Positions 1-64,000 of a stretch of DNA of 64,000 nucleotides are shown in pieces. The DNA is from Metabacillus sp. FJAT-52054 (GTDB taxonomy: Bacteria > Bacillota > Bacilli > Bacillales > Bacillaceae): positions 3,604,723-3,668,722 of the forward strand of contig NZ_CP147407.1 in the NCBI RefSeq assembly GCF_037201815.1, in the 5' to 3' direction. The first letter of the stretch is position 1; every line of letters starts with the position of its first letter. The notes under the pieces were generated by a model. The model worked only from the letters and a program-made list of their open reading frames with translations, was not told the DNA's origin and made no database searches. The position numbers were made by a program, and so were the translations under genes.

Positions 1-810
1 TTCTTTTTCTCGTTCAATAGAACATACAAAGTCTGGTATTATTCCCTCGTCTATTAATTTTTCTGCGATAGTGTCAACAGCAATTATTATTACTCGAGAT
101 TTCATATTTTTTATTTGCTTTATATTTTTATTTAATGATGGTCCAGCTGCTACAATAATGGCAGGTACATTTTTAAATATATCTTGTAATTTTGCTACAT
201 TTTTAGAAACTATCAAATGCTTAATATTTTTCATGTTTTGCTTAAAACCTGTCAAGCTATCTTGTATTGAATTACCATAGGTTAAAGCTTTGTATTTTAC
301 AGTTGACTTTACTTCTTTAACTATTTCAGTACTCACTTTTACATTGAATTCTCTATAATAATGGGTTAAATAAAATCGAATATTCTTTACAAGGTATATA
401 AGATTTGTAGAGAATATATGGTCTAGGAAAAGAGGAAGGTTAGTCAAATCATCAGCAAAAAGAATTATATTCTGTGATTTTAAAATAGATAGATCCTTAT
501 TATTAAGTACAGAATCAAAAAAGGTTCTACTAGGTTCAATTATAATTATTACTGACTCTTTGCTCATGGTTTGAAACAGTACTTTAATTTCCTGCAATGA
601 ATTAATCCCTATTGCAAATATTAGTTCCTTCTTCAAAGCATTTGGTCTTTGTTTTTTATCAAATAACAAGAGACTCTTACTTGATGTATTTTTTTGATTT
701 TGATTTAAATCCATTTCTAAAAGACTTTGTTGATTTCCCCTTTTATACTCACCTATCCAATGAATAGGGTTTTGGGTTAAAATATCTATATTTTTTTCCA
801 GTAATTCCAT
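1..810 (-). CDS. Motility accessory factor (Maf-type) flagellin glycosyltransferase, C-terminus beyond window
   Basis: An open frame runs from an ATG at 810 (preceded by GTGAGGAGATGC, a good ribosome site) leftward without a stop to base 1, giving 270 codons. Around residues 215-265 it reads IIVAAGPSLNKNIKQIKN, then IIIAVDTIAEKL and IPDFVCSIERE, which is the signature of the MAF_flag10/DUF115 (MptE-like) domain. Maf proteins transfer nonulosonic or related sugars to Ser/Thr of flagellin in the cytoplasm. Lying just downstream of hag on the same strand fits that role. Its base composition is visibly more AT-rich than the rest of the flagellar operon. The active region continues outside the window, so the donor sugar cannot be judged. 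Confidence 0.85.
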   Translation of the reverse strand, partial: MELLEKNIDILTQNPIHWIGEYKRGNQQSLLEMDLNQNQKNTSSKSLLLFDKKQRPNALKKELIFAIGINSLQEIKVLFQTMSKESVIIIIEPSRTFFDSVLNNKDLSILKSQNIILFADDLTNLPLFLDHIFSTNLIYLVKNIRFYLTHYYREFNVKVSTEIVKEVKSTVKYKALTYGNSIQDSLTGFKQNMKNIKHLIVSKNVAKLQDIFKNVPAIIVAAGPSLNKNIKQIKNMKSRVIIIAVDTIAEKLIDEGIIPDFVCSIEREKE

Positions 811-851
811 GATGCATCTCCTCACTATCTTGTTAATTATAGGCTTAATTA

Positions 852-889
852 AAAATAAATCCCCCAAAGTTCATGGGGGAATTTATTTT
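852..889 (-). terminator. hag terminator
   Basis: A near-perfect hairpin (AAATAAAT-CCCCC paired with GGGGG-AATTTATTT, one bulged base, nine-base loop) follows the flagellin stop and precedes maf. T-rich flanks on both sides would let it act in either direction. Expression of maf would need readthrough or its own promoter. Confidence 0.85.
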
Positions 890-902
890 TATATTTTAAC
901 TA

Positions 903-2144
903 TTATCTTAAAAGTTGCAGTACCCCTTGAGGTTGCTGATTTGCTTGAGCTAACATGGCTTGAGCTGCTTGAGAAAGAATTGAATTTTTAGTTTGATTCA
1001 TCATTTCTTTAGCCATATCTACGTCGCGAACTCGAGATTCTGCAGCGGTAAGGTTCTCTGAAGAGGTATTTAAATTATTGATGGTATGCTCCAAACGATT
1101 CTGTACAGATCCTAATTTCGAACGCTCAGTAGAAACCTTTTGAATAGCTGTATCAATGACCTTCATTGCAGTATTGGCTTGGGTTTGGGTTTGCAACTGC
1201 AATCCTTTAACACCTAAGGAAGAAGTAGTCATAGCTTCAATATCCAAGTTTAGATTTTGATTAGTATTTGCACCGATTTGGAAAGTAGCACTTCCATCAG
1301 TACGAACATTTTTAGCAGAAGTTGTTTCGGAAAAACTAGATAATGCATTCGTAGCAGCAGCACGTACATTACCGTTTGTATCTTTAACAGACATAGTAAT
1401 ACCATTGACAGCAGTAGCTGTACCAGCTGTACTAGCAGTAACAACTATTTTACCAGCAGAAATTGTAACTGTACCATCTGTAATTGCAGCAGCTAAAGAT
1501 GCAATATCAGTTGTTGATGCTACTGCTACTTCAACGGATTTAGTTGTACCGTCTTCAACATATGATACTTGAATCTTATCACCTTTAGCAATACCTAAGC
1601 TATTGCCATTTGAATCTTTAAGGTTACTTAATAAGGTAGTATCAGCTGATATAGCAGCTCCAGCAGAATTTTTGAATACTGAACTTGTGTTTACATTTGC
1701 TTCAGCCGTGTTAACTGCTTTTCCTAGAGATCCATCTAATAAATTTTTCGTATTAAATTGAGTAGTTTCAGCAATACGATCAATCTCTTTTGTTAATTGA
1801 GTCATTTCATCTTGTATATTACTTCTATCGCCATCAGTATTTGTATCATTAGAGGCTTGAACAGATAGCTCGCGCATACGTTGAAGAATGTCATGAGTTT
1901 CATTCAAAGCACCCTCAGCAGTTTGAATTAAAGAGATACCATCCTGAGAGTTACGAGCAGCTTGATCAAGACCACGAACCTGCCCACGCATTTTTTCAGA
2001 GATTGCTAGGCCAGCTGCGTCATCTCCAGCACGGTTAATTCGAAGTCCTGAGGATAATTTCTCCATTGATTTCCCTTGAGCAGTTGTAGCACTATTTAAT
2101 TGACGGTAAGTGTTAAGAGCAGCAATATTATGATTAATTCTCAT
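903..2144 (-). CDS. hag: Flagellin
   Basis: This is the filament subunit. The N-terminal D0/D1 helices ([36 protein letters not shown]) and the C-terminal ones ([17 protein letters not shown] ... [13 protein letters not shown]) are typical. At 413 residues it is about 100 longer than B. subtilis Hag. The extra is a Thr/Ser/Ala-rich surface region at about residues 145-300 containing a flagellin hook-IN-like stretch. The start ATG follows GGGAGGAAATTTAATA. The gene has its own sigma-D promoter and a structured leader with a probable CsrA site, and ends at a strong hairpin. The Maf gene next door suggests that the variable region is glycosylated. Confidence 0.97.
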
Positions 2145-2172
2145 TATTAAATTTCCTCCCTGATTTTCGGTT

Positions 2173-2231
2173 CCACATCCATGTGGTTATTTTAAGCAGT
2201 GTTTAAAGTCGGCCGCCTTTATTTACTGCTT
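2173..2231 (-). promoter_or_regulatory. hag 5' leader: mRNA 5' stem-loop and CsrA-site hairpin
   Basis: In the transcript, a stem AAGCAGT...ACTGCTT (2194-2231) starts a few bases after the predicted transcription start. It is followed by a small hairpin CCACA-TGGA-TGTGG (2173-2186) that presents GGA in a tetraloop, the preferred CsrA target. A second GGA lies in the Shine-Dalgarno GGGAGGAAA just before the ATG. B. subtilis hag is known to have two CsrA sites, one overlapping the ribosome site, antagonised by FliW. The arrangement here matches that. Confidence 0.75.
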
Positions 2232-2243
2232 GTTACATATCTT

Positions 2244-2269
2244 ATATCGACATTCCTTTGCAGGGTTTA
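2244..2269 (-). promoter_or_regulatory. Sigma-D promoter of hag
   Basis: TAAA (2266-2269), a 14-base spacer and GTCGATAT (2244-2251) match the Bacillus sigma-D consensus TAAA-N14-16-GCCGATAT with one mismatch. It lies between the csrA terminator and the hag leader. Confidence 0.85.
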
Positions 2270-2282
2270 ATAGTTTTTTGGA

Positions 2283-2319
2283 AAAAAATAAAAAACCTTG
2301 AGTGCTTTTCTCAAGGTTT
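2283..2319 (-). terminator. csrA operon terminator
   Basis: A perfect ten-base stem AAACCTTGAG/CTCAAGGTTT is followed on the minus strand by TTTTTATTTTTTT. Its first arm overlaps the csrA stop codon. It separates the flgM-csrA operon from the sigma-D-driven hag unit. Confidence 0.9.
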
Positions 2320-2536
2320 AAGATTTCTTAAGGTTTTTCAGCAAATCCAGAGAAACAGAGGCAGCGCTGCTGTTTTCTTCCTGGATTGATAAGTATATTT
2401 CTTTCCGGTGGATGTCGATGTTTTTTGGGGCATTGATTCCTAATTTGACTTGTCCGTCTTGGATGCTTACGACGGTGATTTCAATGTCTTCGCCGATCTG
2501 GATGGCTTCGTTTAGTTTTCTGGTTAGTACGAGCAT
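2318..2536 (-). CDS. csrA: Carbon storage regulator CsrA
   Basis: A 72-residue RNA-binding translational repressor beginning [20 protein letters not shown], with the family's RNA-contact residues (Arg6 region) and [16 protein letters not shown]. It sits directly after fliW with a 12-base gap and a GGGAGG site. In B. subtilis CsrA blocks hag translation and is held inactive by FliW until the hook is finished. The target hairpin is visible in the hag leader here. The C-terminal tail after the core, about 20 residues, is Ser/Leu-rich as in other Bacillus CsrA proteins. Confidence 0.96.
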
Positions 2537-2548
2537 GTTCCTGCCTCC

Positions 2549-2968
2549 CTATTGCACGATGCTGTGCTTGGTTTTGTAGGATGGGTGGTTCAGGATGACT
2601 TGTTTGGCCTGTTTCGTTTGTTCGTTTACGATGATGGGCCCTTGCAGGTTGGCCGTTGATTTTTCGAATGGATCTTGAACAGTCAGGATGACCATGATTT
2701 GAACTTGATTGACGTCTTCGATTTTTAATGCTTCCACTATATTTTCGTCCAGGTCAAACTCGTAGTCTTTGAAAAATAGAAAAGGGTTTGTTACGACGAA
2801 TGCAAGCTCAGCTGTTGCGGCAGATTGCAGAATTAAGAAGGGAGAGCCTTCTTCTAATGGAAGAATGATAAACTCTTTTTCCGATGCAAATCCAGGGATG
2901 CCTGCTTCAAATTTTAGAATTTGAGAGTCATCAACTTTTACTTCTCCATGATATTTTGTGTTTAGCAT
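2549..2968 (-). CDS. fliW: Flagellar assembly factor FliW
   Basis: 139 residues starting MLNTKYHGEVKVDDSQILKFEAGIPGF, the typical FliW N-terminus, with FLILQSA and NPFLFFKDYEFDL in the core. FliW is a cytoplasmic protein that binds either flagellin or CsrA, so it couples flagellin synthesis to export. It lies between yviE and csrA in one operon, as in B. subtilis. Nothing appears truncated. Confidence 0.95.
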   Translation of the reverse strand: MLNTKYHGEVKVDDSQILKFEAGIPGFASEKEFIILPLEEGSPFLILQSAATAELAFVVTNPFLFFKDYEFDLDENIVEALKIEDVNQVQIMVILTVQDPFEKSTANLQGPIIVNEQTKQAKQVILNHPSYKTKHSIVQ

Positions 2969-2989
2969 GTTGTCCCACCTCTTTTTTCA

Positions 2990-3559
2990 TTATACCTTGA
3001 TGTCGATGGTTACGAAATCAATCGTTAGATTCGGATTTTCAAGCATATCTACATGGACTTTCCCTGGTGTGTAGTCCAGAATTGGTTTATTTTTCTGAAC
3101 GTCAATAATTGGTTTGCGAGGCTGGAAGTCTATTTTCACTTTAGCCGGTTCATAGTTTACTTTTACACTTCCGGCACGGGGAATGAAACCAATATTAAAA
3201 TCATACATGGGGGATTCGCTATTTTGTTTCGCCTGATCGGGAATTGGATTGCCTCCATATTCAATGCGCATAAGCTCGTCCCCTTGCGCTGAGACTCTCG
3301 CCATTCCATCGAGCCAGTCCTGATAGCCTTGCTGGGCAAATTCCTGAATTCTTCTAGAGATATGCTTTAGATCTACATCTGCTCTTGCTTCAGTTGTATC
3401 AATAGATAGCTGTCCTTTAGTAGTTTCAATGGATAATTCGGCTTTCGGCTGCTGAATGGATAGATCAGCCTTGGGCTGCTGCTGTTCCATTTTAGCTGAG
3501 ATCGTCGTTAAACCGATTCTGCCTTGTGTGCTTTGGATTCGAATTTGCGGGACCTGCAT
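2990..3559 (-). CDS. yviE: YviE-like protein (DUF6470)
   Basis: A 189-residue protein beginning MQVPQIRIQSTQGRIGL, the N-terminus typical of YviE/DUF6470 proteins, which lie between flgL and fliW in Bacillus. Residues 25-60 contain four short repeats of the form PKADLSIQQ/PKAELSIETTKGQLSIDTT. The C-terminal part is rich in short beta repeats (KVKIDFQPRKPIIDVQKNKP). No signal peptide or membrane segment is seen. The biochemical role is unknown, and conserved neighbourhood is the main clue to a flagellar function. Confidence 0.88.
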   Translation of the reverse strand: MQVPQIRIQSTQGRIGLTTISAKMEQQQPKADLSIQQPKAELSIETTKGQLSIDTTEARADVDLKHISRRIQEFAQQGYQDWLDGMARVSAQGDELMRIEYGGNPIPDQAKQNSESPMYDFNIGFIPRAGSVKVNYEPAKVKIDFQPRKPIIDVQKNKPILDYTPGKVHVDMLENPNLTIDFVTIDIKV

Positions 3560-3612
3560 ATGTTTTCAGCTCCTAAACGAAAAGCTGTCTTAAGGAAGAC
3601 AGCTCAAGTGTA

Positions 3613-4509
3613 TTATCTTAGGAAATCCATAAGGGTAGGCTGAATGATTCTTGAGCTTACGCTTAGTGCGGCACGGTGCACGCTTTCCTGCATTTTAAGG
3701 TCTGTGATGACGCGTTCAATGTCGGCGTCTTCGTTGTCTGAAAGAATACGGTTGGCCGTTACTTCCTGCTGGCCGATGCGGTCATCAATCAGTTCAAGGC
3801 GGTTGTAGCGCGCTCCGAGTTCTGCACGCTCAGCACTAATGTTATCAAAGTGCTTATCTAAATCTCCGAGAAGTTTTTCGCTGTTACTCATGTCCGCGCC
3901 ATTAACTGCATCTTCCATGCTTTTCAATGTAGCAAAAAGATTCTTTCCATCCACCTCACCGCCAAATGCTTTTAAAGCGTTGACGTTTACCGGCAGCTGA
4001 ACACCGTTGGAGACGGATACTTTAAATGGATTTGTGTTCGGAGCAAAGGTTACCGTTCCATCTGTGCCTACGACCGCAGGCGGTTGATCCGTTGCATCTC
4101 CATTAAAAATATAGCTTCCAGCCACCTGAGTGTTCACGACTCCAGCTAAATCTTCCTTCAACTGACCGATCTCTACTCCAATTGCCTTCAGATCTTCAGG
4201 GCTGTTCGTTCCATTTTTAGCCTGCAGGAATAGCTCACGGGCACGCTGGAACACTTGAGTTGCATGCTCCATTCCGCCTTCTGAGTTTTCCATCCATTGA
4301 TACGCTTCCGACAGATTGCGTTTGTACTGCTCGACCTCGGTCAATCCAGTCCGGTATTGCATCCCCTTCATGGCTACAACCGGATCCTGTGAAGGTCTTG
4401 TGATTTTCTTGCCTGTGGCCAGCTGATCCTGCAGATTTCCCATGCGGTCATAGCTGTTGCTGATGTGCCTCAGCGAGTTATTTGCGAGCATTCCTTGTGT
4501 TATGCGCAT
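3613..4509 (-). CDS. flgL: Flagellar hook-filament junction protein FlgL
   Basis: 298 residues with flagellin-like termini: MRITQGMLANNSLRHISNSYDRM at the start and a C-terminal coiled region ending SSRIIQPTLMDFLR. This is HAP3, the adaptor between hook and filament, exported by the flagellar type III apparatus. It begins 10 bases after flgK, with a GGTGACC site, and is co-transcribed with it. Length is that of the Bacillus protein. Confidence 0.96.
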   Translation of the reverse strand: MRITQGMLANNSLRHISNSYDRMGNLQDQLATGKKITRPSQDPVVAMKGMQYRTGLTEVEQYKRNLSEAYQWMENSEGGMEHATQVFQRARELFLQAKNGTNSPEDLKAIGVEIGQLKEDLAGVVNTQVAGSYIFNGDATDQPPAVVGTDGTVTFAPNTNPFKVSVSNGVQLPVNVNALKAFGGEVDGKNLFATLKSMEDAVNGADMSNSEKLLGDLDKHFDNISAERAELGARYNRLELIDDRIGQQEVTANRILSDNEDADIERVITDLKMQESVHRAALSVSSRIIQPTLMDFLR

Positions 4510-4519
4510 GCTTGGTCAC

Positions 4520-6019
4520 CTACAATCCCATTTTATTAATAATCGTATCCAGCAGCTCGTCCTGCATCGTTATCATGCGGGCTGATGCATTGTATGCATG
4601 CTGGAATTGAATCATATTCGTCATTTCTTCATCTAATGAAACGGCACTGACCGACTGGCGGCGAAGTTCAACAGAATCCTTTAATGTATTGCTGTTTTTC
4701 AGCATCCGGTCTGATTCCTGAGCCTGAACGGCCATGTTCCCAATCATACCCTCGTAAAAATTCTGGACACTGGTGCTTTTTCCGTCAATCGTTACGGATC
4801 CGGATTTCACTTTTCCGAGTGCAAGGGCATTATCGCCATTTCCGATTTGACCTTTGGAGGCTGCGATATAATCGGTGGATTCCATAATCTTATCCGAAAT
4901 GCGGATCGTATCGGCTCCACTTCCAGGTGTAAACTCAAAAAAGTTGACAGCAGACTTTCCAGGAGGTGAAGTTGCAAAATCCTTTAAATTCAGACCATCA
5001 GCATGAACCTTATTGAATTCTTCTGCAAAAGACTCAGCCAGGCTGTTCAGGTCATTCAGCATATCAACATATTCGCCTTTAGCTGCTCCAGCGTCTTTAT
5101 AGCCATGTGAGCTTGCAAGGCCTTGAATTTTACCTGTACTTTGAATGTCCGTCACAGCAACTGACGTACCACCAATCTTCATTCCTGTAACTAAACCATC
5201 CTCGTAATCCATGGAAAAAGTGGAGCTGTTTAATCCGTCTACAAGCTTGCCTGCTGATGTTCCGTCTTTTTTCAGAATCTCCACAACGGCCATTCCTTCC
5301 GCAATCGGAAGAGCATTTCCTCCGCTTTTAATCGGATCGCTCACTTTAATCGGAACTAAAGAAGACAGCTCATCGATAATCCGGTCCCGCTCATCATAGA
5401 GATCATTCGGAAGATAGCCGTGCGGCTCAATTTCCGAGATTTGTTTGTTGACGTTTTTCAGTTGGGTGGCCAGTGATTGAACCTGAGTTGCCGAGAGGTC
5501 CATTTCACTTTTAAGGTTATCCTGAACCTTTTTTAACGACGTGGAAAGATACTGGAATGTATCCGCAACAGCAATTCCGCGTTCCTTCACGACGGAACGT
5601 GCACCTGAGTTTCTTGGATTGGCTGCAAGGTCTTCTAACGACTGCCAAAAACGGTCCATCGTTTTGGACAAACCCGTTTCAGAGGGTTCATTCATAATTT
5701 CTTCCATGCTTTCAAGCGCCTGAGCCCGCGCTTCATAATAGCCCGTTTTCGTGCTTTCGCCTCTGAACTGAACATCCAAGAAGCTATCCCGGATCCGCTG
5801 AATGCTTCCTCCCTCTACTCCAGTTCCCTGCTGCCCCGGAATTTTCGGCATTTCAAGACCAGGATACGGATAGGCATCCGTTGCTTTGAAGTTTACTCGC
5901 TGCCTCGTATACCCAGGCGTATTCGCATTCGATATATTCTGCCCCGTCGTATAAAGCGCCGACTGCTGAGCCGACATTCCCCGTTTTGATATTTCCAGTC
6001 CTGCAAAGGTTGAACCCAT
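4520..6019 (-). CDS. flgK: Flagellar hook-associated protein FlgK
   Basis: 499 residues beginning MGSTFAGLEISKRGMSAQQSAL with YTTGQNISNANTPGYTRQRV, the rod/hook-family N-terminal motif (NxANxxTPGYxRQ). The C-terminus LDEEMTNMIQFQHAYNASARM is the matching family motif. HAP1 forms the first junction ring on the hook. The gene is preceded by flgN, its chaperone, at 18 bases, with a GGAGGAGA site. Confidence 0.96.
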   Translation of the reverse strand: MGSTFAGLEISKRGMSAQQSALYTTGQNISNANTPGYTRQRVNFKATDAYPYPGLEMPKIPGQQGTGVEGGSIQRIRDSFLDVQFRGESTKTGYYEARAQALESMEEIMNEPSETGLSKTMDRFWQSLEDLAANPRNSGARSVVKERGIAVADTFQYLSTSLKKVQDNLKSEMDLSATQVQSLATQLKNVNKQISEIEPHGYLPNDLYDERDRIIDELSSLVPIKVSDPIKSGGNALPIAEGMAVVEILKKDGTSAGKLVDGLNSSTFSMDYEDGLVTGMKIGGTSVAVTDIQSTGKIQGLASSHGYKDAGAAKGEYVDMLNDLNSLAESFAEEFNKVHADGLNLKDFATSPPGKSAVNFFEFTPGSGADTIRISDKIMESTDYIAASKGQIGNGDNALALGKVKSGSVTIDGKSTSVQNFYEGMIGNMAVQAQESDRMLKNSNTLKDSVELRRQSVSAVSLDEEMTNMIQFQHAYNASARMITMQDELLDTIINKMGL

Positions 6020-6037
6020 TTTCGATCTCCTCCAGAT

Positions 6038-6520
6038 TTAAGCTTTCGAATCAAAGAGGGATCTTCGATTCGGTTCGGTTTTTCTCATTGTATCAGGCCG
6101 CTGGTAGTTGGGCGTCTGCTCTCTTGGTATCAGCATATCGAGTGACATGGTGACAAACTGCAGCGCACTTTGAGTCATTTGCTGGTTCAGCTGGTTGGCA
6201 GCCTTCAGCTTGTCCATGACCTCTTTGAATTCCTCTTTCAATTCGGTAAGGCGCGTTTTTTCAGCACCTTCCGCTTTTTCCGCGCATGCAGTGAGGGTCA
6301 GATCCGTATGACGTCCGAGAAACAGAGAGGCTTGAGTGATTCGCTCAGTCTCCGTTTGTTTAATGGACTGCACAAGAACCTGTTCATGCTGCAATACTTG
6401 CTTTAGCTCGTCCGTCTGATTGTGCTTCAGCTGATCTGTTTTTTTCAAAGCAGTCTGGTATAAATCCAGATGCAGCTCAAGGAGCCTGTCTAATGTAAGT
6501 ATGAGCTTGCCAGCCTGCAT
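6038..6520 (-). CDS. flgN: FlgN-type flagellar export chaperone
   Basis: A 160-residue, almost entirely helical protein, charged and Gln/Leu/Lys-rich, with NQLNQQMTQSALQFVTMSLDML near the C-terminus, a typical FlgN pattern. It corresponds to B. subtilis YvyG/FlgN, needed for export of FlgK and FlgL. It stands between flgM and flgK with a strong AGGAGGAACC site. The basic tail after about residue 135 is poorly conserved in the family. Confidence 0.9.
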   Translation of the reverse strand: MQAGKLILTLDRLLELHLDLYQTALKKTDQLKHNQTDELKQVLQHEQVLVQSIKQTETERITQASLFLGRHTDLTLTACAEKAEGAEKTRLTELKEEFKEVMDKLKAANQLNQQMTQSALQFVTMSLDMLIPREQTPNYQRPDTMRKTEPNRRSLFDSKA

Positions 6521-6538
6521 GGCGGTTCCTCCTCTAAA

Positions 6539-6799
6539 TTACTGTTTATAAAAATCCGCGAACTTGCGGGCGATTTCACTTGGGTTCACTTCATACGTAC
6601 CATTCTCGATTTGTGCTTTCAGCTGATCGATTTTCTCCTGGCGCGCTTCTGCCATTTTATTTGTAGACTGAAGCTGTTTCGCAGCACTTGAAATTTCGAT
6701 TTTGTCTTGTTTTTGCTGAACGGCTTCCTGCTTCATGATTTGATCTGCATTTTTTTTATAAGGATTGATTCCGTTCACGCCGTAGTTATTGATTTTCAT
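6539..6799 (-). CDS. flgM: Anti-sigma-D factor FlgM
   Basis: 86 residues beginning MKINNYGVNGINPYKK, with KIEISSAAKQLQ and the helix ARQEKIDQLKAQIENGTYEVNPSEIARKFADF that binds the flagellar sigma factor. FlgM holds sigma-D inactive until hook completion permits sigma-D-dependent genes such as hag to be expressed. A sigma-D-like promoter lies just upstream, so FlgM would be under negative feedback. It is followed closely by flgN. Confidence 0.95.
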   Translation of the reverse strand: MKINNYGVNGINPYKKNADQIMKQEAVQQKQDKIEISSAAKQLQSTNKMAEARQEKIDQLKAQIENGTYEVNPSEIARKFADFYKQ

Positions 6800-6844
6800 C
6801 TTAACGCCTCCATCTGCCAGAGTTAACGGGCTTATTTACCGTTC

Positions 6845-6870
6845 TTATCGTCGGCTTTGCCCGCTCTTTA
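6845..6870 (-). promoter_or_regulatory. Sigma-D promoter of flgM
   Basis: TAAA (6867-6870), 14 bases, then GACGATAA (6845-6852) agrees with the sigma-D consensus at all but one position. It lies in the 80-base gap between yvyF and flgM, where B. subtilis also has a sigma-D promoter. Confidence 0.75.
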
Positions 6871-6879
6871 ATAGCCTTT

Positions 6880-7296
6880 TTACTTTTTGGGAGAAATGGA
6901 GTAGTAGGTTTTTTTCTCCTCATGGGCCATTAGGCGCTGATGCTCCTCCTCACGTTGGAGTTGAGCAAGCTGGTCATACAGGCCTTTAGTACAGGAAGAA
7001 CATAGTTTCCCTTCCCGTATCATATTTCCGCATTTTTCACATGGATAACCAAGGTTTGGAAAATTGGAAAGCTGCAGTCTTCCAAGCCGGATAAACTTCA
7101 GGATTAGCTCTTCGGCCACTTCCGTCCCGCTCACGACTTCCTCGATCTTTGCTTTGCGGTTTTCACGCTTTCTTAAAAAACTGTACACCGTTTCAAACTG
7201 TTTTTCTTCTATTTTATAGCAATCCGCACATACGGTGCGGAATTGTGTCTGAACAAAGAGTGCATTGCATTTCGGACAATTCGCTAGATCGTTCAT
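6880..7296 (-). CDS. yvyF: YvyF family flagellar operon protein with paired zinc-finger motifs
   Basis: 138 residues from an ATG at 7296; a TTG one codon earlier is possible but lies too near the GAGGAG site. It has two Cys pairs, CPKC...CADC near residues 8-29 and CEKC...CSSC at about 90-110, which look like zinc ribbons. Between them is a region resembling a helix-turn-helix (GTEVAEELILKFIRLGRLQL). It corresponds to YvyF, found between comFC and flgM in Bacillus. Its function is not established; the neighbourhood suggests a motility regulator. Confidence 0.9.
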   Translation of the reverse strand: MNDLANCPKCNALFVQTQFRTVCADCYKIEEKQFETVYSFLRKRENRKAKIEEVVSGTEVAEELILKFIRLGRLQLSNFPNLGYPCEKCGNMIREGKLCSSCTKGLYDQLAQLQREEEHQRLMAHEEKKTYYSISPKK

Positions 7297-7354
7297 CAAG
7301 GTATCTCCTCTTTATCTTACTCTATTTCTAATATCGGCTGAAGGGGCAAAACCT

Positions 7355-8041
7355 TTAGCCTCTGATTAAAGTAAAAGACGAGATGTCCTTAGCTCCCGCT
7401 TCCTTCAGAAGCTTTGCTGCCTGGTGGATGGTATTGCCCGTTGTGTAGATATCGTCAACAATCATAATGGATAGACCCTGTACATGTATTTCAGGGTTAC
7501 TTCTAAACAATGGCCCTCCGGATAGCCGTTCTTTTCTGGATTTTTTGGACTGTTTTTCTGAAGCAATTCTTTCTAACGGATGCAGAATCTTGCGTCGGGC
7601 AATACGTGCAATCAGCTCAGCCTGATTAAACCCTCTTTCCATCAGGCGTTCAGTTGACAAAGGGATAGGAACCAAAATCGTTTTTCGGGGAATGATCTTC
7701 GCAGCAGCCCTGATATCCTGTTCAAACAAACGGATGAGTTCCGCATCTCCCCGGAATTTGAATAGATTCATGACTTCTTTTACGGATTCTGTGTAGGAAT
7801 AGATGGAATGATTCTGAGTGAACACGTCCTTATACTCCGCGCGCTCGTACCAGCGGATACAATCTGGACAGAGTGACGCACTTTCCATCGGCCTGCTGCA
7901 TTTCGTGCACCTTGGGCCATAGATTTTCGTTAATTTTTCAGTACATGGCTCGCATGCCACCGGGTCCGGATCCGTGCCAAGCAGGATTCCCCAGGTAACC
8001 TGTTCCTGCATTTTATTGTGGCAAAGAATACACCAGGTCAT
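7355..8041 (-). CDS. comFC: Competence protein ComFC (phosphoribosyltransferase family)
   Basis: 228 residues. An N-terminal zinc-binding region has four CxxC-type pairs (CILC, CEPC, CTKC, CPDC). The C-terminal half is a PRTase fold with the PRPP loop IMIVDDIYTTGNTIHQA. ComFC is needed for DNA uptake or processing in transformation. Its ATG overlaps the comFA stop (ATGA), so the two are translationally coupled. comFB, which lies between them in B. subtilis, is absent. Confidence 0.93.
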   Translation of the reverse strand: MTWCILCHNKMQEQVTWGILLGTDPDPVACEPCTEKLTKIYGPRCTKCSRPMESASLCPDCIRWYERAEYKDVFTQNHSIYSYTESVKEVMNLFKFRGDAELIRLFEQDIRAAAKIIPRKTILVPIPLSTERLMERGFNQAELIARIARRKILHPLERIASEKQSKKSRKERLSGGPLFRSNPEIHVQGLSIMIVDDIYTTGNTIHQAAKLLKEAGAKDISSFTLIRG

Positions 8042-9375
8042 CGAAAAGCCTCCCGGTTCATCTTGTTAATATGCAGTCTCGCCTGAATCATCGCATTCGT
8101 TTTCCCGTAGTGAAAAAACACAACGTCGCCCGCTGGGTAATCCTGATGCCGTCCCACCCTGCCGGCAATTTGAACAAGAGCGCTTTCTGTAAAAATATCC
8201 TCCTCCGCTCCAAATACAGCAGCATCGGAATCTGGAACCGTCACTCCCCGCTCGAGAATAGTCGTCGTCACAATCAATGGAGAAATCCTGTCCCGGAACC
8301 GCTGCACTTTTTCTTTTCTATCTGGATCTTCCGAATGGACCCCTTCTATTGAAGGATGGATATTCTGCAGAATGGCTGTGACATGATGAAGTGCCGGGAT
8401 GTTGGGAACAAAAAGAAAAGCTGGCTTTTCTTTATCAAGATGCTCCTGAATCCATTTTAGAAGGGGCTTAGGAAGCTTCTTCCGCTGAAGACGCCCTTTA
8501 TAGCTGCCAATCCACTGAAAGCGTGGTACGGGAAGCAGATGCCCATGATAGCGTCCGGGAATTCGAACCGAGGGAAGCTTGTTTGAAAGTACTCTATTTT
8601 GCATTTCTTTGGAAGGGGTGGCGGTGAGGAAAATGAGGGAGCTCTCCGGTTTCCTAGCTTTCTGAACCGCTTCCTGCAGCGTTTGATCAGCTGAGAACGG
8701 AAACGCGTCGACCTCGTCAATAATGATGCAATCAAACGTTTGTTTAAACCGGAAAAGCTGATGGGCCGTGGATAAAACGAGTCGGGAGGATTTGTAGCGG
8801 TCCTCACTTCCTCCGTATAAAGCAGCAGCATCGGCGTTCGGAAAAGCCTGTTGGAAACGCGGATACAACTCGAGTACCACATCTGTTCTCGGTGTAGCGA
8901 GACAGATCCGTTTGTTTTGCTTCAGCGCCTCTTCTATTCCTTGAAACAGAATTTCAGTTTTCCCCGCTCCGCACACCGCCCAGACGAGAAGCTCTGACTG
9001 ATTCTCCATTGCATGCTTAATGCAATTGGATGCATGACCTTGAAGAGGAGAAAGCGTGCCGGTCCAGACTAATCCTGAGCCAGATTGAGTTACTGGAGTT
9101 TCCCCAATCCAGCTATAAAGCGTTTCACACTCACTCACCCGCCCCATCATGATGCAGGACCGGCAATATGTGCAGAGCTTGCCGCATTTGGCGCACTGGT
9201 AGGCAGCGAATAAGTGGCGCTGTTTATTGAGGCAGCGCGTGCATTGGAATTTTCCGTTTGTTCCTGTGACACCTTTCTCTTTTTGAATATCTTCGCTTTC
9301 GAGCATTTCTGAGGGGAATGGAATTTCGGAGGCCAGGAGGTGGCGGCCGGAGAGGTGGTACTGTAATGAGGACAT
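8038..9375 (-). CDS. comFA: Competence DNA-translocation ATPase ComFA
   Basis: A DEAD/DEAH-like helicase that powers uptake of single-stranded DNA. It shows an N-terminal four-Cys zinc finger (CTRC...CAKC...CTYC), Walker A VCGAGKTEIL, DEVD box (IIIDEVDAF), motif III FLTATPS and motif VI VQIAGRVGR. I place the start at 9375, where AAAGGAG stands seven bases before ATG. The frame remains open to 9423 but has only a weak site there. Length, 445 residues, is close to the B. subtilis protein. It would be transcribed from the region adjoining the small-gene island upstream. Confidence 0.95.
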   Translation of the reverse strand: MSSLQYHLSGRHLLASEIPFPSEMLESEDIQKEKGVTGTNGKFQCTRCLNKQRHLFAAYQCAKCGKLCTYCRSCIMMGRVSECETLYSWIGETPVTQSGSGLVWTGTLSPLQGHASNCIKHAMENQSELLVWAVCGAGKTEILFQGIEEALKQNKRICLATPRTDVVLELYPRFQQAFPNADAAALYGGSEDRYKSSRLVLSTAHQLFRFKQTFDCIIIDEVDAFPFSADQTLQEAVQKARKPESSLIFLTATPSKEMQNRVLSNKLPSVRIPGRYHGHLLPVPRFQWIGSYKGRLQRKKLPKPLLKWIQEHLDKEKPAFLFVPNIPALHHVTAILQNIHPSIEGVHSEDPDRKEKVQRFRDRISPLIVTTTILERGVTVPDSDAAVFGAEEDIFTESALVQIAGRVGRHQDYPAGDVVFFHYGKTNAMIQARLHINKMNREAFR

Positions 9376-9551
9376 TGTTTTACTCCTTTTTTTCTTTTTA
9401 TTATGAACAGAAGGTGTGATCATTGTCTAACCTAAAAAAAGAAATTATTAAGCAGTAAAATTAATATTTCAAGTGTGTTAATTGGTGTATTAATCTTTAA
9501 TTGAGACATAAAATAAAGAACAAAATAAAGTACTCTTTGGAGTTGACGAAA

Positions 9552-9701
9552 ATGAAAAAACTAATGCCCATGATAGATCCTAGAAGCTTGGAGATGATGA
9601 TAGATGATGAAGTGGAGGCTGGCAAGCAGCGAAATGAAAGTGCTCTTCGAAAATCAAAAGAGTTACTAAAAAAATTAAAGGCTAGGAGTGGCCGCTCCTA
9701 G
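9552..9701 (+). CDS. Small charged protein of unknown function
   Basis: A 49-residue ORF (MKKLMPMIDPRSLEMM...) after TTGGAG nine bases upstream. A longer version from a TTG at 9501 has no ribosome site. The second half is a Lys/Arg/Glu-rich helix ending ARSGRS. I do not recognise a family. It converges on another small gene, and its stop codon lies inside the arms of a strong hairpin. This could be half of a small two-gene module, but there is no direct evidence of function. Confidence 0.4.
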   Translation: MKKLMPMIDPRSLEMMIDDEVEAGKQRNESALRKSKELLKKLKARSGRS

Positions 9702-9705
9702 CCTT
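9672..9705 (-). terminator. Hairpin shared by two convergent small genes
   Basis: A perfect 11-base stem AAGGCTAGGAG/CTCCTAGCCTT with a six-base loop (9678-9705). On the minus strand it is followed by TTTAATTTTTTT, a good terminator for the minus-strand gene. The plus side lacks a long T-run. The stop codons of both convergent genes lie in one arm. Confidence 0.75.
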
Positions 9706-9874
9706 GATCATTGATAGCCTTTCTATTATTTGTTATCGAAAGTTTACTTTTTCTCATTTTTACCGCTCGTGCAAGAATTTCTTCATTTCTTTTTTTACTA
9801 ATTGTTTGTTCTTCTATGATTAATTCCTCTAGAGTTTTATTCCATTCCAAGGCAGCTTTTAATTTACTCATCAT
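9698..9874 (-). CDS. Small helical protein of unknown function
   Basis: 58 residues from ATGATG (9874), preceded by AAAAGGGG about six bases upstream, and ending in a strong minus-strand terminator. The sequence MMSKLKAALEWNKTLEELIIEE, then a Lys/Arg-rich helix, is not one I can assign. Ribosome site and terminator support a real gene. Its stop overlaps that of the convergent plus-strand ORF within CTAG. Confidence 0.5.
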   Translation of the reverse strand: MMSKLKAALEWNKTLEELIIEEQTISKKRNEEILARAVKMRKSKLSITNNRKAINDQG

Positions 9875-9906
9875 TTTCAGCCCCTTTTAATCGATTTTTA
9901 ATCTCG

Positions 9907-10044
9907 TCAACAGAATGTTGTATTAGCAAACAAGTCCCCATGCAATTCGTTGTTTAGTATATCAATGTCTTTTTCCGACAAATGAAGCTGAACCACTATT
10001 TCTGGCTTTCTAATGCCGTAATCTACCCAAATTCATATAGTCAT
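9907..10044 (-). pseudogene. Broken small ORF relic
   Basis: Reading from ATG at 10044 gives MTI, an in-frame TGA, then IWVDYGIRKPEIVVQLHL and further coding-like sequence to a TGA at 9907. The stop at codon 4 and the lack of a ribosome site after it suggest decay. The following small gene starts 33 bases downstream. The family is not recognised. Confidence 0.35.
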
Positions 10045-10142
10045 TGCAATTTTACAATGTACGGTTTTATATCCATATTTTTACACAAAAATACCAAGTG
10101 CTATTATAAATTAGACGAAACGTACGAGTACGGACTTTTTTA

Positions 10143-10172
10143 AAAGGAATTTCTTGATTTTATTTCAAGAAA
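10143..10172 (-). terminator. AT-rich hairpin downstream of the AlbA_2 gene
   Basis: TTTCTTGA and TCAAGAAA form a perfect eight-base stem around TTTTATT, followed on the minus strand by TTCCTTTTAAAA. This is a possible weak terminator for the gene at 10296-11984. The rest of 9875-10240 holds only the relic ORF and AT-rich sequence. Confidence 0.45.
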
Positions 10173-10240
10173 CTCGACAATTCTTTGAAATTGGTTTCCT
10201 TAAATATCAACAAAAATATTGCTCTTTAACTTCAATTACT

Positions 10241-10295
10241 CTTTTTTGTCCTTATTTTGTCCGCATTATGTCCTTATTTTGTCCGCATTATGTCC
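10241..10295. repeat. Five tandem 11 bp repeats
   Basis: Five exactly phased 11-base units, each ending TGTCC on the plus strand (GGACA on the minus strand). Two unit types alternate: TTATTTTGTCC and GCATTATGTCC. The array abuts the stop codon of the AlbA_2 protein. Confidence 0.9.
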
Positions 10296-11984
10296 TTATT
10301 TCTCTGGATTATATAAATACCTTGTTCCAGGACCTTTTCCTCTTAACTCTACTCCATCAGGCCTTAACTCCGTAATTAAACGCTGAACTTGCTTGCTATT
10401 CATACCTGTAAGCTGTCTTATTTCTTTATTAGAAAGAGGACGCTCTTTTAAGATAGAAAGTATTCTGATTTTTACTGCTTCCTTATCTAAACTTTGCTGT
10501 CTTTCGTATTTCATATTTTCTTTTAACAAATCATATGAATGCCGGGATAATGTATAGTACCTGCCTTTTCCTCTACCTACTGGCTCAACCAAATTAAACT
10601 CGTTATACATTTTACTTAGTAATTCTCTTGCTTGCTCCATACTTCGCTGGGCAACTTCAGCAGCTATGATTGTATTAATTTGTTCATGTCTAATCAAATA
10701 TTGCAAAATCAATAAATGATCCACGTCTATATGGTTCCCATCGTCAACCATTTGTTTCACCAAATTTTTAAAGCTGTTATTTAAGGGTGAGGAGATAAAA
10801 AAAAGCTCTATATGACCTCCAATCTCTCTATATATTGGAGGTTCTTTACCTTCTATGAGCAAAGATCTAAAAATTCTGGAGACACCTAAATTAGACCGGT
10901 TAACTAACTTTAATCGATCCAAAAGATCCATTAAATGGTTATTTCTCGCTACAGGAGGATGATGCAGGATATTGTTCGGGGTAATGCCTCCAATAAATTG
11001 TCCAGGATTAGTCAGCACCAATTTATCCTTGTATTGCTTTAACAAGATTGTCCCAGTCATTCTGTAGTCGCGATGACCAAAGGCATTTAATAACGATTCC
11101 CTTAGTGCGATCGTCGGGTAAGTGCTAAATTCAGGGTGAACAAGTCCTGATTCAATTGTAACCATTGGATTATCTACGGAAATATATCGTTCCAATTCAT
11201 AAAGAGCAACAGGAATAGCGTGAAATCCATCATCCCTGTGTGAATAATCTGTGTCGCTCAGCATCTTTCTAAATGACCATTTATGCTGGGGAATGATCCT
11301 CTCAATAGATTCTGGCTTACCAGTTAACAGCAGGGCTCCTTTTGTAAAAAACCCCTCTTTTAGAGCACCAATGGAGGTTAAGAGATCTTCATCTGAAAGA
11401 GATAACAAATTGTGATCCGCTCTCTCACGTGACATAAACTCTCTAATACGTTCCATTGCTGAGTGAGAAAAAAGGTTATGCCAATCCTCATAAATGATTT
11501 CTGAAGTAAAGTCTGCCTGACCGGAGGAATCCATCATCTGTCTTCTTAACGTTCCTGTGAACGGAAGGCAGTCTTTCCCTTGGCGAATTGTACCTGCACC
11601 ATCTGTTGTTGTATATGGCGGCATTCCCGGGAAGATATTCATGATGAGAATTCTGCTGTTTTCGATAAATACTTCATCAAAGAATGGGGTTAGATGAGGA
11701 TCTGTTTTTTCATAAATTCTCTTTTGCAATAAAGAAACATCAATATCTTCGGGAATGCCTTTGATTGCATTGTCTAAACCAATCACTTTGTCCGCAACCC
11801 CAAATACTACACTTCCCCCTCCGCCATTCGCCATGCATACTGCATAGCTAATCATTGTTTTGATGTTATCTTCTCTGCTTCTCTCATTCCATTGCTTAAA
11901 ATCTAAATCTTGAGCCTCAAAATCATCTGCCATTTGATGATCGAGCTTTAAAATAATATCCCTGATCTCTAACTTACTCCTCAT
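10296..11984 (-). CDS. AlbA_2-domain ATP-binding protein with C-terminal winged helix
   Basis: 562 residues. The N-terminal part (YAVCMANGGGGSVVFGVADK, about residues 47-66) is the AlbA_2/Schlafen-AlbA fold. The middle (ALRESLLNAFGHRDY, then LVLTNPGQFIGGITPNNI) resembles the HATPase_c_4 domain paired with it. The C-terminus (LSNKEIRQLTGMNSKQVQRLI) is a helix-turn-helix. Such proteins are usually annotated as putative regulators or ATP-binding proteins; some Schlafen-type relatives act in phage defence. No operon partner is clear. It is inserted between comFA and degV, which are adjacent in B. subtilis, suggesting acquisition. An 11 bp repeat array follows the stop. Confidence 0.85.
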   Translation of the reverse strand: MRSKLEIRDIILKLDHQMADDFEAQDLDFKQWNERSREDNIKTMISYAVCMANGGGGSVVFGVADKVIGLDNAIKGIPEDIDVSLLQKRIYEKTDPHLTPFFDEVFIENSRILIMNIFPGMPPYTTTDGAGTIRQGKDCLPFTGTLRRQMMDSSGQADFTSEIIYEDWHNLFSHSAMERIREFMSRERADHNLLSLSDEDLLTSIGALKEGFFTKGALLLTGKPESIERIIPQHKWSFRKMLSDTDYSHRDDGFHAIPVALYELERYISVDNPMVTIESGLVHPEFSTYPTIALRESLLNAFGHRDYRMTGTILLKQYKDKLVLTNPGQFIGGITPNNILHHPPVARNNHLMDLLDRLKLVNRSNLGVSRIFRSLLIEGKEPPIYREIGGHIELFFISSPLNNSFKNLVKQMVDDGNHIDVDHLLILQYLIRHEQINTIIAAEVAQRSMEQARELLSKMYNEFNLVEPVGRGKGRYYTLSRHSYDLLKENMKYERQQSLDKEAVKIRILSILKERPLSNKEIRQLTGMNSKQVQRLITELRPDGVELRGKGPGTRYLYNPEK

Positions 11985-12129
11985 TTTATTTCCCCCCTCC
12001 TATATACTTCTTAATAATTATATTTTATACAAATAATGGGCTATATAAAACTCCTAGATAGAATCGCACTTTCAATTATTCAATGATTAAATACTTTCAC
12101 CTAAAACAAAACAATTTTTCAATAGAAAA

Positions 12130-12155
12130 GACAATCTGCACCAGTCAGATTGTCT
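12130..12155 (-). terminator. degV terminator
   Basis: AGACAATCTG/CAGATTGTCT, a perfect ten-base stem, followed on the minus strand by TTTTCTATTG. It lies seven bases past the degV stop. Confidence 0.8.
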
Positions 12156-12161
12156 CCATTT

Positions 12162-13010
12162 CTATTCCATATACCATCCCAGCCCAAGTGCACCTTCCCC
12201 TAAATGGGTTCCGATTACAGCACCAAAGTAGCTGAGGTAAAACTTGACGTGCGGGTATTTCGCTTCAAGCTCTGCCTTCATGGTCTGTGCTTCGTCCGGG
12301 CGATTGGCGTGAATTACTGCCGCTCTCATCGGAAGACCAAGCTTTGCGTCCTCTTCAAAAAGCTCATAGATCCGGTTGACCGCTCTTTTCCGGGTACGGA
12401 TTTTTTCGTACGGTACAATCACTTTATTTTCAAAGTGAAGCAGCGGTTTAACCTGCAGAAGACTTCCAATCAATGCCTGGGCGCCATTTAAGCGGCCGCC
12501 GCGCTGAAGGTTGGAAAGGTCGTCCACCATGAAGTAGGCACGGACGCTTTTTTTCATTTCTTCAAGCCGCTTCATGATCTCTTCCGGATCTTTGCCATCA
12601 CGCGCCATTTCTGCGGCTTCAATGACATAGAATCCCTGAACCATGCAGCTGATTTCAGAGTCGAAAGAAAAAACACGGATTTTGTCCGTCATGCTTCCAG
12701 CTGTAATGGAGCCGTTGTAGGTTCCGCTGATTCCGGAGGATAAGTGAATACAAATGACCGCGTCGTATTGCTTGGAAAACTCTTCGAAAAGGTCGAGGAA
12801 TTTCCCGACTGGAGGCTGAGAAGTGGTCGGAAGCTGGTTGCGGGATTTTACCTCTGTGTAAAAAGCCTCTGCAGTCAGTTCCAGCTCCTCCTGATATGTC
12901 TCGCTGCCAAAAATAACGCTGAGCGGAATAAGATGAATATCCAGCTCGTTCAGCAGCTCCTTAGGTATGTAAGCTGTACTATCGGTTAAAATTGCCGTTT
13001 TCATCGTCAA
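12162..13010 (-). CDS. degV: DegV family fatty-acid-binding protein
   Basis: 282 residues with DegV hallmarks: AILTDSTAYIPKEL at the N-terminus, LPTTSQPPVGKF, ICIHLSSGISGTYNGS, and the C-terminal GAVIGTHLGEGALGLGWY. DegV/FakB proteins bind a fatty acid for phosphorylation by FakA. The start is either TTG at 13010, six bases from AAGGAAGG, or ATG two codons later. It corresponds to yviA/degV, next to degU in B. subtilis. The region upstream is non-coding and contains 21 bp repeats. Confidence 0.93.
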   Translation of the reverse strand: MTMKTAILTDSTAYIPKELLNELDIHLIPLSVIFGSETYQEELELTAEAFYTEVKSRNQLPTTSQPPVGKFLDLFEEFSKQYDAVICIHLSSGISGTYNGSITAGSMTDKIRVFSFDSEISCMVQGFYVIEAAEMARDGKDPEEIMKRLEEMKKSVRAYFMVDDLSNLQRGGRLNGAQALIGSLLQVKPLLHFENKVIVPYEKIRTRKRAVNRIYELFEEDAKLGLPMRAAVIHANRPDEAQTMKAELEAKYPHVKFYLSYFGAVIGTHLGEGALGLGWYME

Positions 13011-13197
13011 AAGAAACCTTCCTTATAACGTATTTAAATAAATGAGTTCAAATGGATTACTCTCTATTCTATAGAACTTTACGTAAAATTTCATTAAATG
13101 TTTCATTTAATTTTGGGAAGGAACGGAAATGGGACTTAATTGTTGGGTGGTTGATTTTCCATTTGTGGATCGAAAGCGGATTTCGAAGCGCGGGATT

Positions 13198-13300
13198 GTC
13201 GAATAGCAACGGGCTTATGTCGTTTATCAGCGGGAATTTGTCGGATAGCAACGAGAATTTGTCGATTATCAACGGCAGCCTGTCGAATAGCGACTAGTCG
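13198..13300. repeat. 21 bp tandem repeat in the degU-degV gap
   Basis: GTCG recurs at exactly 21-base steps (13198, 13219, 13240, 13261, 13282), each within a unit like GTCGAATAGCAACGGG with variation. The period keeps both strands open. Neither strand shows a ribosome site. The remaining 13300-13400 is a C-rich non-coding stretch. Confidence 0.8.
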
Positions 13301-13396
13301 ACAAACACCGACTTTTTTCGCCCCAGCTATGCTTCATCCCGGCGCCCCCACTCGCGCAGTTCCACCCCCACCCACCGCAACCTCCCCGCAAAACAC

Positions 13397-13447
13397 ACAA
13401 AAAAAGCTGAATCCCACCAGGACCCTCGTCCATCAGGTTTCAGCTTT
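13397..13447 (-). terminator. degU terminator
   Basis: AAAGCTGAA...TTCAGCTTT, a nine-base stem with an inner partially paired loop, followed by T-rich sequence on the minus strand, starts 28 bases past the degU stop. Confidence 0.75.
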
Positions 13448-13474
13448 CCAGTATAAATTCTATAATGGCTTACC

Positions 13475-14164
13475 TTAGCGTACTTCTACCCAGCCGTTTT
13501 TGATCGCTACAACTACCGCTTGTGTACGGTCGTTTACGTTCATTTTTTGAAGGATATTGGATACGTGGTTCTTAACGGTTTTTTCACTAATGAACAGAGC
13601 TTCACCAATTCCGCGGTTGCTTTTACCGTCAGCAAGCATTTGAAGAACCTCGCACTCGCGTCGAGTCAGGATATGGAGCGGTCTGCGGATTTCAGGCTGT
13701 AGCTGCTGTCCGCTGCCGCCTGCACCTGTAGTAGCCAGTCTGCGGAATTCGTTTACAAGATTGTGCGTTACTTTTGGATGCAGGTAAGATCCGCCGTCAG
13801 CAACGACTTTGACTGCTTCGATCAGCGTATCCGCATCCATTTCTTTTAGAAGGTAGCCGCGGGCACCAGTTTTAAGCGCACGGGTTACGTAGTTTTCATC
13901 ATCATGGATGGATAGAATGATTACCTTCGTTTCCTGGTTGGCTTCAACGAGCTGCTTAGTCGCTTCCACTCCGTTTACGTTCGGCATATTTATATCCATA
14001 ATGACAACGTCCGGCTTATGCTCGTCTACGATACGCATTGCCTCGTCGCCGTCGTCACCTTCTGCTACTACTTCAAAGCTTGGTTCGAAATCAAGAATTC
14101 GTTTAACGCCTTCTCTGAATAACTGATGATCATCAATAATTACAATTCTAGTTTTCATGGTCAA
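13475..14164 (-). CDS. degU: Response regulator DegU
   Basis: NarL-type regulator: receiver domain with [10 protein letters not shown], phosphorylated Asp in VIMDINMPN and K in [12 protein letters not shown] context, then a LuxR-type HTH ([21 protein letters not shown]...[13 protein letters not shown]). I choose TTG at 14164 because GGGAGG is seven bases away and the product is then 229 residues, the B. subtilis length; ATG two codons later would have a 13-base spacing. It controls degradative enzymes, competence and, with SwrA, flagellar genes. The SwrA-like gene at 51.5 kb makes that partnership relevant here. Confidence 0.96.
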
Positions 14165-14349
14165 TAATACGCCTCCCAACTCACTACATTCTAGTCCAAT
14201 CCTCATACCTACCGTCAATGAGCCTTTTGTCGCTAGTTTTCCGCTTTGCCGCAGCGAAGGAATCCCGCAAGGTCATGACTTTTTGCTTAACGTTTTTCTA
14301 ATTTCTTTCCTATTTCAATGGTAGAGCAGGATGCTTGCAAATGAAACAT

Positions 14350-15507
14350 CTAAAATATGGAAGGAACTTTAATCATAATGGTCGTTCCTCCACCAATTTT
14401 CGACTCAATGTCCATCCTGCCGTCAAGCAGTTCGACCCGTTCCTTCATTCCGACAAGGCCGAAAGATTTATTCTTTTTCTCCTTCAGCTCACTGAAGTCA
14501 AAGCCGCTTCCGTCATCCTTGATCAGCAGGTTAACGTATTCCTTGGTAACCTCGACTTTAACCGAGATTTCTTTGGCCTGGGCATGCTTTAAAGCATTGG
14601 TGACGGCTTCCTGCGCCAGCCGGAAAAGCGCCACTTCAAATCGCGGCGGAAGTCTTCTCTCCTCCGCTTCGCCAAAGCTTTGAAAAAGCATTTTTGTTTT
14701 TCCGTTGTATTCTTCAATCGTATGTAAGTATTTTCTTAACGTTGGAATTAACCCAAGATCATCCAGCGCCATAGGTCTTAGGTCGTAAATAATTCTTCTT
14801 ACCTCATAGAGAGCATTGCGGACATTTTGACGAAGATTGCGGATTTCCTTGAATCCTTCTTCGGTACCCCGATCCCTGAATATGCGTTCAAGCAATTCAG
14901 AGCGCATCATGACATTTGCGAGCATTTGCGCAGGCCCATCATGGATTTCACGCGATACCCGTTTGCGTTCTTCCTCTTGTGCTTCGATGATCCGCAGCCC
15001 GAAATCCTGTTTCGCCTGGGCATCCTCAAGCAGCATCCCTACCTGGCGCAGATCCTGGCTTAAGTAATTAAGGACAACCCCAATTTGAGTGACAAGCGCT
15101 TCAGACCGTTCGATGATCTCCTGCAGTCCGAGCAATCTTCTCTCCAGCTCGTCACGACGGTCGCGAAGCTGTTTTTCACGGTGCTGCATCGTCGTCAGTT
15201 CAACCTGCAGGGCATGAGCTCTCTCATACGCTTCCCGAATTTCATTTTCTGTAAACCGATTGAAATTTTTGCTTACTTCTGACAGCCTTTTTCTTGCGTG
15301 TCTTGCCTGGATCTCAAGCTTGTCCCCCGCATCAATCACATCATTTACCTGTGTTTTAATAAGGGTCAGCTCTTCAACAAGCGACTCATATTGAGTACGC
15401 GACTGCTCGCCGATTGCAAAGATTTCCCCTTTGCTTCCGTCCACTGTGGAGATCATCTTATTTAGAATTTCATCCAGGACTACGCTGTCCAGCTTTTTGG
15501 TATTCAC
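14350..15507 (-). CDS. degS: Sensor histidine kinase DegS
   Basis: 385 residues, the same as in B. subtilis. It is soluble, without membrane segments: a long coiled coil to about residue 170, the HisKA_3 phosphoacceptor SREIHDGPAQ, and an HATPase domain with NALKHAQA and FGLVGMKERVELL. It phosphorylates DegU. The start is GTG with GGAGG eight bases upstream. The 185-base gap to degU could hold a separate degU promoter, which I could not define. Confidence 0.96.
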   Translation of the reverse strand: MNTKKLDSVVLDEILNKMISTVDGSKGEIFAIGEQSRTQYESLVEELTLIKTQVNDVIDAGDKLEIQARHARKRLSEVSKNFNRFTENEIREAYERAHALQVELTTMQHREKQLRDRRDELERRLLGLQEIIERSEALVTQIGVVLNYLSQDLRQVGMLLEDAQAKQDFGLRIIEAQEEERKRVSREIHDGPAQMLANVMMRSELLERIFRDRGTEEGFKEIRNLRQNVRNALYEVRRIIYDLRPMALDDLGLIPTLRKYLHTIEEYNGKTKMLFQSFGEAEERRLPPRFEVALFRLAQEAVTNALKHAQAKEISVKVEVTKEYVNLLIKDDGSGFDFSELKEKKNKSFGLVGMKERVELLDGRMDIESKIGGGTTIMIKVPSIF

Positions 15508-15559
15508 CAGAAATTACCTCCATTGCTGTAAATGTCATGATTATGTTATGAGATTGTGA

Positions 15560-15588
15560 TTGAAGTCATATATGTGCCGCTATATAAT
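15560..15588 (+). promoter_or_regulatory. Sigma-A-type promoter of yvyE-tagU
   Basis: TTGAAG (15560-15565), 17 bases, TATAAT (15583-15588), about 100 bases before yvyE and divergent from degS. Confidence 0.7.
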
Positions 15589-15687
15589 GGAATAATGCAA
15601 GCGTAAAAAAACGCTCGCAATTGGCAGAAAAATCTGATGGAACAAGCATACCGGTTTTTTTCCGTGTAAGCCAGGAGGTGTACAAAC

Positions 15688-16323
15688 ATGCTTTCTATTT
15701 ATTATACAGCAAAAGGCAGCGGAGAGCATGAGATAACCATCCAAAAATCCCGATTTATCTGCCATATTAAGCGTGTTGAGACAGAAGAAGACGCTCAGGC
15801 GTTTATTCAGGAAATCAAGAAAAAGCATCACCATGCCAATCATAATTGTTCGGCCTATTTAATAGGAGAAAGAGATGAAATCCAAAAGGCGAACGATGAT
15901 GGAGAGCCAAGCGGAACAGCTGGAGTTCCGATGCTTGAAGTACTGAAGAAACGCGGTCTTAAAGATACAGCTGCTGTTGTGACCAGATATTTTGGCGGCA
16001 TCAAGCTTGGTGCAGGCGGCTTGATTCGTGCATATGGCCAGGCAGTTTCAGAAGGATTAAACCATACAGGTATAGTAGAGCGTAAATTAATGAAAATTAT
16101 GCATACTAAAATTGACTATACATGGCTTGGGAAGCTTGAAAACGAGCTTCGGTCCTCAGAATACCTCATTAAAGAAATACATTATTTGAACGATGTAGAA
16201 ATAGAAACTTTTGTTGCTTCAGATCAAACGGATACCTTCACCAAGTGGATGACAGAATTGACAAACGGCCAAAGCGAAATCACGCAAGGAGATGTCACGT
16301 ATTTGGAAGAAGAGGTTAGTTAG
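15688..16323 (+). CDS. yvyE: YvyE, YigZ/IMPACT family protein
   Basis: 211 residues. The N-terminal UPF0029/IMPACT domain shows SRFICHIKRV, DDGEPSGTAGVPML and TRYFGGIKLGAGGL; the C-terminal part is the small DUF1949-type domain. The exact cellular role in bacteria is uncertain, and an association with translation or ribosomes has been proposed for the family. It starts after AGGAGGTG and is followed at 11 bases by tagU, as in B. subtilis. Confidence 0.94.
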   Translation: MLSIYYTAKGSGEHEITIQKSRFICHIKRVETEEDAQAFIQEIKKKHHHANHNCSAYLIGERDEIQKANDDGEPSGTAGVPMLEVLKKRGLKDTAAVVTRYFGGIKLGAGGLIRAYGQAVSEGLNHTGIVERKLMKIMHTKIDYTWLGKLENELRSSEYLIKEIHYLNDVEIETFVASDQTDTFTKWMTELTNGQSEITQGDVTYLEEEVS

Positions 16324-16334
16324 GAGAAGATGGT

Positions 16335-17369
16335 ATGGCAGAATACAGACGCGTAGTCAGAAAGAAGAAAAAGAAAAAATCGGTTTTTAAGCGAATGATG
16401 TTTTTTTTATTGCTCCTGCTGTTAATCGTCGGCGGATACTTCGCCTTCATGTTCGTATCAGCATGGCAGGCAGCGGACAGATCTTATGAAAGCCTTGAAC
16501 GGGGAGATAAATCCGCATTAAGGGAACAAGCGGTTGAACTTGCTAAAGATCCTGTTTCCATTCTAATAATGGGTGTAGAAGATTACTCAACCGGCGGTGA
16601 AGGCGGACGAAGCGATACACTGATTGTCATGACGCTGAATCCTAAGGAAAAATCGATGAAAATGCTGAGTATTCCCCGTGATACACTCGTTGATGTAGAA
16701 GGTCACGGCGAAACGAAAATTACTCATGCTTATTCATATGGAGGAAAAGAGTTAACGGTCCAGACGGTTGAAGATTTCCTCGATATTCCAATTGACTATT
16801 ATGCAACGGTAAACTTTAAAGCCTTTAAAAAGGTCATTGATGAACTTGGCGGCGTAGAAGTTAACGTTCCATTTGATTTTTACGAAAAAAGTGACGTAAC
16901 AAACAAGCGCATCTACTTTAAAGAGGGGAAGCAAACTCTTGATGGAGAAGAAGCCCTTGCCTATGCAAGAATGAGAAAACGCGATCCGCGCGGAGACTTT
17001 GGACGGAATGACAGACAAAAAGAAATCATTACCGCCATCATTAAGAAAGCAACCACTCCTCAAAATATTTTGAAGGTGGATGACATCGCGAATCAGATTT
17101 CAGAAAATGTTGAGACAAATCTTCGCATTTCAGAAGCGATGGGCTTCCAGCAATCCTACAGCGGATTTAAAACCGATAAGATTGATCAGCTGAAAATTGA
17201 AGGCGAAGATTTAAACTTAAACAGCGGCTATTACTATAAGCCAATTGAAGAAAAACTGGATCTCGTTAAAGAAGAACTCCAGGCGCATTTGGAACACAAA
17301 AAGGTGAGCATCCGTGAGGGGCAAAACGAAAATCCTCTTGCTGAAGAAGATTTGAATAGCGGAAACTAA
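16335..17369 (+). CDS. tagU: LytR-CpsA-Psr ligase (TagU-like)
   Basis: 344 residues: a basic cytoplasmic start (RRVVRKKKKKK), one membrane segment at about 20-43, then an extracellular LCP domain with ILIMGVEDY, RSDTLIVMTLNP, MKMLSIPRDT and EEALAYARMRKRDPRGDFGR. LCP enzymes move lipid-linked wall teichoic acid or other glycopolymers to peptidoglycan. With the ManNAc3NAcA and teichuronic-like clusters in the same window, this enzyme or a paralogue may attach those polymers. The gene ends in a clear terminator. Confidence 0.94.
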   Translation: MAEYRRVVRKKKKKKSVFKRMMFFLLLLLLIVGGYFAFMFVSAWQAADRSYESLERGDKSALREQAVELAKDPVSILIMGVEDYSTGGEGGRSDTLIVMTLNPKEKSMKMLSIPRDTLVDVEGHGETKITHAYSYGGKELTVQTVEDFLDIPIDYYATVNFKAFKKVIDELGGVEVNVPFDFYEKSDVTNKRIYFKEGKQTLDGEEALAYARMRKRDPRGDFGRNDRQKEIITAIIKKATTPQNILKVDDIANQISENVETNLRISEAMGFQQSYSGFKTDKIDQLKIEGEDLNLNSGYYYKPIEEKLDLVKEELQAHLEHKKVSIREGQNENPLAEEDLNSGN

Positions 17370-17376
17370 AGACCCA

Positions 17377-17404
17377 GGGCCTCCATTTTTAGGAGGCCTT
17401 TTCT
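17377..17404 (+). terminator. tagU terminator
   Basis: GGCCTCC ATTTTTA GGAGGCC followed by TTTTC, eight bases after the stop. Confidence 0.88.
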
Positions 17405-17601
17405 ATTCCAGCATAATAGTTATTTAGACCCCTATAATTACAAGTTCTTTTTACTCGTATTTTTTCCTTATTATTCTATAAAAATTAAAACATTAAATTA
17501 TAAGGTAAATTTCTTAACAAATAAAGACAAAAACTTTAACAATTTGTAAAAATGTGCGAATTTATACAGACATAGTATGACCTTTTTGTTAAAATAAAGA
17601 C

Positions 17602-17640
17602 AAAAATAGCCTCTGATACCAATTCAGAGGCTATTTTTTT
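17602..17640 (+). promoter_or_regulatory. Terminator-like hairpin abutting the amidase start
   Basis: A perfect 15-base stem AAAAATAGCCTCTGA/TCAGAGGCTATTTTT with a seven-base loop and an ongoing T-run. No gene ends here, because tagU already has its own terminator. The right arm contains AGAGG eight bases before TTG 17639. It could act as an attenuator or hide that ribosome site. The preceding 17405-17600 is AT-rich, presumably promoter-bearing, but I could not fix a convincing promoter. Confidence 0.6.
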
Positions 17641-20077
17641 GGGAAAATACTCACGGGAGGGAATACCAATCAAACGGAATAAATTGGTTCGTTCGTTCGT
17701 CTGTCTTAGCGTTTTGGCTACAATGCCTATTCAGCCAGGTACTGCATCTGCAGCTGAATATCCTTATACAGGAGTAACAGTTTCTGGAAGCACCAGCCTG
17801 CACAGGGGTGCAGAAAAGGATTACAAAATTACCAAGACCATCTCTTCAGCAGAATCTGTAGCTGTACTCAACGAATTCACAAATTCAGTAAATGAAACCT
17901 GGCTTCAAGTCAACCATGAAGGAACAACCGGCTGGGTAATGGAATCCCAGATTAAAGAACTCGATAAGCCTGTCCCTTTCGCATTCATCACAAGTGACGA
18001 AGCAGCGGTTCACCGCAGTGCAGAAAGCTCATCAACTGTGTCTGCCGAACCGGGAAAAAATACGATGGTTGAAATCTCAAGCAGTTTTGTAAATAAAGAG
18101 CAGGAAATTTGGTATCAAGTAAAAACCGCTGACTGGTCAGGATGGATCCATTCCGATCAAATCATGTTTAAACCGGAAGCCTTTACCGCTTACAATACAA
18201 GCAAAAATCAGGAAGTAAGAAGCGGAGCTGCTCCCAATTACAGACTGCTGCAAACCTTAAAGCAAGATGAATCCATAAAAATTACGGATTTCTTTATTAA
18301 CTCTGCCTCCGAGCCTTATTACGGAGTGGAGCTTTCCAACGGTACGAAAGGCTGGACGAAAGCCCAATCACTTACTTACTCTTACAAGGCTGCACCTGCT
18401 GCCATTCAAAAAACGGTTTATGCCAAACTGAACCCTACGAGCATTCACCGTTCAGCCGATTCTGCTGAACGCAAAGTTTACGAGGCACCTATGAATGAAG
18501 AATTAGAGATTAAGAGTGAATTTACAAACAAAGCAAATGAAAAATGGTACCAGGTTGAATATCAGACCGGAAAATATGGCTGGGTAAACAGCGCCCATAC
18601 CTCCACATCTCAGACCATTAACGGCACCTTCTATGTACAGGTATCTGAAGCCAATGTCCGCTCTGGTGCGTCAACCGATTATCGAAAACTCAGTACTTTA
18701 ACAAAAGGAACCGCAATAAAAGTGGTAGACCAATTCACTAACAGCAGCGGTGATAAATGGTACAGAGTCCAGCTCGGCAGCAGCACCTTCGGATGGGTTT
18801 CCGCCTCCCTTCTAACCGAGAAAGCCGTATATCTTAATACAAGCATGTACATCGGTACATACAAATCAGAATTAAGAAGAGGCGCAGAATTCAGGTATAC
18901 TGTGACTGAAAAACCTTCATTTGGAAGTAAAGTTACCCTTCTTTCCCAGATTATAAACAGCAAAGGGGAAACATGGCTGAACATCCAAACCTCCAGCGGA
19001 AGAAAAGGCTGGATTCCGCAATGGGAAGTCTACAAATCTCTCAGCGACCGAAACTTGGTTTATGCGAAGTCTTCTGACAGCATCCGCTGGTCAGCTTCTC
19101 TTAATCAAAAATCTGTAGCTTCAGTGAATACAGGCGACTCGCTCGTTCTCCTCAGAGAGCTGAACGGATGGTACAACGTTGAAACGTCAAAAGGCGTACG
19201 CGGCTGGATCCCGGCAGCAAGCACAGTTGCCACACCGCCAGTGAATGTAGCCATTCCTCAGGTAACACCAATGGGTGACAGTACAGAGCTTTCCTGGAAA
19301 AAGTCGAAATCGGTCAAAGTTAATTTTGATTATCTTGCCGACCGTACGGCTTACATCAGTACAAAAGAGCTTGAACTAAAGGTTCCTGATTCAGATGTAG
19401 AAGGTGTGACCATCACCCAAATCAGTGGCGCGATTAAAGTAACGCCTAAACCAGGCTATTCCATTACCGTTCATGATAAAAAGGACCGTTTTCAGCTCCT
19501 TATCCATGAAGTTGGGGTAGCAGGTAAAACGATTGTACTTGATGCAGGCCACGGCGGAAGCGATTCTGGTGCAACGGGACCTACAAAGCTCTATGAGAAG
19601 GATGTAACTTTTGCTGTCACAAGATACTTAGGGGATATTTTGAAAGAGAATGGCGCAAATGTCATTTATACAAGAACAACTGATATTAAGCCGACATTGG
19701 ATTACCGCGCAGGCGTTTCCAATAATTCAGATGCAGATATTTTCATCAGTATTCATGCGAATGCCAATCCAAACCGAAGTGCAAAAGGAACAGAAACGTA
19801 TTTTAATGTGACCACCAATCCTAATGATCAAAAGAGCAAAACTCTTTCAACGAATATTCAGCGCGAATTGGTTGAGCAAATCAATACAACCAACCGCGGA
19901 ATTAAGGAAGCCGGTTTTGTTGTCATCAGAGAAAACCAGCTGCCTAGTGCTCTGGTTGAGCTCGCATTCATCTCCAATCCTAATGAAGAGACGATGCTGC
20001 GGTCTGATGCCGTAAGAAGAAAAGCAGCACAAGGCATCTACAATGGTATAGAAGACTACTTTAACGGAGGCAACTGA
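17639..20077 (+). CDS. N-acetylmuramoyl-L-alanine amidase with seven SH3 domains (LytC position)
   Basis: A secreted amidase that cuts between MurNAc and L-Ala of peptidoglycan. After the signal peptide (cleavage near GTASAA) come seven SH3b repeats of about 65 residues to about residue 530, each ending in a GW-type motif such as TTGWVMES, SGWIHSD, KGWTKAQ, YGWVNSA, FGWVSAS, KGWIPQW and RGWIPAA. A linker domain and an Amidase_3 catalytic domain follow (VLDAGHGGSDSG, FISIHANANP, ALVELAFISN). B. subtilis LytC uses CWB2 repeats instead. The start is ambiguous: TTG 17639 lies in the hairpin T-run, while the strongest site (GGGAGG) precedes an in-frame ATC at 17669. It is first in a three-gene operon. 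Confidence 0.9.
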   Translation: MGKYSREGIPIKRNKLVRSFVCLSVLATMPIQPGTASAAEYPYTGVTVSGSTSLHRGAEKDYKITKTISSAESVAVLNEFTNSVNETWLQVNHEGTTGWVMESQIKELDKPVPFAFITSDEAAVHRSAESSSTVSAEPGKNTMVEISSSFVNKEQEIWYQVKTADWSGWIHSDQIMFKPEAFTAYNTSKNQEVRSGAAPNYRLLQTLKQDESIKITDFFINSASEPYYGVELSNGTKGWTKAQSLTYSYKAAPAAIQKTVYAKLNPTSIHRSADSAERKVYEAPMNEELEIKSEFTNKANEKWYQVEYQTGKYGWVNSAHTSTSQTINGTFYVQVSEANVRSGASTDYRKLSTLTKGTAIKVVDQFTNSSGDKWYRVQLGSSTFGWVSASLLTEKAVYLNTSMYIGTYKSELRRGAEFRYTVTEKPSFGSKVTLLSQIINSKGETWLNIQTSSGRKGWIPQWEVYKSLSDRNLVYAKSSDSIRWSASLNQKSVASVNTGDSLVLLRELNGWYNVETSKGVRGWIPAASTVATPPVNVAIPQVTPMGDSTELSWKKSKSVKVNFDYLADRTAYISTKELELKVPDSDVEGVTITQISGAIKVTPKPGYSITVHDKKDRFQLLIHEVGVAGKTIVLDAGHGGSDSGATGPTKLYEKDVTFAVTRYLGDILKENGANVIYTRTTDIKPTLDYRAGVSNNSDADIFISIHANANPNRSAKGTETYFNVTTNPNDQKSKTLSTNIQRELVEQINTTNRGIKEAGFVVIRENQLPSALVELAFISNPNEETMLRSDAVRRKAAQGIYNGIEDYFNGGN

Positions 20078-20082
20078 TCCCA

Positions 20083-20715
20083 ATGAAAAAAATGAAAATT
20101 GCCTTAATATTTGGAGCAGGAATCATAGCTGGGAGTATTTTCACTCCCCTTGCCACCTCACAAGCAAGCAGCAATCTTGTACTGGCAAGTGTAGAGTGGG
20201 TCACATCTCAGCTGACACCGATTAACAACCGGGTTGCGAGCCTTGAAAGAGAAGTTCAAACTCTGAAGCAAATGAATACAAACCCTGCATTGCCTTCAAA
20301 AGTGTATGTAAAAGCTGTAATCGCTGACGTCCACTCCGGTGCGATGGAGCATTACAGAGTACTTGCTAGTATTCCAGTTTCACAGATTCTAAACGTTTCT
20401 CAAGAAATCACTTCTGAGGACGGAAAGTATTACAGAGTGGAATACAGTACTGGCAATACCGGATGGATCCCTGCTTCTGAAGTCAGTACCGCACCTGTTG
20501 CCAAACCAGCTTCCTTTATTGTCAAAACTCCAGGAGCTGTATATAGCGGAGCATCTGTTACAGGCTACAAAAAAGTAGGTTCGGTTTCTGAAGGACAAAC
20601 CCTTAAGTATGTGAACGCCTTTAAAAACCGCTCCACAAAAGAAGTCTGGATCAACGTCCAGCTTTCAAACGGAACTAAAGGATGGGTCAAGCAGCAATCC
20701 GGCGAGGTGAAATAA
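20083..20715 (+). CDS. Secreted SH3-domain protein with coiled coil (LytA position)
   Basis: 210 residues: signal peptide (MKKMKIALIFGAGIIAGSIF, cleavage near SQASS), a short coiled coil (NNRVASLEREVQTLKQM), then two SH3b domains at about 78-140 and 146-207, ending GNTGWIPASE and GTKGWVKQQ. It has no catalytic domain and no lipobox. It sits between the amidase and the LytB-like gene with gaps of five and four bases, so it is probably an accessory or modulator of the amidase, but this is inference from context. Confidence 0.85.
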   Translation: MKKMKIALIFGAGIIAGSIFTPLATSQASSNLVLASVEWVTSQLTPINNRVASLEREVQTLKQMNTNPALPSKVYVKAVIADVHSGAMEHYRVLASIPVSQILNVSQEITSEDGKYYRVEYSTGNTGWIPASEVSTAPVAKPASFIVKTPGAVYSGASVTGYKKVGSVSEGQTLKYVNAFKNRSTKEVWINVQLSNGTKGWVKQQSGEVK

Positions 20716-20719
20716 CGCC

Positions 20720-22246
20720 ATGAATACGAAAACTCTTGTTGGAGGGGCGCTGCTGTCAGCAGCCCTCCTCTTCGGATTTAGCCCGGCTGGACAAGCCTAT
20801 GAAAAACAAACGTATGCAAATGAAACAAAAGTGCAGCTTAAGAAAGCCCCATCTCTTCAAGTTCAGCTCAACGGACTTTTTGAAGTGGAAAACCTGACCT
20901 CAAGAGAAAAAACACTTCTCGTTCCATCTGCAAATGTGACCCTTTCTGCGAGCAGCGGAACCGCTAAGCTTACTGCAGGGTCGGACTCCTATTCAGCCGG
21001 TGCAGGGTTCAGAATTTCAGAGATTGCGAACCCTCCTGAAAAATATGTGAAATTTACAAGTCCGACAGAAGTGCGGACGGGAGCTGGCGACAGTTTCGCC
21101 TCCCTTCGCACAATGAAAAAGGTTGAGGCGGCAGAATACCTTTCTGAAACCGACAGCTCAGGAGTAAAGTGGTTCAATGTACAGCTGCCAGACGGCAAAC
21201 AAGGATGGGTTTCATCCAATACATCGATTGTTGAGTCTAGCCCGCTAAGCTTATCCTTATTCAAATACAGCACCCTGCAATACCGGGGAAGCTTTGAAGC
21301 AAAAGCGGACGGCAATTTGGCAGCACTCTACAACCTTTTAAGCCTTGAAGATTATCTGAAAGGCGTTGTTCCGAATGAAATGCCGGCAAGCTGGCATCCT
21401 GAAGCCCTTAAGGCCCAGGCTATCGTAGCACGAAGCTATGCCGTTAACAGTATGGGACTCTCCAATACGGCGAAAAGCCAGGTCTATAATGGGTATACAA
21501 AAGAAGATCCCCGCTCCAATGCGGCTGTAACTGCAACAGCAGGCGTAATGGCAAAGCATAACGGCAAACCCGTTCAAACGTTTTTCTATTCAACAAGCGG
21601 CGGACAAACAGCCAATGCATGGGATGTCTGGGGATCCAGCCAAACGACCTTCCCTTATCTTAAAAGCGTAGCGGACCCATATGAATCATCCATCCACAGC
21701 AATTGGACGGACACCTTCCGCTCCTCAACGATTTTGGGAAAATTCGGATTCAACCCGGATACAACCGTTCTTTATGATATTAAAGCCATACCTACCGGGC
21801 AAAATGGAGAAATCGGCAAAGTAACGATAACAACCTCTGCCGGCAGCAAAACCATCAGCGGAAAAGAAGGCGACATACGCTCGCTTTTCCCAGTTGCGAA
21901 ATATTACAACCAGCTCCGCTCCAACTGGTTTACAATGAATCCCGTTAAGTCTTTTACGGTTAAGGGCACAGGCTCCACCGTCCAGCAGCAATTTTCCGTA
22001 ACAGGCAGCACCATCATGGCAGCTGATGGGACAACATCCACAGTACAGGGAGCACAGGTGAACATCCAAACCGCTTCCGGTCAAGTCACGCAAGAATCCG
22101 ATCCTGCCACAATTGTCATCAACGGCAAAGGCTGGGGGCACCGCATCGGCATGAGCCAATACGGCGCCAACGGCTTTGCCCAAAAGGGTTTCAAGGCAGA
22201 AGCAATCGTGCAGCATTACTTTCCTGGTACGGTTGTGGGGAAATAA
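20720..22246 (+). CDS. lytB: SpoIID/LytB-domain amidase enhancer with SH3 domain
   Basis: 508 residues with a signal peptide, an SH3b domain at about 112-172 (VRTGAGDSFASL...KQGWVSSN), and a SpoIID domain: LEDYLKGVVPNEMPASWHPEALKAQA with the family's catalytic Glu, VARSYAV, FYSTSGGQT and GHRIGMSQYGANG. SpoIID proteins are lytic transglycosylases; B. subtilis LytB is the modifier protein that stimulates LytC. Position downstream of tagU and next to the amidase matches lytABC, though with SH3 binding domains in place of CWB2. Confidence 0.92.
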   Translation: MNTKTLVGGALLSAALLFGFSPAGQAYEKQTYANETKVQLKKAPSLQVQLNGLFEVENLTSREKTLLVPSANVTLSASSGTAKLTAGSDSYSAGAGFRISEIANPPEKYVKFTSPTEVRTGAGDSFASLRTMKKVEAAEYLSETDSSGVKWFNVQLPDGKQGWVSSNTSIVESSPLSLSLFKYSTLQYRGSFEAKADGNLAALYNLLSLEDYLKGVVPNEMPASWHPEALKAQAIVARSYAVNSMGLSNTAKSQVYNGYTKEDPRSNAAVTATAGVMAKHNGKPVQTFFYSTSGGQTANAWDVWGSSQTTFPYLKSVADPYESSIHSNWTDTFRSSTILGKFGFNPDTTVLYDIKAIPTGQNGEIGKVTITTSAGSKTISGKEGDIRSLFPVAKYYNQLRSNWFTMNPVKSFTVKGTGSTVQQQFSVTGSTIMAADGTTSTVQGAQVNIQTASGQVTQESDPATIVINGKGWGHRIGMSQYGANGFAQKGFKAEAIVQHYFPGTVVGK

Positions 22247-22259
22247 GAAGTAAGAGAGG

Positions 22260-22288
22260 ACAGCCCTGGTATTTGGGGCTGTTTTTTT
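22260..22288 (+). terminator. Autolysin operon terminator
   Basis: ACAGCCC...GGGCTGT followed by TTTTTTT, starting 13 bases after the lytB-like stop. Confidence 0.9.
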
Positions 22289-22325
22289 ATTTGGGTTTGT
22301 GGTGGGGCGGGGGGTAGCGGGGGTT

Positions 22326-22871
22326 TGCACTGACCCCCGTTTCGCTAAAGCACTAAACCTCCGTCCCCGCTTCTCACCAGGCCTTGTCCCCCAGCACTTG
22401 TCGCGATTCTTGCTCTTTCCCCCACTGCGTTACCATGTTGAGGGTCAGTGCAATGCACTGACCCCCGTTTCGCTAAAGCACTAAACCTCCGTCCCCGTTC
22501 CTCACCAGTCCTTGCCCTACAGCACTTGTGGCGATTCTTTCTCTTTCCCCCACTGCGTTACCATGTTGGGGGTCAGTGCAAACAAAGGTATCCTCTTTTC
22601 AAAAGAAAACAGCGCGGCGCCTGACCCGCGCTCTATTAACGAACTATAGCTCCGGCACCTTCTTTCTAAACCCTTGGTACATAAGGCATTACAGGTCCAT
22701 GCCTCTGTCCCCAGATGCGGTGAAGCATCGCGGGACTGGCACCGTGCCTGACCCGCTTCTTACTGCCAGACTAAAGCTCCGGCACCATCACCCATAAACC
22801 CTTGCAGCCCAAGGGCTCAGAGGTATCATCCTCCATCCCCACTTGCTTTAAAGCACAGCGGGACTGGCACC
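22326..22871. repeat. Array of four 127-128 bp hairpin-ended elements
   Basis: Units at 22326-22452 and 22454-22580 are 127 bases, bounded by TGCACTGACCCCC and its inverse GGGGGTCAGTGCA (one end base varies), and nearly identical inside (CTAAACCTCCGTCCCC). Units at about 22616-22743 and 22744-22871 are 128 bases, start CCTGACCCGC and end GGGACTGGCACC. No ribosome-site-bearing ORF is present. Related units recur at 36.3 kb. The remaining 22872-22930 shows nothing else. Confidence 0.85.
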
Positions 22872-22929
22872 AAAACCAGCATTTTCTACCACCATTACAA
22901 AGCCACACCACCCTCCCCCTCCAAAATAA

Positions 22930-22956
22930 AAAACCCCCGCACACCGGCAGGGATTC
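22930..22956 (-). terminator. Lipoprotein gene terminator
   Basis: On the minus strand CCCTGC...GCGGGG (one wobble pair) followed by GTTTTTTATTTT, just past the lipoprotein stop. Confidence 0.75.
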
Positions 22957-22964
22957 TCACTTCA

Positions 22965-23426
22965 CTATTTCAAAATATCCTCTTTCGGAGACTCGTCCCC
23001 GTTAATCACATAATACCGATCCTCGTGCTTTTGAAGAATCCAAAAGTAGTTTCCGCCTATTTTTGATTCTTCAAGCACGACGGTCCAGTCCTCTTTATAT
23101 TCATCTTTCAGCATATTGACTGCTTTTTCCTTGAGCTTGCTTTTTTCAATCGGAGTAAAGGTGAATTTTTCGATTCCTCCGACTTGTTTCACTTTGTCGG
23201 AAAACATAATTTTGCTGATTTCCATGTCATCTTTGCTGATTCCTGATTTGCTGAAATGCTCGTAAAACTTATTCATATCGTCATTTTGAGCATCCATATA
23301 TACGTTTTTAACTGTTTCTGCTGCGGCTGCCATTTCTTCCTTTGCATTGGCTTCGGGGTCTTGGCATGCTGCCATGAGAACGATGGATAGGATTATCCAT
23401 ACGCTTAGGATCCATTGCTTTTTCAT
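22965..23426 (-). CDS. Secreted lipoprotein of unknown function
   Basis: 153 residues from ATG 23426 (AAAGGACG eight bases upstream; the frame is open to 23447 without a better site). The lipobox LMAAC near residue 21 predicts lipid attachment to the outer membrane face. The mature part is acidic with two helix-like stretches and a C-terminal beta pattern (WTVVLEESKIGGNYFWIL) reminiscent of NTF2/DUF4878-like lipoproteins. I cannot name it. It follows the polysaccharide operon on the same strand but after a terminator. Confidence 0.8.
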   Translation of the reverse strand: MKKQWILSVWIILSIVLMAACQDPEANAKEEMAAAAETVKNVYMDAQNDDMNKFYEHFSKSGISKDDMEISKIMFSDKVKQVGGIEKFTFTPIEKSKLKEKAVNMLKDEYKEDWTVVLEESKIGGNYFWILQKHEDRYYVINGDESPKEDILK

Positions 23427-23509
23427 CTGATTCCGTCCTTTTAACATATGATATCTCTATTATAGAGCGGACGGTACAAAAGAACTAGGTCATCTATTGT
23501 TAAAATTAT

Positions 23510-23542
23510 GTAAAGGGACCTCCCAATGGAAGGTCCCTTTAC
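23510..23542 (-). terminator. Polysaccharide operon terminator
   Basis: GTAAAGGGACCT...AGGTCCCTTTAC, a 12-base stem three bases after the polymerase stop. Confidence 0.8.
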
Positions 23543-23544
23543 AA

Positions 23545-24918
23545 TCAGGATGGCTGTTCGTCCAGCCTGTTTTTTCGGTGTTTTGAAATCATCCGGTATA
23601 GTAAAAGCAACACATATGGGGTCAGCAGAATGATTAGTACGGATACCCATAATGTGTTTAGAAGGAAATCAGCAAATCCGCCAATGACGACCCGCGGAAT
23701 GTTGACCGTAAAGAAAACGAATAAAGCTAGAAACAGCGGGTTTTTTGGAAGACGGATAAAGATCATATAGACAAGCTGAATGACAAATCCAACATAAATC
23801 GTTCCAATGATAACCCCTGCATAGCCGAAGTTTGCATAAGCTTCCGCTGCGAACAGCGTATTCAGCACCCCTGCCGTTCCCTCTTCTACCCGCTGCGGAT
23901 AGAAGACTTCCATTGCTAATCTCGCTGATCGTATCTGTTCCATATCATAGAGTCCGATCAATGATGAAGGAAGGCTTCGTCCATTTAAAAGATCCAGGCG
24001 GTCTGTAAACAAATCAAGGTGCAAGTAAAATGGAGCGACCTGGGACAATAAAATCCGGCCGATTGGTCCCCTGTTATACGATAGGAAGCTCGATGGATCC
24101 GTTACCCCTTGGATAAATACATACATTACAACTAGGAGTACCACTCCAAGGCCGCCAAGTACAGCTAAACGGAACCACGTCAGTTTGATGATTTTCAAAT
24201 AAATCAATAGCAGGAGCACCATGATGATGTAAAAGAAAATCGGTGCCTTTGATAAATCGTATACTGACAGGAACAGCGCTCCCCCGGTTGTTAGAGCAAA
24301 TAAGAAAAACCACCGGTACTGTTTCCGCTGAATAAAATAAATGAAGGTGATCATCGACAAAATTGGTGCCAGCGCAACTCCAAAGATATTGCGGATAACC
24401 GTGCTGCCTTGAAAGTCATGAGAAGCCGTAATTCGAAGCTGAGCAAGATTATCAGAACCTTTTAATAGCTCTAACAAAGGAATTGTGTCAATTTTCAGGA
24501 TCGTATAGCCAATCGCTCCCATTGAAAGCATCGTGAAAAACGCATACAGGTAAAACATCTGGTTTCCGTTTTCCTCACGATAGACAGGGGCCTCCATATA
24601 GCTCCTGAACTCTTTTTGCCCATCAAAGGATGCAAGCTTGCTCACTAAGAACATCGTGAGCGGCATGGCAACCATGATGAAGCAGATGAAGAAAAATCCC
24701 TGATAGCGGAAATAATCATCGGATAGCAGCTCTATCATGTAGTGCTCATCAATATTGAGCACAATCAGCAGAGAGCCTATAAAGGTGGAGGCAAGCAGAG
24801 AATAATAAAAGGTAATGGATATTAAGTTTGGGGTTAACAGGGACATGGAGCCTGATACTTTTCTAAACAAGATAAACGATAGAACCAGTACCGCAGCCCA
24901 AATCAAGAAATAAACCAT
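23545..24918 (-). CDS. Polysaccharide polymerase (Wzy-like membrane protein)
   Basis: 457 residues, with some 11-12 hydrophobic segments and one longer extracytoplasmic loop in the second half (about residues 285-360). This is the layout of O-antigen/EPS polymerases. Sequence motifs are weak, as always in Wzy proteins, so the call rests on topology and on lying last in an operon with a flippase (Wzx) and a Wzz-like protein. It would join lipid-linked repeat units on the outer membrane face. AAAGGAG is 14 bases from the ATG, a long spacing. Confidence 0.75.
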   Translation of the reverse strand: MVYFLIWAAVLVLSFILFRKVSGSMSLLTPNLISITFYYSLLASTFIGSLLIVLNIDEHYMIELLSDDYFRYQGFFFICFIMVAMPLTMFLVSKLASFDGQKEFRSYMEAPVYREENGNQMFYLYAFFTMLSMGAIGYTILKIDTIPLLELLKGSDNLAQLRITASHDFQGSTVIRNIFGVALAPILSMITFIYFIQRKQYRWFFLFALTTGGALFLSVYDLSKAPIFFYIIMVLLLLIYLKIIKLTWFRLAVLGGLGVVLLVVMYVFIQGVTDPSSFLSYNRGPIGRILLSQVAPFYLHLDLFTDRLDLLNGRSLPSSLIGLYDMEQIRSARLAMEVFYPQRVEEGTAGVLNTLFAAEAYANFGYAGVIIGTIYVGFVIQLVYMIFIRLPKNPLFLALFVFFTVNIPRVVIGGFADFLLNTLWVSVLIILLTPYVLLLLYRMISKHRKNRLDEQPS

Positions 24919-24948
24919 AATACGACCGTAACTCCTTTGTTTAAAAGA

Positions 24949-24974
24949 TAAGCGGGCACCACGATGCCCGCTCT
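24949..24974 (-). other. Intercistronic hairpin before the polymerase gene
   Basis: AGCGGGCA/TGCCCGCT with a six-base loop lies between the epimerase stop and the polymerase ribosome site. There is only a weak T-run, so partial termination or RNA stabilisation is possible. Confidence 0.55.
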
Positions 24975-24978
24975 AAAT

Positions 24979-26031
24979 TTACTTCTTGAGGTGGTCGACC
25001 AAATGCTTTGCACTGTCTCCGTCGCCAAATGCCGGCTCATAAGCGGATGTGTACTCGCTATTGACTGCTTCCAAAATCTTCTTCGTGTCAGAACCAACTA
25101 AGATGTTTCCTTTGTTCTGAACCGTTTCAATCCATTCTGTTTCTTCTCGCAGTGTCACACAAGGGATTTGCAGGAAGTAAGCTTCCTTCTGCACTCCGCC
25201 TGAGTCTGTAAGAATTTTCTCTGCTTCACTTTCTAGACGAAGCATATCAAGGTACCCAACCGGCTCAATGACTTTAAGGTTCGGTACGTCCTCAAGATTA
25301 ATGCCGTAGCCCTCAAGCTTATGCTTTGTACGAGGGTGAATTGGCCAGACAAGCGTCTTGTCAATTTGCTTGAACGCATCCAGAATGTTTTGCATTTTCT
25401 CTGGGAAGTCCGTATTTTCTGCACGGTGCAGAGTCACAAGGTGATAGCCTTTGCTCTCTAAGCTGTGCTGTTCAAGGATTTTGGAATCTGTGGCAAGCTT
25501 TTGGTTATACATAACAGCATCATACATCACATCGCCAACGTTGAAGACGTTATGTGTAACATTCTCGTTTTTCAGGTTCTGAATCGCTGTATCTGTCGGG
25601 CAGAACAGGTACTCAGATACGTGATCGGTCATAATACGGTTTACTTCCTCCGGCATTTTTTTATTGAAAGAGCGAAGTCCCGCTTCAATATGGATAACCG
25701 GAATATGCATTTTGGATGCCGCAAGAGCACCAGCTAACGTTGAATTCGTATCACCGTAAACAAGAACGTAAGCAGGCTCTTCCTTCACTAATACCTCTTC
25801 AATTGCCGCTAGCATTTCACCAGTTTGTTTTCCGTGAGAGCTAGAACCGACGTTCAGATGATAATCCGGCTTCGGAATATTCAACTCATCGAAAAAGATG
25901 TCTGACATGTTTTTATCATAATGCTGTCCCGTATGGACAATAATTTCGTCAAAGGATTTGCGAAGCTCTCTGGATACAGGAGCTGCTTTAATAAATTGAG
26001 GTCTCGCCCCGATAATTGTTACAACCTTCAA
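24979..26031 (-). CDS. UDP-N-acetylglucosamine 2-epimerase family, WbpI-like
   Basis: 350 residues, non-hydrolysing 2-epimerase fold: VTIIGARPQFIKAAPVS, IIVHTGQHYDKNMSD, VYGDTNSTLAGALAASK, HIEAGLRSFNKKMPEE, LTDSGGVQKEA. These motifs look like WbpI (UDP-GlcNAc3NAcA to UDP-ManNAc3NAcA) more than B. subtilis MnaA, which reads VFGTRPEAIKMAP at the start. The adjacent WbpA/B/D/E-like genes support this. Start is TTG with GGAGG seven bases away, overlapping the flippase stop (TTGA). Plain UDP-ManNAc synthesis cannot be excluded. Confidence 0.85.
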   Translation of the reverse strand: MKVVTIIGARPQFIKAAPVSRELRKSFDEIIVHTGQHYDKNMSDIFFDELNIPKPDYHLNVGSSSHGKQTGEMLAAIEEVLVKEEPAYVLVYGDTNSTLAGALAASKMHIPVIHIEAGLRSFNKKMPEEVNRIMTDHVSEYLFCPTDTAIQNLKNENVTHNVFNVGDVMYDAVMYNQKLATDSKILEQHSLESKGYHLVTLHRAENTDFPEKMQNILDAFKQIDKTLVWPIHPRTKHKLEGYGINLEDVPNLKVIEPVGYLDMLRLESEAEKILTDSGGVQKEAYFLQIPCVTLREETEWIETVQNKGNILVGSDTKKILEAVNSEYTSAYEPAFGDGDSAKHLVDHLKK

Positions 26032-27461
26032 GCTGCTTCCTCCGTTCTTCCCTTTTTACGCAGAGTCAGTAAAACTCCGCCGTTAGTAAGCAAGAAAAAT
26101 GCCCAAGGCACAAGTACAAGCCAAACGCTTAAGTCTGAGAAATCCAATATGTACTGGATGGCTGCGATGGAAATGATGCTTGTGATGAACATGAAAATCA
26201 GTTTGCCTACCGGTGTTGGCACGTGGTAGGTCTTTTGGCTTTTTATGAAAATGGCAGCGCATGCGTAGCCGTACGATAGGGTGAGGGCTAATGCGGCACC
26301 CCATAATCCCATAATCGGGATTAAGACTACGTTTAGTATTAGGCTAATTATGGCTGCTATACCAAATTGAATGGATATTGGTTTCGTTTCTTTTTTTATA
26401 AAAAGGCCTACAGAGATGATCAGGTAGTAAAAGTTAAGGAATGATCCTAAACTTAAAAGCGGTACATACACACTTGCCGGATGGAATTCTGTATTTGAAA
26501 TCATCCATTTAAATATAGCAGGAATAAATGTGGCAATTCCCATCAATCCGAACATTCCAATGGCAAAGATGATAATGTATACACTGCCGAAAATTTTCTT
26601 TGCATCCGGTTTATCCTTAATTGACATAGAGTATGGCCTCCAAGCCATTTGAACTCCTGTTGTCAATAATGTGATAACCGTTGCAAATTTCACTGCGGTA
26701 CCAAAGAGTCCAGCAGCACCGGGACCGTCAAATCCAGTCAGAATAAGCTTGTTAGATGCTGAAATCAACCAAAATGACAAAGATGCCGGTACTAAAGGAG
26801 CCGCATAAATCAATATTTCCTTCATTAACTTCTTATCAAATCTAAAGGTAATAAGATTTTTAAATTGCGGGAGCAAGAATACAATAATGATGCTTGCCGC
26901 TGCTATTCTCCCGAACATAATCATATCTACATTCTGTTCCCAATATCTGAGAAACAGATAAGAGAAAAGCGCAACCATACCTAAACGGGCCACAGTAGAT
27001 ATGACAACCCGCCAGGTTAAAAACTCGAATCTAAAGTAGGTCAATACTAAAGTAATTAGCGATTCCAGTAAAAGAACAATAAAAGCGAGCTGCACCGTTT
27101 TTTCATATCCCGTAGCTTGTGCGACTAGCAAAGATACTTGCGAACCTATAACGACAGACAGCAAATATAATATAAAAGCAACAGCAAAACGGAATAAGAG
27201 AACATTTCTTACATAATCCATTTTCCTGCTCTCATGTTTTTTTTCAAAAAAATAAAAGGCAAGAGCAGAATCCGTTCCGAATATAACCAAGAATGTCATT
27301 AAATTGGTTACAGCATCTATATTTTCAAAAACCCCATATTCAGCAGCATCGAGATACCGTGTGTAAACAGAAATCATTAAAAACGCTACCAGCTTAGTCC
27401 CAACATTCATTAAAGCATAAAGGAGGGCATCCCCTCCAAAACGCTTGAGTTGCTTTAGCAA
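26028..27461 (-). CDS. Polysaccharide flippase (Wzx-like)
   Basis: 477 residues with about 12-14 membrane segments, of the polysaccharide biosynthesis/MOP superfamily. Typical stretches are YALMNVGTKLVAFLMISVYTR at the N-terminus and a paired, long set of helices to the end. It would turn lipid-linked repeat units outward. Start is TTG two bases after the upstream stop, and its stop overlaps the epimerase start, so it is tightly coupled in the operon. Confidence 0.88.
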   Translation of the reverse strand: MLKQLKRFGGDALLYALMNVGTKLVAFLMISVYTRYLDAAEYGVFENIDAVTNLMTFLVIFGTDSALAFYFFEKKHESRKMDYVRNVLLFRFAVAFILYLLSVVIGSQVSLLVAQATGYEKTVQLAFIVLLLESLITLVLTYFRFEFLTWRVVISTVARLGMVALFSYLFLRYWEQNVDMIMFGRIAAASIIIVFLLPQFKNLITFRFDKKLMKEILIYAAPLVPASLSFWLISASNKLILTGFDGPGAAGLFGTAVKFATVITLLTTGVQMAWRPYSMSIKDKPDAKKIFGSVYIIIFAIGMFGLMGIATFIPAIFKWMISNTEFHPASVYVPLLSLGSFLNFYYLIISVGLFIKKETKPISIQFGIAAIISLILNVVLIPIMGLWGAALALTLSYGYACAAIFIKSQKTYHVPTPVGKLIFMFITSIISIAAIQYILDFSDLSVWLVLVPWAFFLLTNGGVLLTLRKKGRTEEAA

Positions 27462-27462
27462 G

Positions 27463-28194
27463 TTACAGCAGCTCCCTCTTATCTACCGGTCTGAGGAATT
27501 TTGCAGGGAGTCCTTTGACGACGGTTTCGGCTTCTGTGTCTTTTGTAACTAGAGCGCCGGCTGCGACGAAGGTTTCTTCTGCGACTGTGATGCCTGGCAG
27601 TATGATGGAGGCACCGCCTACGCGGGCTCCTTTTTTAACGGTAGCGCCTTTGATTTTGTCAAAGCGCTCTTCTGTGCGTCCCATGAAGTTGTCATTCGTT
27701 GTGGTTACGCATGGTGCGATGAAGACAAAGTCTTCAAGCTCTGTATAAGCGGTAATGTATGAGTTCGATTGAATTTTCACACGGCGGCCGATTTTGACGT
27801 GGTTTTCAACGGTTACGCCGCGGCCGACGATGCATTCATCTCCGATTACTACATTTTCACGAACACTTGCAAGGTCCGCAACCAGGGTGGAATGGCCGAT
27901 TTTTGCACCCGCGTAAAGAACTGCGTTGCTTCCGATCGTCACATTGTCGCCTAGTTCAAGCGGCGCCATTGCACTCGTTAGTTTAACTGTGCTTGTTTTC
28001 CCCGGAGTTGGCTGCTTGCCGATTACTGCTCCATCGGCAATGCGTACGCCGTCTCCAACAACCGTTCCTGCGTAAATGGTCACGTGGTTTCCAATGGAAA
28101 CATTTTTCCCAATCAGAACGCCTTCCTCAATCACATTAAAGTGGCCAAGTACAACGGAATCATCCAATTTCACCGAGTTGTTGATTACATTCAT
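27463..28194 (-). CDS. Left-handed beta-helix N-acetyltransferase, WbpD-like
   Basis: 243 residues made almost wholly of hexapeptide repeats ([LIV]-G-x4: VLIGKNVSIGNHVTIYAGTV, NVTIGSNAVLYAGAKIG, GASIILPGITV), as in LbH acetyltransferases. In the Wbp pathway this enzyme acetylates the 3-amino group of UDP-GlcNAc3NA. It lies between the dehydrogenase and the flippase. Fold is clear; substrate is assigned from neighbours. Confidence 0.87.
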   Translation of the reverse strand: MNVINNSVKLDDSVVLGHFNVIEEGVLIGKNVSIGNHVTIYAGTVVGDGVRIADGAVIGKQPTPGKTSTVKLTSAMAPLELGDNVTIGSNAVLYAGAKIGHSTLVADLASVRENVVIGDECIVGRGVTVENHVKIGRRVKIQSNSYITAYTELEDFVFIAPCVTTTNDNFMGRTEERFDKIKGATVKKGARVGGASIILPGITVAEETFVAAGALVTKDTEAETVVKGLPAKFLRPVDKRELL

Positions 28195-28210
28195 CGAACA
28201 ACGCTCCCTC

Positions 28211-29530
28211 TTACAGTTTTGTATAGTTAGCAGGCTTGTTCTCTACATGTTTCATCGCATTGCGCGTGTCAAATAGGGAACGGCTGTGTTTTCCGATCAT
28301 TTCATAATCAAACGTGCTGTGATCTGTTGTCAGAAGAACCAGATCCGATTCTTCAAGCAAGCCTTCCGTCATTGGAACCGTTTCTACTACTCCTCCGCGA
28401 AGCTTGAAAGAAGTAACAAATGGATCCACGACTCTTACATCAGCACCCTCTTCAAATAGGGAGTCTAGGATGTGGAGAACTGGAGATTCACGAACATCGT
28501 CGATATCTTTTTTGTATGCTACACCAAGAACGGTTATTTTTGCACCGCGCATAGCTTTTCCGTCTCTGTTCAATAGACGCATGCTGCGCTCTACTACGTG
28601 CTCAGGCATTGCGTTGTTGATCTCGCCTGCAAGCTCGATTAGACGAGTGTGGTAATTATATTCACGTGCTTTCCAAGTCAGGTAGAATGGATCGATTGGA
28701 ATACAGTGTCCGCCAAGACCAGGTCCCGGATAGAAAGCCATAAATCCGTAAGGCTTTGTTTTTGCTGCATCAATCACTTCCCATACATCGATGCCCATAC
28801 GTTCGCAAAGGATCGCCATTTCATTCGCAAGAGCGATATTGATGTGGCGGAACGTGTTTTCAAAGATTTTCTCCATTTCAGCAACAGCCGGACTGGAAAC
28901 TTCAAATACTTCCCCTTCAAGAACGTGACGGTAAAGGGAAGAAGCCACTTTCGTACAGTTCGCTGTAATTCCGCCAACTACTTTAGGCGTATTTTTCGTT
29001 TTGAATTCTTTATTACCCGGATCCACACGCTCTGGAGAATACGCTACGAAAATATCTTCTCCAATTACATAGCCTTTATTTTCAAAAGCCGGGACAACGA
29101 TTTCTTCTGTTGTTCCAGGGTACGTTGTTGATTCAAGAACAACAAGCATTCCTTTATGTGCAAAATTTGCAATTGCGTTAGAAGAGCTTTCTACATAAGA
29201 AGTATCCGGCTGCTGATGGTGGTCAAGCGGTGTTGGAACACAGATTGCCACTGCATCTACATCCTGAATTCTTGAGTAGTCTGTTGTCGCTTCAAGAAGG
29301 CCGTTTGCAATGATTTCCTTCAGGTCTTCGTTTACAACGTCGCCGATGTAGTTGTTACCGTCGTTTACCATGTCAACGCGGGATTGCTGTACATCAAAGC
29401 CGATTACTTTATAGCCGGCTTTCGCTTTTTCAACCGCAAGCGGAAGTCCTACATAACCTAATCCAACGACACCAATCGTTGCATTTTTTGATTCTATTTT
29501 CGAAAGCAACTCATCAATATGAGCTCCCAT
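28211..29530 (-). CDS. UDP-N-acetylglucosamine 6-dehydrogenase, WbpA-like
   Basis: 439 residues: NAD-binding IGVVGLGYVGLPLAVEKA, VPTPLDHHQQPDTSYV, LESTTYPGTTEE, catalytic Cys in GPGLGGHCIPIDPFYL, and C-terminal VLGVAYKKDIDDVRESP. The pattern matches WbpA/WecC-type UDP-HexNAc dehydrogenases rather than UDP-glucose dehydrogenase, a separate copy of which is at 59.6 kb. It oxidises C6 to the uronic acid as the first step to UDP-ManNAc3NAcA. AGGAG precedes the ATG. Confidence 0.92.
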   Translation of the reverse strand: MGAHIDELLSKIESKNATIGVVGLGYVGLPLAVEKAKAGYKVIGFDVQQSRVDMVNDGNNYIGDVVNEDLKEIIANGLLEATTDYSRIQDVDAVAICVPTPLDHHQQPDTSYVESSSNAIANFAHKGMLVVLESTTYPGTTEEIVVPAFENKGYVIGEDIFVAYSPERVDPGNKEFKTKNTPKVVGGITANCTKVASSLYRHVLEGEVFEVSSPAVAEMEKIFENTFRHINIALANEMAILCERMGIDVWEVIDAAKTKPYGFMAFYPGPGLGGHCIPIDPFYLTWKAREYNYHTRLIELAGEINNAMPEHVVERSMRLLNRDGKAMRGAKITVLGVAYKKDIDDVRESPVLHILDSLFEEGADVRVVDPFVTSFKLRGGVVETVPMTEGLLEESDLVLLTTDHSTFDYEMIGKHSRSLFDTRNAMKHVENKPANYTKL

Positions 29531-29560
29531 AGTCGTTCATCTCCTTAGAATATCTCACTC

Positions 29561-30592
29561 TTATTTCGTTACTGCTGGTTTTGAAAGAAACACTTTTTTG
29601 CCTGTTTCGGCAGACTCTAAAATCGCATTGATCAGCTGAATTGGAGCATGTCCGTCAAGACCTGTGACGATTGGGTCGCGGTCTTCCTTAACCGCTGCCG
29701 CCATATCCTCAATGATCCACTGATGTCCAGGCTTTCCGAACGGATCCGCTTCAATTTCCTTCATAGCGGATTCACGGTCTTCATCCGTTTCCCCTTCAAA
29801 ATCCCACGTCTCAATAAAGTTCGCATTGCGTCCGCTGATTTTGGCGCTGCCTGTCTCTCCAAATATCGCCAATGATTCTTCAAGGTTCTTCGGATAAATC
29901 GTTGTAGCTGCTTCAATGACTCCAAGAGCTCCAGATTCAAACTCTACCACACTGACAGCCAAGTCTTCGGTTTCGATTTTACGGAAACGTGTAGTCGCCA
30001 TAGCCTGTACACTTTTCACAGGTCCCATGAACCATAGAAGCAAATCGAGATTATGAATCGCCTGGTTCATCAGAACGCCGCCGTCAAATTTCTTTGTACC
30101 GCGCCATGGAGCCTGATCATAATACTCCTGACCGCGGTTCCATCTTACGGTTGCGTTCGCATGGCTGAATTTCCCGAACTTGCCTGCATCCATCTGCTCG
30201 CGAAGCTTCCGGATCGCCGGACGGAAACGGTTTGGATGGACAACGGAAAGCTTCACACCGTTTTTCGCTGCCGCTTCCATGATTTTCTCGCTGTCATCAT
30301 CTTTTAGCGCCATCGGCTTTTCAACGACAATATGCTTCCCGTAAGACGCCACAAGGGACGCAAGCGGCTCATGCAGTCCGGATGGAGTACAGATGTTCAC
30401 GACATCCAGGCCTTCCTGCTCCTTCAGCATTTGCTCAAGATCGGTATACGTGTTGACTTTGCCTTCGTATTCAGCAAGGCGGTCCGGATTGGTATCACAA
30501 ACCGCAATCAGGTTAGCCCCGTCTGCATCCTCAATCGCCTGGATGTGTTTTTTCGCAATGAAACCCATTCCTACTACTGCAAAATTAACCAT
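29561..30592 (-). CDS. Gfo/Idh/MocA oxidoreductase, WbpB/WlbA-like
   Basis: 343 residues from ATG 30592, which overlaps the end of the chain-length gene by eight bases (ATGGTTAA) and has AAGGAG upstream. It shows the NAD motif VVGMGFIAKKHI, the family VVEKPMAL and HPNRFRPAIRKL. WbpB oxidises the C3 hydroxyl of UDP-GlcNAcA so that the aminotransferase can act. A single such gene beside dehydrogenase, aminotransferase and acetyltransferase fits that step. Confidence 0.88.
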   Translation of the reverse strand: MVNFAVVGMGFIAKKHIQAIEDADGANLIAVCDTNPDRLAEYEGKVNTYTDLEQMLKEQEGLDVVNICTPSGLHEPLASLVASYGKHIVVEKPMALKDDDSEKIMEAAAKNGVKLSVVHPNRFRPAIRKLREQMDAGKFGKFSHANATVRWNRGQEYYDQAPWRGTKKFDGGVLMNQAIHNLDLLLWFMGPVKSVQAMATTRFRKIETEDLAVSVVEFESGALGVIEAATTIYPKNLEESLAIFGETGSAKISGRNANFIETWDFEGETDEDRESAMKEIEADPFGKPGHQWIIEDMAAAVKEDRDPIVTGLDGHAPIQLINAILESAETGKKVFLSKPAVTK

Positions 30593-31322
30593 GAATCTCC
30601 GCTCTCCTTGCATCACCTATATATTTCGCCAGCATCAGGCCAAGCAATGTTAAGAACAAGCCCAAAATAAAACCGACGATAGCATTAGCTTTTGCGTTGT
30701 TGTCTTGTTTTGCTACTTCTTTGCTTTGCATAATAGGTTTTTCAAATTGTAAGATATCATTTTTCATACCCTGAATTGAATCATCGTAGTCAGAGATTAG
30801 CTTTTCTTCTTTAGCAATGGCATCAGAAAGGGTAGTCAGCTCTTCGCTATTCAAATTATCAAAGTCCGTTTGCAGCTTGTCAGACATTACTACGTATGAC
30901 TTCTCAACTGATTTAAGTCGATCCTCATAGGTTGCTAATTTGTTCTCAGTTAAACCTAATCGGGAGTTATATTCATTTTTTAATTCTCCAATATACTCTG
31001 CAGATGCTTTGTTCAACAGGTTTTCCACTGAAGCTTTATCCTTGCCCTTTACGGAAAATTCCACCTTGGACTGTCCCAAAACTTCAATCTTAAGCTTTCC
31101 ACCGTACTTTTCCTGATAAACCGATTCAATCAGCTCCGGATCCGTTAAATAATCTGATTTTAAAGTAGCGGTAAAGAAATTCGCTTTTCCTTCATACCCC
31201 TTGCTCACCGCAATGGATAATCCATAAGCAAGAATCGCAGCCACAACGGGAATTCCAACAATGAGCCATTTCTTTTTCCAAAAATACATTAAGTATTCAT
31301 AAAGATAGTCACGTTTTTCCAT
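30585..31322 (-). CDS. Wzz/YveK-type chain-length determinant
   Basis: 245 residues with membrane segments near both ends (LIVGIPVVAAILAYGLSIAV; AIVGFILGLFLTLLGLMLA) and a long coiled coil between, the polysaccharide co-polymerase layout. It would set polymer length together with the Wzy protein. It has no kinase domain, and no tyrosine kinase gene is adjacent. A hairpin precedes it in the operon, so it may be expressed less than the gene before it. Confidence 0.85.
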   Translation of the reverse strand: MEKRDYLYEYLMYFWKKKWLIVGIPVVAAILAYGLSIAVSKGYEGKANFFTATLKSDYLTDPELIESVYQEKYGGKLKIEVLGQSKVEFSVKGKDKASVENLLNKASAEYIGELKNEYNSRLGLTENKLATYEDRLKSVEKSYVVMSDKLQTDFDNLNSEELTTLSDAIAKEEKLISDYDDSIQGMKNDILQFEKPIMQSKEVAKQDNNAKANAIVGFILGLFLTLLGLMLAKYIGDARRAEIHG

Positions 31323-31372
31323 GCGTTAACTCCTTGTGAGATAGTAAATGCGGTTAGCCTATACAAACAAAC

Positions 31373-31410
31373 AAGCCCCTTTTACCGGTAGGATTTCCCG
31401 GTAAAAGGCG
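31373..31410 (-). terminator. Internal hairpin of the polysaccharide operon
   Basis: A perfect 11-base inverted repeat CCTTTTACCGG/CCGGTAAAAGG with a nine-base loop, then GGCTTGTTTGTTTG on the minus strand. It lies in the 100-base gap after the aminotransferase gene and could terminate part of the transcripts. Confidence 0.65.
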
Positions 31411-31422
31411 ACTTATAGCGTT

Positions 31423-32532
31423 TTAGTTATAAAATTTTTCGATGCACTCGACTACGTAAGTTTGCTGTTCTTCGGTAAGCTCTGGGAACATTGGAAGGGA
31501 AATTGCTTCTCTTGCAGCCTTATCGGACTCAGGGAAGTCTCCTTCTTTGTAGCCAAGCTCTGCGAATACAGGCTGAACATTCAATGGCAGCGGATAGTAG
31601 ATCATCGTTGCCACGCCTTGCTCTTTCAAGTACGCTTGAAGCTCATCACGGCGCTCAACACGGATTGTGTACTGGTGGAACACGTGATGGCGGTCGCTTA
31701 CCTCGATTGGTGTAACGACTTTATCCTGAAGCTTGTTCTTAAGAAGTGCTGTGTAGATATCTGCACGTGCACGGCGCTTTTCGCTCCACTCATTTAGATG
31801 AGGGAATTTAACGTTCAATACAGCAGCCTGCATTTCATCAAGACGGCTGTTATATCCCAGCACGTGGTGGTAATATTTCGGCTTGCTTCCGTGAACGCGG
31901 ATGACGCTCATTTTTTCAGCAAGGTCCTCATGCTTCGTCACGATCATACCCGCATCCCCGTAAGCACCAAGGTTTTTCGTCGGGAAGAAGCTGTATGTAG
32001 CCGTATGGCCATACTCCCCTGTGTGCTTTCCTTTATAAGTGGCACCGATCGCCTGAGCTGCATCTTCTACAACAAAAATGCCGTGCTTGTCCGCAATTTC
32101 CATAATGCGGTCCATTTCAGCCATTTGTCCGTATAGGTGAACAGGGATAATCGCTTTTGTTTTAGGAGTGATTTTCTCTTCAATCAGCTCCGGGTTAATA
32201 TTGAATGTTACCGGATCAATATCAACGAATACAGGAGTTGCTCCGCAGCGGGCAATGGCTCCAGCTGTTGCGAAGAACGTAAACGGAGTCGTGATGACTT
32301 CATCACCAGCCGTTACGCCGCATGCCTGCAAAGAAATATGTATAGCGTCACTGCCGTTGGCTACGCCTACTGCATATGGTACGTTACTGAATTCAGCTAC
32401 GTCAGTCTCCAATTTTTTCACATTGCTTCCCAGGATAAAACGTGTAGATGTCATCACGTCATCCAGTGCTTTCAGCATTTCGTCCCGCAAATTGGAATAT
32501 TGTTCGGAAAGATCTAACATAGGCACTTTCAT
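31423..32532 (-). CDS. DegT/DnrJ/EryC1 aminotransferase, WbpE-like
   Basis: 369 residues from ATG 32532 (AAGGAGA upstream; the eight codons before it lack a site). PLP enzyme with GVANGSDAIHISLQA, VHLYGQMAEMD, VEDAAQAIGATYKGK and the Schiff-base Lys in SFFPTKNLGAYGDAG. It would transaminate the 3-keto sugar to UDP-GlcNAc3NA. It is the first gene of the operon and is divergent from secA2. Confidence 0.9.
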   Translation of the reverse strand: MKVPMLDLSEQYSNLRDEMLKALDDVMTSTRFILGSNVKKLETDVAEFSNVPYAVGVANGSDAIHISLQACGVTAGDEVITTPFTFFATAGAIARCGATPVFVDIDPVTFNINPELIEEKITPKTKAIIPVHLYGQMAEMDRIMEIADKHGIFVVEDAAQAIGATYKGKHTGEYGHTATYSFFPTKNLGAYGDAGMIVTKHEDLAEKMSVIRVHGSKPKYYHHVLGYNSRLDEMQAAVLNVKFPHLNEWSEKRRARADIYTALLKNKLQDKVVTPIEVSDRHHVFHQYTIRVERRDELQAYLKEQGVATMIYYPLPLNVQPVFAELGYKEGDFPESDKAAREAISLPMFPELTEEQQTYVVECIEKFYN

Positions 32533-32629
32533 ACAGTATCTTCTCCTTAGCATCATCTAATTTTCAGTACCGGCTATCGCTGCTTTAATACCAGCAATCA
32601 GGGCGGTCTGTTTTTTTTCATACTTTCTC

Positions 32630-32660
32630 ATTTTAGCATAATGGGGCAGGTTTTTGTCAG
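32630..32660 (-). promoter_or_regulatory. Candidate promoter of the polysaccharide operon
   Basis: An extended -10 TGC-TAAAAT (TAAAAT at 32630-32635) with CTGACA about 19 bases upstream. The long spacer makes this tentative. The rest of the 490-base divergent region shows no ORF with a ribosome site. Confidence 0.45.
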
Positions 32661-32904
32661 AGAGAGGCGAACGTCATACAATTGTTAAAGCTGTATTATG
32701 TTTAACATGACCTTGTTTCATTCTGCTTACTCCTGTCACGCATTTTTGCCGGCAGAAACGACCTTTTTCTCCCTTTGTCAAATAGATAAATTTCCACCTA
32801 GTACACAATATCACATGTGCCTTGAAATTAAAACAGTTCATAGCAGGGTTGAGAACCTTTCCAATGCATTTTTTTCAAATAAAACCAAAGAATTTCAGGG
32901 ATTA

Positions 32905-32993
32905 TGTTATAATGTGCATGTTTAATAGGAAGAGAATCGATAAACTGCAAAAAAATGCAGGAGAAAAATCGACCCTCAGACAACACAGTCTGA
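32905..32993 (+). promoter_or_regulatory. secA2 promoter and leader hairpins
   Basis: TG-T-TATAAT (TATAAT at 32908-32913) is a perfect extended -10 with a poor -35. The leader then forms two small hairpins: CTGCA/TGCAG (32946-32960) and TCAGAC-AACACA-GTCTGA (32976-32993). Their function is unknown. The secA2 ribosome site (GTGGGAG) is weak. Confidence 0.65.
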
Positions 32994-33024
32994 AAGGAAA
33001 CTTCAAAGTGGGAGCGCGTCTAAG

Positions 33025-35394
33025 ATGTCAATTATTTATGAAAAGTACATGGAGCTCAGATCAAAAAATCAAATAAAGAAGCTTCATAAGATAGTAGAAA
33101 AAATCAATGCCCTGGAAGATACGTACAAAGGATTGACCGATGATCAGCTGCGTATGAAAACCTCCGCCCTCAAAGAATCCCTCCAAAACGGAAAATCGAT
33201 GGAAGATATCCGTCCCCATGCATTTGCTTTGGTTAGAGAAGCGGCTAAACGCACAATTAAACAGCGCCACTATGACGTTCAGCTAATCGGCGGACTCGTG
33301 CTATCCGAAGGAAACATCTCACAAATGCAGACAGGTGAAGGGAAAACCCTAGTCGCCTCTCTTCCAAGCTTTCTTTTCGCTCTTCATGGAAAAGGTGTTC
33401 ACGTCATTACTTCAAACGAATACCTTGCGAAGCGCGACTTTGAACTAATTGGACAAATCCACCGATTTCTCGGTCTTGAAGTGGGCTTAAACCTGTCCGA
33501 AATGGATACAGAAGAAAAGAAGCAGGCCTACCAGTGTGATATTACGTACGGAACAGGAAATGAATTCGGATTCGATTACCTGCGTGATCACATGGTCAAT
33601 CAGCCTTCCGAAAAAGTTCAAAGAGGACAAGCTTTTGCCATTCTCGATGAGATTGACAGCATTTTGATTGATGAAGCAAGAACACCACTCATCATCGCGA
33701 ACAAATCCGGTGCTTCTATCGAGCTTTTTGAAATTACTTCCATGATCGTCAAGTCCTTCAAAAAAGGCGAAGAAATTGAAGTTGACCTCCCTTCCCGCCA
33801 GGTTCATTTAACGGAGAAAGGGATTGAACGCATTGAAAAGACGTTTGGAGTCGATAACCTTTATTCATCCGATCATCAGGTTCTCTTCCATTATATAAAT
33901 CAGTCCCTCCAGGCTGAATTTATCCTTCGCCGCGATGTAGATTACATCGTGAAGGAAGGAAAAATTGAGCTGGTTGATGCCTTCACCGGACGTGTAATGG
34001 ACGGCCGAAACTTGAGCCACGGGCTTCATCAGGCAATTGAAGCAAAAGAAGGTCTTGAAATTAATGAAGAAAATGTCACTCAGGCAACGGTTACCGTTCA
34101 GAACTATTTCAGAATGTATTCCATTCTTTCCGGAATGACCGGAAGTGCGATTCCTGCCCAAAAAGAGTTTATGGATATCTACTATCTGGATGTTGTTGAA
34201 ATCCCAACCAACCGTCCAAAACGCCGTAAAGACGAGCCTGATCTTATCTATCAGACACTGAACCAAAAATATAAACGGATTGCTGATGAAGTGAAACACA
34301 TAAGTGAGACAGGTCGGCCTGTGCTTATTGGAACAACCTCCATTCACCAGTCTGAGATGCTTTCCGCCTATCTAAAGAAGGCAAATGTCACTCACCAGCT
34401 GCTTAATGCCAAAACAGAAGAACAGGAAGCCAAACTGATTGCTATGGCTGGACAGCAAGGCCAGGTAACCATATCCACGAACATGGCTGGCCGGGGAACA
34501 GATATCCTGCTCGGTGAGGGAGTTGCCAAGCTCGGCGGACTCCACATTATTGGTACGGAACGACATGAAAGCGAGCGTGTGGATATGCAGCTCCGCGGAC
34601 GTGCAGGCCGTCAGGGTGATCCAGGTTCCTCTCAGTTTATTGTGTCACTCGAGGATGACCTCTTGAATCAATACGATGATGAAGAACTGGAAAAGTGGCT
34701 TAAAAAGATGAAGGCCGATGAAACCGGTCTAGTCATAAGCCCTGATCCACGCAAGTTTATGGATAAAGTACAGGAAACCATTGAAAATCAGCATTTCTCA
34801 GGACGCGTTCATTTGCTGAAGCTTGAAGACCACCTCGATCAGCAGCGAAAGGCGATTTACGGGATTCGGAACACCCTGCTTGACAGTGAGGAGCTTTCCT
34901 CCTCCCTAATCGAGCAGTTCAGAACCGTTTACCAGGAGACACTGGATGAGCTGTGCCCTCCTAATAAAACACCAGAGGAGTGGGATACCCCTGCCCTTTA
35001 CATGAAGCTTCAATCCCTCTTCCCTCTCTCCACTGATGCCGCCTCACTGGCAGGAAGAGAACGTGAAGACATCGAGGACATGCTTGAAAAAGATGTAAAT
35101 GCGTATCTATTAGGACTAAGCAAAGTAGATGAAGACGAAAGCATTGCCCAGCAAGCAAGAAGCTTTTCCCTTTCCCTGCTCGATCAGGCATGGATTGCCC
35201 ATCTTGATGTCATGGATGAGCTGAAGGAAGGCATCCACCTCCGCTCGTATGGACAAGAGGATCCGTATCGCCTGTTCCAGCTTGAGTCTCACCATTCCTT
35301 TGAGGAAATGCTGAAGGAATACCGCCATGCTTTATTTGCAAAAATCCAATTCATCCTGCCTAACACTCAGGAAATGGAGGGAATTCAATCATGA
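33025..35394 (+). CDS. secA2: Accessory Sec ATPase SecA2
   Basis: 789 residues: Walker A MQTGEGKTLVASLP, TSNEYLAKRDFE, DEAD-type ILDEIDSILIDEARTP, ISTNMAGRGTDILLGEG and QLRGRAGRQGDPGSSQF. It is shorter than housekeeping SecA and lacks the C-terminal zinc-binding tail. The four-base overlap with slaP identifies the S-layer type, as in B. anthracis, where SecA2 and SlaP promote S-layer protein secretion. It would drive export of the abundant S-layer protein encoded at 55.4 kb. Confidence 0.95.
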   Translation: MSIIYEKYMELRSKNQIKKLHKIVEKINALEDTYKGLTDDQLRMKTSALKESLQNGKSMEDIRPHAFALVREAAKRTIKQRHYDVQLIGGLVLSEGNISQMQTGEGKTLVASLPSFLFALHGKGVHVITSNEYLAKRDFELIGQIHRFLGLEVGLNLSEMDTEEKKQAYQCDITYGTGNEFGFDYLRDHMVNQPSEKVQRGQAFAILDEIDSILIDEARTPLIIANKSGASIELFEITSMIVKSFKKGEEIEVDLPSRQVHLTEKGIERIEKTFGVDNLYSSDHQVLFHYINQSLQAEFILRRDVDYIVKEGKIELVDAFTGRVMDGRNLSHGLHQAIEAKEGLEINEENVTQATVTVQNYFRMYSILSGMTGSAIPAQKEFMDIYYLDVVEIPTNRPKRRKDEPDLIYQTLNQKYKRIADEVKHISETGRPVLIGTTSIHQSEMLSAYLKKANVTHQLLNAKTEEQEAKLIAMAGQQGQVTISTNMAGRGTDILLGEGVAKLGGLHIIGTERHESERVDMQLRGRAGRQGDPGSSQFIVSLEDDLLNQYDDEELEKWLKKMKADETGLVISPDPRKFMDKVQETIENQHFSGRVHLLKLEDHLDQQRKAIYGIRNTLLDSEELSSSLIEQFRTVYQETLDELCPPNKTPEEWDTPALYMKLQSLFPLSTDAASLAGREREDIEDMLEKDVNAYLLGLSKVDEDESIAQQARSFSLSLLDQAWIAHLDVMDELKEGIHLRSYGQEDPYRLFQLESHHSFEEMLKEYRHALFAKIQFILPNTQEMEGIQS

Positions 35395-36194
35395 CAACCA
35401 GCACAGCGGACCAAACCGCCCTTTCCTTCCACCCTTCCTGGGAGGTAAGCAAGCAGGAGGTTTATGTTTATCAATATCACCTTCTTCAGCTCGACCCGCT
35501 TGAAGAGAGCCAGCTCTCTATCTCAGGTCTAAAGCTTGAAGCATACGATGACTTCTTTTCTATTACTTCTTTTATAAGAAGCACAGTCAGCAAACCTCTT
35601 CAATTCGAAATGCTGCAGCTCCTTCTATTGGATGAAAATCAGGAAGTCGTTGCCCGCGAGACATTTGATATGGAGCATTTTGGAGAACTCCCTCCAAACA
35701 CAGCGCGTCCATGGAGATTCCTTTTCGGCATGGACACCCTGCTGGAAGGAAAAGAAATCCCGGCCGGCAGCTGGACGATTGCGTTCGAGCTGAAAAAGAA
35801 AAACGAACACGTCCTTGACCTTGATCCATCCTGGAAAGAAGGGCTCACACCTGAGCAGACAAAGCACCTTGAACAAATGGTGCTGGACTTGCCGCCGATG
35901 GGAGCGAACGAACTGAACATGATGGGACTCGAGGCCGCCCTCAGTCCGGCAGGCGATTTAAAAATATCCCTGCTGATCCGGAACGGCAGCCTGAATAACG
36001 TAAAACTCGAGCAAATCCCTCTAACCGTTGAAGATGCTGCCGGCGACATCGTAGCAAACGGTCTGTTTAAAACCGAAGGCCTCGAAGTTAAAGGCAACAC
36101 AAGCAAGCCTTGGAGCTTTGTTTTCCCGAAAGATATTATTAGAAAAGAAAATCCCGATTTCTCCAGCTGGCGCGTTTACCCGCCGCAGGGGTGA
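35391..36194 (+). CDS. slaP: Accessory Sec system S-layer assembly protein SlaP
   Basis: 267 residues with two SLAP-type modules at about 10-110 and 130-250. Both end with a PxTARPWRFLFG / NTSKPWSFVFP motif and contain SQLSISGLKLEAYDD / NELNMMGLEAAL. No signal peptide or membrane segment, so it is presumably cytoplasmic and works with SecA2. The start overlaps the secA2 stop by four bases (ATGA). A terminator follows. Confidence 0.9.
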   Translation: MTTSTADQTALSFHPSWEVSKQEVYVYQYHLLQLDPLEESQLSISGLKLEAYDDFFSITSFIRSTVSKPLQFEMLQLLLLDENQEVVARETFDMEHFGELPPNTARPWRFLFGMDTLLEGKEIPAGSWTIAFELKKKNEHVLDLDPSWKEGLTPEQTKHLEQMVLDLPPMGANELNMMGLEAALSPAGDLKISLLIRNGSLNNVKLEQIPLTVEDAAGDIVANGLFKTEGLEVKGNTSKPWSFVFPKDIIRKENPDFSSWRVYPPQG

Positions 36195-36209
36195 GAATTG
36201 GTCTGGCAG

Positions 36210-36241
36210 CAGGAATCCTTTTGAAGGGTTCCTGTTTTTTT
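36210..36241 (+). terminator. secA2-slaP terminator
   Basis: CAGGAATCC...GGGTTCCTG (one wobble pair) followed by TTTTTTTG. Confidence 0.87.
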
Positions 36242-36309
36242 GTTGTGGGTGCTGGGATTTGGTTTGCTGAGTGGAGGGTATATTCTATTTCGTTTACAAG
36301 GTGTGCAGT

Positions 36310-36564
36310 TGCACTGACCCTCCATACTTTAAAGCAACGGGGGCCAGAGGTTAAAACCTGCAATCTTTTGCGGGACAAGGGCTTAGCAGGAACAGGGACG
36401 GAGGTTTAGTTCTTTAGCATAGTGGGGGTCAGTGCATTACACTGACCCCCATTGCACTAAAGGAGCGGGGGATGGAGGACAAAGCCGCCGTACCCTTGAT
36501 ATAAGCGAGCCACCGGAATGCGGGGACGGAGATTTAATGCTTTAGCGGGGCGGGGGTCAGTGCA
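36310..36564. repeat. Two inverted-orientation copies of the 127 bp element
   Basis: 36310-36436 and 36438-36564 are each 127 bases and bounded by TGCACTGACCC and GGGGGTCAGTGCA ends. Their inner GGACGGAGGTTTA is the reverse complement of the 22.3 kb units. The rest of the 36195-36622 gap is terminators at both ends. Confidence 0.85.
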
Positions 36565-36580
36565 TACCCCAAATGTAAAA

Positions 36581-36613
36581 CAAAAACCCCAAAGCCCATC
36601 TCAGGCTCTGGAG
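36581..36613 (-). terminator. pst operon terminator
   Basis: On the minus strand CTCCAGAGCC...GGCTTTGGGG forms a ten-base stem with two wobble pairs, followed by TTTTTGTTTT. Confidence 0.75.
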
Positions 36614-36622
36614 TTTCAAAAA

Positions 36623-37522
36623 TTAAGACGCTTTCCGTCTCTGTCTCATGCTGTAATCGCGCACCCAAATCGGGATTCTCATCATAAGGCTGATAAGAAG
36701 GACGATGAGGACGAGGACAGCGGCGGATTTGTCTGCAATTTGGGCAGCATCTTCCACCAGTGCTTCGGACTGTACGTACCATAGGTGGACAGGCAGCGTT
36801 CCCCCTTGTGAGAGCGGATTGAAGTCCCACATGACACCTGATGTACCGGTTCCTCCAGCAAGCAGGATAACAGCGGATTCTCCGAAAGCACGGCAGGCGG
36901 CTAAACTGACTCCTGTTAAGATCCCTGAAAGAGCAGCAGGAATGACCACTTTTACAATGGTAGTAGATTTCGTTGCACCCATGGCGAGAGATGCTTCACG
37001 CAGCTCCGCAGGGACAGAGGTAATAGACTCTTCTGTTACCCTTGTGATAACAGGAAGGTTTAAAAGGGATAGCGCAATTCCCGCTCCTAAAATCGTTAGA
37101 CCGATGTCAAAGATATCAACGAAGAGCACATATCCAAAAAGGCCGAAAACAATGGATGGAACGGAGGCTAAGCTTTCAACACATGTTCGAATAAATTCGG
37201 TCACTCGATTGGCAGGTGCATATTCAGCAAGATAAATTCCGGCTCCGACTCCGATCGGCAAGGAAATAACCATTGCGATGATCAGTACGTAAATGGAGTT
37301 GAACAGGAAGGGTCCGACTCCTCCCCCAGCCAAAATCTCATCCGGCAAGTTCACTAGGAAATCCGGTCTTAAAATCGGAAGACCCTTTGCTAAAATGGTG
37401 TAAAGCAGCCACGCGATTGTTAGGACAATGACACCCGCTACTCCCCAAAGAATACCGGTCAGAACGCTGTCCATCATGTATCGGGACTTTTTCTTCGGAA
37501 ACTGAATTCTTTCCTTCGTCAT
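36623..37522 (-). CDS. pstA: Phosphate ABC transporter permease PstA
   Basis: 299 residues, six membrane segments, and the permease EAA-type loop (LREASLAMGATKSTTIVKVVIPAALSGILTG). The arginine-containing loop SIVFGLFGYVLFVD is typical. It forms the channel with PstC. The gene begins two bases after pstC. No pstB follows: the next thing is a terminator and repeats. Confidence 0.93.
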   Translation of the reverse strand: MTKERIQFPKKKSRYMMDSVLTGILWGVAGVIVLTIAWLLYTILAKGLPILRPDFLVNLPDEILAGGGVGPFLFNSIYVLIIAMVISLPIGVGAGIYLAEYAPANRVTEFIRTCVESLASVPSIVFGLFGYVLFVDIFDIGLTILGAGIALSLLNLPVITRVTEESITSVPAELREASLAMGATKSTTIVKVVIPAALSGILTGVSLAACRAFGESAVILLAGGTGTSGVMWDFNPLSQGGTLPVHLWYVQSEALVEDAAQIADKSAAVLVLIVLLISLMMRIPIWVRDYSMRQRRKAS

Positions 37523-37524
37523 GG

Positions 37525-38451
37525 TTAAGCCCCCTTCGTTCTGATTCTGCGGATAACCAGAATCATGATAGTTGAAATGATCAGCAGCAGGAAGGCCATC
37601 ATATAAAGGGCGTTGTTCCAGGCAGAACCAAATTCGACATCAATAATTTGGTTGACAATCGTTGTCGTTAATACGGCAGTTGGCGTGTACAAATCCGTCG
37701 GAAGCTGTGCCGTATTTCCGATAACCATAACAACCGCCATCGTCTCTCCGATGGCTCTTGCCATTCCAAGAATAATCGCCGTCAGAATGCCCGGGCTTGC
37801 TGCAGGCAGGATTACGCGGAATATGGTTTGCAGTCGCGTGCTGCCCATCGCATAACTCGCTTCTCTTAGTTCGGTCGGAACCGCGGCAATCGCATCATCA
37901 CTGATTCGAGTAATTGTCGGAAGTACCATTAAAGTAAGAACAATGGCAGCTGCAAGAAGACCATCTCCGACTAACGCACCTGTTGCACTTCGGATGAAGG
38001 GTACAAGGATCGTCAACCCAAGATATCCATAAACGATTGACGGAATTCCGACAAGCAAATCAAGCAGGGGGCGGAGTATTCTTTTAAGCCAGTCCGGCGC
38101 CACTTCTACTGTAAAGATTGCTAATGCCAGAGAGATAGGTGCTGCAAATACAAGGGTTAATGCAGTTAAAGACAATGTGCCGAGAATGAAAACTGCGGCT
38201 CCGTATTTCTCTGCGTAAGGATCCCATGTAAAAGAAAAGAAAAACTCCATCGGAGACACGTCATTAAATACCTGCAGACCTGTTTTTCCAATGAATAAAA
38301 TGATTGAGAATAGAACAACACCGAGTAACAGTGCGCTGCCCAATGTATAAACGTAGAACGCTCTGTTTTTAGCATAACTTGATTTTTTAATAACGGCCTT
38401 TTCGCTAATTTCCGCAGGCGGCGTCATGATATCCTGTTCGATCTTCGCCAT
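37525..38451 (-). CDS. pstC: Phosphate ABC transporter permease PstC
   Basis: 308 residues, six to seven membrane segments, EAA loop LREASYAMGSTRLQTIFRVILPAASPGILTA and IPSIVYGYLGLTILVP. It partners with PstA for high-affinity phosphate uptake. It is separated from pstS by 189 bases containing a hairpin, which may lower permease expression relative to the binding protein. Confidence 0.93.
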   Translation of the reverse strand: MAKIEQDIMTPPAEISEKAVIKKSSYAKNRAFYVYTLGSALLLGVVLFSIILFIGKTGLQVFNDVSPMEFFFSFTWDPYAEKYGAAVFILGTLSLTALTLVFAAPISLALAIFTVEVAPDWLKRILRPLLDLLVGIPSIVYGYLGLTILVPFIRSATGALVGDGLLAAAIVLTLMVLPTITRISDDAIAAVPTELREASYAMGSTRLQTIFRVILPAASPGILTAIILGMARAIGETMAVVMVIGNTAQLPTDLYTPTAVLTTTIVNQIIDVEFGSAWNNALYMMAFLLLIISTIMILVIRRIRTKGA

Positions 38452-38471
38452 TTTGGTGATCCTCCATGATT

Positions 38472-38504
38472 ATGCAAAGCCAGCCCTAATAGAGCTGGCT
38501 TCTA
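38472..38504 (-). terminator. Hairpin between pstS and pstC
   Basis: AGCCAGC/GCTGGCT stem around CTCTATTAGG or the like, with a short T-run. Probably a partial terminator or processing site that raises pstS over pstCA. Confidence 0.55.
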
Positions 38505-38640
38505 CTATTTGAAAGGGAGATAAAGAGTTTTTCAGCTGGAATAGCTGACGGACATAAGCGCATGAAATCCGCACACCACTGCAGACTTCATGCAAGTCCT
38601 GTAAAGCAATGAGTGAATCCTCGAACCTTATCAGCAGATA

Positions 38641-39492
38641 TTAGAATCCTCTGTAAGGAAGGAATTTAAGCTTTTTCAAAGAACCATTTTGGAATTTAGA
38701 GCTTTGAATATAAGAAATGAACGCAGCGTTAGCACCTTTAGCAGGTCCTTTAGTCAAGAAGTAGCCTACACCGTAAACTGGGTACTTTTTGCTTTTTACG
38801 TTAGTTGTTGTTGCAGCTACGCCGTTGTAAGAAAGAGCTTTAATGCTTCCTTTTACGTAAGCAAGGTCAACATAACCGATTGCATTAGGGTTGGATCCAA
38901 CAGCAGTAGTCATTTCTCCGCTTTTACCAACCTCTTTGTAGTTTCCTTTTGTCATGAAGCTTTTGCCTTTAAGAGCTTTTGCCTGATAGTTTACACGAGT
39001 ACCAGAACCTGTTTTGCGGTTTACAACAACGATTGCTGCATCCTTACCGCCAACTTGCTTCCAGTTTGTGATTTTTCCAGAGAAAATGCCTTGAAGCTGA
39101 GAAGTAGAAAGATTTTTAACTTTGTTAGATGTATGAACAATTGTAGCAAATGGGATTACCGCTACTTTGTAAGCAGTCAAGCCTTTGAATGCGTTGAATC
39201 CAGGAACAGCTTTCGTTGCGTCCCAGTCACAGGCACCGATTGTTGCGCTTCCTTTAGATACAGACTGAGGACCTGCAATAGAAGAAGAACCGGATACAGA
39301 TACAGATACTTTTGGATTTGATTTTTTGAATTCTTTTGCACCTTGGGAAGTAAGGGGAAGAAGAGCTGTTGAACCAGCTACAACTACCTTTCCAGTTGCA
39401 GATGCAGCATTTGCTGATGTTGCGCCAAAAGTAAAACCTACAGATACAACTGCCGCTAAAGTAAGGGTGGATACACGTTTCATTAAATTCAT
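38641..39492 (-). CDS. pstS: Phosphate-binding protein PstS without lipobox
   Basis: 283 residues from ATG 39492, nine bases after AGGAG; two other in-frame ATGs have worse spacing. It shows the PstS motifs AGSTALLPLTSQGAKEF, SGSSSIAG, ATIGACDWDA and VVNRKTGSGTRVNY, which line the phosphate site. The signal peptide ends AASA-like (GATSANAASA) with no Cys, whereas most Gram-positive PstS proteins are lipoproteins, so this one may be released or held in the wall. It is co-transcribed with the stalk protein, 21 bases upstream. Confidence 0.9.
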   Translation of the reverse strand: MNLMKRVSTLTLAAVVSVGFTFGATSANAASATGKVVVAGSTALLPLTSQGAKEFKKSNPKVSVSVSGSSSIAGPQSVSKGSATIGACDWDATKAVPGFNAFKGLTAYKVAVIPFATIVHTSNKVKNLSTSQLQGIFSGKITNWKQVGGKDAAIVVVNRKTGSGTRVNYQAKALKGKSFMTKGNYKEVGKSGEMTTAVGSNPNAIGYVDLAYVKGSIKALSYNGVAATTTNVKSKKYPVYGVGYFLTKGPAKGANAAFISYIQSSKFQNGSLKKLKFLPYRGF

Positions 39493-39513
39493 TTGATTCA
39501 TCTCCTGATTAAA

Positions 39514-41283
39514 TTATTTTGTTACGATTTTAAAGCTTCCGTCTTTCCAAACAACCAGTCTTTCACCGTAAAGTCCTGGAGCTGTTGCAGCAACCTGTCC
39601 ATCTTTAGATACCGCAAAAGAAGTGATTTCCAAAGGAGTAGACGCAATCTTCGTCAATTTCATGTCTGAAGGATTCACTTCATAGATAACAGACATGTTA
39701 TTCTCTGAAGTTAAAATCATTAGCTTGCCTTCTTGAGTTACCGTTACAAATAAAATGTCTTTGTCTTTTACAAGCTGGCTGACTGTATTGTCAGCACGAA
39801 CCATTGTCAGCACAGGCAGATCTTCAGAGTCTGGCATTGCGCTAAGGTAAACGATGCTTCCGTCTTTCAGGAATGCAGGGTATACTTTGTTATCTTTTGT
39901 TGTAGTGACTGCAGCTGCTGCAGGTGTTTTAGCCGTTAAATCAATCGTGTAAAACTGCGGCTCTGTGCCTTCTGTCAGGATATCCGTTACATCGGTTCCG
40001 CCATCGCCAGTATCCGTTGTTTTCGTTTCAGCTTCTTTACTTACTACATATAGAAGCTTTGATCCGTCCGCAGAAAGTCTAAGATCTGTTTTATAGATTT
40101 TAGTATCGGATGGAATTTCTTTTAGTGCTCCCGTCGCAATATCTACTGAAAATACTTTGTCGTTCTTTTCACCTTTAATGAAGTAAGCTTTTTTGCCGTC
40201 CTGTGCCCAAACGAAATCTACTTTAATGTCATCGTCTAAGCTAACGTATCTGGACGTGCCAGTTGTAAGATCAATCAGCGTGATGATGCCTGTTTCGTCA
40301 GAGTGGATTGCATACATTCCGTCTGGAGAAACCACCACATCTGTAGCGTTGATTGTACTCATTACTTTTCGTGTGTTCACGTCCATAATGTATGTGCGGG
40401 ATGCATTTTCGTCTTCATTTGTAACCATCACTTGGGAACCAGCCCATGCCGGGTTATAAGTGTCACCGGAAACAAGCTTCGAAGTGAAAAGCATGTAGCT
40501 TCCATTTTCCGCTTTTTCCATTTGACCGCCGAGTGCTTTGACCATATCCATCAAATCGGCGTAAATCACACCTTTAACCGATACTGGATACACGGACAAA
40601 TTGACAGTTTCTCCATTAGCTGTTATACTATTTTGGTGAATTTTAAATGTAGCAGTTTGTGAGCCTTTTTGAAGCGTCACAGCTGTACCCTTCACCGTAA
40701 CCTTTGCAGAGTAAGCCTTTGCGATGTCTTGTACGGAGTACAGGTACTTACCATTTACACGCAAAGTTTTAGCTGAGTGAAGCTTGCCCTCTACATTCAT
40801 CTTGGATGTGGATGTTTTAAACATTCCTTTTTCGGATATTAATAGATTAGCGTCTATTAATAGATCTCCGCCTAGCGCATGGACGAAATTCTTCGCTGCC
40901 ATGAAGAGTGTCTTTCCTGCCATCGCAGGCGGATTTTCTAGCTTAACCTTTTTGCCATTAACGATTGCCTGGCTGGAACCAGATTTCACTTTAATGGTTT
41001 TCATGTCTTTCCCGCTGCCTTTGGAAACGACATAATATTGTGACTTCTTGTCATACATAACTTTTGCCGATAGAGCTTTTGCAAGGTCGCTTACAGAATG
41101 AAGCTTTGTTTTGCCTATGACTGCCGCATGAACAACTTTTTGCTTGCCGTTTACATATACAGACTCTTTCATCGTTTGCTGTACTGCACTTGCTGCCTGA
41201 GCTTCATTTATTGCTACAGGGGAAAATGCACTGCCTGCAAGAACGGCAGAAGCAATCACTAGGCTAGTAAATTCGCGTCTCAT
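39514..41283 (-). CDS. Secreted stalk-domain (copper amine oxidase N-like) and beta-propeller protein
   Basis: 589 residues from ATG 41283 with GGAGG eight bases upstream (the frame opens at 41298, inside the ribosome site). Signal peptide ends NEAQAA. Residues to about 260 contain four stalk/copper-amine-oxidase-N-type repeats (VNGKQKVVHAAVIGKTKLHS; VNGKKVKLENPPAMAGKTLF). The rest has repeated WD/Kelch-like blades (MYAIHSDETGIITLIDLTTG, KKAYFIKGEKNDKVFSVDI). Function is unknown. It is first in the pst operon behind a PhoP box, so it is probably phosphate-starvation induced and exported to the wall. Confidence 0.82.
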   Translation of the reverse strand: MRREFTSLVIASAVLAGSAFSPVAINEAQAASAVQQTMKESVYVNGKQKVVHAAVIGKTKLHSVSDLAKALSAKVMYDKKSQYYVVSKGSGKDMKTIKVKSGSSQAIVNGKKVKLENPPAMAGKTLFMAAKNFVHALGGDLLIDANLLISEKGMFKTSTSKMNVEGKLHSAKTLRVNGKYLYSVQDIAKAYSAKVTVKGTAVTLQKGSQTATFKIHQNSITANGETVNLSVYPVSVKGVIYADLMDMVKALGGQMEKAENGSYMLFTSKLVSGDTYNPAWAGSQVMVTNEDENASRTYIMDVNTRKVMSTINATDVVVSPDGMYAIHSDETGIITLIDLTTGTSRYVSLDDDIKVDFVWAQDGKKAYFIKGEKNDKVFSVDIATGALKEIPSDTKIYKTDLRLSADGSKLLYVVSKEAETKTTDTGDGGTDVTDILTEGTEPQFYTIDLTAKTPAAAAVTTTKDNKVYPAFLKDGSIVYLSAMPDSEDLPVLTMVRADNTVSQLVKDKDILFVTVTQEGKLMILTSENNMSVIYEVNPSDMKLTKIASTPLEITSFAVSKDGQVAATAPGLYGERLVVWKDGSFKIVTK

Positions 41284-41384
41284 CCATTTTACCTCCAATT
41301 TTTTTGTTACTTTTGGCTGAATTGGGTCCCTCCTAATACTTGGTCACCTCCTCATTTTTTACCAACTACTACATAACAAGAGTA

Positions 41385-41490
41385 ATTATATTCCCGTTTT
41401 GTTAAGGAAGTTTAATTCTATCTTTAAGATTGTAAATTTGTGGTGAATTTGATGTAAAAAATTGACGAATTGTTGTCAAATTTGTAACAA
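41385..41490 (-). promoter_or_regulatory. PhoP box and promoter of the stalk-pstSCA operon
   Basis: On the minus strand TTTACA-N5-TTCACC-N5-TTTACA (hexamers at 41453-41458, 41442-41447, 41431-41436) are in 11-base phase, and further TTGACA/TTGTTACA copies lie upstream. This is the Bacillus PhoP box pattern TT(A/C/T)ACA. A TAGAAT (41415-41420) lies ten bases downstream, the usual distance for a PhoP-activated -10; a TATAAT also lies at 41385-41390. Confidence 0.75.
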
Positions 41491-41523
41491 TTCACTCTTT
41501 TTCTGATCGTGTCTATATACCTA

Positions 41524-41553
41524 TAAAAAAAGACCGCCTTTTTCGGCGGTCTT
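41524..41553 (-). terminator. CAP protein terminator
   Basis: AAGACCGCC/GGCGGTCTT stem with T-run TTTTTTT on the minus strand, directly after the stop. Confidence 0.9.
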
Positions 41554-41554
41554 T

Positions 41555-42466
41555 TTAGTCGATGAACATCTGGGTCCAATATTTCTCTTTATAACCGGTC
41601 CCAATCTGTGCGAATTCTTTTTTCAGGATATTGGCGCGGTGTCCTGGACTATTCATCCAGCCTTTCACCACATCATGAGCTCCTGTATATCCTTTGGCAA
41701 TGTTTTCACCGGCATATCCATAGTTGACTCCAAACTTCTGCATCATATCAAATGGAGATCCATAGGTCGGGGAAGTATGGTTAAAATAATTTTTACTGTA
41801 CATATCTTCGGATTTTTTTCTCGCTACACCTGATAGCTTCATATTCAAAGTATATATGGAAAGTTTATTCTTTACCCGTTCAAAATTGGTGAGCAGAAAA
41901 ACTTCGTATTCAAGCTGGCTGATCCCCCGGCTTTTCGCATCAACCTTTACATATGTTTTTTTCTTGAGGCTTGATTCTGCTGCACGGAGATAGTTCCCTG
42001 CTACAGCAGGAATTGCTTCGTACTTTCCAGCCGCTTTAATGGCAGCTGCCCGCTCTGAGAGCCTCGATAGCTTGGCTATATCCGTACTTCCGCTTGCACC
42101 CCTTGTCAAATTGAGCCCAATTTTATAAATCAGCCGGTATTCGGAAATCTCGTAAATTACGCGTTCCTTCGCAATTTTTGCCGGCCTTATGTATTGCTTC
42201 AGTAAATTCTCTCTTGTACGTTGACCGGACACTCTGCCGATTGCTTTTTCAGCTTCGGCTATTTGAGCTGAATAGCTATCATAGGCGTCATTCATCAGAT
42301 AAAGATCGCCGCTTTTTATGATTTCTTGAAAATAAGCCGTTTCGACCTTCAGCTTTTCACCCTCCTGCTTCGCAGAAGACAAAGAGTCAGCAGCCAGTCC
42401 CGTTTGGGGCATGGTGAAAAGGACAGCTGTAAAAAAAATAAATAAGAACGTTTTTGTGTATTTCAT
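41555..42466 (-). CDS. CAP/SCP domain protein with SbsC-like helical anchor
   Basis: 303 residues: signal peptide (ending GLAADS), an N-terminal helical domain (about 28-190) with YIRPAKIAKERVIYEISEYRLIYKI and LSERAAAIKAAGKY, then a bacterial CAP domain (LTNFERVKNKLSIY, NHTSPTYGSPFDMMQKFG, AGENIAKGY, GWMNSPGHRANIL). CAP proteins of this YkwD type are secreted with unclear activity. The helical part is shared with four other proteins here and is the probable wall anchor. An extended -10 (TGG-TATAAT, 42497-42502) precedes it. Confidence 0.88.
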   Translation of the reverse strand: MKYTKTFLFIFFTAVLFTMPQTGLAADSLSSAKQEGEKLKVETAYFQEIIKSGDLYLMNDAYDSYSAQIAEAEKAIGRVSGQRTRENLLKQYIRPAKIAKERVIYEISEYRLIYKIGLNLTRGASGSTDIAKLSRLSERAAAIKAAGKYEAIPAVAGNYLRAAESSLKKKTYVKVDAKSRGISQLEYEVFLLTNFERVKNKLSIYTLNMKLSGVARKKSEDMYSKNYFNHTSPTYGSPFDMMQKFGVNYGYAGENIAKGYTGAHDVVKGWMNSPGHRANILKKEFAQIGTGYKEKYWTQMFID

Positions 42467-42615
42467 GCCTTTCCCTCCAATTCTATCAGTCTATTCATTA
42501 TACCATCTCAAGAAATTGCCGGTCGTTTGCATTTTTTTACATTGTCATCAAAGCATTATTGCCTTTAGAATAATACGAGATCTTTTTGGCAAAATAACAA
42601 CTAGCAGGTGATGAT

Positions 42616-43659
42616 ATGACAAAAAGAAGAATTCTGTATTTTGATTGGCTGCGTGTTCTGGCAACAATAAGCGTCGTTGTTCTTCATGCAGCAGCTCCAT
42701 TGCTTTATGAGTATGATAAAATCCCTGATTATGAATGGTGGACCGGACATATATATGATTCCGTTACCCGCTGGTGTGTGCCGATCTTCTTCATGATGAG
42801 CGGAGCGCTCATGCTGAATCCTGCAAAGAAAGAGCCGGCGAACCTTTTTTTCAGGAAACGGGCTTCTAAAGTATTAATTCCTTTTGCCGCTTGGACTGTT
42901 TTTTATTTGCTCATTCAAATGAAAACGGGAGACATTGAAAGGACCCCAGCTGCTGCCGTAAAAGCCATTCTTTCCGATACGGTTTATTATCATCTGTGGT
43001 TTTTATATGTGATTATCGGATTGTATCTCATTACCCCAATCCTGAGAGTTTATATTTCCAACGCTTCAAGGAGGAATATCGAATTTTTCCTAGCCCTGTG
43101 GTTTGTTTGTACAGCTGGTTTCAGTCTGATCAGCAAATTTTTCGAAGTGAAAATGGGATTTGAAGCCTTCCCGGCAAGCGGATACATAGGCTATTTCGTA
43201 TTAGGCTACTATTTTTACCATTACAGCTTTAGCAAGGCGGCTAAGAACATCTATTATGTGATTGGAATTGCCGGTGTGTGCACAACACTCCTGGTCACTC
43301 TGTTTTTAACAAAAGAGAACAACGGAACATTTGACGGGTTCTTCTATCACTACTTAAATATATCGACAATCTTTATGTCTGGTGCTTTCTTTATGTTTTT
43401 CAAAGATCTGCAGGAGAAGACAAACCCATCCAGCGGCTCTTACAAGTGGCTCAGCCCCATCAATAAGGCCAGTATGGGGATTTACTTGATCCATCCCTTT
43501 GTCTTCCTGCTGCTGGAGAAATTCCTGGGGTTAAACGCCTTTACATTTAACCCTCTATACGGGATTCCGCTCATGGCATTTCTGGCGATTTCCATTAGTT
43601 TTGTGATCACGAGGATTTTGCAGCGTGTGCCGGTTGTGAGGAGTATTGTTCCAAGCTAA
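42616..43659 (+). CDS. Acyltransferase family 3 membrane protein
   Basis: 347 residues, about ten membrane segments. Family motifs are FDWLRVLATISVVVLHAAAP with the conserved His, RWCVPIFFMMSGALML, YHLWFLYVIIGLYLITPIL and MGIYLIHPFVFLLLEK. These enzymes acylate sugars of surface polysaccharides or peptidoglycan; it looks like the WecH/OatA membrane part without the extracellular SGNH domain. It is alone on the plus strand in this region, with a promoter-like TTGTCA...TAGAAT (42542-42571). Acetylation of the wall polymer is a reasonable guess. Confidence 0.88.
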   Translation: MTKRRILYFDWLRVLATISVVVLHAAAPLLYEYDKIPDYEWWTGHIYDSVTRWCVPIFFMMSGALMLNPAKKEPANLFFRKRASKVLIPFAAWTVFYLLIQMKTGDIERTPAAAVKAILSDTVYYHLWFLYVIIGLYLITPILRVYISNASRRNIEFFLALWFVCTAGFSLISKFFEVKMGFEAFPASGYIGYFVLGYYFYHYSFSKAAKNIYYVIGIAGVCTTLLVTLFLTKENNGTFDGFFYHYLNISTIFMSGAFFMFFKDLQEKTNPSSGSYKWLSPINKASMGIYLIHPFVFLLLEKFLGLNAFTFNPLYGIPLMAFLAISISFVITRILQRVPVVRSIVPS

Positions 43660-43663
43660 AACG

Positions 43664-43697
43664 ATAAGGGTAACCTCCATAGAGAGGTTACCCTTAT
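43664..43697. terminator. Bidirectional terminator
   Basis: ATAAGGGTAACCTC/GAGGTTACCCTTAT, a 14-base perfect stem between convergent genes. Confidence 0.88.
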
Positions 43698-43700
43698 TCA

Positions 43701-45089
43701 TTAATTGCCCCCAAATACAGGCGAATAGGAAGTTCCGGTTTTTTTCACATAATACCCGCCGCCAATATCATAGCGGTCGTTTTTAATTTCGTGTACCCTG
43801 TAGCCGGTATTTGCAGGAAGGGTTTTTAACACTGTGCCGTTTGAACGGTACATGGTAAGAGGCTTAGCACTCTCCACATATCCAAGGAAAAGCTTGTAGC
43901 CATCCTTTTTGTACTTTACCTCTCCATTTTCCATTACAATCGTTAGCAGCTTGTCTTCAGAGGCATAGCCCGCAACTTTGTTTCTGCTATCCACTGCAAC
44001 CGCCATCACGAGTTTTGTTTCTGCTGGGTCGTGTTTCACATACACTCCGCCGCCTACGTTATACGAGCCGTTATTTGTGCCGTATACCCTTAGGGCAGCA
44101 CCTTTCGCATACGTTTTAAACGGCTGCTCCTTGCCGCTGACTAATTTATAGGAGCTCACATTTTTCAAAAGCTTGATCCTTCCGTATCCTTCTTTTCTAT
44201 TCGGGTTGATCGATAGGGGATTTGCTGTTTCAATTCTGAGCGGTTTCAGGTTGGACGAAGCCATATAGCCTGTTTTGCCATTTACTTTTACATAATAGTA
44301 GCCAAACAAATTATTCCGGTTATCGTCTTCAAATAACTCATCACTTAAAATTTCTACCGTAGCATTCGGACCAATCTCAGCTAATTTAGGCATCTTCGTA
44401 TTCGGTTCCTTGCGCAAATTGTTGATTGGCTCTTTCGTAATGACCTTATCTCCCTTATTTAAGTCACCTGCAGATGCTGTATATCCGTAAGCCCATTGCA
44501 TAGGAGCATTACCAGGCTTCCAGTTTGGATCATAGTTCTTTACTGGGAATGGGGTTGTAACCGTATTACCAAATTGGCTCATGTTTTTATAAACTAATTC
44601 CTGATACGTAGATCCTGGATGTTGTGTCGGATCGTTTTTACCGGAATTCCCATTATAGTTCCGCACAGCAAAATACCAATGCTCAAGAATATAAGGAGAT
44701 TGATTTTCAATAACAGGATTCGTTTTAATAGTATATTTCTCTTTCAGAATGCTGACGCCTTGATCAATATTATACGCAGCATCTGTTTTCAGGCGTTCCC
44801 GATCAATTTCAGGATGATCCCCGGGACTGAGGGTTACTTGCATAATACCGATTCCGCCATCCGATGTAACCAGCGGTGCTCCGTTTTTACATTGATACAA
44901 GCCTCCGCTTTCCTTAGAGGCAATTCCTTTAACGATTTCAACAGGTACATCATATTTTTTAGCTGCATCAGCTAACATATTTTTCATCTCAATGACCGAA
45001 GGCTCGCTGCATGAACCAGTTTCAGCCTGTACTCCTGCCGGTGTCCATAATAAAGATGCGGCTAGTACAGCTCCTGTTAATAATTTCAC
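43701..45089 (-). CDS. Secreted lytic transglycosylase with SH3 and C-terminal repeats
   Basis: 462 residues: signal peptide ending GVQAET, a lytic transglycosylase domain at about 35-170 (GIASKESGGLYQC with catalytic Glu, GGIGIMQV, YNIDQGVSILKEKY), an SH3 domain at about 215-285 (NLRKEPNTKMPKLAEIGP), and repeats of about 75 residues with RVYGTNNGSYNVGGGVYV and RVHEIKNDRYDIGGGYYV at the end. The same repeat type ends the beta-propeller protein at 48.4 kb. The enzyme would cut glycan strands of peptidoglycan. Confidence 0.87.
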   Translation of the reverse strand: MKLLTGAVLAASLLWTPAGVQAETGSCSEPSVIEMKNMLADAAKKYDVPVEIVKGIASKESGGLYQCKNGAPLVTSDGGIGIMQVTLSPGDHPEIDRERLKTDAAYNIDQGVSILKEKYTIKTNPVIENQSPYILEHWYFAVRNYNGNSGKNDPTQHPGSTYQELVYKNMSQFGNTVTTPFPVKNYDPNWKPGNAPMQWAYGYTASAGDLNKGDKVITKEPINNLRKEPNTKMPKLAEIGPNATVEILSDELFEDDNRNNLFGYYYVKVNGKTGYMASSNLKPLRIETANPLSINPNRKEGYGRIKLLKNVSSYKLVSGKEQPFKTYAKGAALRVYGTNNGSYNVGGGVYVKHDPAETKLVMAVAVDSRNKVAGYASEDKLLTIVMENGEVKYKKDGYKLFLGYVESAKPLTMYRSNGTVLKTLPANTGYRVHEIKNDRYDIGGGYYVKKTGTSYSPVFGGN

Positions 45090-45157
45090 TATTTTTACCC
45101 CCTAAAGTTTCTTCTATCATTCTATCATGTAATAATTACCAATAATAGCAAAAAAAT

Positions 45158-45189
45158 AAAAGCAGATGCTCATTGCAGCATCTGCTTTT
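45158..45189 (-). terminator. NlpC/P60 gene terminator
   Basis: AAAAGCAGATGC/GCATCTGCTTTT, a 12-base stem with T-rich minus-strand flank. Confidence 0.88.
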
Positions 45190-45197
45190 CAGTAGAA

Positions 45198-46316
45198 TTA
45201 TAGGTTTAATTTCGCTTTAAGCGCCAGCTTGCGCTCTTTTAAATCGGCATTGATTTTAGAAAGACTGTGGTATCCGCCTGCATGCAGAGCGTTCCCGTCT
45301 GCTTTAATTTTAGAAGCACGCGTTTCCAGTCTTGATAGAGTTTCAAAATGTTCAATCGCCGTTTTTACAGATCCCTTAGCAATGAGGCTGTCAATATCAT
45401 TCATGAGACGATACATGGATACCTCATATTTTGTTGTTTCACGGGCAATTTTCGCTTGGGTAACAAAGCGGTCATTGAACACTTTGCGGTTAGATGCACC
45501 GTACATTTTTCCAATTACACTTTCCGTTTTGCCAATTTTGTAGGAAAGCTCATCGTATAGCTTGTTCGTTTCAGCATCCAAACGCTGTCCGCTAATTAGT
45601 TTGGACGTGAGTTCATTTGTTTCTTTTTCAAGATCCATGCCCGTTTTTACAGCATCAATCACTCTTGCAGAACGATTCATGTATTCTGTAAAACTAGCAT
45701 CCTTGCTTTTTGCCTTCAACCTATTGTATTCCCCGATTAAAGAAGAATCCAAACCGTTAATTTTATCGGCAGTCGAGTATTTGGACTGTAAATTGCTAGC
45801 TAGCTCTTTTGCAGATTGTGTATAGTTCTCAGTCGCAGCAGCTAGTACAGTTCCTAGCGTAGAATGTCTTTTTGCGCTAACGTATGCATTGCGCCAGTAG
45901 CTCTCTCCAAGTGAACTTGTCGTTACACCTTTTGAAGAGGATGCGTGAATGAATTGGTTGCCTCCAATATAAATCCCTACGTGGGAAACGGAAGGCTTGC
46001 TCATCGTTCTGAAAAATACGAGATCTCCAGGCTGTTTACTGGATACACTCTCCATACTGCTTGAATTGTACATTCCATCAGCCGTACGGGGTACGGATAA
46101 TCCTGCTTTATTAAATACATAGCCTACAAACCCTGAGCAGTCAAAGCCGGATGGAGTGGTTCCTCCCCATTTGTACGGTACTCCTATGTATTGCTTGCTT
46201 ATATTTATGATATTAGTTTCGAATGAAGTAGATGCAGCTTTCGCATCGTTGGCTGGCAGATACGAACTGAATAATAGAGATGTTGCTAATCCAAGAGCAA
46301 TAATCGGTTTCTTCAT
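45198..46316 (-). CDS. NlpC/P60 peptidoglycan hydrolase with SbsC-like helical anchor
   Basis: 372 residues from ATG 46316 (AAAGGAGGAAG upstream; seven codons of open frame before it are ignored). Signal peptide ends NDAKAA. NlpC/P60 domain at about 33-150: GVPYKWGGTTPSGFDCSGFVGYVF with catalytic Cys, then VSHVGIYIGGNQFIHASS with catalytic His. The C-terminal half carries the helical domain (SARVIDAVKTGMDLEKE, SVIGKMYGASNRKVF, AKIARETTKYEVSMYRL, LSRLETRASKIKADGNAL). It cuts stem peptides. Confidence 0.9.
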   Translation of the reverse strand: MKKPIIALGLATSLLFSSYLPANDAKAASTSFETNIINISKQYIGVPYKWGGTTPSGFDCSGFVGYVFNKAGLSVPRTADGMYNSSSMESVSSKQPGDLVFFRTMSKPSVSHVGIYIGGNQFIHASSSKGVTTSSLGESYWRNAYVSAKRHSTLGTVLAAATENYTQSAKELASNLQSKYSTADKINGLDSSLIGEYNRLKAKSKDASFTEYMNRSARVIDAVKTGMDLEKETNELTSKLISGQRLDAETNKLYDELSYKIGKTESVIGKMYGASNRKVFNDRFVTQAKIARETTKYEVSMYRLMNDIDSLIAKGSVKTAIEHFETLSRLETRASKIKADGNALHAGGYHSLSKINADLKERKLALKAKLNL

Positions 46317-46520
46317 GTTCTTCCTCCTTTGGCACAAGATTAGTATACATGACGGATGAAGGAAGTAGTATAACAGTTCTATTACATAATTCCGTAATGT
46401 TACAATAACATTACAATAAAGTGATTTTACGATTAATTATGTCACGTTTCAGCAAATTTTTTTGTCAAAACCCGGTTAAATAGGTGCTTTTAGAACCTAG
46501 TACTAAACGAGTCTCATACA

Positions 46521-46550
46521 AAAAGAGAAGGTCAAAAGACCCCCTCTTTT
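46521..46550 (-). terminator. M14 carboxypeptidase terminator
   Basis: AAAAGAG-GGTC/GACC-CTCTTTT stem with a two-base internal mismatch and T-run. Confidence 0.75.
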
Positions 46551-46556
46551 CATTAT

Positions 46557-48299
46557 CTATCTAAGCTCATTTTCAATTTGTTTCAGTGTTGTTTCAAATC
46601 CCGGCAAATCCGGATATTTTCCTGGATACAATTGGTTTCCAGCTTTTTTTACAGCTGCTGATCTTTCAGTCAATCGGTCATAAAGATTAAACTTCTCTTG
46701 CAAAATGACCGGATCGGTTCCTTTTGCTTTCAATTCTTTAATTTCTGCTAGAAGACGGTAGCGTGATATTTCATAGATCACCGTTTCCTTGGCGATTTTT
46801 GCAGGAACAAGATATTTTTGTCCAAACAAGCTTCTTTCACTGCCGCCATATACTTTACCAATGGAAGCTTCTTCTTTTTTCAGCTGCCTGGAAAGCTCAT
46901 CATAAGCGGCTCCAGTTTCATCATTCAGTGTTCCGTTTGCAGCAAATGACTGCAGCTCACTGCGCTCTTTATTTAGAAGATCCCCTGCTTTTACAGCATC
47001 AATAAAGTAGGCAGCCTGCAGCCGAATCTGTTTAGCATTCCTTACATTTTTCATGGCATTTTCTTTATAATAGGCAGGCAAATTAGAGGCGATGCCCTCT
47101 GCTCTTTTCACTTCATAATCGGACTGATCATACAGTTTTTTCATAGAAGCCGATATGTATAAGTTTGCTTGTGACTTTATGTTCGCTGTGTAATGCGGCT
47201 TTAATTTAAAACTTGACTGCAGATAGCTGTTTACTTGCGAAACCTGCTGATCATACGTTGAACCAACCCGCTGCTGGTACAGCTTATAGCCCTCTTTCGC
47301 AGCGTAGAGCCCTACATCTTTGTTTTCCTCCCATACCTTGCTGAAATTTTTCAGCGGAACACTCGTATCTCCTACAAATGGAGAGATTTCAAGCGTGAAA
47401 GCAGGGCGCTTGTATGTCTGCAGGAACCAGTCTGTAAATCCTCCTCCAGACGGGTTAGGTCCAGGATATACGAGCCGGTATCCAGTCATTCTTCCAAGCT
47501 GCTTCGCGTAGTTCAAATCGCGCGTATAGCGGGCACCGGTCTGGTAAAAATTCCAGAACAGGATTTCTCCGCTTGAATGATAGCTTAGCGACATTTCAGG
47601 GTCAATGTCCTTCATAAACCCCAGGACCACTTTGGTTTCAGCAGTCGATGCCGGGCTGTAGCCTTTAAAGTTTTCTGAAGCGGGCTTGCCCGGGCTGCAG
47701 CAGATCGACGACCATTTTGCATCATATTGACGGTTCAGGTCGACCCCTTTTGCGTTTGCTTTCCAGTGTTTAAAATCCGCGCTTCCTCCATTCATCTTTA
47801 ACGCAGATGACTGACTGGAGGCCGGAAGTGATTTCACGCCATATTGCTGAAGTGAAACTCCGTCAGGATTCACCATGGGCATAAACCAAATCGTAGTTTG
47901 GTCTAAAATTGACTTAGCTGATAGGCCATTGATTGTTGAGTTACTGTAATAGGCTTTTGCATATTGATCAATCATCTTCATATTGAGACTGGTAGTCATC
48001 CACTCTCTCGCATGGTGTGAACCGTTTACAAAAACCTGCGCAGGGCCTTTCCCGATCGAGACAGCGTAAAGATCACGTCCATATTCCGATTTTCCAACTG
48101 ATTTGTAGCTCACTAAGTGAGGATATGTAGCAGCAAGCGCTTGTAAATCCTTTTTCATTACATCATACGTATAGACCTGATTAGCATTGACAGAGAACGG
48201 GGCAGCAGAGGCTTTCTCTTCTGTGCCAGTGAAGCTTTTTGTGCCAGTGAAGCTTATGCAAAAAACAAAGGCGGCAATTATCCAAATTAATTTTCTCAC
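46557..48299 (-). CDS. M14 zinc carboxypeptidase with SbsC-like helical anchor
   Basis: 580 residues: signal peptide (with a duplicated SFTGT), M14 domain at about 40-340 with the zinc HxxE in NGSHHAREWMTTS, substrate NP in PMVNPDGV, DLNRQYDAKW, the third zinc His in LSYHSSGE, and the catalytic Glu in FTLEISPF. The C-terminal part (about 370-580) is the shared helical domain (AAYFIDAVKAGDLLNKE, GKVYGGSERSLF, VPAKIAKETVIYEISRYRL, GNQLYPGKYPDL). It probably trims peptides at the cell surface. Confidence 0.9.
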   Translation of the reverse strand: MRKLIWIIAAFVFCISFTGTKSFTGTEEKASAAPFSVNANQVYTYDVMKKDLQALAATYPHLVSYKSVGKSEYGRDLYAVSIGKGPAQVFVNGSHHAREWMTTSLNMKMIDQYAKAYYSNSTINGLSAKSILDQTTIWFMPMVNPDGVSLQQYGVKSLPASSQSSALKMNGGSADFKHWKANAKGVDLNRQYDAKWSSICCSPGKPASENFKGYSPASTAETKVVLGFMKDIDPEMSLSYHSSGEILFWNFYQTGARYTRDLNYAKQLGRMTGYRLVYPGPNPSGGGFTDWFLQTYKRPAFTLEISPFVGDTSVPLKNFSKVWEENKDVGLYAAKEGYKLYQQRVGSTYDQQVSQVNSYLQSSFKLKPHYTANIKSQANLYISASMKKLYDQSDYEVKRAEGIASNLPAYYKENAMKNVRNAKQIRLQAAYFIDAVKAGDLLNKERSELQSFAANGTLNDETGAAYDELSRQLKKEEASIGKVYGGSERSLFGQKYLVPAKIAKETVIYEISRYRLLAEIKELKAKGTDPVILQEKFNLYDRLTERSAAVKKAGNQLYPGKYPDLPGFETTLKQIENELR

Positions 48300-48403
48300 T
48301 CTCTCGTTCCTTTCCGCTTTTTCTATCTCTCTAACAATCTACCATGAAACGGAGTCATTTCCAGACTTGACTTCAAAGGGCCGACCGTGTATTTAGCGGA
48401 GGA

Positions 48404-48436
48404 AAAAAAGAACCCGGGAACAGGGCTCCCGGGTTT
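48404..48436 (-). terminator. Propeller protein terminator
   Basis: AACCCGGGA...TCCCGGGTT stem, then CTTTTTTTCC on the minus strand. Confidence 0.88.
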
Positions 48437-48439
48437 TCA

Positions 48440-51007
48440 TTAGTTTTTATTATAAATCATAGATTGCTTATTGTATTCTAGATAAAAACCATTTCCTATA
48501 TCTAATTTATTACCATCGACATTCAGAATTTCATATTCCTCTCCCGCCTGCAGCTTCATGACAGGAAGAGCTTCCCCATATTGGAACATCATCGAGTCTG
48601 ATGTAAGTTCGACAGTTCCTACATAGTAGGACACATCACTTGTTTTTTGAACTTTGTAGCCATTTCCTACATCGTAATATAGACCGTCATAGCTATAAAC
48701 CCGAATTTCCTCACCAGGCTTAATCATCCTGAACAATTCTCCGTCCGGTTTCATAATCGGTGCTTCTGTAAGAGTTAATACTCTTCCCACATAGGTGGAA
48801 ATTTTATGCGGCTCGTTGTAGAAGTAATGGTCATTTCCTACGTGATAGTAGTTTTTATAGGTTCCATACACACGGTAGAAAGCTTTACCAGGCAGCTGTT
48901 TAACCGGCACCATGGTATTTCCTTCTTTTTTGTACAGCAGCAGCGGCTGTTTAGAAAACACTCGTGCAACCGGGAATGGTGAATCGGATGTTAAGACATT
49001 TGGTATCTTAATTTCACCCGGTTTTAACACATGCTCTTCTGTTAAATCATTTGGATTCAGCCTCCAGAGATTGGAGCGGAGATTATAATACAGATTCCCT
49101 TTATTATCTTTTGCCAAGTCGAACACATCACGTGTATCGTAGCTTGTAATTTCCAGTGTATTTGTATCAACCTTAAACAGCATTCCCTGGAAGGTTCCGT
49201 ACAGATCTCCGGAAGGATCCTGCATCAAGCTCTCTGTCTTGTACATTCCCTGGATTTGGTTAGGTGTGATGGGATAAAGATTCGGCATCCCTTTGACTGG
49301 ATCATAAACGAGAAGCTTGTTATCCACAATGCCCCACAGTCTTCCGTCTGCAGTCATGGTCAAAGCAGAAATCTTAATCGCATACCCGCCGGGAAGTTCG
49401 ATTTCTTTTTTAGCATAATTCGAGCTGTTTGTATCAATCGCAAACAATTTGGCTGTCTCTTTTGAGAGATTTCCGCTGCCGTCATAAGCACTCGTTCCAA
49501 GGTACAAGGTTTGGGATTGATTGTTATAAACCATGGCCGATGCACTTTGCTCGTATGGAAGGGATTCCTGATGAACAATTTGCTGCTGATTTAAGTCATA
49601 CGATAGGAACATACCGGACTTCTGCCCGCGTTTTGGAACCGTTCCCGTATAGAGTCTGTTTCTTTCCTGGTCAGTGGCCATAGCCTTCGGACGATCCTGT
49701 CCATCTGCTCCAAGGTCCATAATTTTTCTTGGATTGCTTCCTGCAGCCCATTCCTTAGTTGTATCGTATTCATACACAAGTGCATCCGGATAGACACCAA
49801 AAAACATCTTCTCATTCATGGATGTCATGTCCTCAACCTGTCCAAGACCCTCATACATCTTAGTTGTATCGGTTTCTGGATTATACACTCCAAGTTTTCC
49901 GGAGATGAATCCTGAACTGTAAATGTTTCCGTTGACCCCGTTTCCTACACTGTAGATTTCTACAGCCTGCGCAGGGAGCTTTAAGGAAGAAAGTTTAAAG
50001 CGATCTTGTGCAAGGTTATATTCATAAAAGCGGCCGCTGTTTCCAGCCAGGCCTACAAGCTGGGTCTGTCCATTTACATTAAGAATATCCAATGATACGG
50101 CGCCTGCACGGGATAAGTTCGAGTCTAACTCCCGGCTGCTTCCGTCTGTTGGATTAAATTCAAATAATTTTCCCTGGGCACTGTAAAATACGTTCTGGCC
50201 ATTCCAGTTTTCTGATACTCCTCTGGAGTCTGCCGGCAGAACATGCTCCAGCTGATTGCTTTCCTGATTCAGGACGAGCAGTGTACTTTTGTTTTCCATT
50301 TTCGCATATACTTTTCCGCCCGCCAGGTCCAGATCATAAACAGAGGCGGCAGATTTATATTCTTCAGGCAGAATATCTGTTTTTTCATTTGTATTCAGGT
50401 TCCACTTAATAAGAGCTGCCGGAGAACCGAGGCCCACATATAATGTGTTATTGTCTTCATCATATTCAACACTTCTTGCGTACTTGCGTCCATTCATGAC
50501 AACACCAAGGCTGTCAAACCCTTTGTCATCACTATATGTAAAGACCGTTCCGCCATATGAAGTTACACCAAATACCCGATTTTGCTTCGTATCATACGTT
50601 AAATCCCAAATGGTTGTATTGGATGCTGAGGGTTCTTTACCCAAGTCTGAAAGCTCTTTTGTATCAGGATTATAACGGTAAAGATTTTTGTTAGGAGTAG
50701 ATCCCAGCCAAACCTGACGATCCGGACCAACCTCAATTGACCAGGCTGCAGTAGCATCAGTCAGAGTCTCCATATCAATCACTTGCTTCGTCTGTAAATC
50801 CATAACAACAAGCTTAGCAGGCTCACCCTGCAGCAGTGCATAATAAAGCGGACGTCCATACTGATCCTGTCCGGCTTCACCTCGTATTACATTTACATAT
50901 TGAACTTGCGGACCAATATTTTTATACGGTCCTTCCGTGGCAGATGCGGGGAATGCGAGCAATGAAATGAGGAGCAGGGCAGATAATGACATACGAAGTA
51001 ACTTCAC
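48440..51007 (-). CDS. Large secreted beta-propeller protein with C-terminal surface repeats
   Basis: 855 residues from GTG 51007, eight bases after GGAGG; the open frame from 51022 runs through the ribosome site. Signal peptide ends PASATEG. Residues to about 650 form many propeller-like blades (GRPLYYALLQGEPAKLVVMD, LYVGLGSPAALIKWNLNTNE). After about 690 come three repeats such as RVYGTYKNYYHVGNDHYF, RVYSYDGLYYDVGNGYKV and EILNVDGNKLDIGNGFYL, like those of the lytic transglycosylase at 43.7 kb. No catalytic motif is seen. It is a probable cell-surface protein of unknown function. Confidence 0.78.
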   Translation of the reverse strand: MKLLRMSLSALLLISLLAFPASATEGPYKNIGPQVQYVNVIRGEAGQDQYGRPLYYALLQGEPAKLVVMDLQTKQVIDMETLTDATAAWSIEVGPDRQVWLGSTPNKNLYRYNPDTKELSDLGKEPSASNTTIWDLTYDTKQNRVFGVTSYGGTVFTYSDDKGFDSLGVVMNGRKYARSVEYDEDNNTLYVGLGSPAALIKWNLNTNEKTDILPEEYKSAASVYDLDLAGGKVYAKMENKSTLLVLNQESNQLEHVLPADSRGVSENWNGQNVFYSAQGKLFEFNPTDGSSRELDSNLSRAGAVSLDILNVNGQTQLVGLAGNSGRFYEYNLAQDRFKLSSLKLPAQAVEIYSVGNGVNGNIYSSGFISGKLGVYNPETDTTKMYEGLGQVEDMTSMNEKMFFGVYPDALVYEYDTTKEWAAGSNPRKIMDLGADGQDRPKAMATDQERNRLYTGTVPKRGQKSGMFLSYDLNQQQIVHQESLPYEQSASAMVYNNQSQTLYLGTSAYDGSGNLSKETAKLFAIDTNSSNYAKKEIELPGGYAIKISALTMTADGRLWGIVDNKLLVYDPVKGMPNLYPITPNQIQGMYKTESLMQDPSGDLYGTFQGMLFKVDTNTLEITSYDTRDVFDLAKDNKGNLYYNLRSNLWRLNPNDLTEEHVLKPGEIKIPNVLTSDSPFPVARVFSKQPLLLYKKEGNTMVPVKQLPGKAFYRVYGTYKNYYHVGNDHYFYNEPHKISTYVGRVLTLTEAPIMKPDGELFRMIKPGEEIRVYSYDGLYYDVGNGYKVQKTSDVSYYVGTVELTSDSMMFQYGEALPVMKLQAGEEYEILNVDGNKLDIGNGFYLEYNKQSMIYNKN

Positions 51008-51222
51008 AATAATATCCTCCAAAACCTTTCTTTAATCCAATTTCCCTCCCAGAAAATCCGATTATTTCTCTAATATGTATATTCTACCAAACGTTAGGAT
51101 TTATGTCTTAGGAATTTGGAAAATCACTTTAAAATTATTGGGAGGAAATGTATACTTTTAAAAATATCAAATTCAGGTAAATTTTTCACTTCGGGGAGTT
51201 TAAGGTTTTGTAAAGATGCCAC

Positions 51223-51266
51223 ATAAAAAAACCCCTCACACTGATGTCAAGAACAGCATGAGGGGC
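51223..51266 (-). terminator. Terminator downstream of the SwrA-like gene
   Basis: CCCCTCA/TGAGGGG stem with a 20-base loop, followed by TTTTTTT on the minus strand. The other 51023-51222 and 51267-51455 sequence is AT-rich; I see no ORF with a ribosome site. Confidence 0.7.
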
Positions 51267-51455
51267 TCCCGCTTTATGAAAATTTGAAAGGGGAAACAAG
51301 TTAGGTGAAAGAATCTAAATGCTAAGACGTATGTTGTTTAAGATTTCTGTCTATCTGCGTCTATGTATGTGGCATACAAAAAATCACTCGATACTTTCGT
51401 CCTAATTGTATCATAATTTTTTCCTCAATTGTTAATAATTTTTTGCAGTTTTGGA

Positions 51456-51884
51456 TTATTGAAGGAAAAAATTATTTTTTCTGGGTTTGTAATACTCAAT
51501 GCTTTCTTCAGAAGACCAAAGATTCGTATTCATAAGCGAAAAGTCCAGCTTGCAAGTATCGTCTGGTGAATTGGAAATAAGCTGTTCCAAGAGCTTCACA
51601 TCATTTTTTAACCCTTTAAATGAATCATACTCTCTGGACTTATTGGGCCGGCCGATATGATGCTGAATATAATCTTCAAGTGTGGAACTGCTGATATCCG
51701 AAAAACTTGTGCAGCTTGTATAATTTACACAATATCGTATAAATAAGGTCACAGCATTCTCTGCTTTCCTGCTTTTTAAAATTTGATTCTCTCTCATAAC
51801 AAAATCAATTTCTCTCCGTATTGAATAGCTCCTGATTTGCTTATCATTCATTCGCTGATCAAACGGGGTTAACTCATTACTCAT
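51456..51884 (-). CDS. SwrA-like swarming motility regulator
   Basis: 142 residues from ATG 51884 (GGAGGG nine bases upstream). The stretch TLFIRYCVNYTSCTSFSDI, a following Tyr-containing helix, and LDFSLMNTNLW near the C-terminus line up with B. subtilis SwrA (LFSRYLVNYTNVESVNDI ... DFSLSNVTLW), with an extra N-terminal 30 residues and a longer tail. SwrA works with DegU to activate the flagellar operon. I recognise the similarity from memory and could not run a search. A c-di-GMP riboswitch lies directly upstream. A phage-integrase-like SAM domain is an alternative fold reading. Confidence 0.65.
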   Translation of the reverse strand: MSNELTPFDQRMNDKQIRSYSIRREIDFVMRENQILKSRKAENAVTLFIRYCVNYTSCTSFSDISSSTLEDYIQHHIGRPNKSREYDSFKGLKNDVKLLEQLISNSPDDTCKLDFSLMNTNLWSSEESIEYYKPRKNNFFLQ

Positions 51885-51965
51885 TCCTATGCACCCTCCA
51901 TTAATAAACCTGAGCCGCATAAGCTTAAACAGACCAAATCAAATTTCTCTGGTGTAAGCACTTAT

Positions 51966-52052
51966 TTCCTACGGCGGCCTGACGATCCTAGCATTATAAA
52001 TGCCTTAGACTCACGGCTTTGCGTCCCTGCTTTTCAGCAGGTTTGCCTTTAT
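51966..52052 (-). ncRNA. Cyclic di-GMP-I (GEMM-I) riboswitch
   Basis: Minus-strand RNA reads GGCAAACC, then stem CCTGCT-GAAA-AGCAGG with a GNRA tetraloop, then GGGACGCAAAGCC, CTAAGGC and TGCTAGGATCGTCAGGCC. All are hallmarks of the GEMM-I aptamer: the conserved GGCAAACC and GACGCAAAGCC, the tetraloop and its receptor arm. It lies about 80 bases upstream of the SwrA-like start. I could not decide between termination and translational control; a perfect intrinsic terminator is not obvious before the ATG. Confidence 0.93.
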
Positions 52053-52146
52053 ACTGGTATATTTGGATTTTAATCCAATAGTGACTATTATACTATTGTT
52101 TTGGAATATTATCTATATTCTACATGAATTATCCTTAAATACAGAT

Positions 52147-52182
52147 CAAAAAACCCCTGCTCATTTTCACTGCGGGGGTTTA
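52147..52182 (-). terminator. 5'-nucleotidase terminator
   Basis: AAACCCC-GC...GC-GGGGTTT stem with one mismatched pair, followed by TTTTTTG on the minus strand. Confidence 0.8.
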
Positions 52183-52200
52183 TTTTGATACGATTCTTAA

Positions 52201-54561
52201 TTATTTTCCTGCACTCTGATCGATGATACGTCCCTCTACAGCAGGCTTAATACCAGGGTTAGCTTTTAGATACTGACTAAACGTCTCCCAGTCTGTAAAA
52301 CCTGGTTCACTGACCCGGCCTTCATCGTAAGCTTTTTTAAACATCGTGTAATTGTCTCCGCCAGCTGCAGTAAACGCGTTTGTAGCTACTGAATACGTTT
52401 TAGCTGGATCAAGAGCGGTATAGTTCGTCCCATCCTCTTTCACTTCTACTTTCACGACACGCTGACCAGCAGGCTTCGTGCTGTCATACGTGAACTTCAT
52501 TCCTGCAACATGAAGGAATGCTCCTGCTTCTTTCGGAGCCAGTTCTACACTATGCTCAAGTGCAGCTTTAATTTCGTCACCTTTAAGGTTCATAATTGCA
52601 AGGGAGTTCCCAAAAGGCAGAACTGTGAGGATTTCACCCATTGTCACATCTCCTGCATCAATGGATTCACGAATTCCACCGCCGTTTTGAACAGCCATTA
52701 CGGTTTTAGGGTTGATGGTTTTGGCTCTTGCAAGCATCCCATCGGCAATAAGGTTTCCAAGGTTCGTTTCCTTCGTACGGACATCTGCACGAACTCCATT
52801 TAGAGCTACTTCTGATTTTGCTACCACTTCGTTTTTAACCTTATCAATAGCCGGTCTGTACTTTGTGTTAAGGACAGAAGCCGCTTCCTCATCTTCTTTA
52901 ATCACAAATTGATCCCCTGATTTTTGATCAATATCAATCAGTTTGCCAGCTTGCTTAATTACCTTTCCTTTTGTGTCAAACTCTACATCAAGCACACCAA
53001 GATTCTTGCTTAGCTCACCAGTCTGAACAATAACCGTTGGCTCAGCACCTGTGTTGTCCATTACCGGTGCACTCAGCATGGTATGAGAATGACCTCCGAC
53101 AATTACGTCAATTCCTTCTACTTCTTTTGCGAGAGTTACATCGTTATCTCCGCCGCCATCCTGGTAGCCGATATGAGTTAACGCAACAATTTTATTGATG
53201 CCTTGCGCTTCAAGCTGCTTAACCGCTTCTTTTGCTTCAGCAATGTAATCTTCAAATACAACATCTTTACCAGGGCTTGAAATAGTGGAAGTCTCAGCTG
53301 TCGTCAGTCCGAAAATCCCCACTCTTTCTCCATCTATATTCTTCACAATGGCCCTGTAGGCTTGCCCATCCTTCGGTTCAGCTGAAACGTCAGATCCGGC
53401 ATAAGCTTTCATATTGGCATCTTTAGAGAAATCAACATTTGCACTGACGAATGGAAACTTCGCTTTTTTAACAAAGTCGGAAAGCACTACTGTTCCAAGA
53501 TCAAATTCGTGGTTACCAAATGTCATTGCATCATAATCAAGAAGATTCATTAGCTCAAGGTCAGCCTGGCCTTTAAATTCGTTAAAGTAAAGCGTTCCGG
53601 AAAATACGTCTCCAGCGTTAAGAAGCACGGAATTTTTCTTTATAGCTCTCGTTTCTTTAATGGAAGTAGCAAGTCTTGGAGCACGGTCCAGGTTCGCATG
53701 CGTGTCATTTGTGTGCAAAACGGAAAGCTCAAAGTTTGTTGGAAATAGAACTTTATACTGAGTTCTCAAGTCCATTTTTTCCTTCATTAGAGCAGGTTCA
53801 AGGGAAGCATCAATTAAAGAGTAGAATTCTTTTAGCAATTGATTGTCAGGATATAGTTTCGTAAGCTCGGCTCTTAAATCAGCACCTTTCGTTTCAAGCA
53901 TGCTGATAATTGCAAACATTTTATCCGCTGTTCCTTGGTCTTTAGCCGAAAGAGCAGCCTTAGCTTTTTGATGATAATCATAACGGGTCATTTCATAGGA
54001 GAAGGATTCAGTCGTCAGTTTAGCAGGCAAGACGAAGCGAGTATTCACAACTTCTCTTGATTTCGGGCCATAAACCTTTGAAACCATTTTTTCAAGCTGC
54101 ATCGTTTGCTTTCTTAAATCATCGTATGCTCTTCTAAGCTCCGATGGAGACAGTACTAGAAAATCAGCTTTTACCTTGTATCTTGCACTGTCCAATTTTT
54201 CACCGTATTTAACGGCGTCAATTATGTAAGCTGCACGCAAGCGCTGAATCTCAGAGAACTCAAGACGATCGTTCATTAGCCTTTTAATGCGGGGACTGCT
54301 AAGCTTTGAAACTTCATTTCTCGCTGCAGATATGGCTTCTTTGGAGTTATTATAGCTTTTTAGAATACTAGGAGATAACAGCAAATCTCCGGATTCATCC
54401 ACCTTGTAAAACGTGGATAGAGAATTGGAATAAAACTCAGCGTTCTTCACTGCTTGTTCCGCTTTAGAACTCGAAGCTGCCTGAACTGGATTGACTGCTA
54501 CAACAGTGGAAGCTGCAGCTGCAGCCGCTATACTGGATTTCAAGAATTTACTCTTCGACAT
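52201..54561 (-). CDS. Cell-surface 5'-nucleotidase with SbsC-like helical anchor
   Basis: 786 residues: signal peptide (ending NPVQAASS), the shared helical domain at about 28-270 (RAAYIIDAVKYGEKLDSA, VSKVYGPKSREVV, LPAKLTTESFSYEMTRYDY), a metallophosphoesterase domain at about 283-520 (HTNDTHAN, NAGDVFSG, FGNHEFDLG, LTHIGYQDGGG, GGHSHT) and the 5'-nucleotidase C-terminal domain (VQNGGGIRESIDAGDV, AGGDNYTMF). It releases phosphate from nucleotides outside the cell. A PhoP-box-like promoter precedes it, which fits phosphate scavenging. Confidence 0.92.
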   Translation of the reverse strand: MSKSKFLKSSIAAAAAASTVVAVNPVQAASSSKAEQAVKNAEFYSNSLSTFYKVDESGDLLLSPSILKSYNNSKEAISAARNEVSKLSSPRIKRLMNDRLEFSEIQRLRAAYIIDAVKYGEKLDSARYKVKADFLVLSPSELRRAYDDLRKQTMQLEKMVSKVYGPKSREVVNTRFVLPAKLTTESFSYEMTRYDYHQKAKAALSAKDQGTADKMFAIISMLETKGADLRAELTKLYPDNQLLKEFYSLIDASLEPALMKEKMDLRTQYKVLFPTNFELSVLHTNDTHANLDRAPRLATSIKETRAIKKNSVLLNAGDVFSGTLYFNEFKGQADLELMNLLDYDAMTFGNHEFDLGTVVLSDFVKKAKFPFVSANVDFSKDANMKAYAGSDVSAEPKDGQAYRAIVKNIDGERVGIFGLTTAETSTISSPGKDVVFEDYIAEAKEAVKQLEAQGINKIVALTHIGYQDGGGDNDVTLAKEVEGIDVIVGGHSHTMLSAPVMDNTGAEPTVIVQTGELSKNLGVLDVEFDTKGKVIKQAGKLIDIDQKSGDQFVIKEDEEAASVLNTKYRPAIDKVKNEVVAKSEVALNGVRADVRTKETNLGNLIADGMLARAKTINPKTVMAVQNGGGIRESIDAGDVTMGEILTVLPFGNSLAIMNLKGDEIKAALEHSVELAPKEAGAFLHVAGMKFTYDSTKPAGQRVVKVEVKEDGTNYTALDPAKTYSVATNAFTAAGGDNYTMFKKAYDEGRVSEPGFTDWETFSQYLKANPGIKPAVEGRIIDQSAGK

Positions 54562-54672
54562 TATTTATGTTTCCTCCTAAAGTTTTCTAATAAGCTCCGC
54601 TAATACGCCCCCTATAAAAAACGCTTTGGGGTCAAAAAGCTTACTTATCTTTGAGTCTATCGTATTAGCGAT

Positions 54673-54717
54673 TTTATATCTATGTTATGGATGTAAATTA
54701 TTTGTTTATTTTGTAAA
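54673..54717 (-). promoter_or_regulatory. Candidate PhoP box and -10 of the 5'-nucleotidase
   Basis: On the minus strand TTTACA (54712-54717), TAAACA (54703-54708), TTTACA (54692-54697) and ATAACA (54683-54688) are spaced about ten bases, with TATAAA at 54673-54678. This resembles a PhoP box but the phasing is less regular than at the pst operon. Confidence 0.5.
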
Positions 54718-54741
54718 TTGGTGTGTTTTTAGTTGCAAGAC

Positions 54742-54776
54742 AAAAAAGCCCCGCAGAGATATCCACGGAGCCTTTT
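54742..54776 (-). terminator. Terminator downstream of a small Cys-rich ORF
   Basis: AAAAGGCTCCG...CGGGGCTTTTTT on the minus strand, eight pairs with one bulge, followed by a T-run. Confidence 0.7.
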
Positions 54777-54807
54777 GAATTCCTTCTGGTGGTGACCGGC
54801 ACCTTTT

Positions 54808-54981
54808 TTAAAATCTCTCCAATAAGTAATAGCCTAATACTATGAACTGAATGGGGATCATGCCTAATGTAAAACAGCCATTTGTGCAGCCGCAGCTATC
54901 CAGGCACCCATTTGTACAGCCGTCTCTTCCCCTGTCGTCAGGCTTTTTCTTCTGATGATCAGAATACTTTTGATCTTGCAG
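54808..54981 (-). CDS. Possible small Cys-rich membrane peptide
   Basis: A 57-codon frame from a CTG at 54981 (AGAGGTGA six bases upstream) to TAA, with a terminator about 30 bases later. It reads a Lys/Asp-rich start, then GCTNGCLDSCGCTNGC with six cysteines, then a hydrophobic stretch FTLGMIPIQFIVLGYYLLERF. No ATG, GTG or TTG is available, so the start is uncertain and the gene may be decayed. I do not recognise a family. Confidence 0.35.
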   Translation of the reverse strand: MQDQKYSDHQKKKPDDRGRDGCTNGCLDSCGCTNGCFTLGMIPIQFIVLGYYLLERF

Positions 54982-55342
54982 GTTCGTTCACCTCTCACGG
55001 TAGTATGTATTAAGGCTGACCCTGCCATTCGTAAATTTCCGGCTCCACGCCTCTTGTGCATGTGGATGCATGTGGGGGAATACGTATTTTTCTATATGGT
55101 TTTTTACGTCACTGGGCTTTAATGTATTACCGGAGCAAAAATGAAATAATCATACAACTTTTTCAGACTGTCTCTTTTGTTTTTTTGTTGCTATAGTTAC
55201 TTGTATTTTATGACGTAAAATATTGGAATGACAATACACCTTGATGTGGAGATTCAATGCTACGCCTAACTTTAAGTTATTGATAAGCCACGACTTTTAT
55301 ATTTTCATTCAATTGTGTCAATCTAGTAAATATTTTGAAGTC

Positions 55343-55377
55343 AAAAAAAGACCCTGCTTAAAAGCAGAGTCTTTTTT
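55343..55377 (-). terminator. S-layer gene terminator
   Basis: AAAAAAGACTCTGC/GCAGGGTCTTTTTTT on the minus strand, one wobble pair, 15 bases after the stop. The 54982-55342 sequence before it shows no supported feature. Confidence 0.9.
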
Positions 55378-55391
55378 ATAATACTTTTAAA

Positions 55392-58058
55392 TTAGTTAGA
55401 TACAGTGATGTTAGCAGGAACAGATAGTTTGTTGCCGTTAGCATCCATGATATCTAGAGTAGTTAGAGCTTTAAGAGACAATCCTTTAGAAAGTTCTGTA
55501 GCTGTAACTGCAGGGATATCGATAGTAACTGTAGTTGCGCCAGCTGCTGTTAATGCAGAATCAACGTTGTTAGCAGTTGCTCTTGATTGTCCGCCAACAA
55601 GTACTTCAAAGTCATTTGCAGTTGTTGCAGTCTGCATTACTTTTTCAGAGAATGTAAGAGTGATTTTGTCAGTAGCAGTAAGTCTAGCAGCTGTTACGAC
55701 TGGTGCAACGTTCTCTTTGAAGTTTTTAACTGCAGTGTATTTATCCATTGCTACAGAAGAACCTTTAGCTTTAACTCCTTCAACAGATACATTACGATCG
55801 CCTGTGAAGTTATTTGAGTTAGCTTGAAGAGTCAAAACAGCTTTTTGAGTTCCGTTAGCCAAAACTCCTTCAAGTTGTACAGATTCAACTACAGCACCGT
55901 CAACTTTGTAGTTTGCAGCATTGACAGCAGTTGCACCGTCAACTTCTTTACTGAATACTACTTCAACTTTGCTGTTGTTTGTAGTAGATTGATCGAACGA
56001 GTTAACTGCAACTTTATCGCTGTTTGCAGGTACTCCGTCTTTACCGCGAGTAAATGTAACTTTTCCGTTTGTAGCAGCTACGTTTGCATCGCTAGTTACG
56101 CCGCTTAGGACATAATCAAGGTTGTAAACAGCACCTTCTACATCTTTAGATCCAAGTAGAGTATCAAGGTTAACACGAACTACTTTTTTGTTGTTAGCAT
56201 CTTTGTAAGTTACTGTAGTAGCAGAAAGATCAGAAGCAGCTACTGTAGTTGTAATGAAGTCTTTTACGTATGTTCCAGTCGCGTCTACAGTTGCAGCTGT
56301 AAGCGTAACATCCTTATCAAACGTCATTTCAAGGTATTCCACTTTAGATGTTGCATCAGCAACTACAGCACTTGAAACCACTTTTGGAGCTACAGTATCT
56401 TTTGTGAATGTAACAACACGGCTCATGCTGTCGCCAGCTTCTCCGCTGCGATCCAAAATGTTGCTTACAGCAACTGTAGCAGCACCATCAAGAACAGAAG
56501 AAGCAGTTACAATGTATTTTGTAGCATCTGCAGAATCTTTTACTACAGTAGTAGCAACACCGTTAACTGTTACAGTTGGAAGTGTATTTAGCTCTTCGCT
56601 GAATTTTACAGCAAATTTAGTGCCTGAAACTTGCTCAATAGTCGTTACAGTTGGTTTAGTACCATCTTTATCAGACTTTTGGAACGTTACAGTAGCAGGG
56701 TTAGGAGTAAGTAGGTTACCCGCTTTATCCTGAACACCAATCATAGTAGCTGTAATGTCTTTATTAACTGCTACTGATGAACCAATTGTGAAGACAGCTT
56801 CAGTAGCGCCATCAGCAATTGTTCCTGTGATTTGGCCAGTTACGTCAGTTCCATCAGCCAATTTGAATGTAGTTCCAGCAAATGCTTTAACTGGCTCAGA
56901 GAATTTCACTTTCACTTGTGTAGCTGAAAGCTTTTCTGTTCCTACGATTGTTGGAGCAGTTGTGTCTGCAGATACAGAAATCATTTTCTCATATTTAGTT
57001 AGAGATTTGCTATCTAGAGATTTTGCTTTATCTACTGTTACATCATAGCGTTTTCCTAGAACGTTAGCAGCTGTAACTGTAAGAGTTTTGCCGTCAGCAG
57101 AAAGTTCACCGCTCAATGCTCCAGCAGGTACTCCGTCTAATGAAACAAGTTTGAATGCATCTGTAACAAATGCTCCGCTCACTCCATCAGCAAAAAGTGT
57201 TTTAGCATCGATAGATTTGTTGAAAGTTACTTTAAGCTGAGTAGCGTTGATAGACTCAACATTAGCTACCATTGGAGTCAATTTAGCTTCGTAGCTAGCA
57301 ACTACATTCTTCTTATCTGCAGCTAGAGCAGCGTTGATTTCTGTAAGAGCTGGGTACATACCCGGGTGAAGTTTGTTGCCTTCTTCTTTAATTTTTACAG
57401 ATCTTTCTTCAAGGCGTTGAAGAAGAGCTACTTTAGCAGGTACTTCATCTAGTTTGTTATCAGCGATAAGCTGTTTAAGTTCTTTGTGAAGGTTGTAACG
57501 GGAAACTTCGAAAATTACAACTTCTTTAGCGATTTTACCAGGAAGAACGTATTTAGCTTGAACAGCTTTACGAGCATCTGCTCCGTAAACTTTTCCTGCA
57601 GAACGCTCAACAGCAAGAACTGCGTTAGAAACTGCATTGTAAGCAGCTACAGTTGTGTCGTCTAGTTTATTAGCTTTAACTAGAGCGTCAAGAGCAGCAA
57701 CTTTCTTCTCTAGATCAGCGCCAACTTTAACAGCGTCAATGATGCGAGCAGCTTTAATGCGGTTTTGTTCAGCAGCAGCTAGTTTAGTAGCCCAAGTTCC
57801 TGTTGGCTTTACAGCTTGTGCAGCTTTAACAGCAGCAGTAGCTTCGTTGTAAGCTTTAGTGAACTCAGCAGATACCATTACTTGCTCAGCTTTCATGATT
57901 GTGTAGAAAGGCTTAAGCTTAGCTACAGCAGCCTCAGCATTTTTTACAAGAGTTTCAGCTTTAGATGCAGCAGCAGCTTGTGCTGGGTTAGCAGCTACTA
58001 GTGAGCTAGCAGCTACAGCAGCAGCAAGACCTAGCTTTACAGTGTTCTTTTTTGACAT
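55392..58058 (-). CDS. Main S-layer protein, SbsC-like
   Basis: 888 residues from ATG 58058 (AAAGGGG upstream; the open frame to 58118 lacks a site). Signal peptide MSKKNTVKLGLAAAVAASSL...AQA resembles SbsC. Residues about 30-255 form the helical wall-binding domain (AARIIDAVKVGADLEKK, SAGKVYGADARKAV, LPGKIAKEVVIFEVSRYNL, LQRLEERSVKIKEEGNKL). Then come six Ig-like modules, each opening like SATQVKVKFSEPV or TATDKITLTFSEKV. It has no cysteine and is rich in Ala, Thr, Val and Lys. There is no SLH domain. A long leader and multiple promoters suggest very high expression. Confidence 0.9.
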   Translation of the reverse strand: MSKKNTVKLGLAAAVAASSLVAANPAQAAAASKAETLVKNAEAAVAKLKPFYTIMKAEQVMVSAEFTKAYNEATAAVKAAQAVKPTGTWATKLAAAEQNRIKAARIIDAVKVGADLEKKVAALDALVKANKLDDTTVAAYNAVSNAVLAVERSAGKVYGADARKAVQAKYVLPGKIAKEVVIFEVSRYNLHKELKQLIADNKLDEVPAKVALLQRLEERSVKIKEEGNKLHPGMYPALTEINAALAADKKNVVASYEAKLTPMVANVESINATQLKVTFNKSIDAKTLFADGVSGAFVTDAFKLVSLDGVPAGALSGELSADGKTLTVTAANVLGKRYDVTVDKAKSLDSKSLTKYEKMISVSADTTAPTIVGTEKLSATQVKVKFSEPVKAFAGTTFKLADGTDVTGQITGTIADGATEAVFTIGSSVAVNKDITATMIGVQDKAGNLLTPNPATVTFQKSDKDGTKPTVTTIEQVSGTKFAVKFSEELNTLPTVTVNGVATTVVKDSADATKYIVTASSVLDGAATVAVSNILDRSGEAGDSMSRVVTFTKDTVAPKVVSSAVVADATSKVEYLEMTFDKDVTLTAATVDATGTYVKDFITTTVAASDLSATTVTYKDANNKKVVRVNLDTLLGSKDVEGAVYNLDYVLSGVTSDANVAATNGKVTFTRGKDGVPANSDKVAVNSFDQSTTNNSKVEVVFSKEVDGATAVNAANYKVDGAVVESVQLEGVLANGTQKAVLTLQANSNNFTGDRNVSVEGVKAKGSSVAMDKYTAVKNFKENVAPVVTAARLTATDKITLTFSEKVMQTATTANDFEVLVGGQSRATANNVDSALTAAGATTVTIDIPAVTATELSKGLSLKALTTLDIMDANGNKLSVPANITVSN

Positions 58059-58174
58059 TTTGGTGTGTTCCCCTTTCAAATTGTGTTTAAGGTATTTTGT
58101 ATATTGATAAACTGACAATTATGTAGACTGGCATAATCCCCAGTTACCAAAAACGAACTAATAGGTATGTATAT

Positions 58175-58180
58175 CCTCCT
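58175..58180 (-). promoter_or_regulatory. Start-less Shine-Dalgarno in the S-layer leader
   Basis: AGGAGG stands about 115 bases before the S-layer ATG, and no ATG, GTG or TTG follows at usable distance. It resembles the mRNA-stabilising STAB-SD of cry3A in Bacillus thuringiensis. Confidence 0.5.
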
Positions 58181-58193
58181 ATACCGTAGTAAA

Positions 58194-58221
58194 TTATTAC
58201 ATACTTTGTCTGTTATTTCAA
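58194..58221 (-). promoter_or_regulatory. Candidate proximal S-layer promoter
   Basis: TTGAAA, 16 bases, TAATAA, giving a leader of about 130 bases. Confidence 0.4.
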
Positions 58222-58309
58222 CTTGAAATTATGCGAAACTAATAAAAAAGTGCTAGACAAAGGAAATACTTAGCAAGAGGAATACCTATTGACAATCATA
58301 TTACAAAAT

Positions 58310-58338
58310 ATTTTAAAATGCCAGCAATTTCATGTAAA
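58310..58338 (-). promoter_or_regulatory. Candidate distal S-layer promoter
   Basis: TTTACA (58333-58338), 17 bases, TAAAAT (58310-58315), giving a leader of about 245 bases. A second TTTACA lies 20 bases upstream of the -35. Confidence 0.5.
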
Positions 58339-58412
58339 TTTTTCATATTCTTTGTAAAATATTCTTAACAATGCAAAAGATACCATGGAAATTTGCTGAA
58401 TGCTGTCGAAAG

Positions 58413-59552
58413 TTATTTCAACCCGTAATAGCTATTGTAAAGATTCAATACCGGAACCTGCAGGGTGCGGCCTTTTATAGCTACAGATCTCACATCCGCG
58501 TAATCTTTTAATCTGCTTCTCACCCATTCTACTCTTTCCCCATTTTTCGGTCCTGTATACAGGGGCAAAAGTTTCGAAATTGCTGCTGTTACATGCGGAG
58601 CTGCCATGGAGGTTCCGCTGTAAGACGCATACTTATTTGTTTGCACGGTGGATTGAATATCCACTCCAGGGGCTAAAAGGTCCAAGCCTTTTCCATAATT
58701 AGACCAAGCGGGCATTCGATAGTACTGGTCTACAGCACCAACGGCAATCGTATACGCGGATGAAGCCGGGTAATCCACTGTCAAACCTTCATTTCCGCTT
58801 GCAGCAACTATTGCTACTCCTTTATCATAGGCGCTTTTCAATACTCTTTCTGTTACTTCATCTTTGCTTGCGTGAACGCCGAGACTAATATTCATGACCT
58901 CAGCCCCGTTATTAACGGCCCACGCAATTCCAGCTGTAATATCTGAGAAATATCCGCCGTATTCCCCTTCAAATACTTTTACGACCATGAGCTTGGCATT
59001 CGGAACCATACCTGTTACGCCAAATGTATTGTTGTTGGCGGCAATAATTCCCGCGACATGCGTTCCATGCTGATCTTGTGCCGTGTCTTTAGCCGTTTTC
59101 AGAATTTCTTTTCCGTAAAGGTACGTTATTTTGGACTGCACCCGGCCTTTAAGATCCTCGTGATCGGATATCCCTGAATCAATAATGGCAATTTTGCATG
59201 CACAGTCCTTTGCATTCAATCGGTATGCCTGGGATTTCTTCACCCCCCATGGTGTCGTTTGTTTGTAGGACGCAGCTGTTGTTTTTCTGTCAATTCCGGC
59301 GCTGATAATGGCTGGGTTGTTTTTGAGCTCCTGCAGGGACTTTTCCCCTGTTAGGACCGCATAATAATGCCCATCCAATGAAAAGCTTCTGATGATGCTC
59401 CACTCTTTTAAAGAAGCAGCCAGATCGGCAGGATTTTTGGACAGTTCAACAAGATAGCGCGATGTATCGGCATTTGCCTGCGGAGCCGGTACAGCCAGCG
59501 CAGAACCAAACAATAGACAGCATATGAACAGAATCTTGACGATATTCCCCAT
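58413..59552 (-). CDS. Secreted subtilisin-like serine protease
   Basis: 379 residues: signal peptide ending PQANADT, a short inhibitor-like propeptide to about residue 90, and an S8 domain with catalytic Asp in IAIIDSGI, His in DQHGTHVAGI, oxyanion Asn in AASGNEG and Ser in YSGTSMAAPHV. It lies just upstream of the S-layer gene on the same strand with no clear terminator between. Processing or turnover of surface proteins is possible. The shared anchor domain is absent, so it is probably released. Confidence 0.93.
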   Translation of the reverse strand: MGNIVKILFICCLLFGSALAVPAPQANADTSRYLVELSKNPADLAASLKEWSIIRSFSLDGHYYAVLTGEKSLQELKNNPAIISAGIDRKTTAASYKQTTPWGVKKSQAYRLNAKDCACKIAIIDSGISDHEDLKGRVQSKITYLYGKEILKTAKDTAQDQHGTHVAGIIAANNNTFGVTGMVPNAKLMVVKVFEGEYGGYFSDITAGIAWAVNNGAEVMNISLGVHASKDEVTERVLKSAYDKGVAIVAASGNEGLTVDYPASSAYTIAVGAVDQYYRMPAWSNYGKGLDLLAPGVDIQSTVQTNKYASYSGTSMAAPHVTAAISKLLPLYTGPKNGERVEWVRSRLKDYADVRSVAIKGRTLQVPVLNLYNSYYGLK

Positions 59553-59612
59553 TTTTTCACTCTACTCTCTCAAGTTAGTCGTTCTTTTCTCTTATATACT
59601 AATCGGATACCA

Positions 59613-59647
59613 TAAAAAAAACTAGATGGAAAATTCCATCTAGTTTT
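59613..59647 (-). terminator. Polysaccharide cluster terminator
   Basis: AAAACTAGATGGA/TCCATCTAGTTTT stem with TTTTTTT flank; it overlaps the end of the dehydrogenase gene. Confidence 0.88.
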
Positions 59648-60953
59648 GGTTCGTAATGTTTTTTCGTCCAACTGAATAATATTCAACCGGATACTGGGCT
59701 GCCTGATCAAGAGAGTAGCAGTTGCGTCCGTCAAAAATTATTGGCTCATTCATTTTCTCAATATAGTCATTGAAGGTAAGAGCTTTTACTTGGTCCCACT
59801 CAGTCACGATCATCGCAAAATCTGCTCCGGTGATTGCTTCCTCCGGGCTTTCTACATAGAGAGTCTCTGATGGCAGAAGTTTTTTCGCATTGTCTGCTGC
59901 AATCGGATCATAGGCAACGACGGTTGCTCCTTCTTTCACCAATTCATGGGCTAGCGTGATGGATGCTGCTTCACGCATATCATCTGTGTTCGGCTTGAAC
60001 GCAAGACCAAGCATAGCTACGCGTTTTCCTTCCAGGGTACCGAACCGCTGCTTTGCTTTTGTCACAAGCATACGCTGCTGTTCACCATTAACTTGAATAA
60101 CGGATTTCAGCAGGTTGAAATCGTGCTGAACATAGCTTGCGATTTGGACAAGCGCGCTGGTATCTTTCGGGAAGCAGGAGCCGCCGTAGCCGATTCCCGC
60201 TTTCAGGAATTTGCTGCCGATCCGGTCATCGAGTCCCATGCCTGCCGCAACATCCTCTACATCTGCTTCAAGCTTTTCGCAAAGGTTGGCAATTTCGTTG
60301 ATGAAGCTGATTTTCGTCGCTAGGAATGCATTGGATGCATACTTGATCATTTCCGCGCTGCGGATATCCGTTTTGAAAATTTCAATCCCGAATGGGCGGT
60401 TAATTTCCTCTAGAAGAGCCGCTGCCTCTTCGTTATTGGATCCAATGACGATCCGGTCACCTTCAAACGTATCCTTTACAGCGGATCCTTCACGAAGAAA
60501 TTCCGGATTGGAGACAGAGTGAACCTTGTAATCCTCTTTCAAATGCTCTCTTACAATCGACTGCACGCGCTCATTTGTTCCAACTGGCACGGTGCTTTTT
60601 GTTACAACGACCACATCATTTTCAATGTTGTTCGCAATATCAATCGCTACCTGCTCAACAAAGCGAAGATCTGCCTGGCCATCTTCACGCTGAGGCGTGC
60701 CTACAGCAATATAAATGGCTTTAGCACCGGCAAATGCTTCTTTATGATTCGTAGTAAAATGCAGTCTTCCCCGGTCAATGTTCGCTTTCATCAATTCATC
60801 AAGACCCGGCTCATAAATGGGAGATAAGCCTTGTCTCATGCTTTCCACTTTTTTTTCATCGATATCGACACAAGTTACGTCATGGCCGATTTCAGACAGA
60901 CAGACGCCCGTTACCAGGCCGACATACCCTGTCCCAACTACTGCTATTTGCAT
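59640..60953 (-). CDS. UDP-glucose 6-dehydrogenase (TuaD/Ugd type)
   Basis: 437 residues: IAVVGTGYVGLVTGVCLSEIGH, AVGTPQREDGQAD, TKSTVPVGTNE, SNPEFLREGSAVKD, catalytic Cys in GIGYGGSCFPKDT, and LGLAFKPNTDDMREA. It makes UDP-glucuronate. It follows gtaB, which supplies UDP-glucose, with glycosyltransferases upstream, so glucuronic acid is probably a polymer component as in teichuronic acid. GGAGG precedes the ATG. Confidence 0.94.
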   Translation of the reverse strand: MQIAVVGTGYVGLVTGVCLSEIGHDVTCVDIDEKKVESMRQGLSPIYEPGLDELMKANIDRGRLHFTTNHKEAFAGAKAIYIAVGTPQREDGQADLRFVEQVAIDIANNIENDVVVVTKSTVPVGTNERVQSIVREHLKEDYKVHSVSNPEFLREGSAVKDTFEGDRIVIGSNNEEAAALLEEINRPFGIEIFKTDIRSAEMIKYASNAFLATKISFINEIANLCEKLEADVEDVAAGMGLDDRIGSKFLKAGIGYGGSCFPKDTSALVQIASYVQHDFNLLKSVIQVNGEQQRMLVTKAKQRFGTLEGKRVAMLGLAFKPNTDDMREAASITLAHELVKEGATVVAYDPIAADNAKKLLPSETLYVESPEEAITGADFAMIVTEWDQVKALTFNDYIEKMNEPIIFDGRNCYSLDQAAQYPVEYYSVGRKNITNQN

Positions 60954-60992
60954 GATGTCAGATCCTCCAAATTGCTGGTCTCTCCAGCAGGT

Positions 60993-61865
60993 TTACTTTT
61001 TCACTACCTCTTCCAGATAGCTGTTCACTTGATCTCTCAAATCATCGCGCTCAAGGGCAAAATCTACAGTTGCTTTAATAAACCCAAATTTGTCGCCGAC
61101 GTCATAGCGCTGGCCGTCAAAATTGTATGCGTAAATTGGCTGGCTTTCGTTCAATACCTTTAGTGCATCTGTCAGCTGAATTTCTCCGCCGGCTCCCGGT
61201 GGCAGCTCCTCAAGAATGCTGAAAATTTCAGGTGTTAAAATATAGCGGCCCATAATGGCATAGTTAGAAGGTGCTTCTTCTCTCTTCGGCTTTTCAACCA
61301 ATGTATGTACAGAAATCATTTTATCTCCATTCGGCGTTTCCTGCGGAGCGATGATTCCGTATTTGGATACATCCTCATCAGGAACCTGCTGCACTCCAAC
61401 GACACTGCGCTGATGCTGATCAAAGGCATCAATCAGCTGCTTCGTGCACGGAACTTCCGAACGGACAATGTCATCACCAAGCAAAACGGCGAAAGGCTCG
61501 TCGCCAATAAAACGGCTTGCACAGTTAATCGCATGGCCCAATCCCTTAGGCTCTTTTTGGCGGATGTAATGAATGTTGGCAAGGCCGGAGATTGCCTGAA
61601 CCTCTTTCAGAACCTTGTCTTTCCCTTTTTTGGCAAGCGTTTCTTCCAGCTCATAGGATTTATCAAAATGATCCTCGATCGCGCGCTTTCCGCGTCCGCT
61701 TACGATAATAATATCTTCAATACCTGAGGCAACCGCTTCTTCAATAATGTATTGAATCGTTGGCTTGTCTACAATCGGAAGCATTTCCTTCGGCTGTGCT
61801 TTTGTAGCAGGCAAAAAGCGTGTACCTAAACCTGCAGCTGGAATAATGGCTTTTCTTACTTTCAT
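60993..61865 (-). CDS. gtaB: UTP-glucose-1-phosphate uridylyltransferase
   Basis: 290 residues with the nucleotidyltransferase N-terminus [47 protein letters not shown] and [12 protein letters not shown]. It makes UDP-glucose for teichoic acids, glycolipids and, with the next gene, UDP-glucuronate. It sits 25 bases after the GT2 gene and 39 before the dehydrogenase, so all are likely in one transcript. Confidence 0.95.
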
Positions 61866-61889
61866 AACTACAATCCCCCTGTAGAAATA

Positions 61890-62651
61890 TTAGTTTTTTC
61901 TCATATACTTTTTAACTGATGTTAGAGCATATCCAGTAAAGCACACAATGGAATATGGAAGACTAAGCTTCTCTACTTCCCGGTATACCTTCCAGTTTTG
62001 TTTAGCGGCTTTCAGCTTGTTGCTTGATATGGATCCCGGAACAAGCCGATAATACCCTAATACCTCTTGCAGGCCATACGCTGTATATCCCTGTTTAAGG
62101 ATGGAAAGCCATAAAGCTAAATCCTGTCTGGTTCTAATATTAGGCATTTGAATTAAACCTGTTTTCTCTAAATCCACTACAGCAGTTAAACAGCCGATGA
62201 TTGTATTTTTTAGAAGTCCGTGATATCCAATGCTGTCCGGAATATCGATGACTTTATTTAAGATTTCTCCATCTTCCTGCATTAGCTGATACTTCGTAAA
62301 GGTAAACGCATAGTCATTCTCTTCCATAAACCGAATCTGCTTCTCCAGTTTTTCCGGATGCCACAAATCATCGCTGTCCAGGAAGGCTGCGTATTTTCCT
62401 TTGGCCATTCTGAGCGCGGTGTTTCGCGCAACCGCTGCTCCGCCATTTTCAGCGAGTTCAACCAGCTGAATGCGCGGATCTTTTTCGGCAAAGCCTCTAA
62501 TGTACTCGCGTGAGTGATCCTTCGAACAATCATCCACAATGAGCATTTCCCAATTCCCGTAAGTTTGAGCCTGTACAGAGCGGATCGTATCACCGATGGT
62601 CTTCGTGCTGTTGTAGGAAGGCGTAATAATCGAAACGAGGTGCTTTTCCAC
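61890..62651 (-). CDS. Glycosyltransferase family 2 (TuaG-like)
   Basis: 253 residues of GT-A fold: LVSIITPSYNSTKTIGDTI, MLIVDDCSKD, GGAAVARNTALRMAKGKY and FLDSDDLWHPEKLEKQ. The overall pattern, including NTIIGCLTAVVDLE and LGYYRLVPGSISSNKLKAAKQ, strongly recalls TuaG of teichuronic acid synthesis. It is cytoplasmic and membrane-peripheral. It starts seven bases after the GT4 stop. Confidence 0.9.
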   Translation of the reverse strand: MEKHLVSIITPSYNSTKTIGDTIRSVQAQTYGNWEMLIVDDCSKDHSREYIRGFAEKDPRIQLVELAENGGAAVARNTALRMAKGKYAAFLDSDDLWHPEKLEKQIRFMEENDYAFTFTKYQLMQEDGEILNKVIDIPDSIGYHGLLKNTIIGCLTAVVDLEKTGLIQMPNIRTRQDLALWLSILKQGYTAYGLQEVLGYYRLVPGSISSNKLKAAKQNWKVYREVEKLSLPYSIVCFTGYALTSVKKYMRKN

Positions 62652-62658
62652 TTCGTAA

Positions 62659-63765
62659 TTACCTTCTTTCTAATGTTCTGTCGTATATGTCTGACATGAG
62701 CTCCGCATTTTCTTCCCAGCGGTATAAAGAAAGGACATGCTGTCTTCCCTTTTTGCCCATCTCGATTCCAAGCTCTGGCTCTTCAATAAATAGCTTCATT
62801 TTTTCGGCCAGCGCTGTGCTGTTTTTCGTAGGTACGATAAAACCGGTTTCTCCGTCCTTTACAACCTCAGGCAATCCGCCGACGTTAGCGACGACAACCG
62901 GCACCTCGCACGCTTGAGCTTCAACAGCCGCTACTCCAAAGCTTTCACTGTCCAGTGTTGATGGAACAAAGAACACATCAAAGGAATTGATCAGCTCCGG
63001 CACTCTGGCATGCGGTACTCTTCCGTGGAAAACGGTTTGCGAATCAATGCCAAGCTTTTTTGCAAGAGCCTGGTATTCTTCAAGCTTCGGACCAGGTCCG
63101 ACAATTTCCAGATTGGTCATTTCAAAAGCTTGGGGCGGTACCATTTGCTTAAGCTCCGCGTAAGCCTCAAGCAAATAACGAATTCCGTACTTTTCTGCCA
63201 TCGTTTTAACAATCCCGAATGTTACTTTATCATCGGGCTTGCGGTTTGGCATCGGCTTGAATTTTTCCATGTCCACTCCGAACGGGGTCACGTCGATATG
63301 CTTGTCTGTATACTGTGCCGTCACTTCTTTCATAACATGGCTTGTAGAACCGATGACGTCAGCCTTGCTTAAAGCATATTTCACCATGTATGTATTTAGT
63401 TTGCCCTCTTTTGGAAAATCATATATATCCATGCCCCATACAGAGATCATATACGGATGGAAGTTGGTCATAGCACCAACCAGACCATAGCTTGATACGT
63501 AATGGCTATGCAGAATATCAGGCTGAAAACTCTGAAGCTGCTTCTTAATTTCAGGTACAGTCAGAAAATAAGAAAGCTTGTTGGAGAATTTTAGCTTCAA
63601 ATAATGAGTTTGTACGTTAGGCCACTGGGAACGATCCTCATGATCGGTATGGCTGTCAAAGCTGATATTTAAAACTTGATATCCTTTGTTATTGTAAAAA
63701 TCCAGCCACTTTTTCGTGTGGACGTTATTTGCTGGAGCTAAAATGGCAATCTTCATTTTCTTCAC
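62659..63765 (-). CDS. Glycosyltransferase family 4
   Basis: 368 residues, GT-B fold, with an N-terminal acceptor domain (MKIAILAPANNVHTKKWLDF), VTPFGVDMEKFKP and the C-terminal donor-site EX7E region (DSESFGVAAVEAQACEVPVV). It resembles TuaC-type or capsular enzymes, but the sugar cannot be read from sequence. It follows another GT4 gene with a three-base gap. Confidence 0.9.
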   Translation of the reverse strand: MKKMKIAILAPANNVHTKKWLDFYNNKGYQVLNISFDSHTDHEDRSQWPNVQTHYLKLKFSNKLSYFLTVPEIKKQLQSFQPDILHSHYVSSYGLVGAMTNFHPYMISVWGMDIYDFPKEGKLNTYMVKYALSKADVIGSTSHVMKEVTAQYTDKHIDVTPFGVDMEKFKPMPNRKPDDKVTFGIVKTMAEKYGIRYLLEAYAELKQMVPPQAFEMTNLEIVGPGPKLEEYQALAKKLGIDSQTVFHGRVPHARVPELINSFDVFFVPSTLDSESFGVAAVEAQACEVPVVVANVGGLPEVVKDGETGFIVPTKNSTALAEKMKLFIEEPELGIEMGKKGRQHVLSLYRWEENAELMSDIYDRTLERR

Positions 63766-63768
63766 CTC

Positions 63769-64000
63769 TTATTTACGGATGGCTGTCAGATCGTACACAA
63801 CCTTCTGAACTCGTGCATCCCAGCTGTTTTTTTCAAATGCATGTTCCTGGATGGATCGGACGAGCTCCTGATGAACTTCCGGTTTCAATGCTTGATGAAC
63901 GGCCTCTGCAAAATCCTGCTTGTCCACTGTTGAAACGATTCCGAATTGATTATCTTCAAGGAACCTCGCATGCGCATCACAGTTGGTCGCAACAACCGGC
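63769..64000 (-). CDS. Glycosyltransferase family 4, C-terminal fragment
   Basis: The open frame enters from the right edge and ends TAA at 63769. The 77 visible residues begin PVVATNCDAHARFLEDNQFG, the donor-domain end of a GT4 enzyme, and finish with the usual C-terminal helices. The start is outside the window. Confidence 0.75.
   Translation of the reverse strand, partial: PVVATNCDAHARFLEDNQFGIVSTVDKQDFAEAVHQALKPEVHQELVRSIQEHAFEKNSWDARVQKVVYDLTAIRK

Follow-up and report, generated by a model that had tools for sequence, protein, structure and literature searches.

A head-to-tail paired repeat family in a Bacillales genus and its probable link to a TIRYT-kind RAYT

Background

The closest described systems are the TIRtrons and other TIRYT-associated TIR families (Di Nocera et al. 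2013, PMC3733652), in which the flanks of TIRYT genes carry the motif GGGGWSAS (PMC3733652). TIRYTs form subclass 2.1 of the TnpAY1 proteins (PMC6006769) and correspond to RAYT group 1, and a C-terminal helix-turn-helix has been reported for most of them (PMC6006769), a trait that is typical rather than defining. Among the repeats of Bacillaceae, bcr1 has been named as one of the MITEs (PMC3733652). The question of why RAYTs persist along with their repeats is still open and has been worked on mostly in Proteobacteria. Here we describe a four-unit array from a Bacillales genome which, judging from sequence comparison, is most probably one locus of a non-autonomous repeat family that is mobilised by, and co-inherited with, a RAYT (HUH, Y1) of the TIRYT kind.

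The array and its repeat family

The window, a 64-kb stretch of DNA analysed as a whole, corresponds to C1:3604723-3668722 of a 4.13-Mb Bacillales genome (G000), whose main contig begins at dnaA. The four-unit array reported by the first-pass annotation within one intergenic space (22326-22871 of the window) is real: four units stand at the stated position, and the number of genome matches given below is far beyond chance. On one side is a SpoIID-like gene (20720-22246, + strand) and on the other a convergent lipoprotein-like gene (22965-23447, - strand). The first two units are of type A and 127 nt each, all four units lying on the + strand: A1 (22326-22452) has the inverted ends TGCACTGACCCCC / GAGGGTCAGTGCA, the right one with one change, and A2 (22454-22580) has the ends TGCACTGACCCCC / GGGGGTCAGTGCA. 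They are 93% identical and form an AA pair with a period of 128 and one spacer base. A 36-bp spacer (22581-22616) separates this pair from a BB pair with a period of 127, consisting of B1 (22617-22743; ends GCGCCTGACCC / GGGACTGGCACC) and B2 (22744-22871), which are about 70% alike and meet at the junction GGGACTGGCACC / GTGCCTGACCC. The window holds a second AA pair on the - strand (36310-36436 and 36438-36564). It also holds, as a separate feature, a c-di-GMP-I riboswitch at 51970-52057 (- strand; 81.3 bits, gathering score 35).

Copies are present well beyond the window, so that the refuting condition named in the first-pass annotation does not hold: BLAST searches of the own genome gave 45 matches with one A unit and 54 with one B unit, and a sequence-only family model built from 66 units matched 105 units in G000, spread over 48 loci, as well as 109 in G001 and 119 in G002. 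A profile built from A finds B and the reverse is also true; because their profiles find each other, A and B are regarded as one superfamily. Together with the same order of motifs in both types, these reciprocal matches support the earlier proposal that the two have a common ancestor. Across a 40-genome panel, the repeat is abundant in the five members of the genus, with 66-91 scored matches each, and only two of the 35 genomes outside the genus, G017 and G033, show any, with two matches each.

The units have conserved inverted ends around a variable middle. Type A follows the order TGCACTGACCCCC - TGCTAAAG.A.TAAACCTCCGTCCCC - variable middle - CTCTGTCCCC..TGCGGTGAAG - GGGGGTCAGTGCA, and type B follows the same order, with the ends GTGCC[AT]G[AT]CCC and GGGACTGGCACC (canonically GTGCCTGACCC...GGGACTGGCACC) and with CTCCGGCACC inside. 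On average, A units carry 1.8 copies of GGGGWSAS and B units 0.97, whereas shuffled sequence gives 0.05; the motif is present in 43 of 46 A units and 44 of 60 B units. By comparison, GTAG was found within 12 nt of a unit end in none of 106 units, the variant GTGG being outside this count.

Head-to-tail pairing is the rule in this family, which is unusual for such repeats. A first set of 95 units contained 42 pairs, of which 21 are AA, 21 are BB and none is mixed, together with 11 singles. Moreover, all 106 units in G000 face the same way as the first unit at their own locus, including those at ten loci that combine A and B, and G002 also carries arrays of three to five units. In BB pairs, the palindrome at the inner junction is the best kept (10.3 of 11), against 8.5-9.0 for the unit and outer stems. 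The middles have an identity of 0.71-0.73 within a pair and 0.55-0.61 between loci, with 0.51 in a shuffled control; their greater likeness within pairs points to local duplication or conversion, while the large differences between loci argue against a recent burst. As a side observation, an IS3-family element of ~1.29 kb (rve, HTH_21) lies at or between units in three genomes (G000 C1:205472-206762; G001 C1:3651771-3653057; G002 C1:4085293-4086579), as if it favoured them as targets.

A RAYT gene bracketed by the same repeats

A single RAYT gene of G000 (C1:3791606-3792157) has AA pairs on either side. Its product of 183 aa, in which NHIH and YIHMNP are intact, matches the NCBIfam model NF047646 (REP-associated tyrosine transposase) with 92.5 bits against a cut-off of 80, and contains the Pfam Y1_Tnp domain with HUH and the catalytic Tyr. 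The closest solved structure is that of E. coli TnpAREP (4er8, E 7.7e-5). A C-terminal helix-turn-helix was not found in this protein, Y1_Tnp being the only domain above threshold. The same bracketing by unit pairs is found in all five genus genomes searched (G000-G004), with pairs of a diverged type in G004.

The type of the flanking repeats goes with the lineage of the enzyme. The flanks are of type A in G000 and G002, whose RAYTs are 86% identical, and of type B in G001 and G003. In particular, one chromosomal site carries an A-lineage RAYT with eight A-type and no B-type ends in G000, and a B-lineage RAYT with no A-type and ten B-type ends in G001, where the gene is frameshifted and thus broken and has the G003 RAYT as its nearest relative; the genes beside the site are 93% and 84% identical between these two genomes. 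Repeat type and RAYT lineage thus switch together. Two further full-length Y1_Tnp genes of G000 (C1:3312158 and C1:3753209) have no such repeats alongside. A different tandem array (C1:3311704-3311978), based on TTGCCTGGCATTC and with a 41-bp period, was seen just upstream of the second RAYT-like gene.

Outside the genus, the same stem recurs in shorter palindromes on the flanks of several Bacillales RAYTs, for example GGTGCCTGACCC..TTAAAG..GGGTCAGGCACC, with the loop TTTAAAG or TTAAAG. Among the loci from a scan of named genomes, a strict hairpin pattern was present at 6 of 31 Firmicutes RAYT loci (mostly Bacillales), compared with 3 of 31 in a far control, so that hairpins with this stem are not general at RAYTs. 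Within the genus, the link between repeat and enzyme is well supported by sequence. The earlier description of a MITE- or REP-like family is supported by about 105 copies and by a RAYT gene that has these repeats on its flanks in each of five genomes; the associated enzyme is a HUH/Y1 RAYT.

As to how such a family might spread, the RAYT would bind single-stranded DNA at two kinds of site, namely the palindromic ends and the repeated motifs of the GGGGWSAS type, and would cut and join there, so copying units to intergenic sites behind genes. Pairs would arise, or be refreshed, through local tandem duplication and recombination. Transposition would now be rare, with most copies inherited vertically and, as a less certain step, kept by selection for a role of the DNA itself in the host. 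We infer mobility, mechanism and host role alike from these patterns. Several observations count against this explanation: no clean empty site was found, the flanks of the candidate sites having diverged, the RAYT is without the C-terminal helix-turn-helix of most TIRYTs, the middles are divergent, and most of the distant RAYTs are without such hairpins.

Persistence across relatives and chromosomal placement

Syntenic sites, 23 of them in G001 and 17 of them in G002, were compared with those of G000, and orientation agreed at every one (23/23 and 17/17). Site occupancy is a biased figure, because the stretches were picked around matches, but orientation is unaffected by this. Composition is the same at 8 (G001) and 10 (G002) of these sites, and some sites differ in type between the genomes, A against B; such swaps may come from AABB loci that lost different units, or from replacement in situ. 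Relative to G000, orthologous units are 92% identical in G001 and 79.5% in G002, whereas the DNA 16-75 nt outside the units is 70% and 57.5% identical (random, 52.5%) and third codon positions are 81% and 56% identical. Sites and orientation are kept in relatives that have nearly saturated third codon positions. The units thus change more slowly than their surroundings, although this comparison covers loci of identical composition only (17 and 25 unit pairs), the profile search favours conserved units, and gene conversion could slow change at unit ends.

Gain or loss of units still occurs, as two lineage-specific cases indicate: at G000 C1:628882-631073 two direct AA pairs bracket ~1.7 kb that is missing at the matching place in G001, and the other case lies at G001 C1:500466-500590. 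None of the candidate sites gave a clean, base-exact empty site, since their flanks are too diverged for exact junctions to be obtained. Separately, short repeats of the GGACGGCTAAA... type form a long array at C1:1134050-1135230, which takes up the intergenic space in which G001 has a single A unit.

The loci are also unevenly placed on the chromosome. With loci merged at a distance of 15 kb, G000 has 31 independent loci, of which 29 fall within one arc, from 3.60 Mb via the origin to 1.34 Mb, that is, 45% of the chromosome; the limits of the arc were taken from the data, but the Kuiper test (P<=5e-5 by simulation) is independent of them. The same arc relative to dnaA is seen in G001 and G002, genomes that are not independent of G000. 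With respect to the direction of replication, inspection by eye shows units of both orientations to be common on each arm.

The same sites and orientation in related species suggest that the host keeps the units for a reason. It is possible, and we say so tentatively, that they are host-domesticated DNA sites, acting in an origin-proximal domain of the chromosome either as sites for binding or as cruciforms, with the RAYT as their maintenance enzyme. Such domestication would extend mobilisation by a RAYT rather than oppose it. It is favoured by the slower change of orthologous units, their uniform orientation at syntenic sites, and the shared arc. Nevertheless, the rate comparison has the biases given above, and type and unit number vary freely among loci, some of which are lineage-specific. 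A more specific version, in which about 100 paired palindromic sites and a transposase that has been domesticated together organise the origin-proximal arc and are maintained by vertical descent, the enzyme-repeat pair switching type together at the same loci, is rather unlikely. If the units are truly constrained in place, the view of such repeats as slow parasites needs an added host function. A Gram-positive genus with two RAYT lineages, matching repeats, shared sites and a natural type switch makes both specificity and host benefit testable.

The immediate neighbours of the loci bear on another explanation, namely that the units are a structured RNA element, for example a transcribed 3' hairpin that acts as an mRNA stabiliser or attenuator. 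The genes on either side are convergent at 22 and divergent at 6 of the 47 G000 loci with both neighbours, and REPs have been reported in similar places (PMC3733652). The convergent setting would suit a transcribed hairpin, as would T-runs facing the locus in 51 of 96 flanks (24% of control windows) and some units that fold better than shuffles, with z down to -4.0. However, units in G000 are oriented independently of the neighbouring gene, and Rfam gave no match at the array with either the gathering or a relaxed threshold. Covarying pairs were likewise absent when alifold was run on mixed, A-only and B-only alignments, on both strands and with column shuffles; the A stem does not vary, and the signal in B is no higher than in the controls. 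The suggestion of a structured RNA element in the first-pass annotation thus finds no support in Rfam or alifold, and we regard it as improbable.

A classical MITE of a DDE insertion sequence is very improbable: the units are indeed short, non-coding and numerous, with 13-bp inverted ends, but no DDE transposase with these ends was met, no target duplication was seen at the candidate sites (where the flanks have diverged), the IS3-family element inserted in the repeats has other ends, and the gene bracketed in five genomes is a Y1 RAYT.

Comparison with known systems

Mobilisation by, and co-inheritance with, a TIRYT-kind RAYT remains the preferred explanation. Like TIRtrons, the system has a RAYT-like gene between inverted repeats without GTAG, GGGGWSAS within these repeats, and a moderately abundant genomic family with dimers and clusters. 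It differs from them in that the unit is a 127-nt composite with internal copies of the motif, pairs are the norm, the two subfamilies correspond to two RAYT lineages, and the protein, at 183 aa, is short and has no C-terminal helix-turn-helix. With the REPINs and RAYTs of Pseudomonas fluorescens (Bertels and Rainey 2011, PMC3116915; PMC8049555) it shares two conserved inverted ends around a variable spacer, non-autonomy, a RAYT beside a cluster of its own type, tandem clusters and long vertical persistence. In contrast to these REPINs, there is no REP with a 5' GTAG, the end sequences are others, the host belongs to the Bacillales, and head-to-tail pairs are found nearly everywhere.

The REP/BIME sequences of E. 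coli and their TnpAREP (PDB 4er8) are more remote. The enzymes belong to the same HUH/Y1 superfamily, and the repeats lie mostly behind genes in both cases, but the sequence similarity of the enzymes is weak at the E value given above, and a REP unit is 20-40 bp with GTAG, whereas the units described here are 127 nt without it. Finally, bcr1 of Bacillus cereus, set beside the present family by its description, is likewise an intergenic, non-coding repeat of Bacillaceae. We therefore place the family with the TIRtron/REPIN-like families of a RAYT: it is of a known kind, and new in its details.

Follow-up and report, generated by a model that had tools for sequence, protein, structure and literature searches.

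The locus examined here raises two questions: why does a gene for a secreted stalk/propeller protein stand at the head of a phosphate-uptake operon, and is the operon controlled by the phosphate-starvation regulator PhoP? It lies within the window, a 64,000-nucleotide stretch of the Metabacillus sp. FJAT-52054 genome, where the genes follow an array of PhoP-box-like half-sites on the minus strand (Table 1). A preliminary description of this DNA read the first gene of the operon as an exported stalk/propeller gene instead of pstS, followed by pstS, pstC and pstA in the same direction, and this reading is borne out. The interest of the locus lies in this operon and not in its promoter.

Table 1. 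Features of the propeller-pstSCA cassette and its upstream region (window coordinates)
Feature	Position	Strand	Basis
Exported stalk/propeller gene, 589 aa; two Cu_amine_oxidN1 domains (PF07833) and a β-propeller; type-I signal peptide	39514..41283	-	
pstS, phosphate-binding protein; type-I signal peptide, without lipobox; alternative start 39501	38641..39492	-	
Hairpin pair between pstS and pstC (38593-38560; 38501-38477)	38477..38593	-	
pstC, permease; above TIGR02138 cut-off; EAA coupling loop EASYAMG	37525..38451	-	
pstA, permease, last gene; above TIGR00974 cut-off; EAA coupling loop EASLAMG	36623..37522	-	
Distal triplet of PhoP-box half-sites, TTTACA-N5-TTCACC-N5-TTTACA	41431..41458	-	sequence, genome pattern match, shuffles
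Distal half-sites TTTACA; TTCACC; TTTACA	41458-41453; 41447-41442; 41436-41431	-	
Proximal triplet of half-sites	41400..41427	-	offsets 0, 11, 22, 31, 42, 53, 68 recurring in divergent relatives
Proximal half-sites TTAAAG; ATTAAA; TTAACA	41427-41422; 41416-41411; 41405-41400	-	
TATAAT, most likely -10	41385..41390	-	conservation, 9-base gap peak of spacing scan
TAGAAT, -10 of the preliminary description; overlaps a half-site, rejected as main -10	41415..41420	-	
Terminator-like GC-rich hairpin, T-run on either strand, lying between the promoter and the CAP-domain gene	41525..41554	.	sequence

A conserved variant of the Pst operon

Each of the 43 genomes that carry an intact cassette shows the gene order propeller-pstS-pstC; these genomes belong to the Bacillales and to other orders of the class Bacilli, and pstA is the next gene in each of the ten cassettes with long flanks. 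Among 397 genomes of the order, cassette-type PstS (E ≤ 1e-117) occurs in 16, and these are the same 16 that possess an intact propeller gene. The PstS E-values leave an empty interval between 1e-117 (cassette type) and 1e-65 (other PstS). The seventeenth propeller genome of the order (G454; L156, C11) harbors a decayed cassette, in which the propeller is split into two pieces, pstS is missing, and pstC is incomplete. The gene order in the 43 genomes and the exact co-occurrence with cassette-type PstS support the earlier suggestion that an exported propeller protein belongs to the phosphate response. A contig search for near-identical loci returned a single match, Bacillus sp. SJS, and the distribution given above was taken from a separate genome search.

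The four-gene phosphate-uptake operon is ancient, and it is a conserved Pst variant of which no prior description was found. The literature search, which covered few subscription journals, yielded no account of the cassette and nothing direct on a link between propeller and pst genes, on stalk-domain proteins in phosphate starvation, or on the text of a PhoP-box consensus. Like the canonical PhoP-controlled pstSCAB(-phoU) operon of Bacillus, the cassette encodes members of the common PstS, PstC, and PstA families and combines an 11-base phase of half-sites with a 9-base gap to the -10 and a hairpin between pstS and pstC. It differs from the canonical operon by the absence of pstB and phoU, by the stalk/propeller gene in first place, by an array of six half-sites instead of four, and by a PstS that is not a lipoprotein. 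The hairpin in the pstS-pstC gap is strong (-17 to -25 kcal/mol) in 10 of 10 cassettes examined and would favor the production of more propeller protein and PstS than permease. A hairpin is likewise located between pstS and pstC in the pst operon of B. subtilis.

The surroundings of the cassette are rich in genes for exported proteins of the wall on one side. At 41555-48299 (minus strand), these form a run with a common SbsC_C domain that comprises a CAP/YkwD-like protein, an NlpC/P60 hydrolase, and an M14 carboxypeptidase. On the other side, at 33025-36194 (plus strand) and converging with the cassette, lie a secA2-like gene and the gene of an accessory Sec S-layer assembly protein (TIGR04399). 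This latter arrangement is the same in four relatives (G001, G002, G004, and G005) and is absent in other families.

An unlipidated PstS and the propeller protein encoded beside it

In Gram-positive ABC importers, lipid-anchored binding proteins are taken as the rule. The cassette PstS carries a plain signal peptide instead: none of the 43 proteins has a lipobox, and no cysteine is present in the first 60 residues. All 19 distinct PstS sequences examined that have no neighboring propeller are lipoproteins, a set that includes the outgroup pstSCA of G836 (L159), which stems from a different class. Because the cassette PstS proteins form one clade, the loss of the lipobox may be one ancestral event that is simply linked to the propeller. 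The combination of a lipobox-less PstS with a secreted propeller protein in 43 of 43 genomes suggests another way in which such a protein can be kept close to the membrane. When lipidation is lost in S. pneumoniae, ABC transporters for cations and sugars are impaired (PMC3404074).

Judged by its sequence and modeled fold, the cassette PstS is a phosphate-binding protein. It scores 179 bits against TIGR02136, which is below the cut-off of 207; its sequence is 34-36% identical to solved PstS proteins with the phosphate-binding motifs kept, and its model superimposes on solved phosphate-binding proteins with TM values of 0.8-0.9. The same fold is taken on by S. pneumoniae PstS1 (4exl, 4lat) and the phosphate-binding protein of Lactobacillus brevis (4ecf), both within this range of identity, the TM values referring to 4ecf and 4lat. 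The cassette PstS is distinguished from these two proteins by its type-I signal peptide, and near the ligand loop it shows an invariant Ala-Cys-Asp-Trp where 4exl has Asn-Ser-Asp-Val. The Cys-Asp-Trp of this motif (residues 88-90 of the window PstS) lies beside the phosphate-binding loop, is invariant in the ten cassette PstS that were aligned, and is unusual for a secreted Bacillus protein.

The structure of the propeller protein is predicted with confidence (pLDDT 85.8). Its N-terminal part consists of the two Cu_amine_oxidN1 stalk domains, and the C-terminal propeller spans residues 269-589. The propeller matches the fold of the S9 carboxypeptidase 8wt1 (Z 28, 3.3 Å over 297 residues) and also that of TolB. 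It thus shares its fold with the β-propellers of TolB and the S9 peptidases (Z up to 28), the sequence match to TolB being weak. In contrast to these proteins, the cassette protein has no hydrolase domain, carries two stalk domains at its N terminus, and has pstS as its gene partner.

β-Propellers include phytases and lyases, and the cassette protein could be an enzyme or a wall remodeler, with teichoic acid or phytate as conceivable substrates, that makes no contact with PstS. The wall enzymes in the neighborhood would suit such a role, as would the control that PhoP exerts on wall phosphate turnover in Bacillus (PMC13403408). Nevertheless, such a role is rather unlikely, as the propeller protein has no Pfam phytase match, the fold searches gave S9-peptidase and TolB propellers without a hydrolase domain coming along, and across genera it is pstS, rather than any wall gene, that is exactly linked to the propeller gene. 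A phytase would still be compatible with the outcome of these searches. The reading preferred here, in which the propeller protein docks or retains PstS in place of a lipid anchor, is put forward tentatively.

Permeases without an ATPase of their own

No pstB was found in any of the ten cassettes with long flanks. The genome itself encodes exactly one PstB above the TIGR00972 cut-off, which is located in the main pst operon, and each of the nine relatives tested has at least one PstB elsewhere in its genome. PstC and PstA score above their equivalog cut-offs and their EAA loops are intact, so the permeases probably still couple to an ATPase. As the cassette has no ATPase gene, this would be the PstB of the main operon, and sharing of that subunit by the cassette permeases appears likely.

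An alternative is that the cassette acts as a phosphate sensor, buffer, or scavenger, in which the secreted PstS and the propeller protein collect phosphate and PstCA does not import it. The lack of pstB in all cassettes with long flanks agrees with this, as do the unlipidated PstS in 43 genomes and the hairpin before pstC, which suggests an excess of PstS and propeller protein. Permeases deprived of an ATPase would, however, be expected to decay, and both PstC and PstA have kept their equivalog scores and their EAA loops. Together with the occurrence of PstB elsewhere in 10 of 10 genomes tested, this makes a cassette without import unlikely. Under the favored reading, in which PstB is borrowed, a permease pair that was kept over two orders without its own ATPase makes the sharing of Pst subunits directly testable.

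Architecture of the promoter

From 41458 to 41385 on the minus strand, the promoter region reads TTTACA-TCAAA-TTCACC-ACAAA-TTTACA-ATC-TTAAAG-ATAGA-ATTAAA-CTTCC-TTAACA-AAACGGGAA-TATAAT. The distal triplet and, ten bases behind it, a TAGAAT are present as described before. The triplet deviates by one mismatch from the pattern TTYACA-N5-TTYACA-N5-TTYACA. No other site in the whole 4.1-Mb genome comes this close, the runners-up having two mismatches, and 150 dinucleotide-shuffled versions of the window yielded no match of the same quality. The 11-base phasing that had been ascribed to the array holds within each triplet and is interrupted between them, where the step from the third to the fourth half-site measures 9 bases. 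The last half-site of the proximal triplet (TTAACA) is separated from TATAAT by 9 bases. A search with the two-site pattern plus TATAAT across the genome gave 75 matches compared to 44 for the reversed control and was too noisy.

To locate the -10, the sequences preceding the cassette were compared in nine relatives, whose propeller proteins range from 94% down to 34% identity. The offsets 0, 11, 22, 31, 42, 53, and 68, of which the first six mark half-sites and the last TATAAT, are found again within the genus (own genome, G001, G002, and G004) and in G005, G107, G124, and G197, each with p = 0.002, which is the floor of 500 shuffles. Two further Bacillales, G090 and G169, show the proximal part only (p = 0.03 and 0.2, respectively). 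As some of the sequences tested had also served to derive these offsets, a spacing scan without assumed offsets was run on 20 divergent cassette promoters, covering all phases of 8-14 bases and all gaps of 5-14 bases. A single sharp peak was obtained at phase 11 and gap 9 (15.15 versus about 13.3 for the others), and the signal of this combination reaches z = 13.7 against dinucleotide shuffles. The cassette promoters of the Paenibacillaceae match the six-site architecture less well.

TATAAT is present in the own genome, in G001, G002, G004, G005, G107, G124, G090, and G197, and in others, and nearly all divergent Bacillales relatives have kept it; exceptions at this position are TACAAT in the G712 copy and TAAGAT/TAGGAT in the f23 copies. 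TAGAAT, which was discarded as the main -10 on grounds of conservation, is restricted to the own genome, G001, and G002 among the relatives compared. Most likely, the -10 is thus TATAAT, and the earlier assignment to TAGAAT, 30 bases further upstream, is probably wrong. It could be argued that PhoP binds the distal triplet only and that TAGAAT serves as -10 with a longer leader, as the best half-sites are those of the distal triplet and a gap of 10 bases is close to the canonical 9. This is improbable, however, given that TAGAAT sits inside the array, that the conserved hexamer in divergent relatives is TATAAT at a 9-base gap, and that most canonical pst promoters also show a gap of 9 bases.

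Probable regulation by PhoP

The main pst promoters of the own genome and the nine relatives (n = 10), which are independent of the cassette promoters, carry half-sites in 11-base phase, typically TTTACA-TTAACA-TTAAAA-TTAATA. In most of the ten, a 9-base gap leads to TATTCT or TACAAT (z = 10.3). The genome also encodes a phoP-phoR pair, with a phoR that scores above the NF046044 cut-off, the response regulator directly upstream, and polA downstream. Most of the inspected genome matches of the three-site pattern do not lie 5′ of phosphate genes; the exceptions are the matches at the main pst operon and in a run just behind phoR. This PhoP-box-like run comprises TTTACA, TTTACA, TTTATT, and TTAACA, is followed by TATAAT, and begins immediately behind the stop codon of phoR (L065, genome C1:2878889-2878851, minus strand).

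The cassette promoter displays TTHACA-like direct half-sites in 11-base phase on the coding strand, in an array just before a sigma-A -10, and as far as these sequence features go it is a Pho promoter of the usual type. It resembles the Pho-regulon promoters of B. subtilis in the sequence, orientation, and phase of its half-sites and in their position before the -10. Differences are the extra distal triplet and the 9-base step between the triplets, and the cassette array is known here from its sequence. Binding and activation of the cassette promoter by PhoP are likely. The initial proposal of a PhoP-type promoter before propeller-pstSCA is well supported by the spacing kept in 20 divergent promoters, the canonical pst geometry, and the presence of phoP-phoR, but the anatomy of the promoter had been misread.

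With its sequence TGTWAH-N5-TGTWAH, the WalR box comes close to a reverse complement of the PhoP box and shares its 11-base phase, which is why WalR stays a rival. Control by a different regulator of the OmpR family, in the first place WalR (YycF), instead of or beside PhoP, would tie the operon to wall metabolism and could draw on the adjoining wall-protein genes and the discussed cross-regulation of PhoPR and WalRK (PMC13403408), but it is improbable, as the half-sites on the coding strand read TTHACA, the gap to the -10 equals that of canonical pst operons, and the gene products are proteins of phosphate transport. The orientation of the half-sites and the gap to the -10 favor PhoP over WalR.

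Proposed mechanism

During phosphate starvation, PhoP~P would bind the array, occupying up to six half-sites, and transcription would start from TATAAT. The operon would then be a second, accessory Pst operon that is switched on under these conditions. Its products would be the secreted stalk/propeller protein, the secreted and unlipidated PstS, and the permeases PstC and PstA. The stalk/propeller protein would take the place of the lipid anchor by holding PstS, which has no anchor of its own, in the cell wall close to the permeases. PstS would subsequently deliver phosphate to PstCA, with transport powered by PstB from the main pst operon.

The promoter steps of this mechanism are strongly supported by sequence comparison, and the retention of PstS and the sharing of PstB are steps that we infer. 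Taken as a whole, a PhoP-activated accessory Pst module with propeller-retained PstS and borrowed PstB is slightly favored. Its extension to the entire class, as an accessory Pst module in which a stalk/propeller protein bound to the wall stands in for the lipid anchor, PstS is soluble and retained in the wall, and PstB is borrowed, is possible and is proposed with reserve. In Paenibacillus sonchi, pstS is strongly induced upon phosphate downshift, a result in which the pstS copies are not distinguishable (PMC7793946).

The leader between the promoter and the propeller gene comprises 101 bases. It contains a second Shine-Dalgarno-like motif, AGGAGGTGA, at 41344..41352 (minus strand), 69 bases before the start codon. 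The motif is weak and occurs in part of the Bacillaceae relatives only (mean 5.3 versus 4.5 by shuffle); it might stabilize the mRNA.
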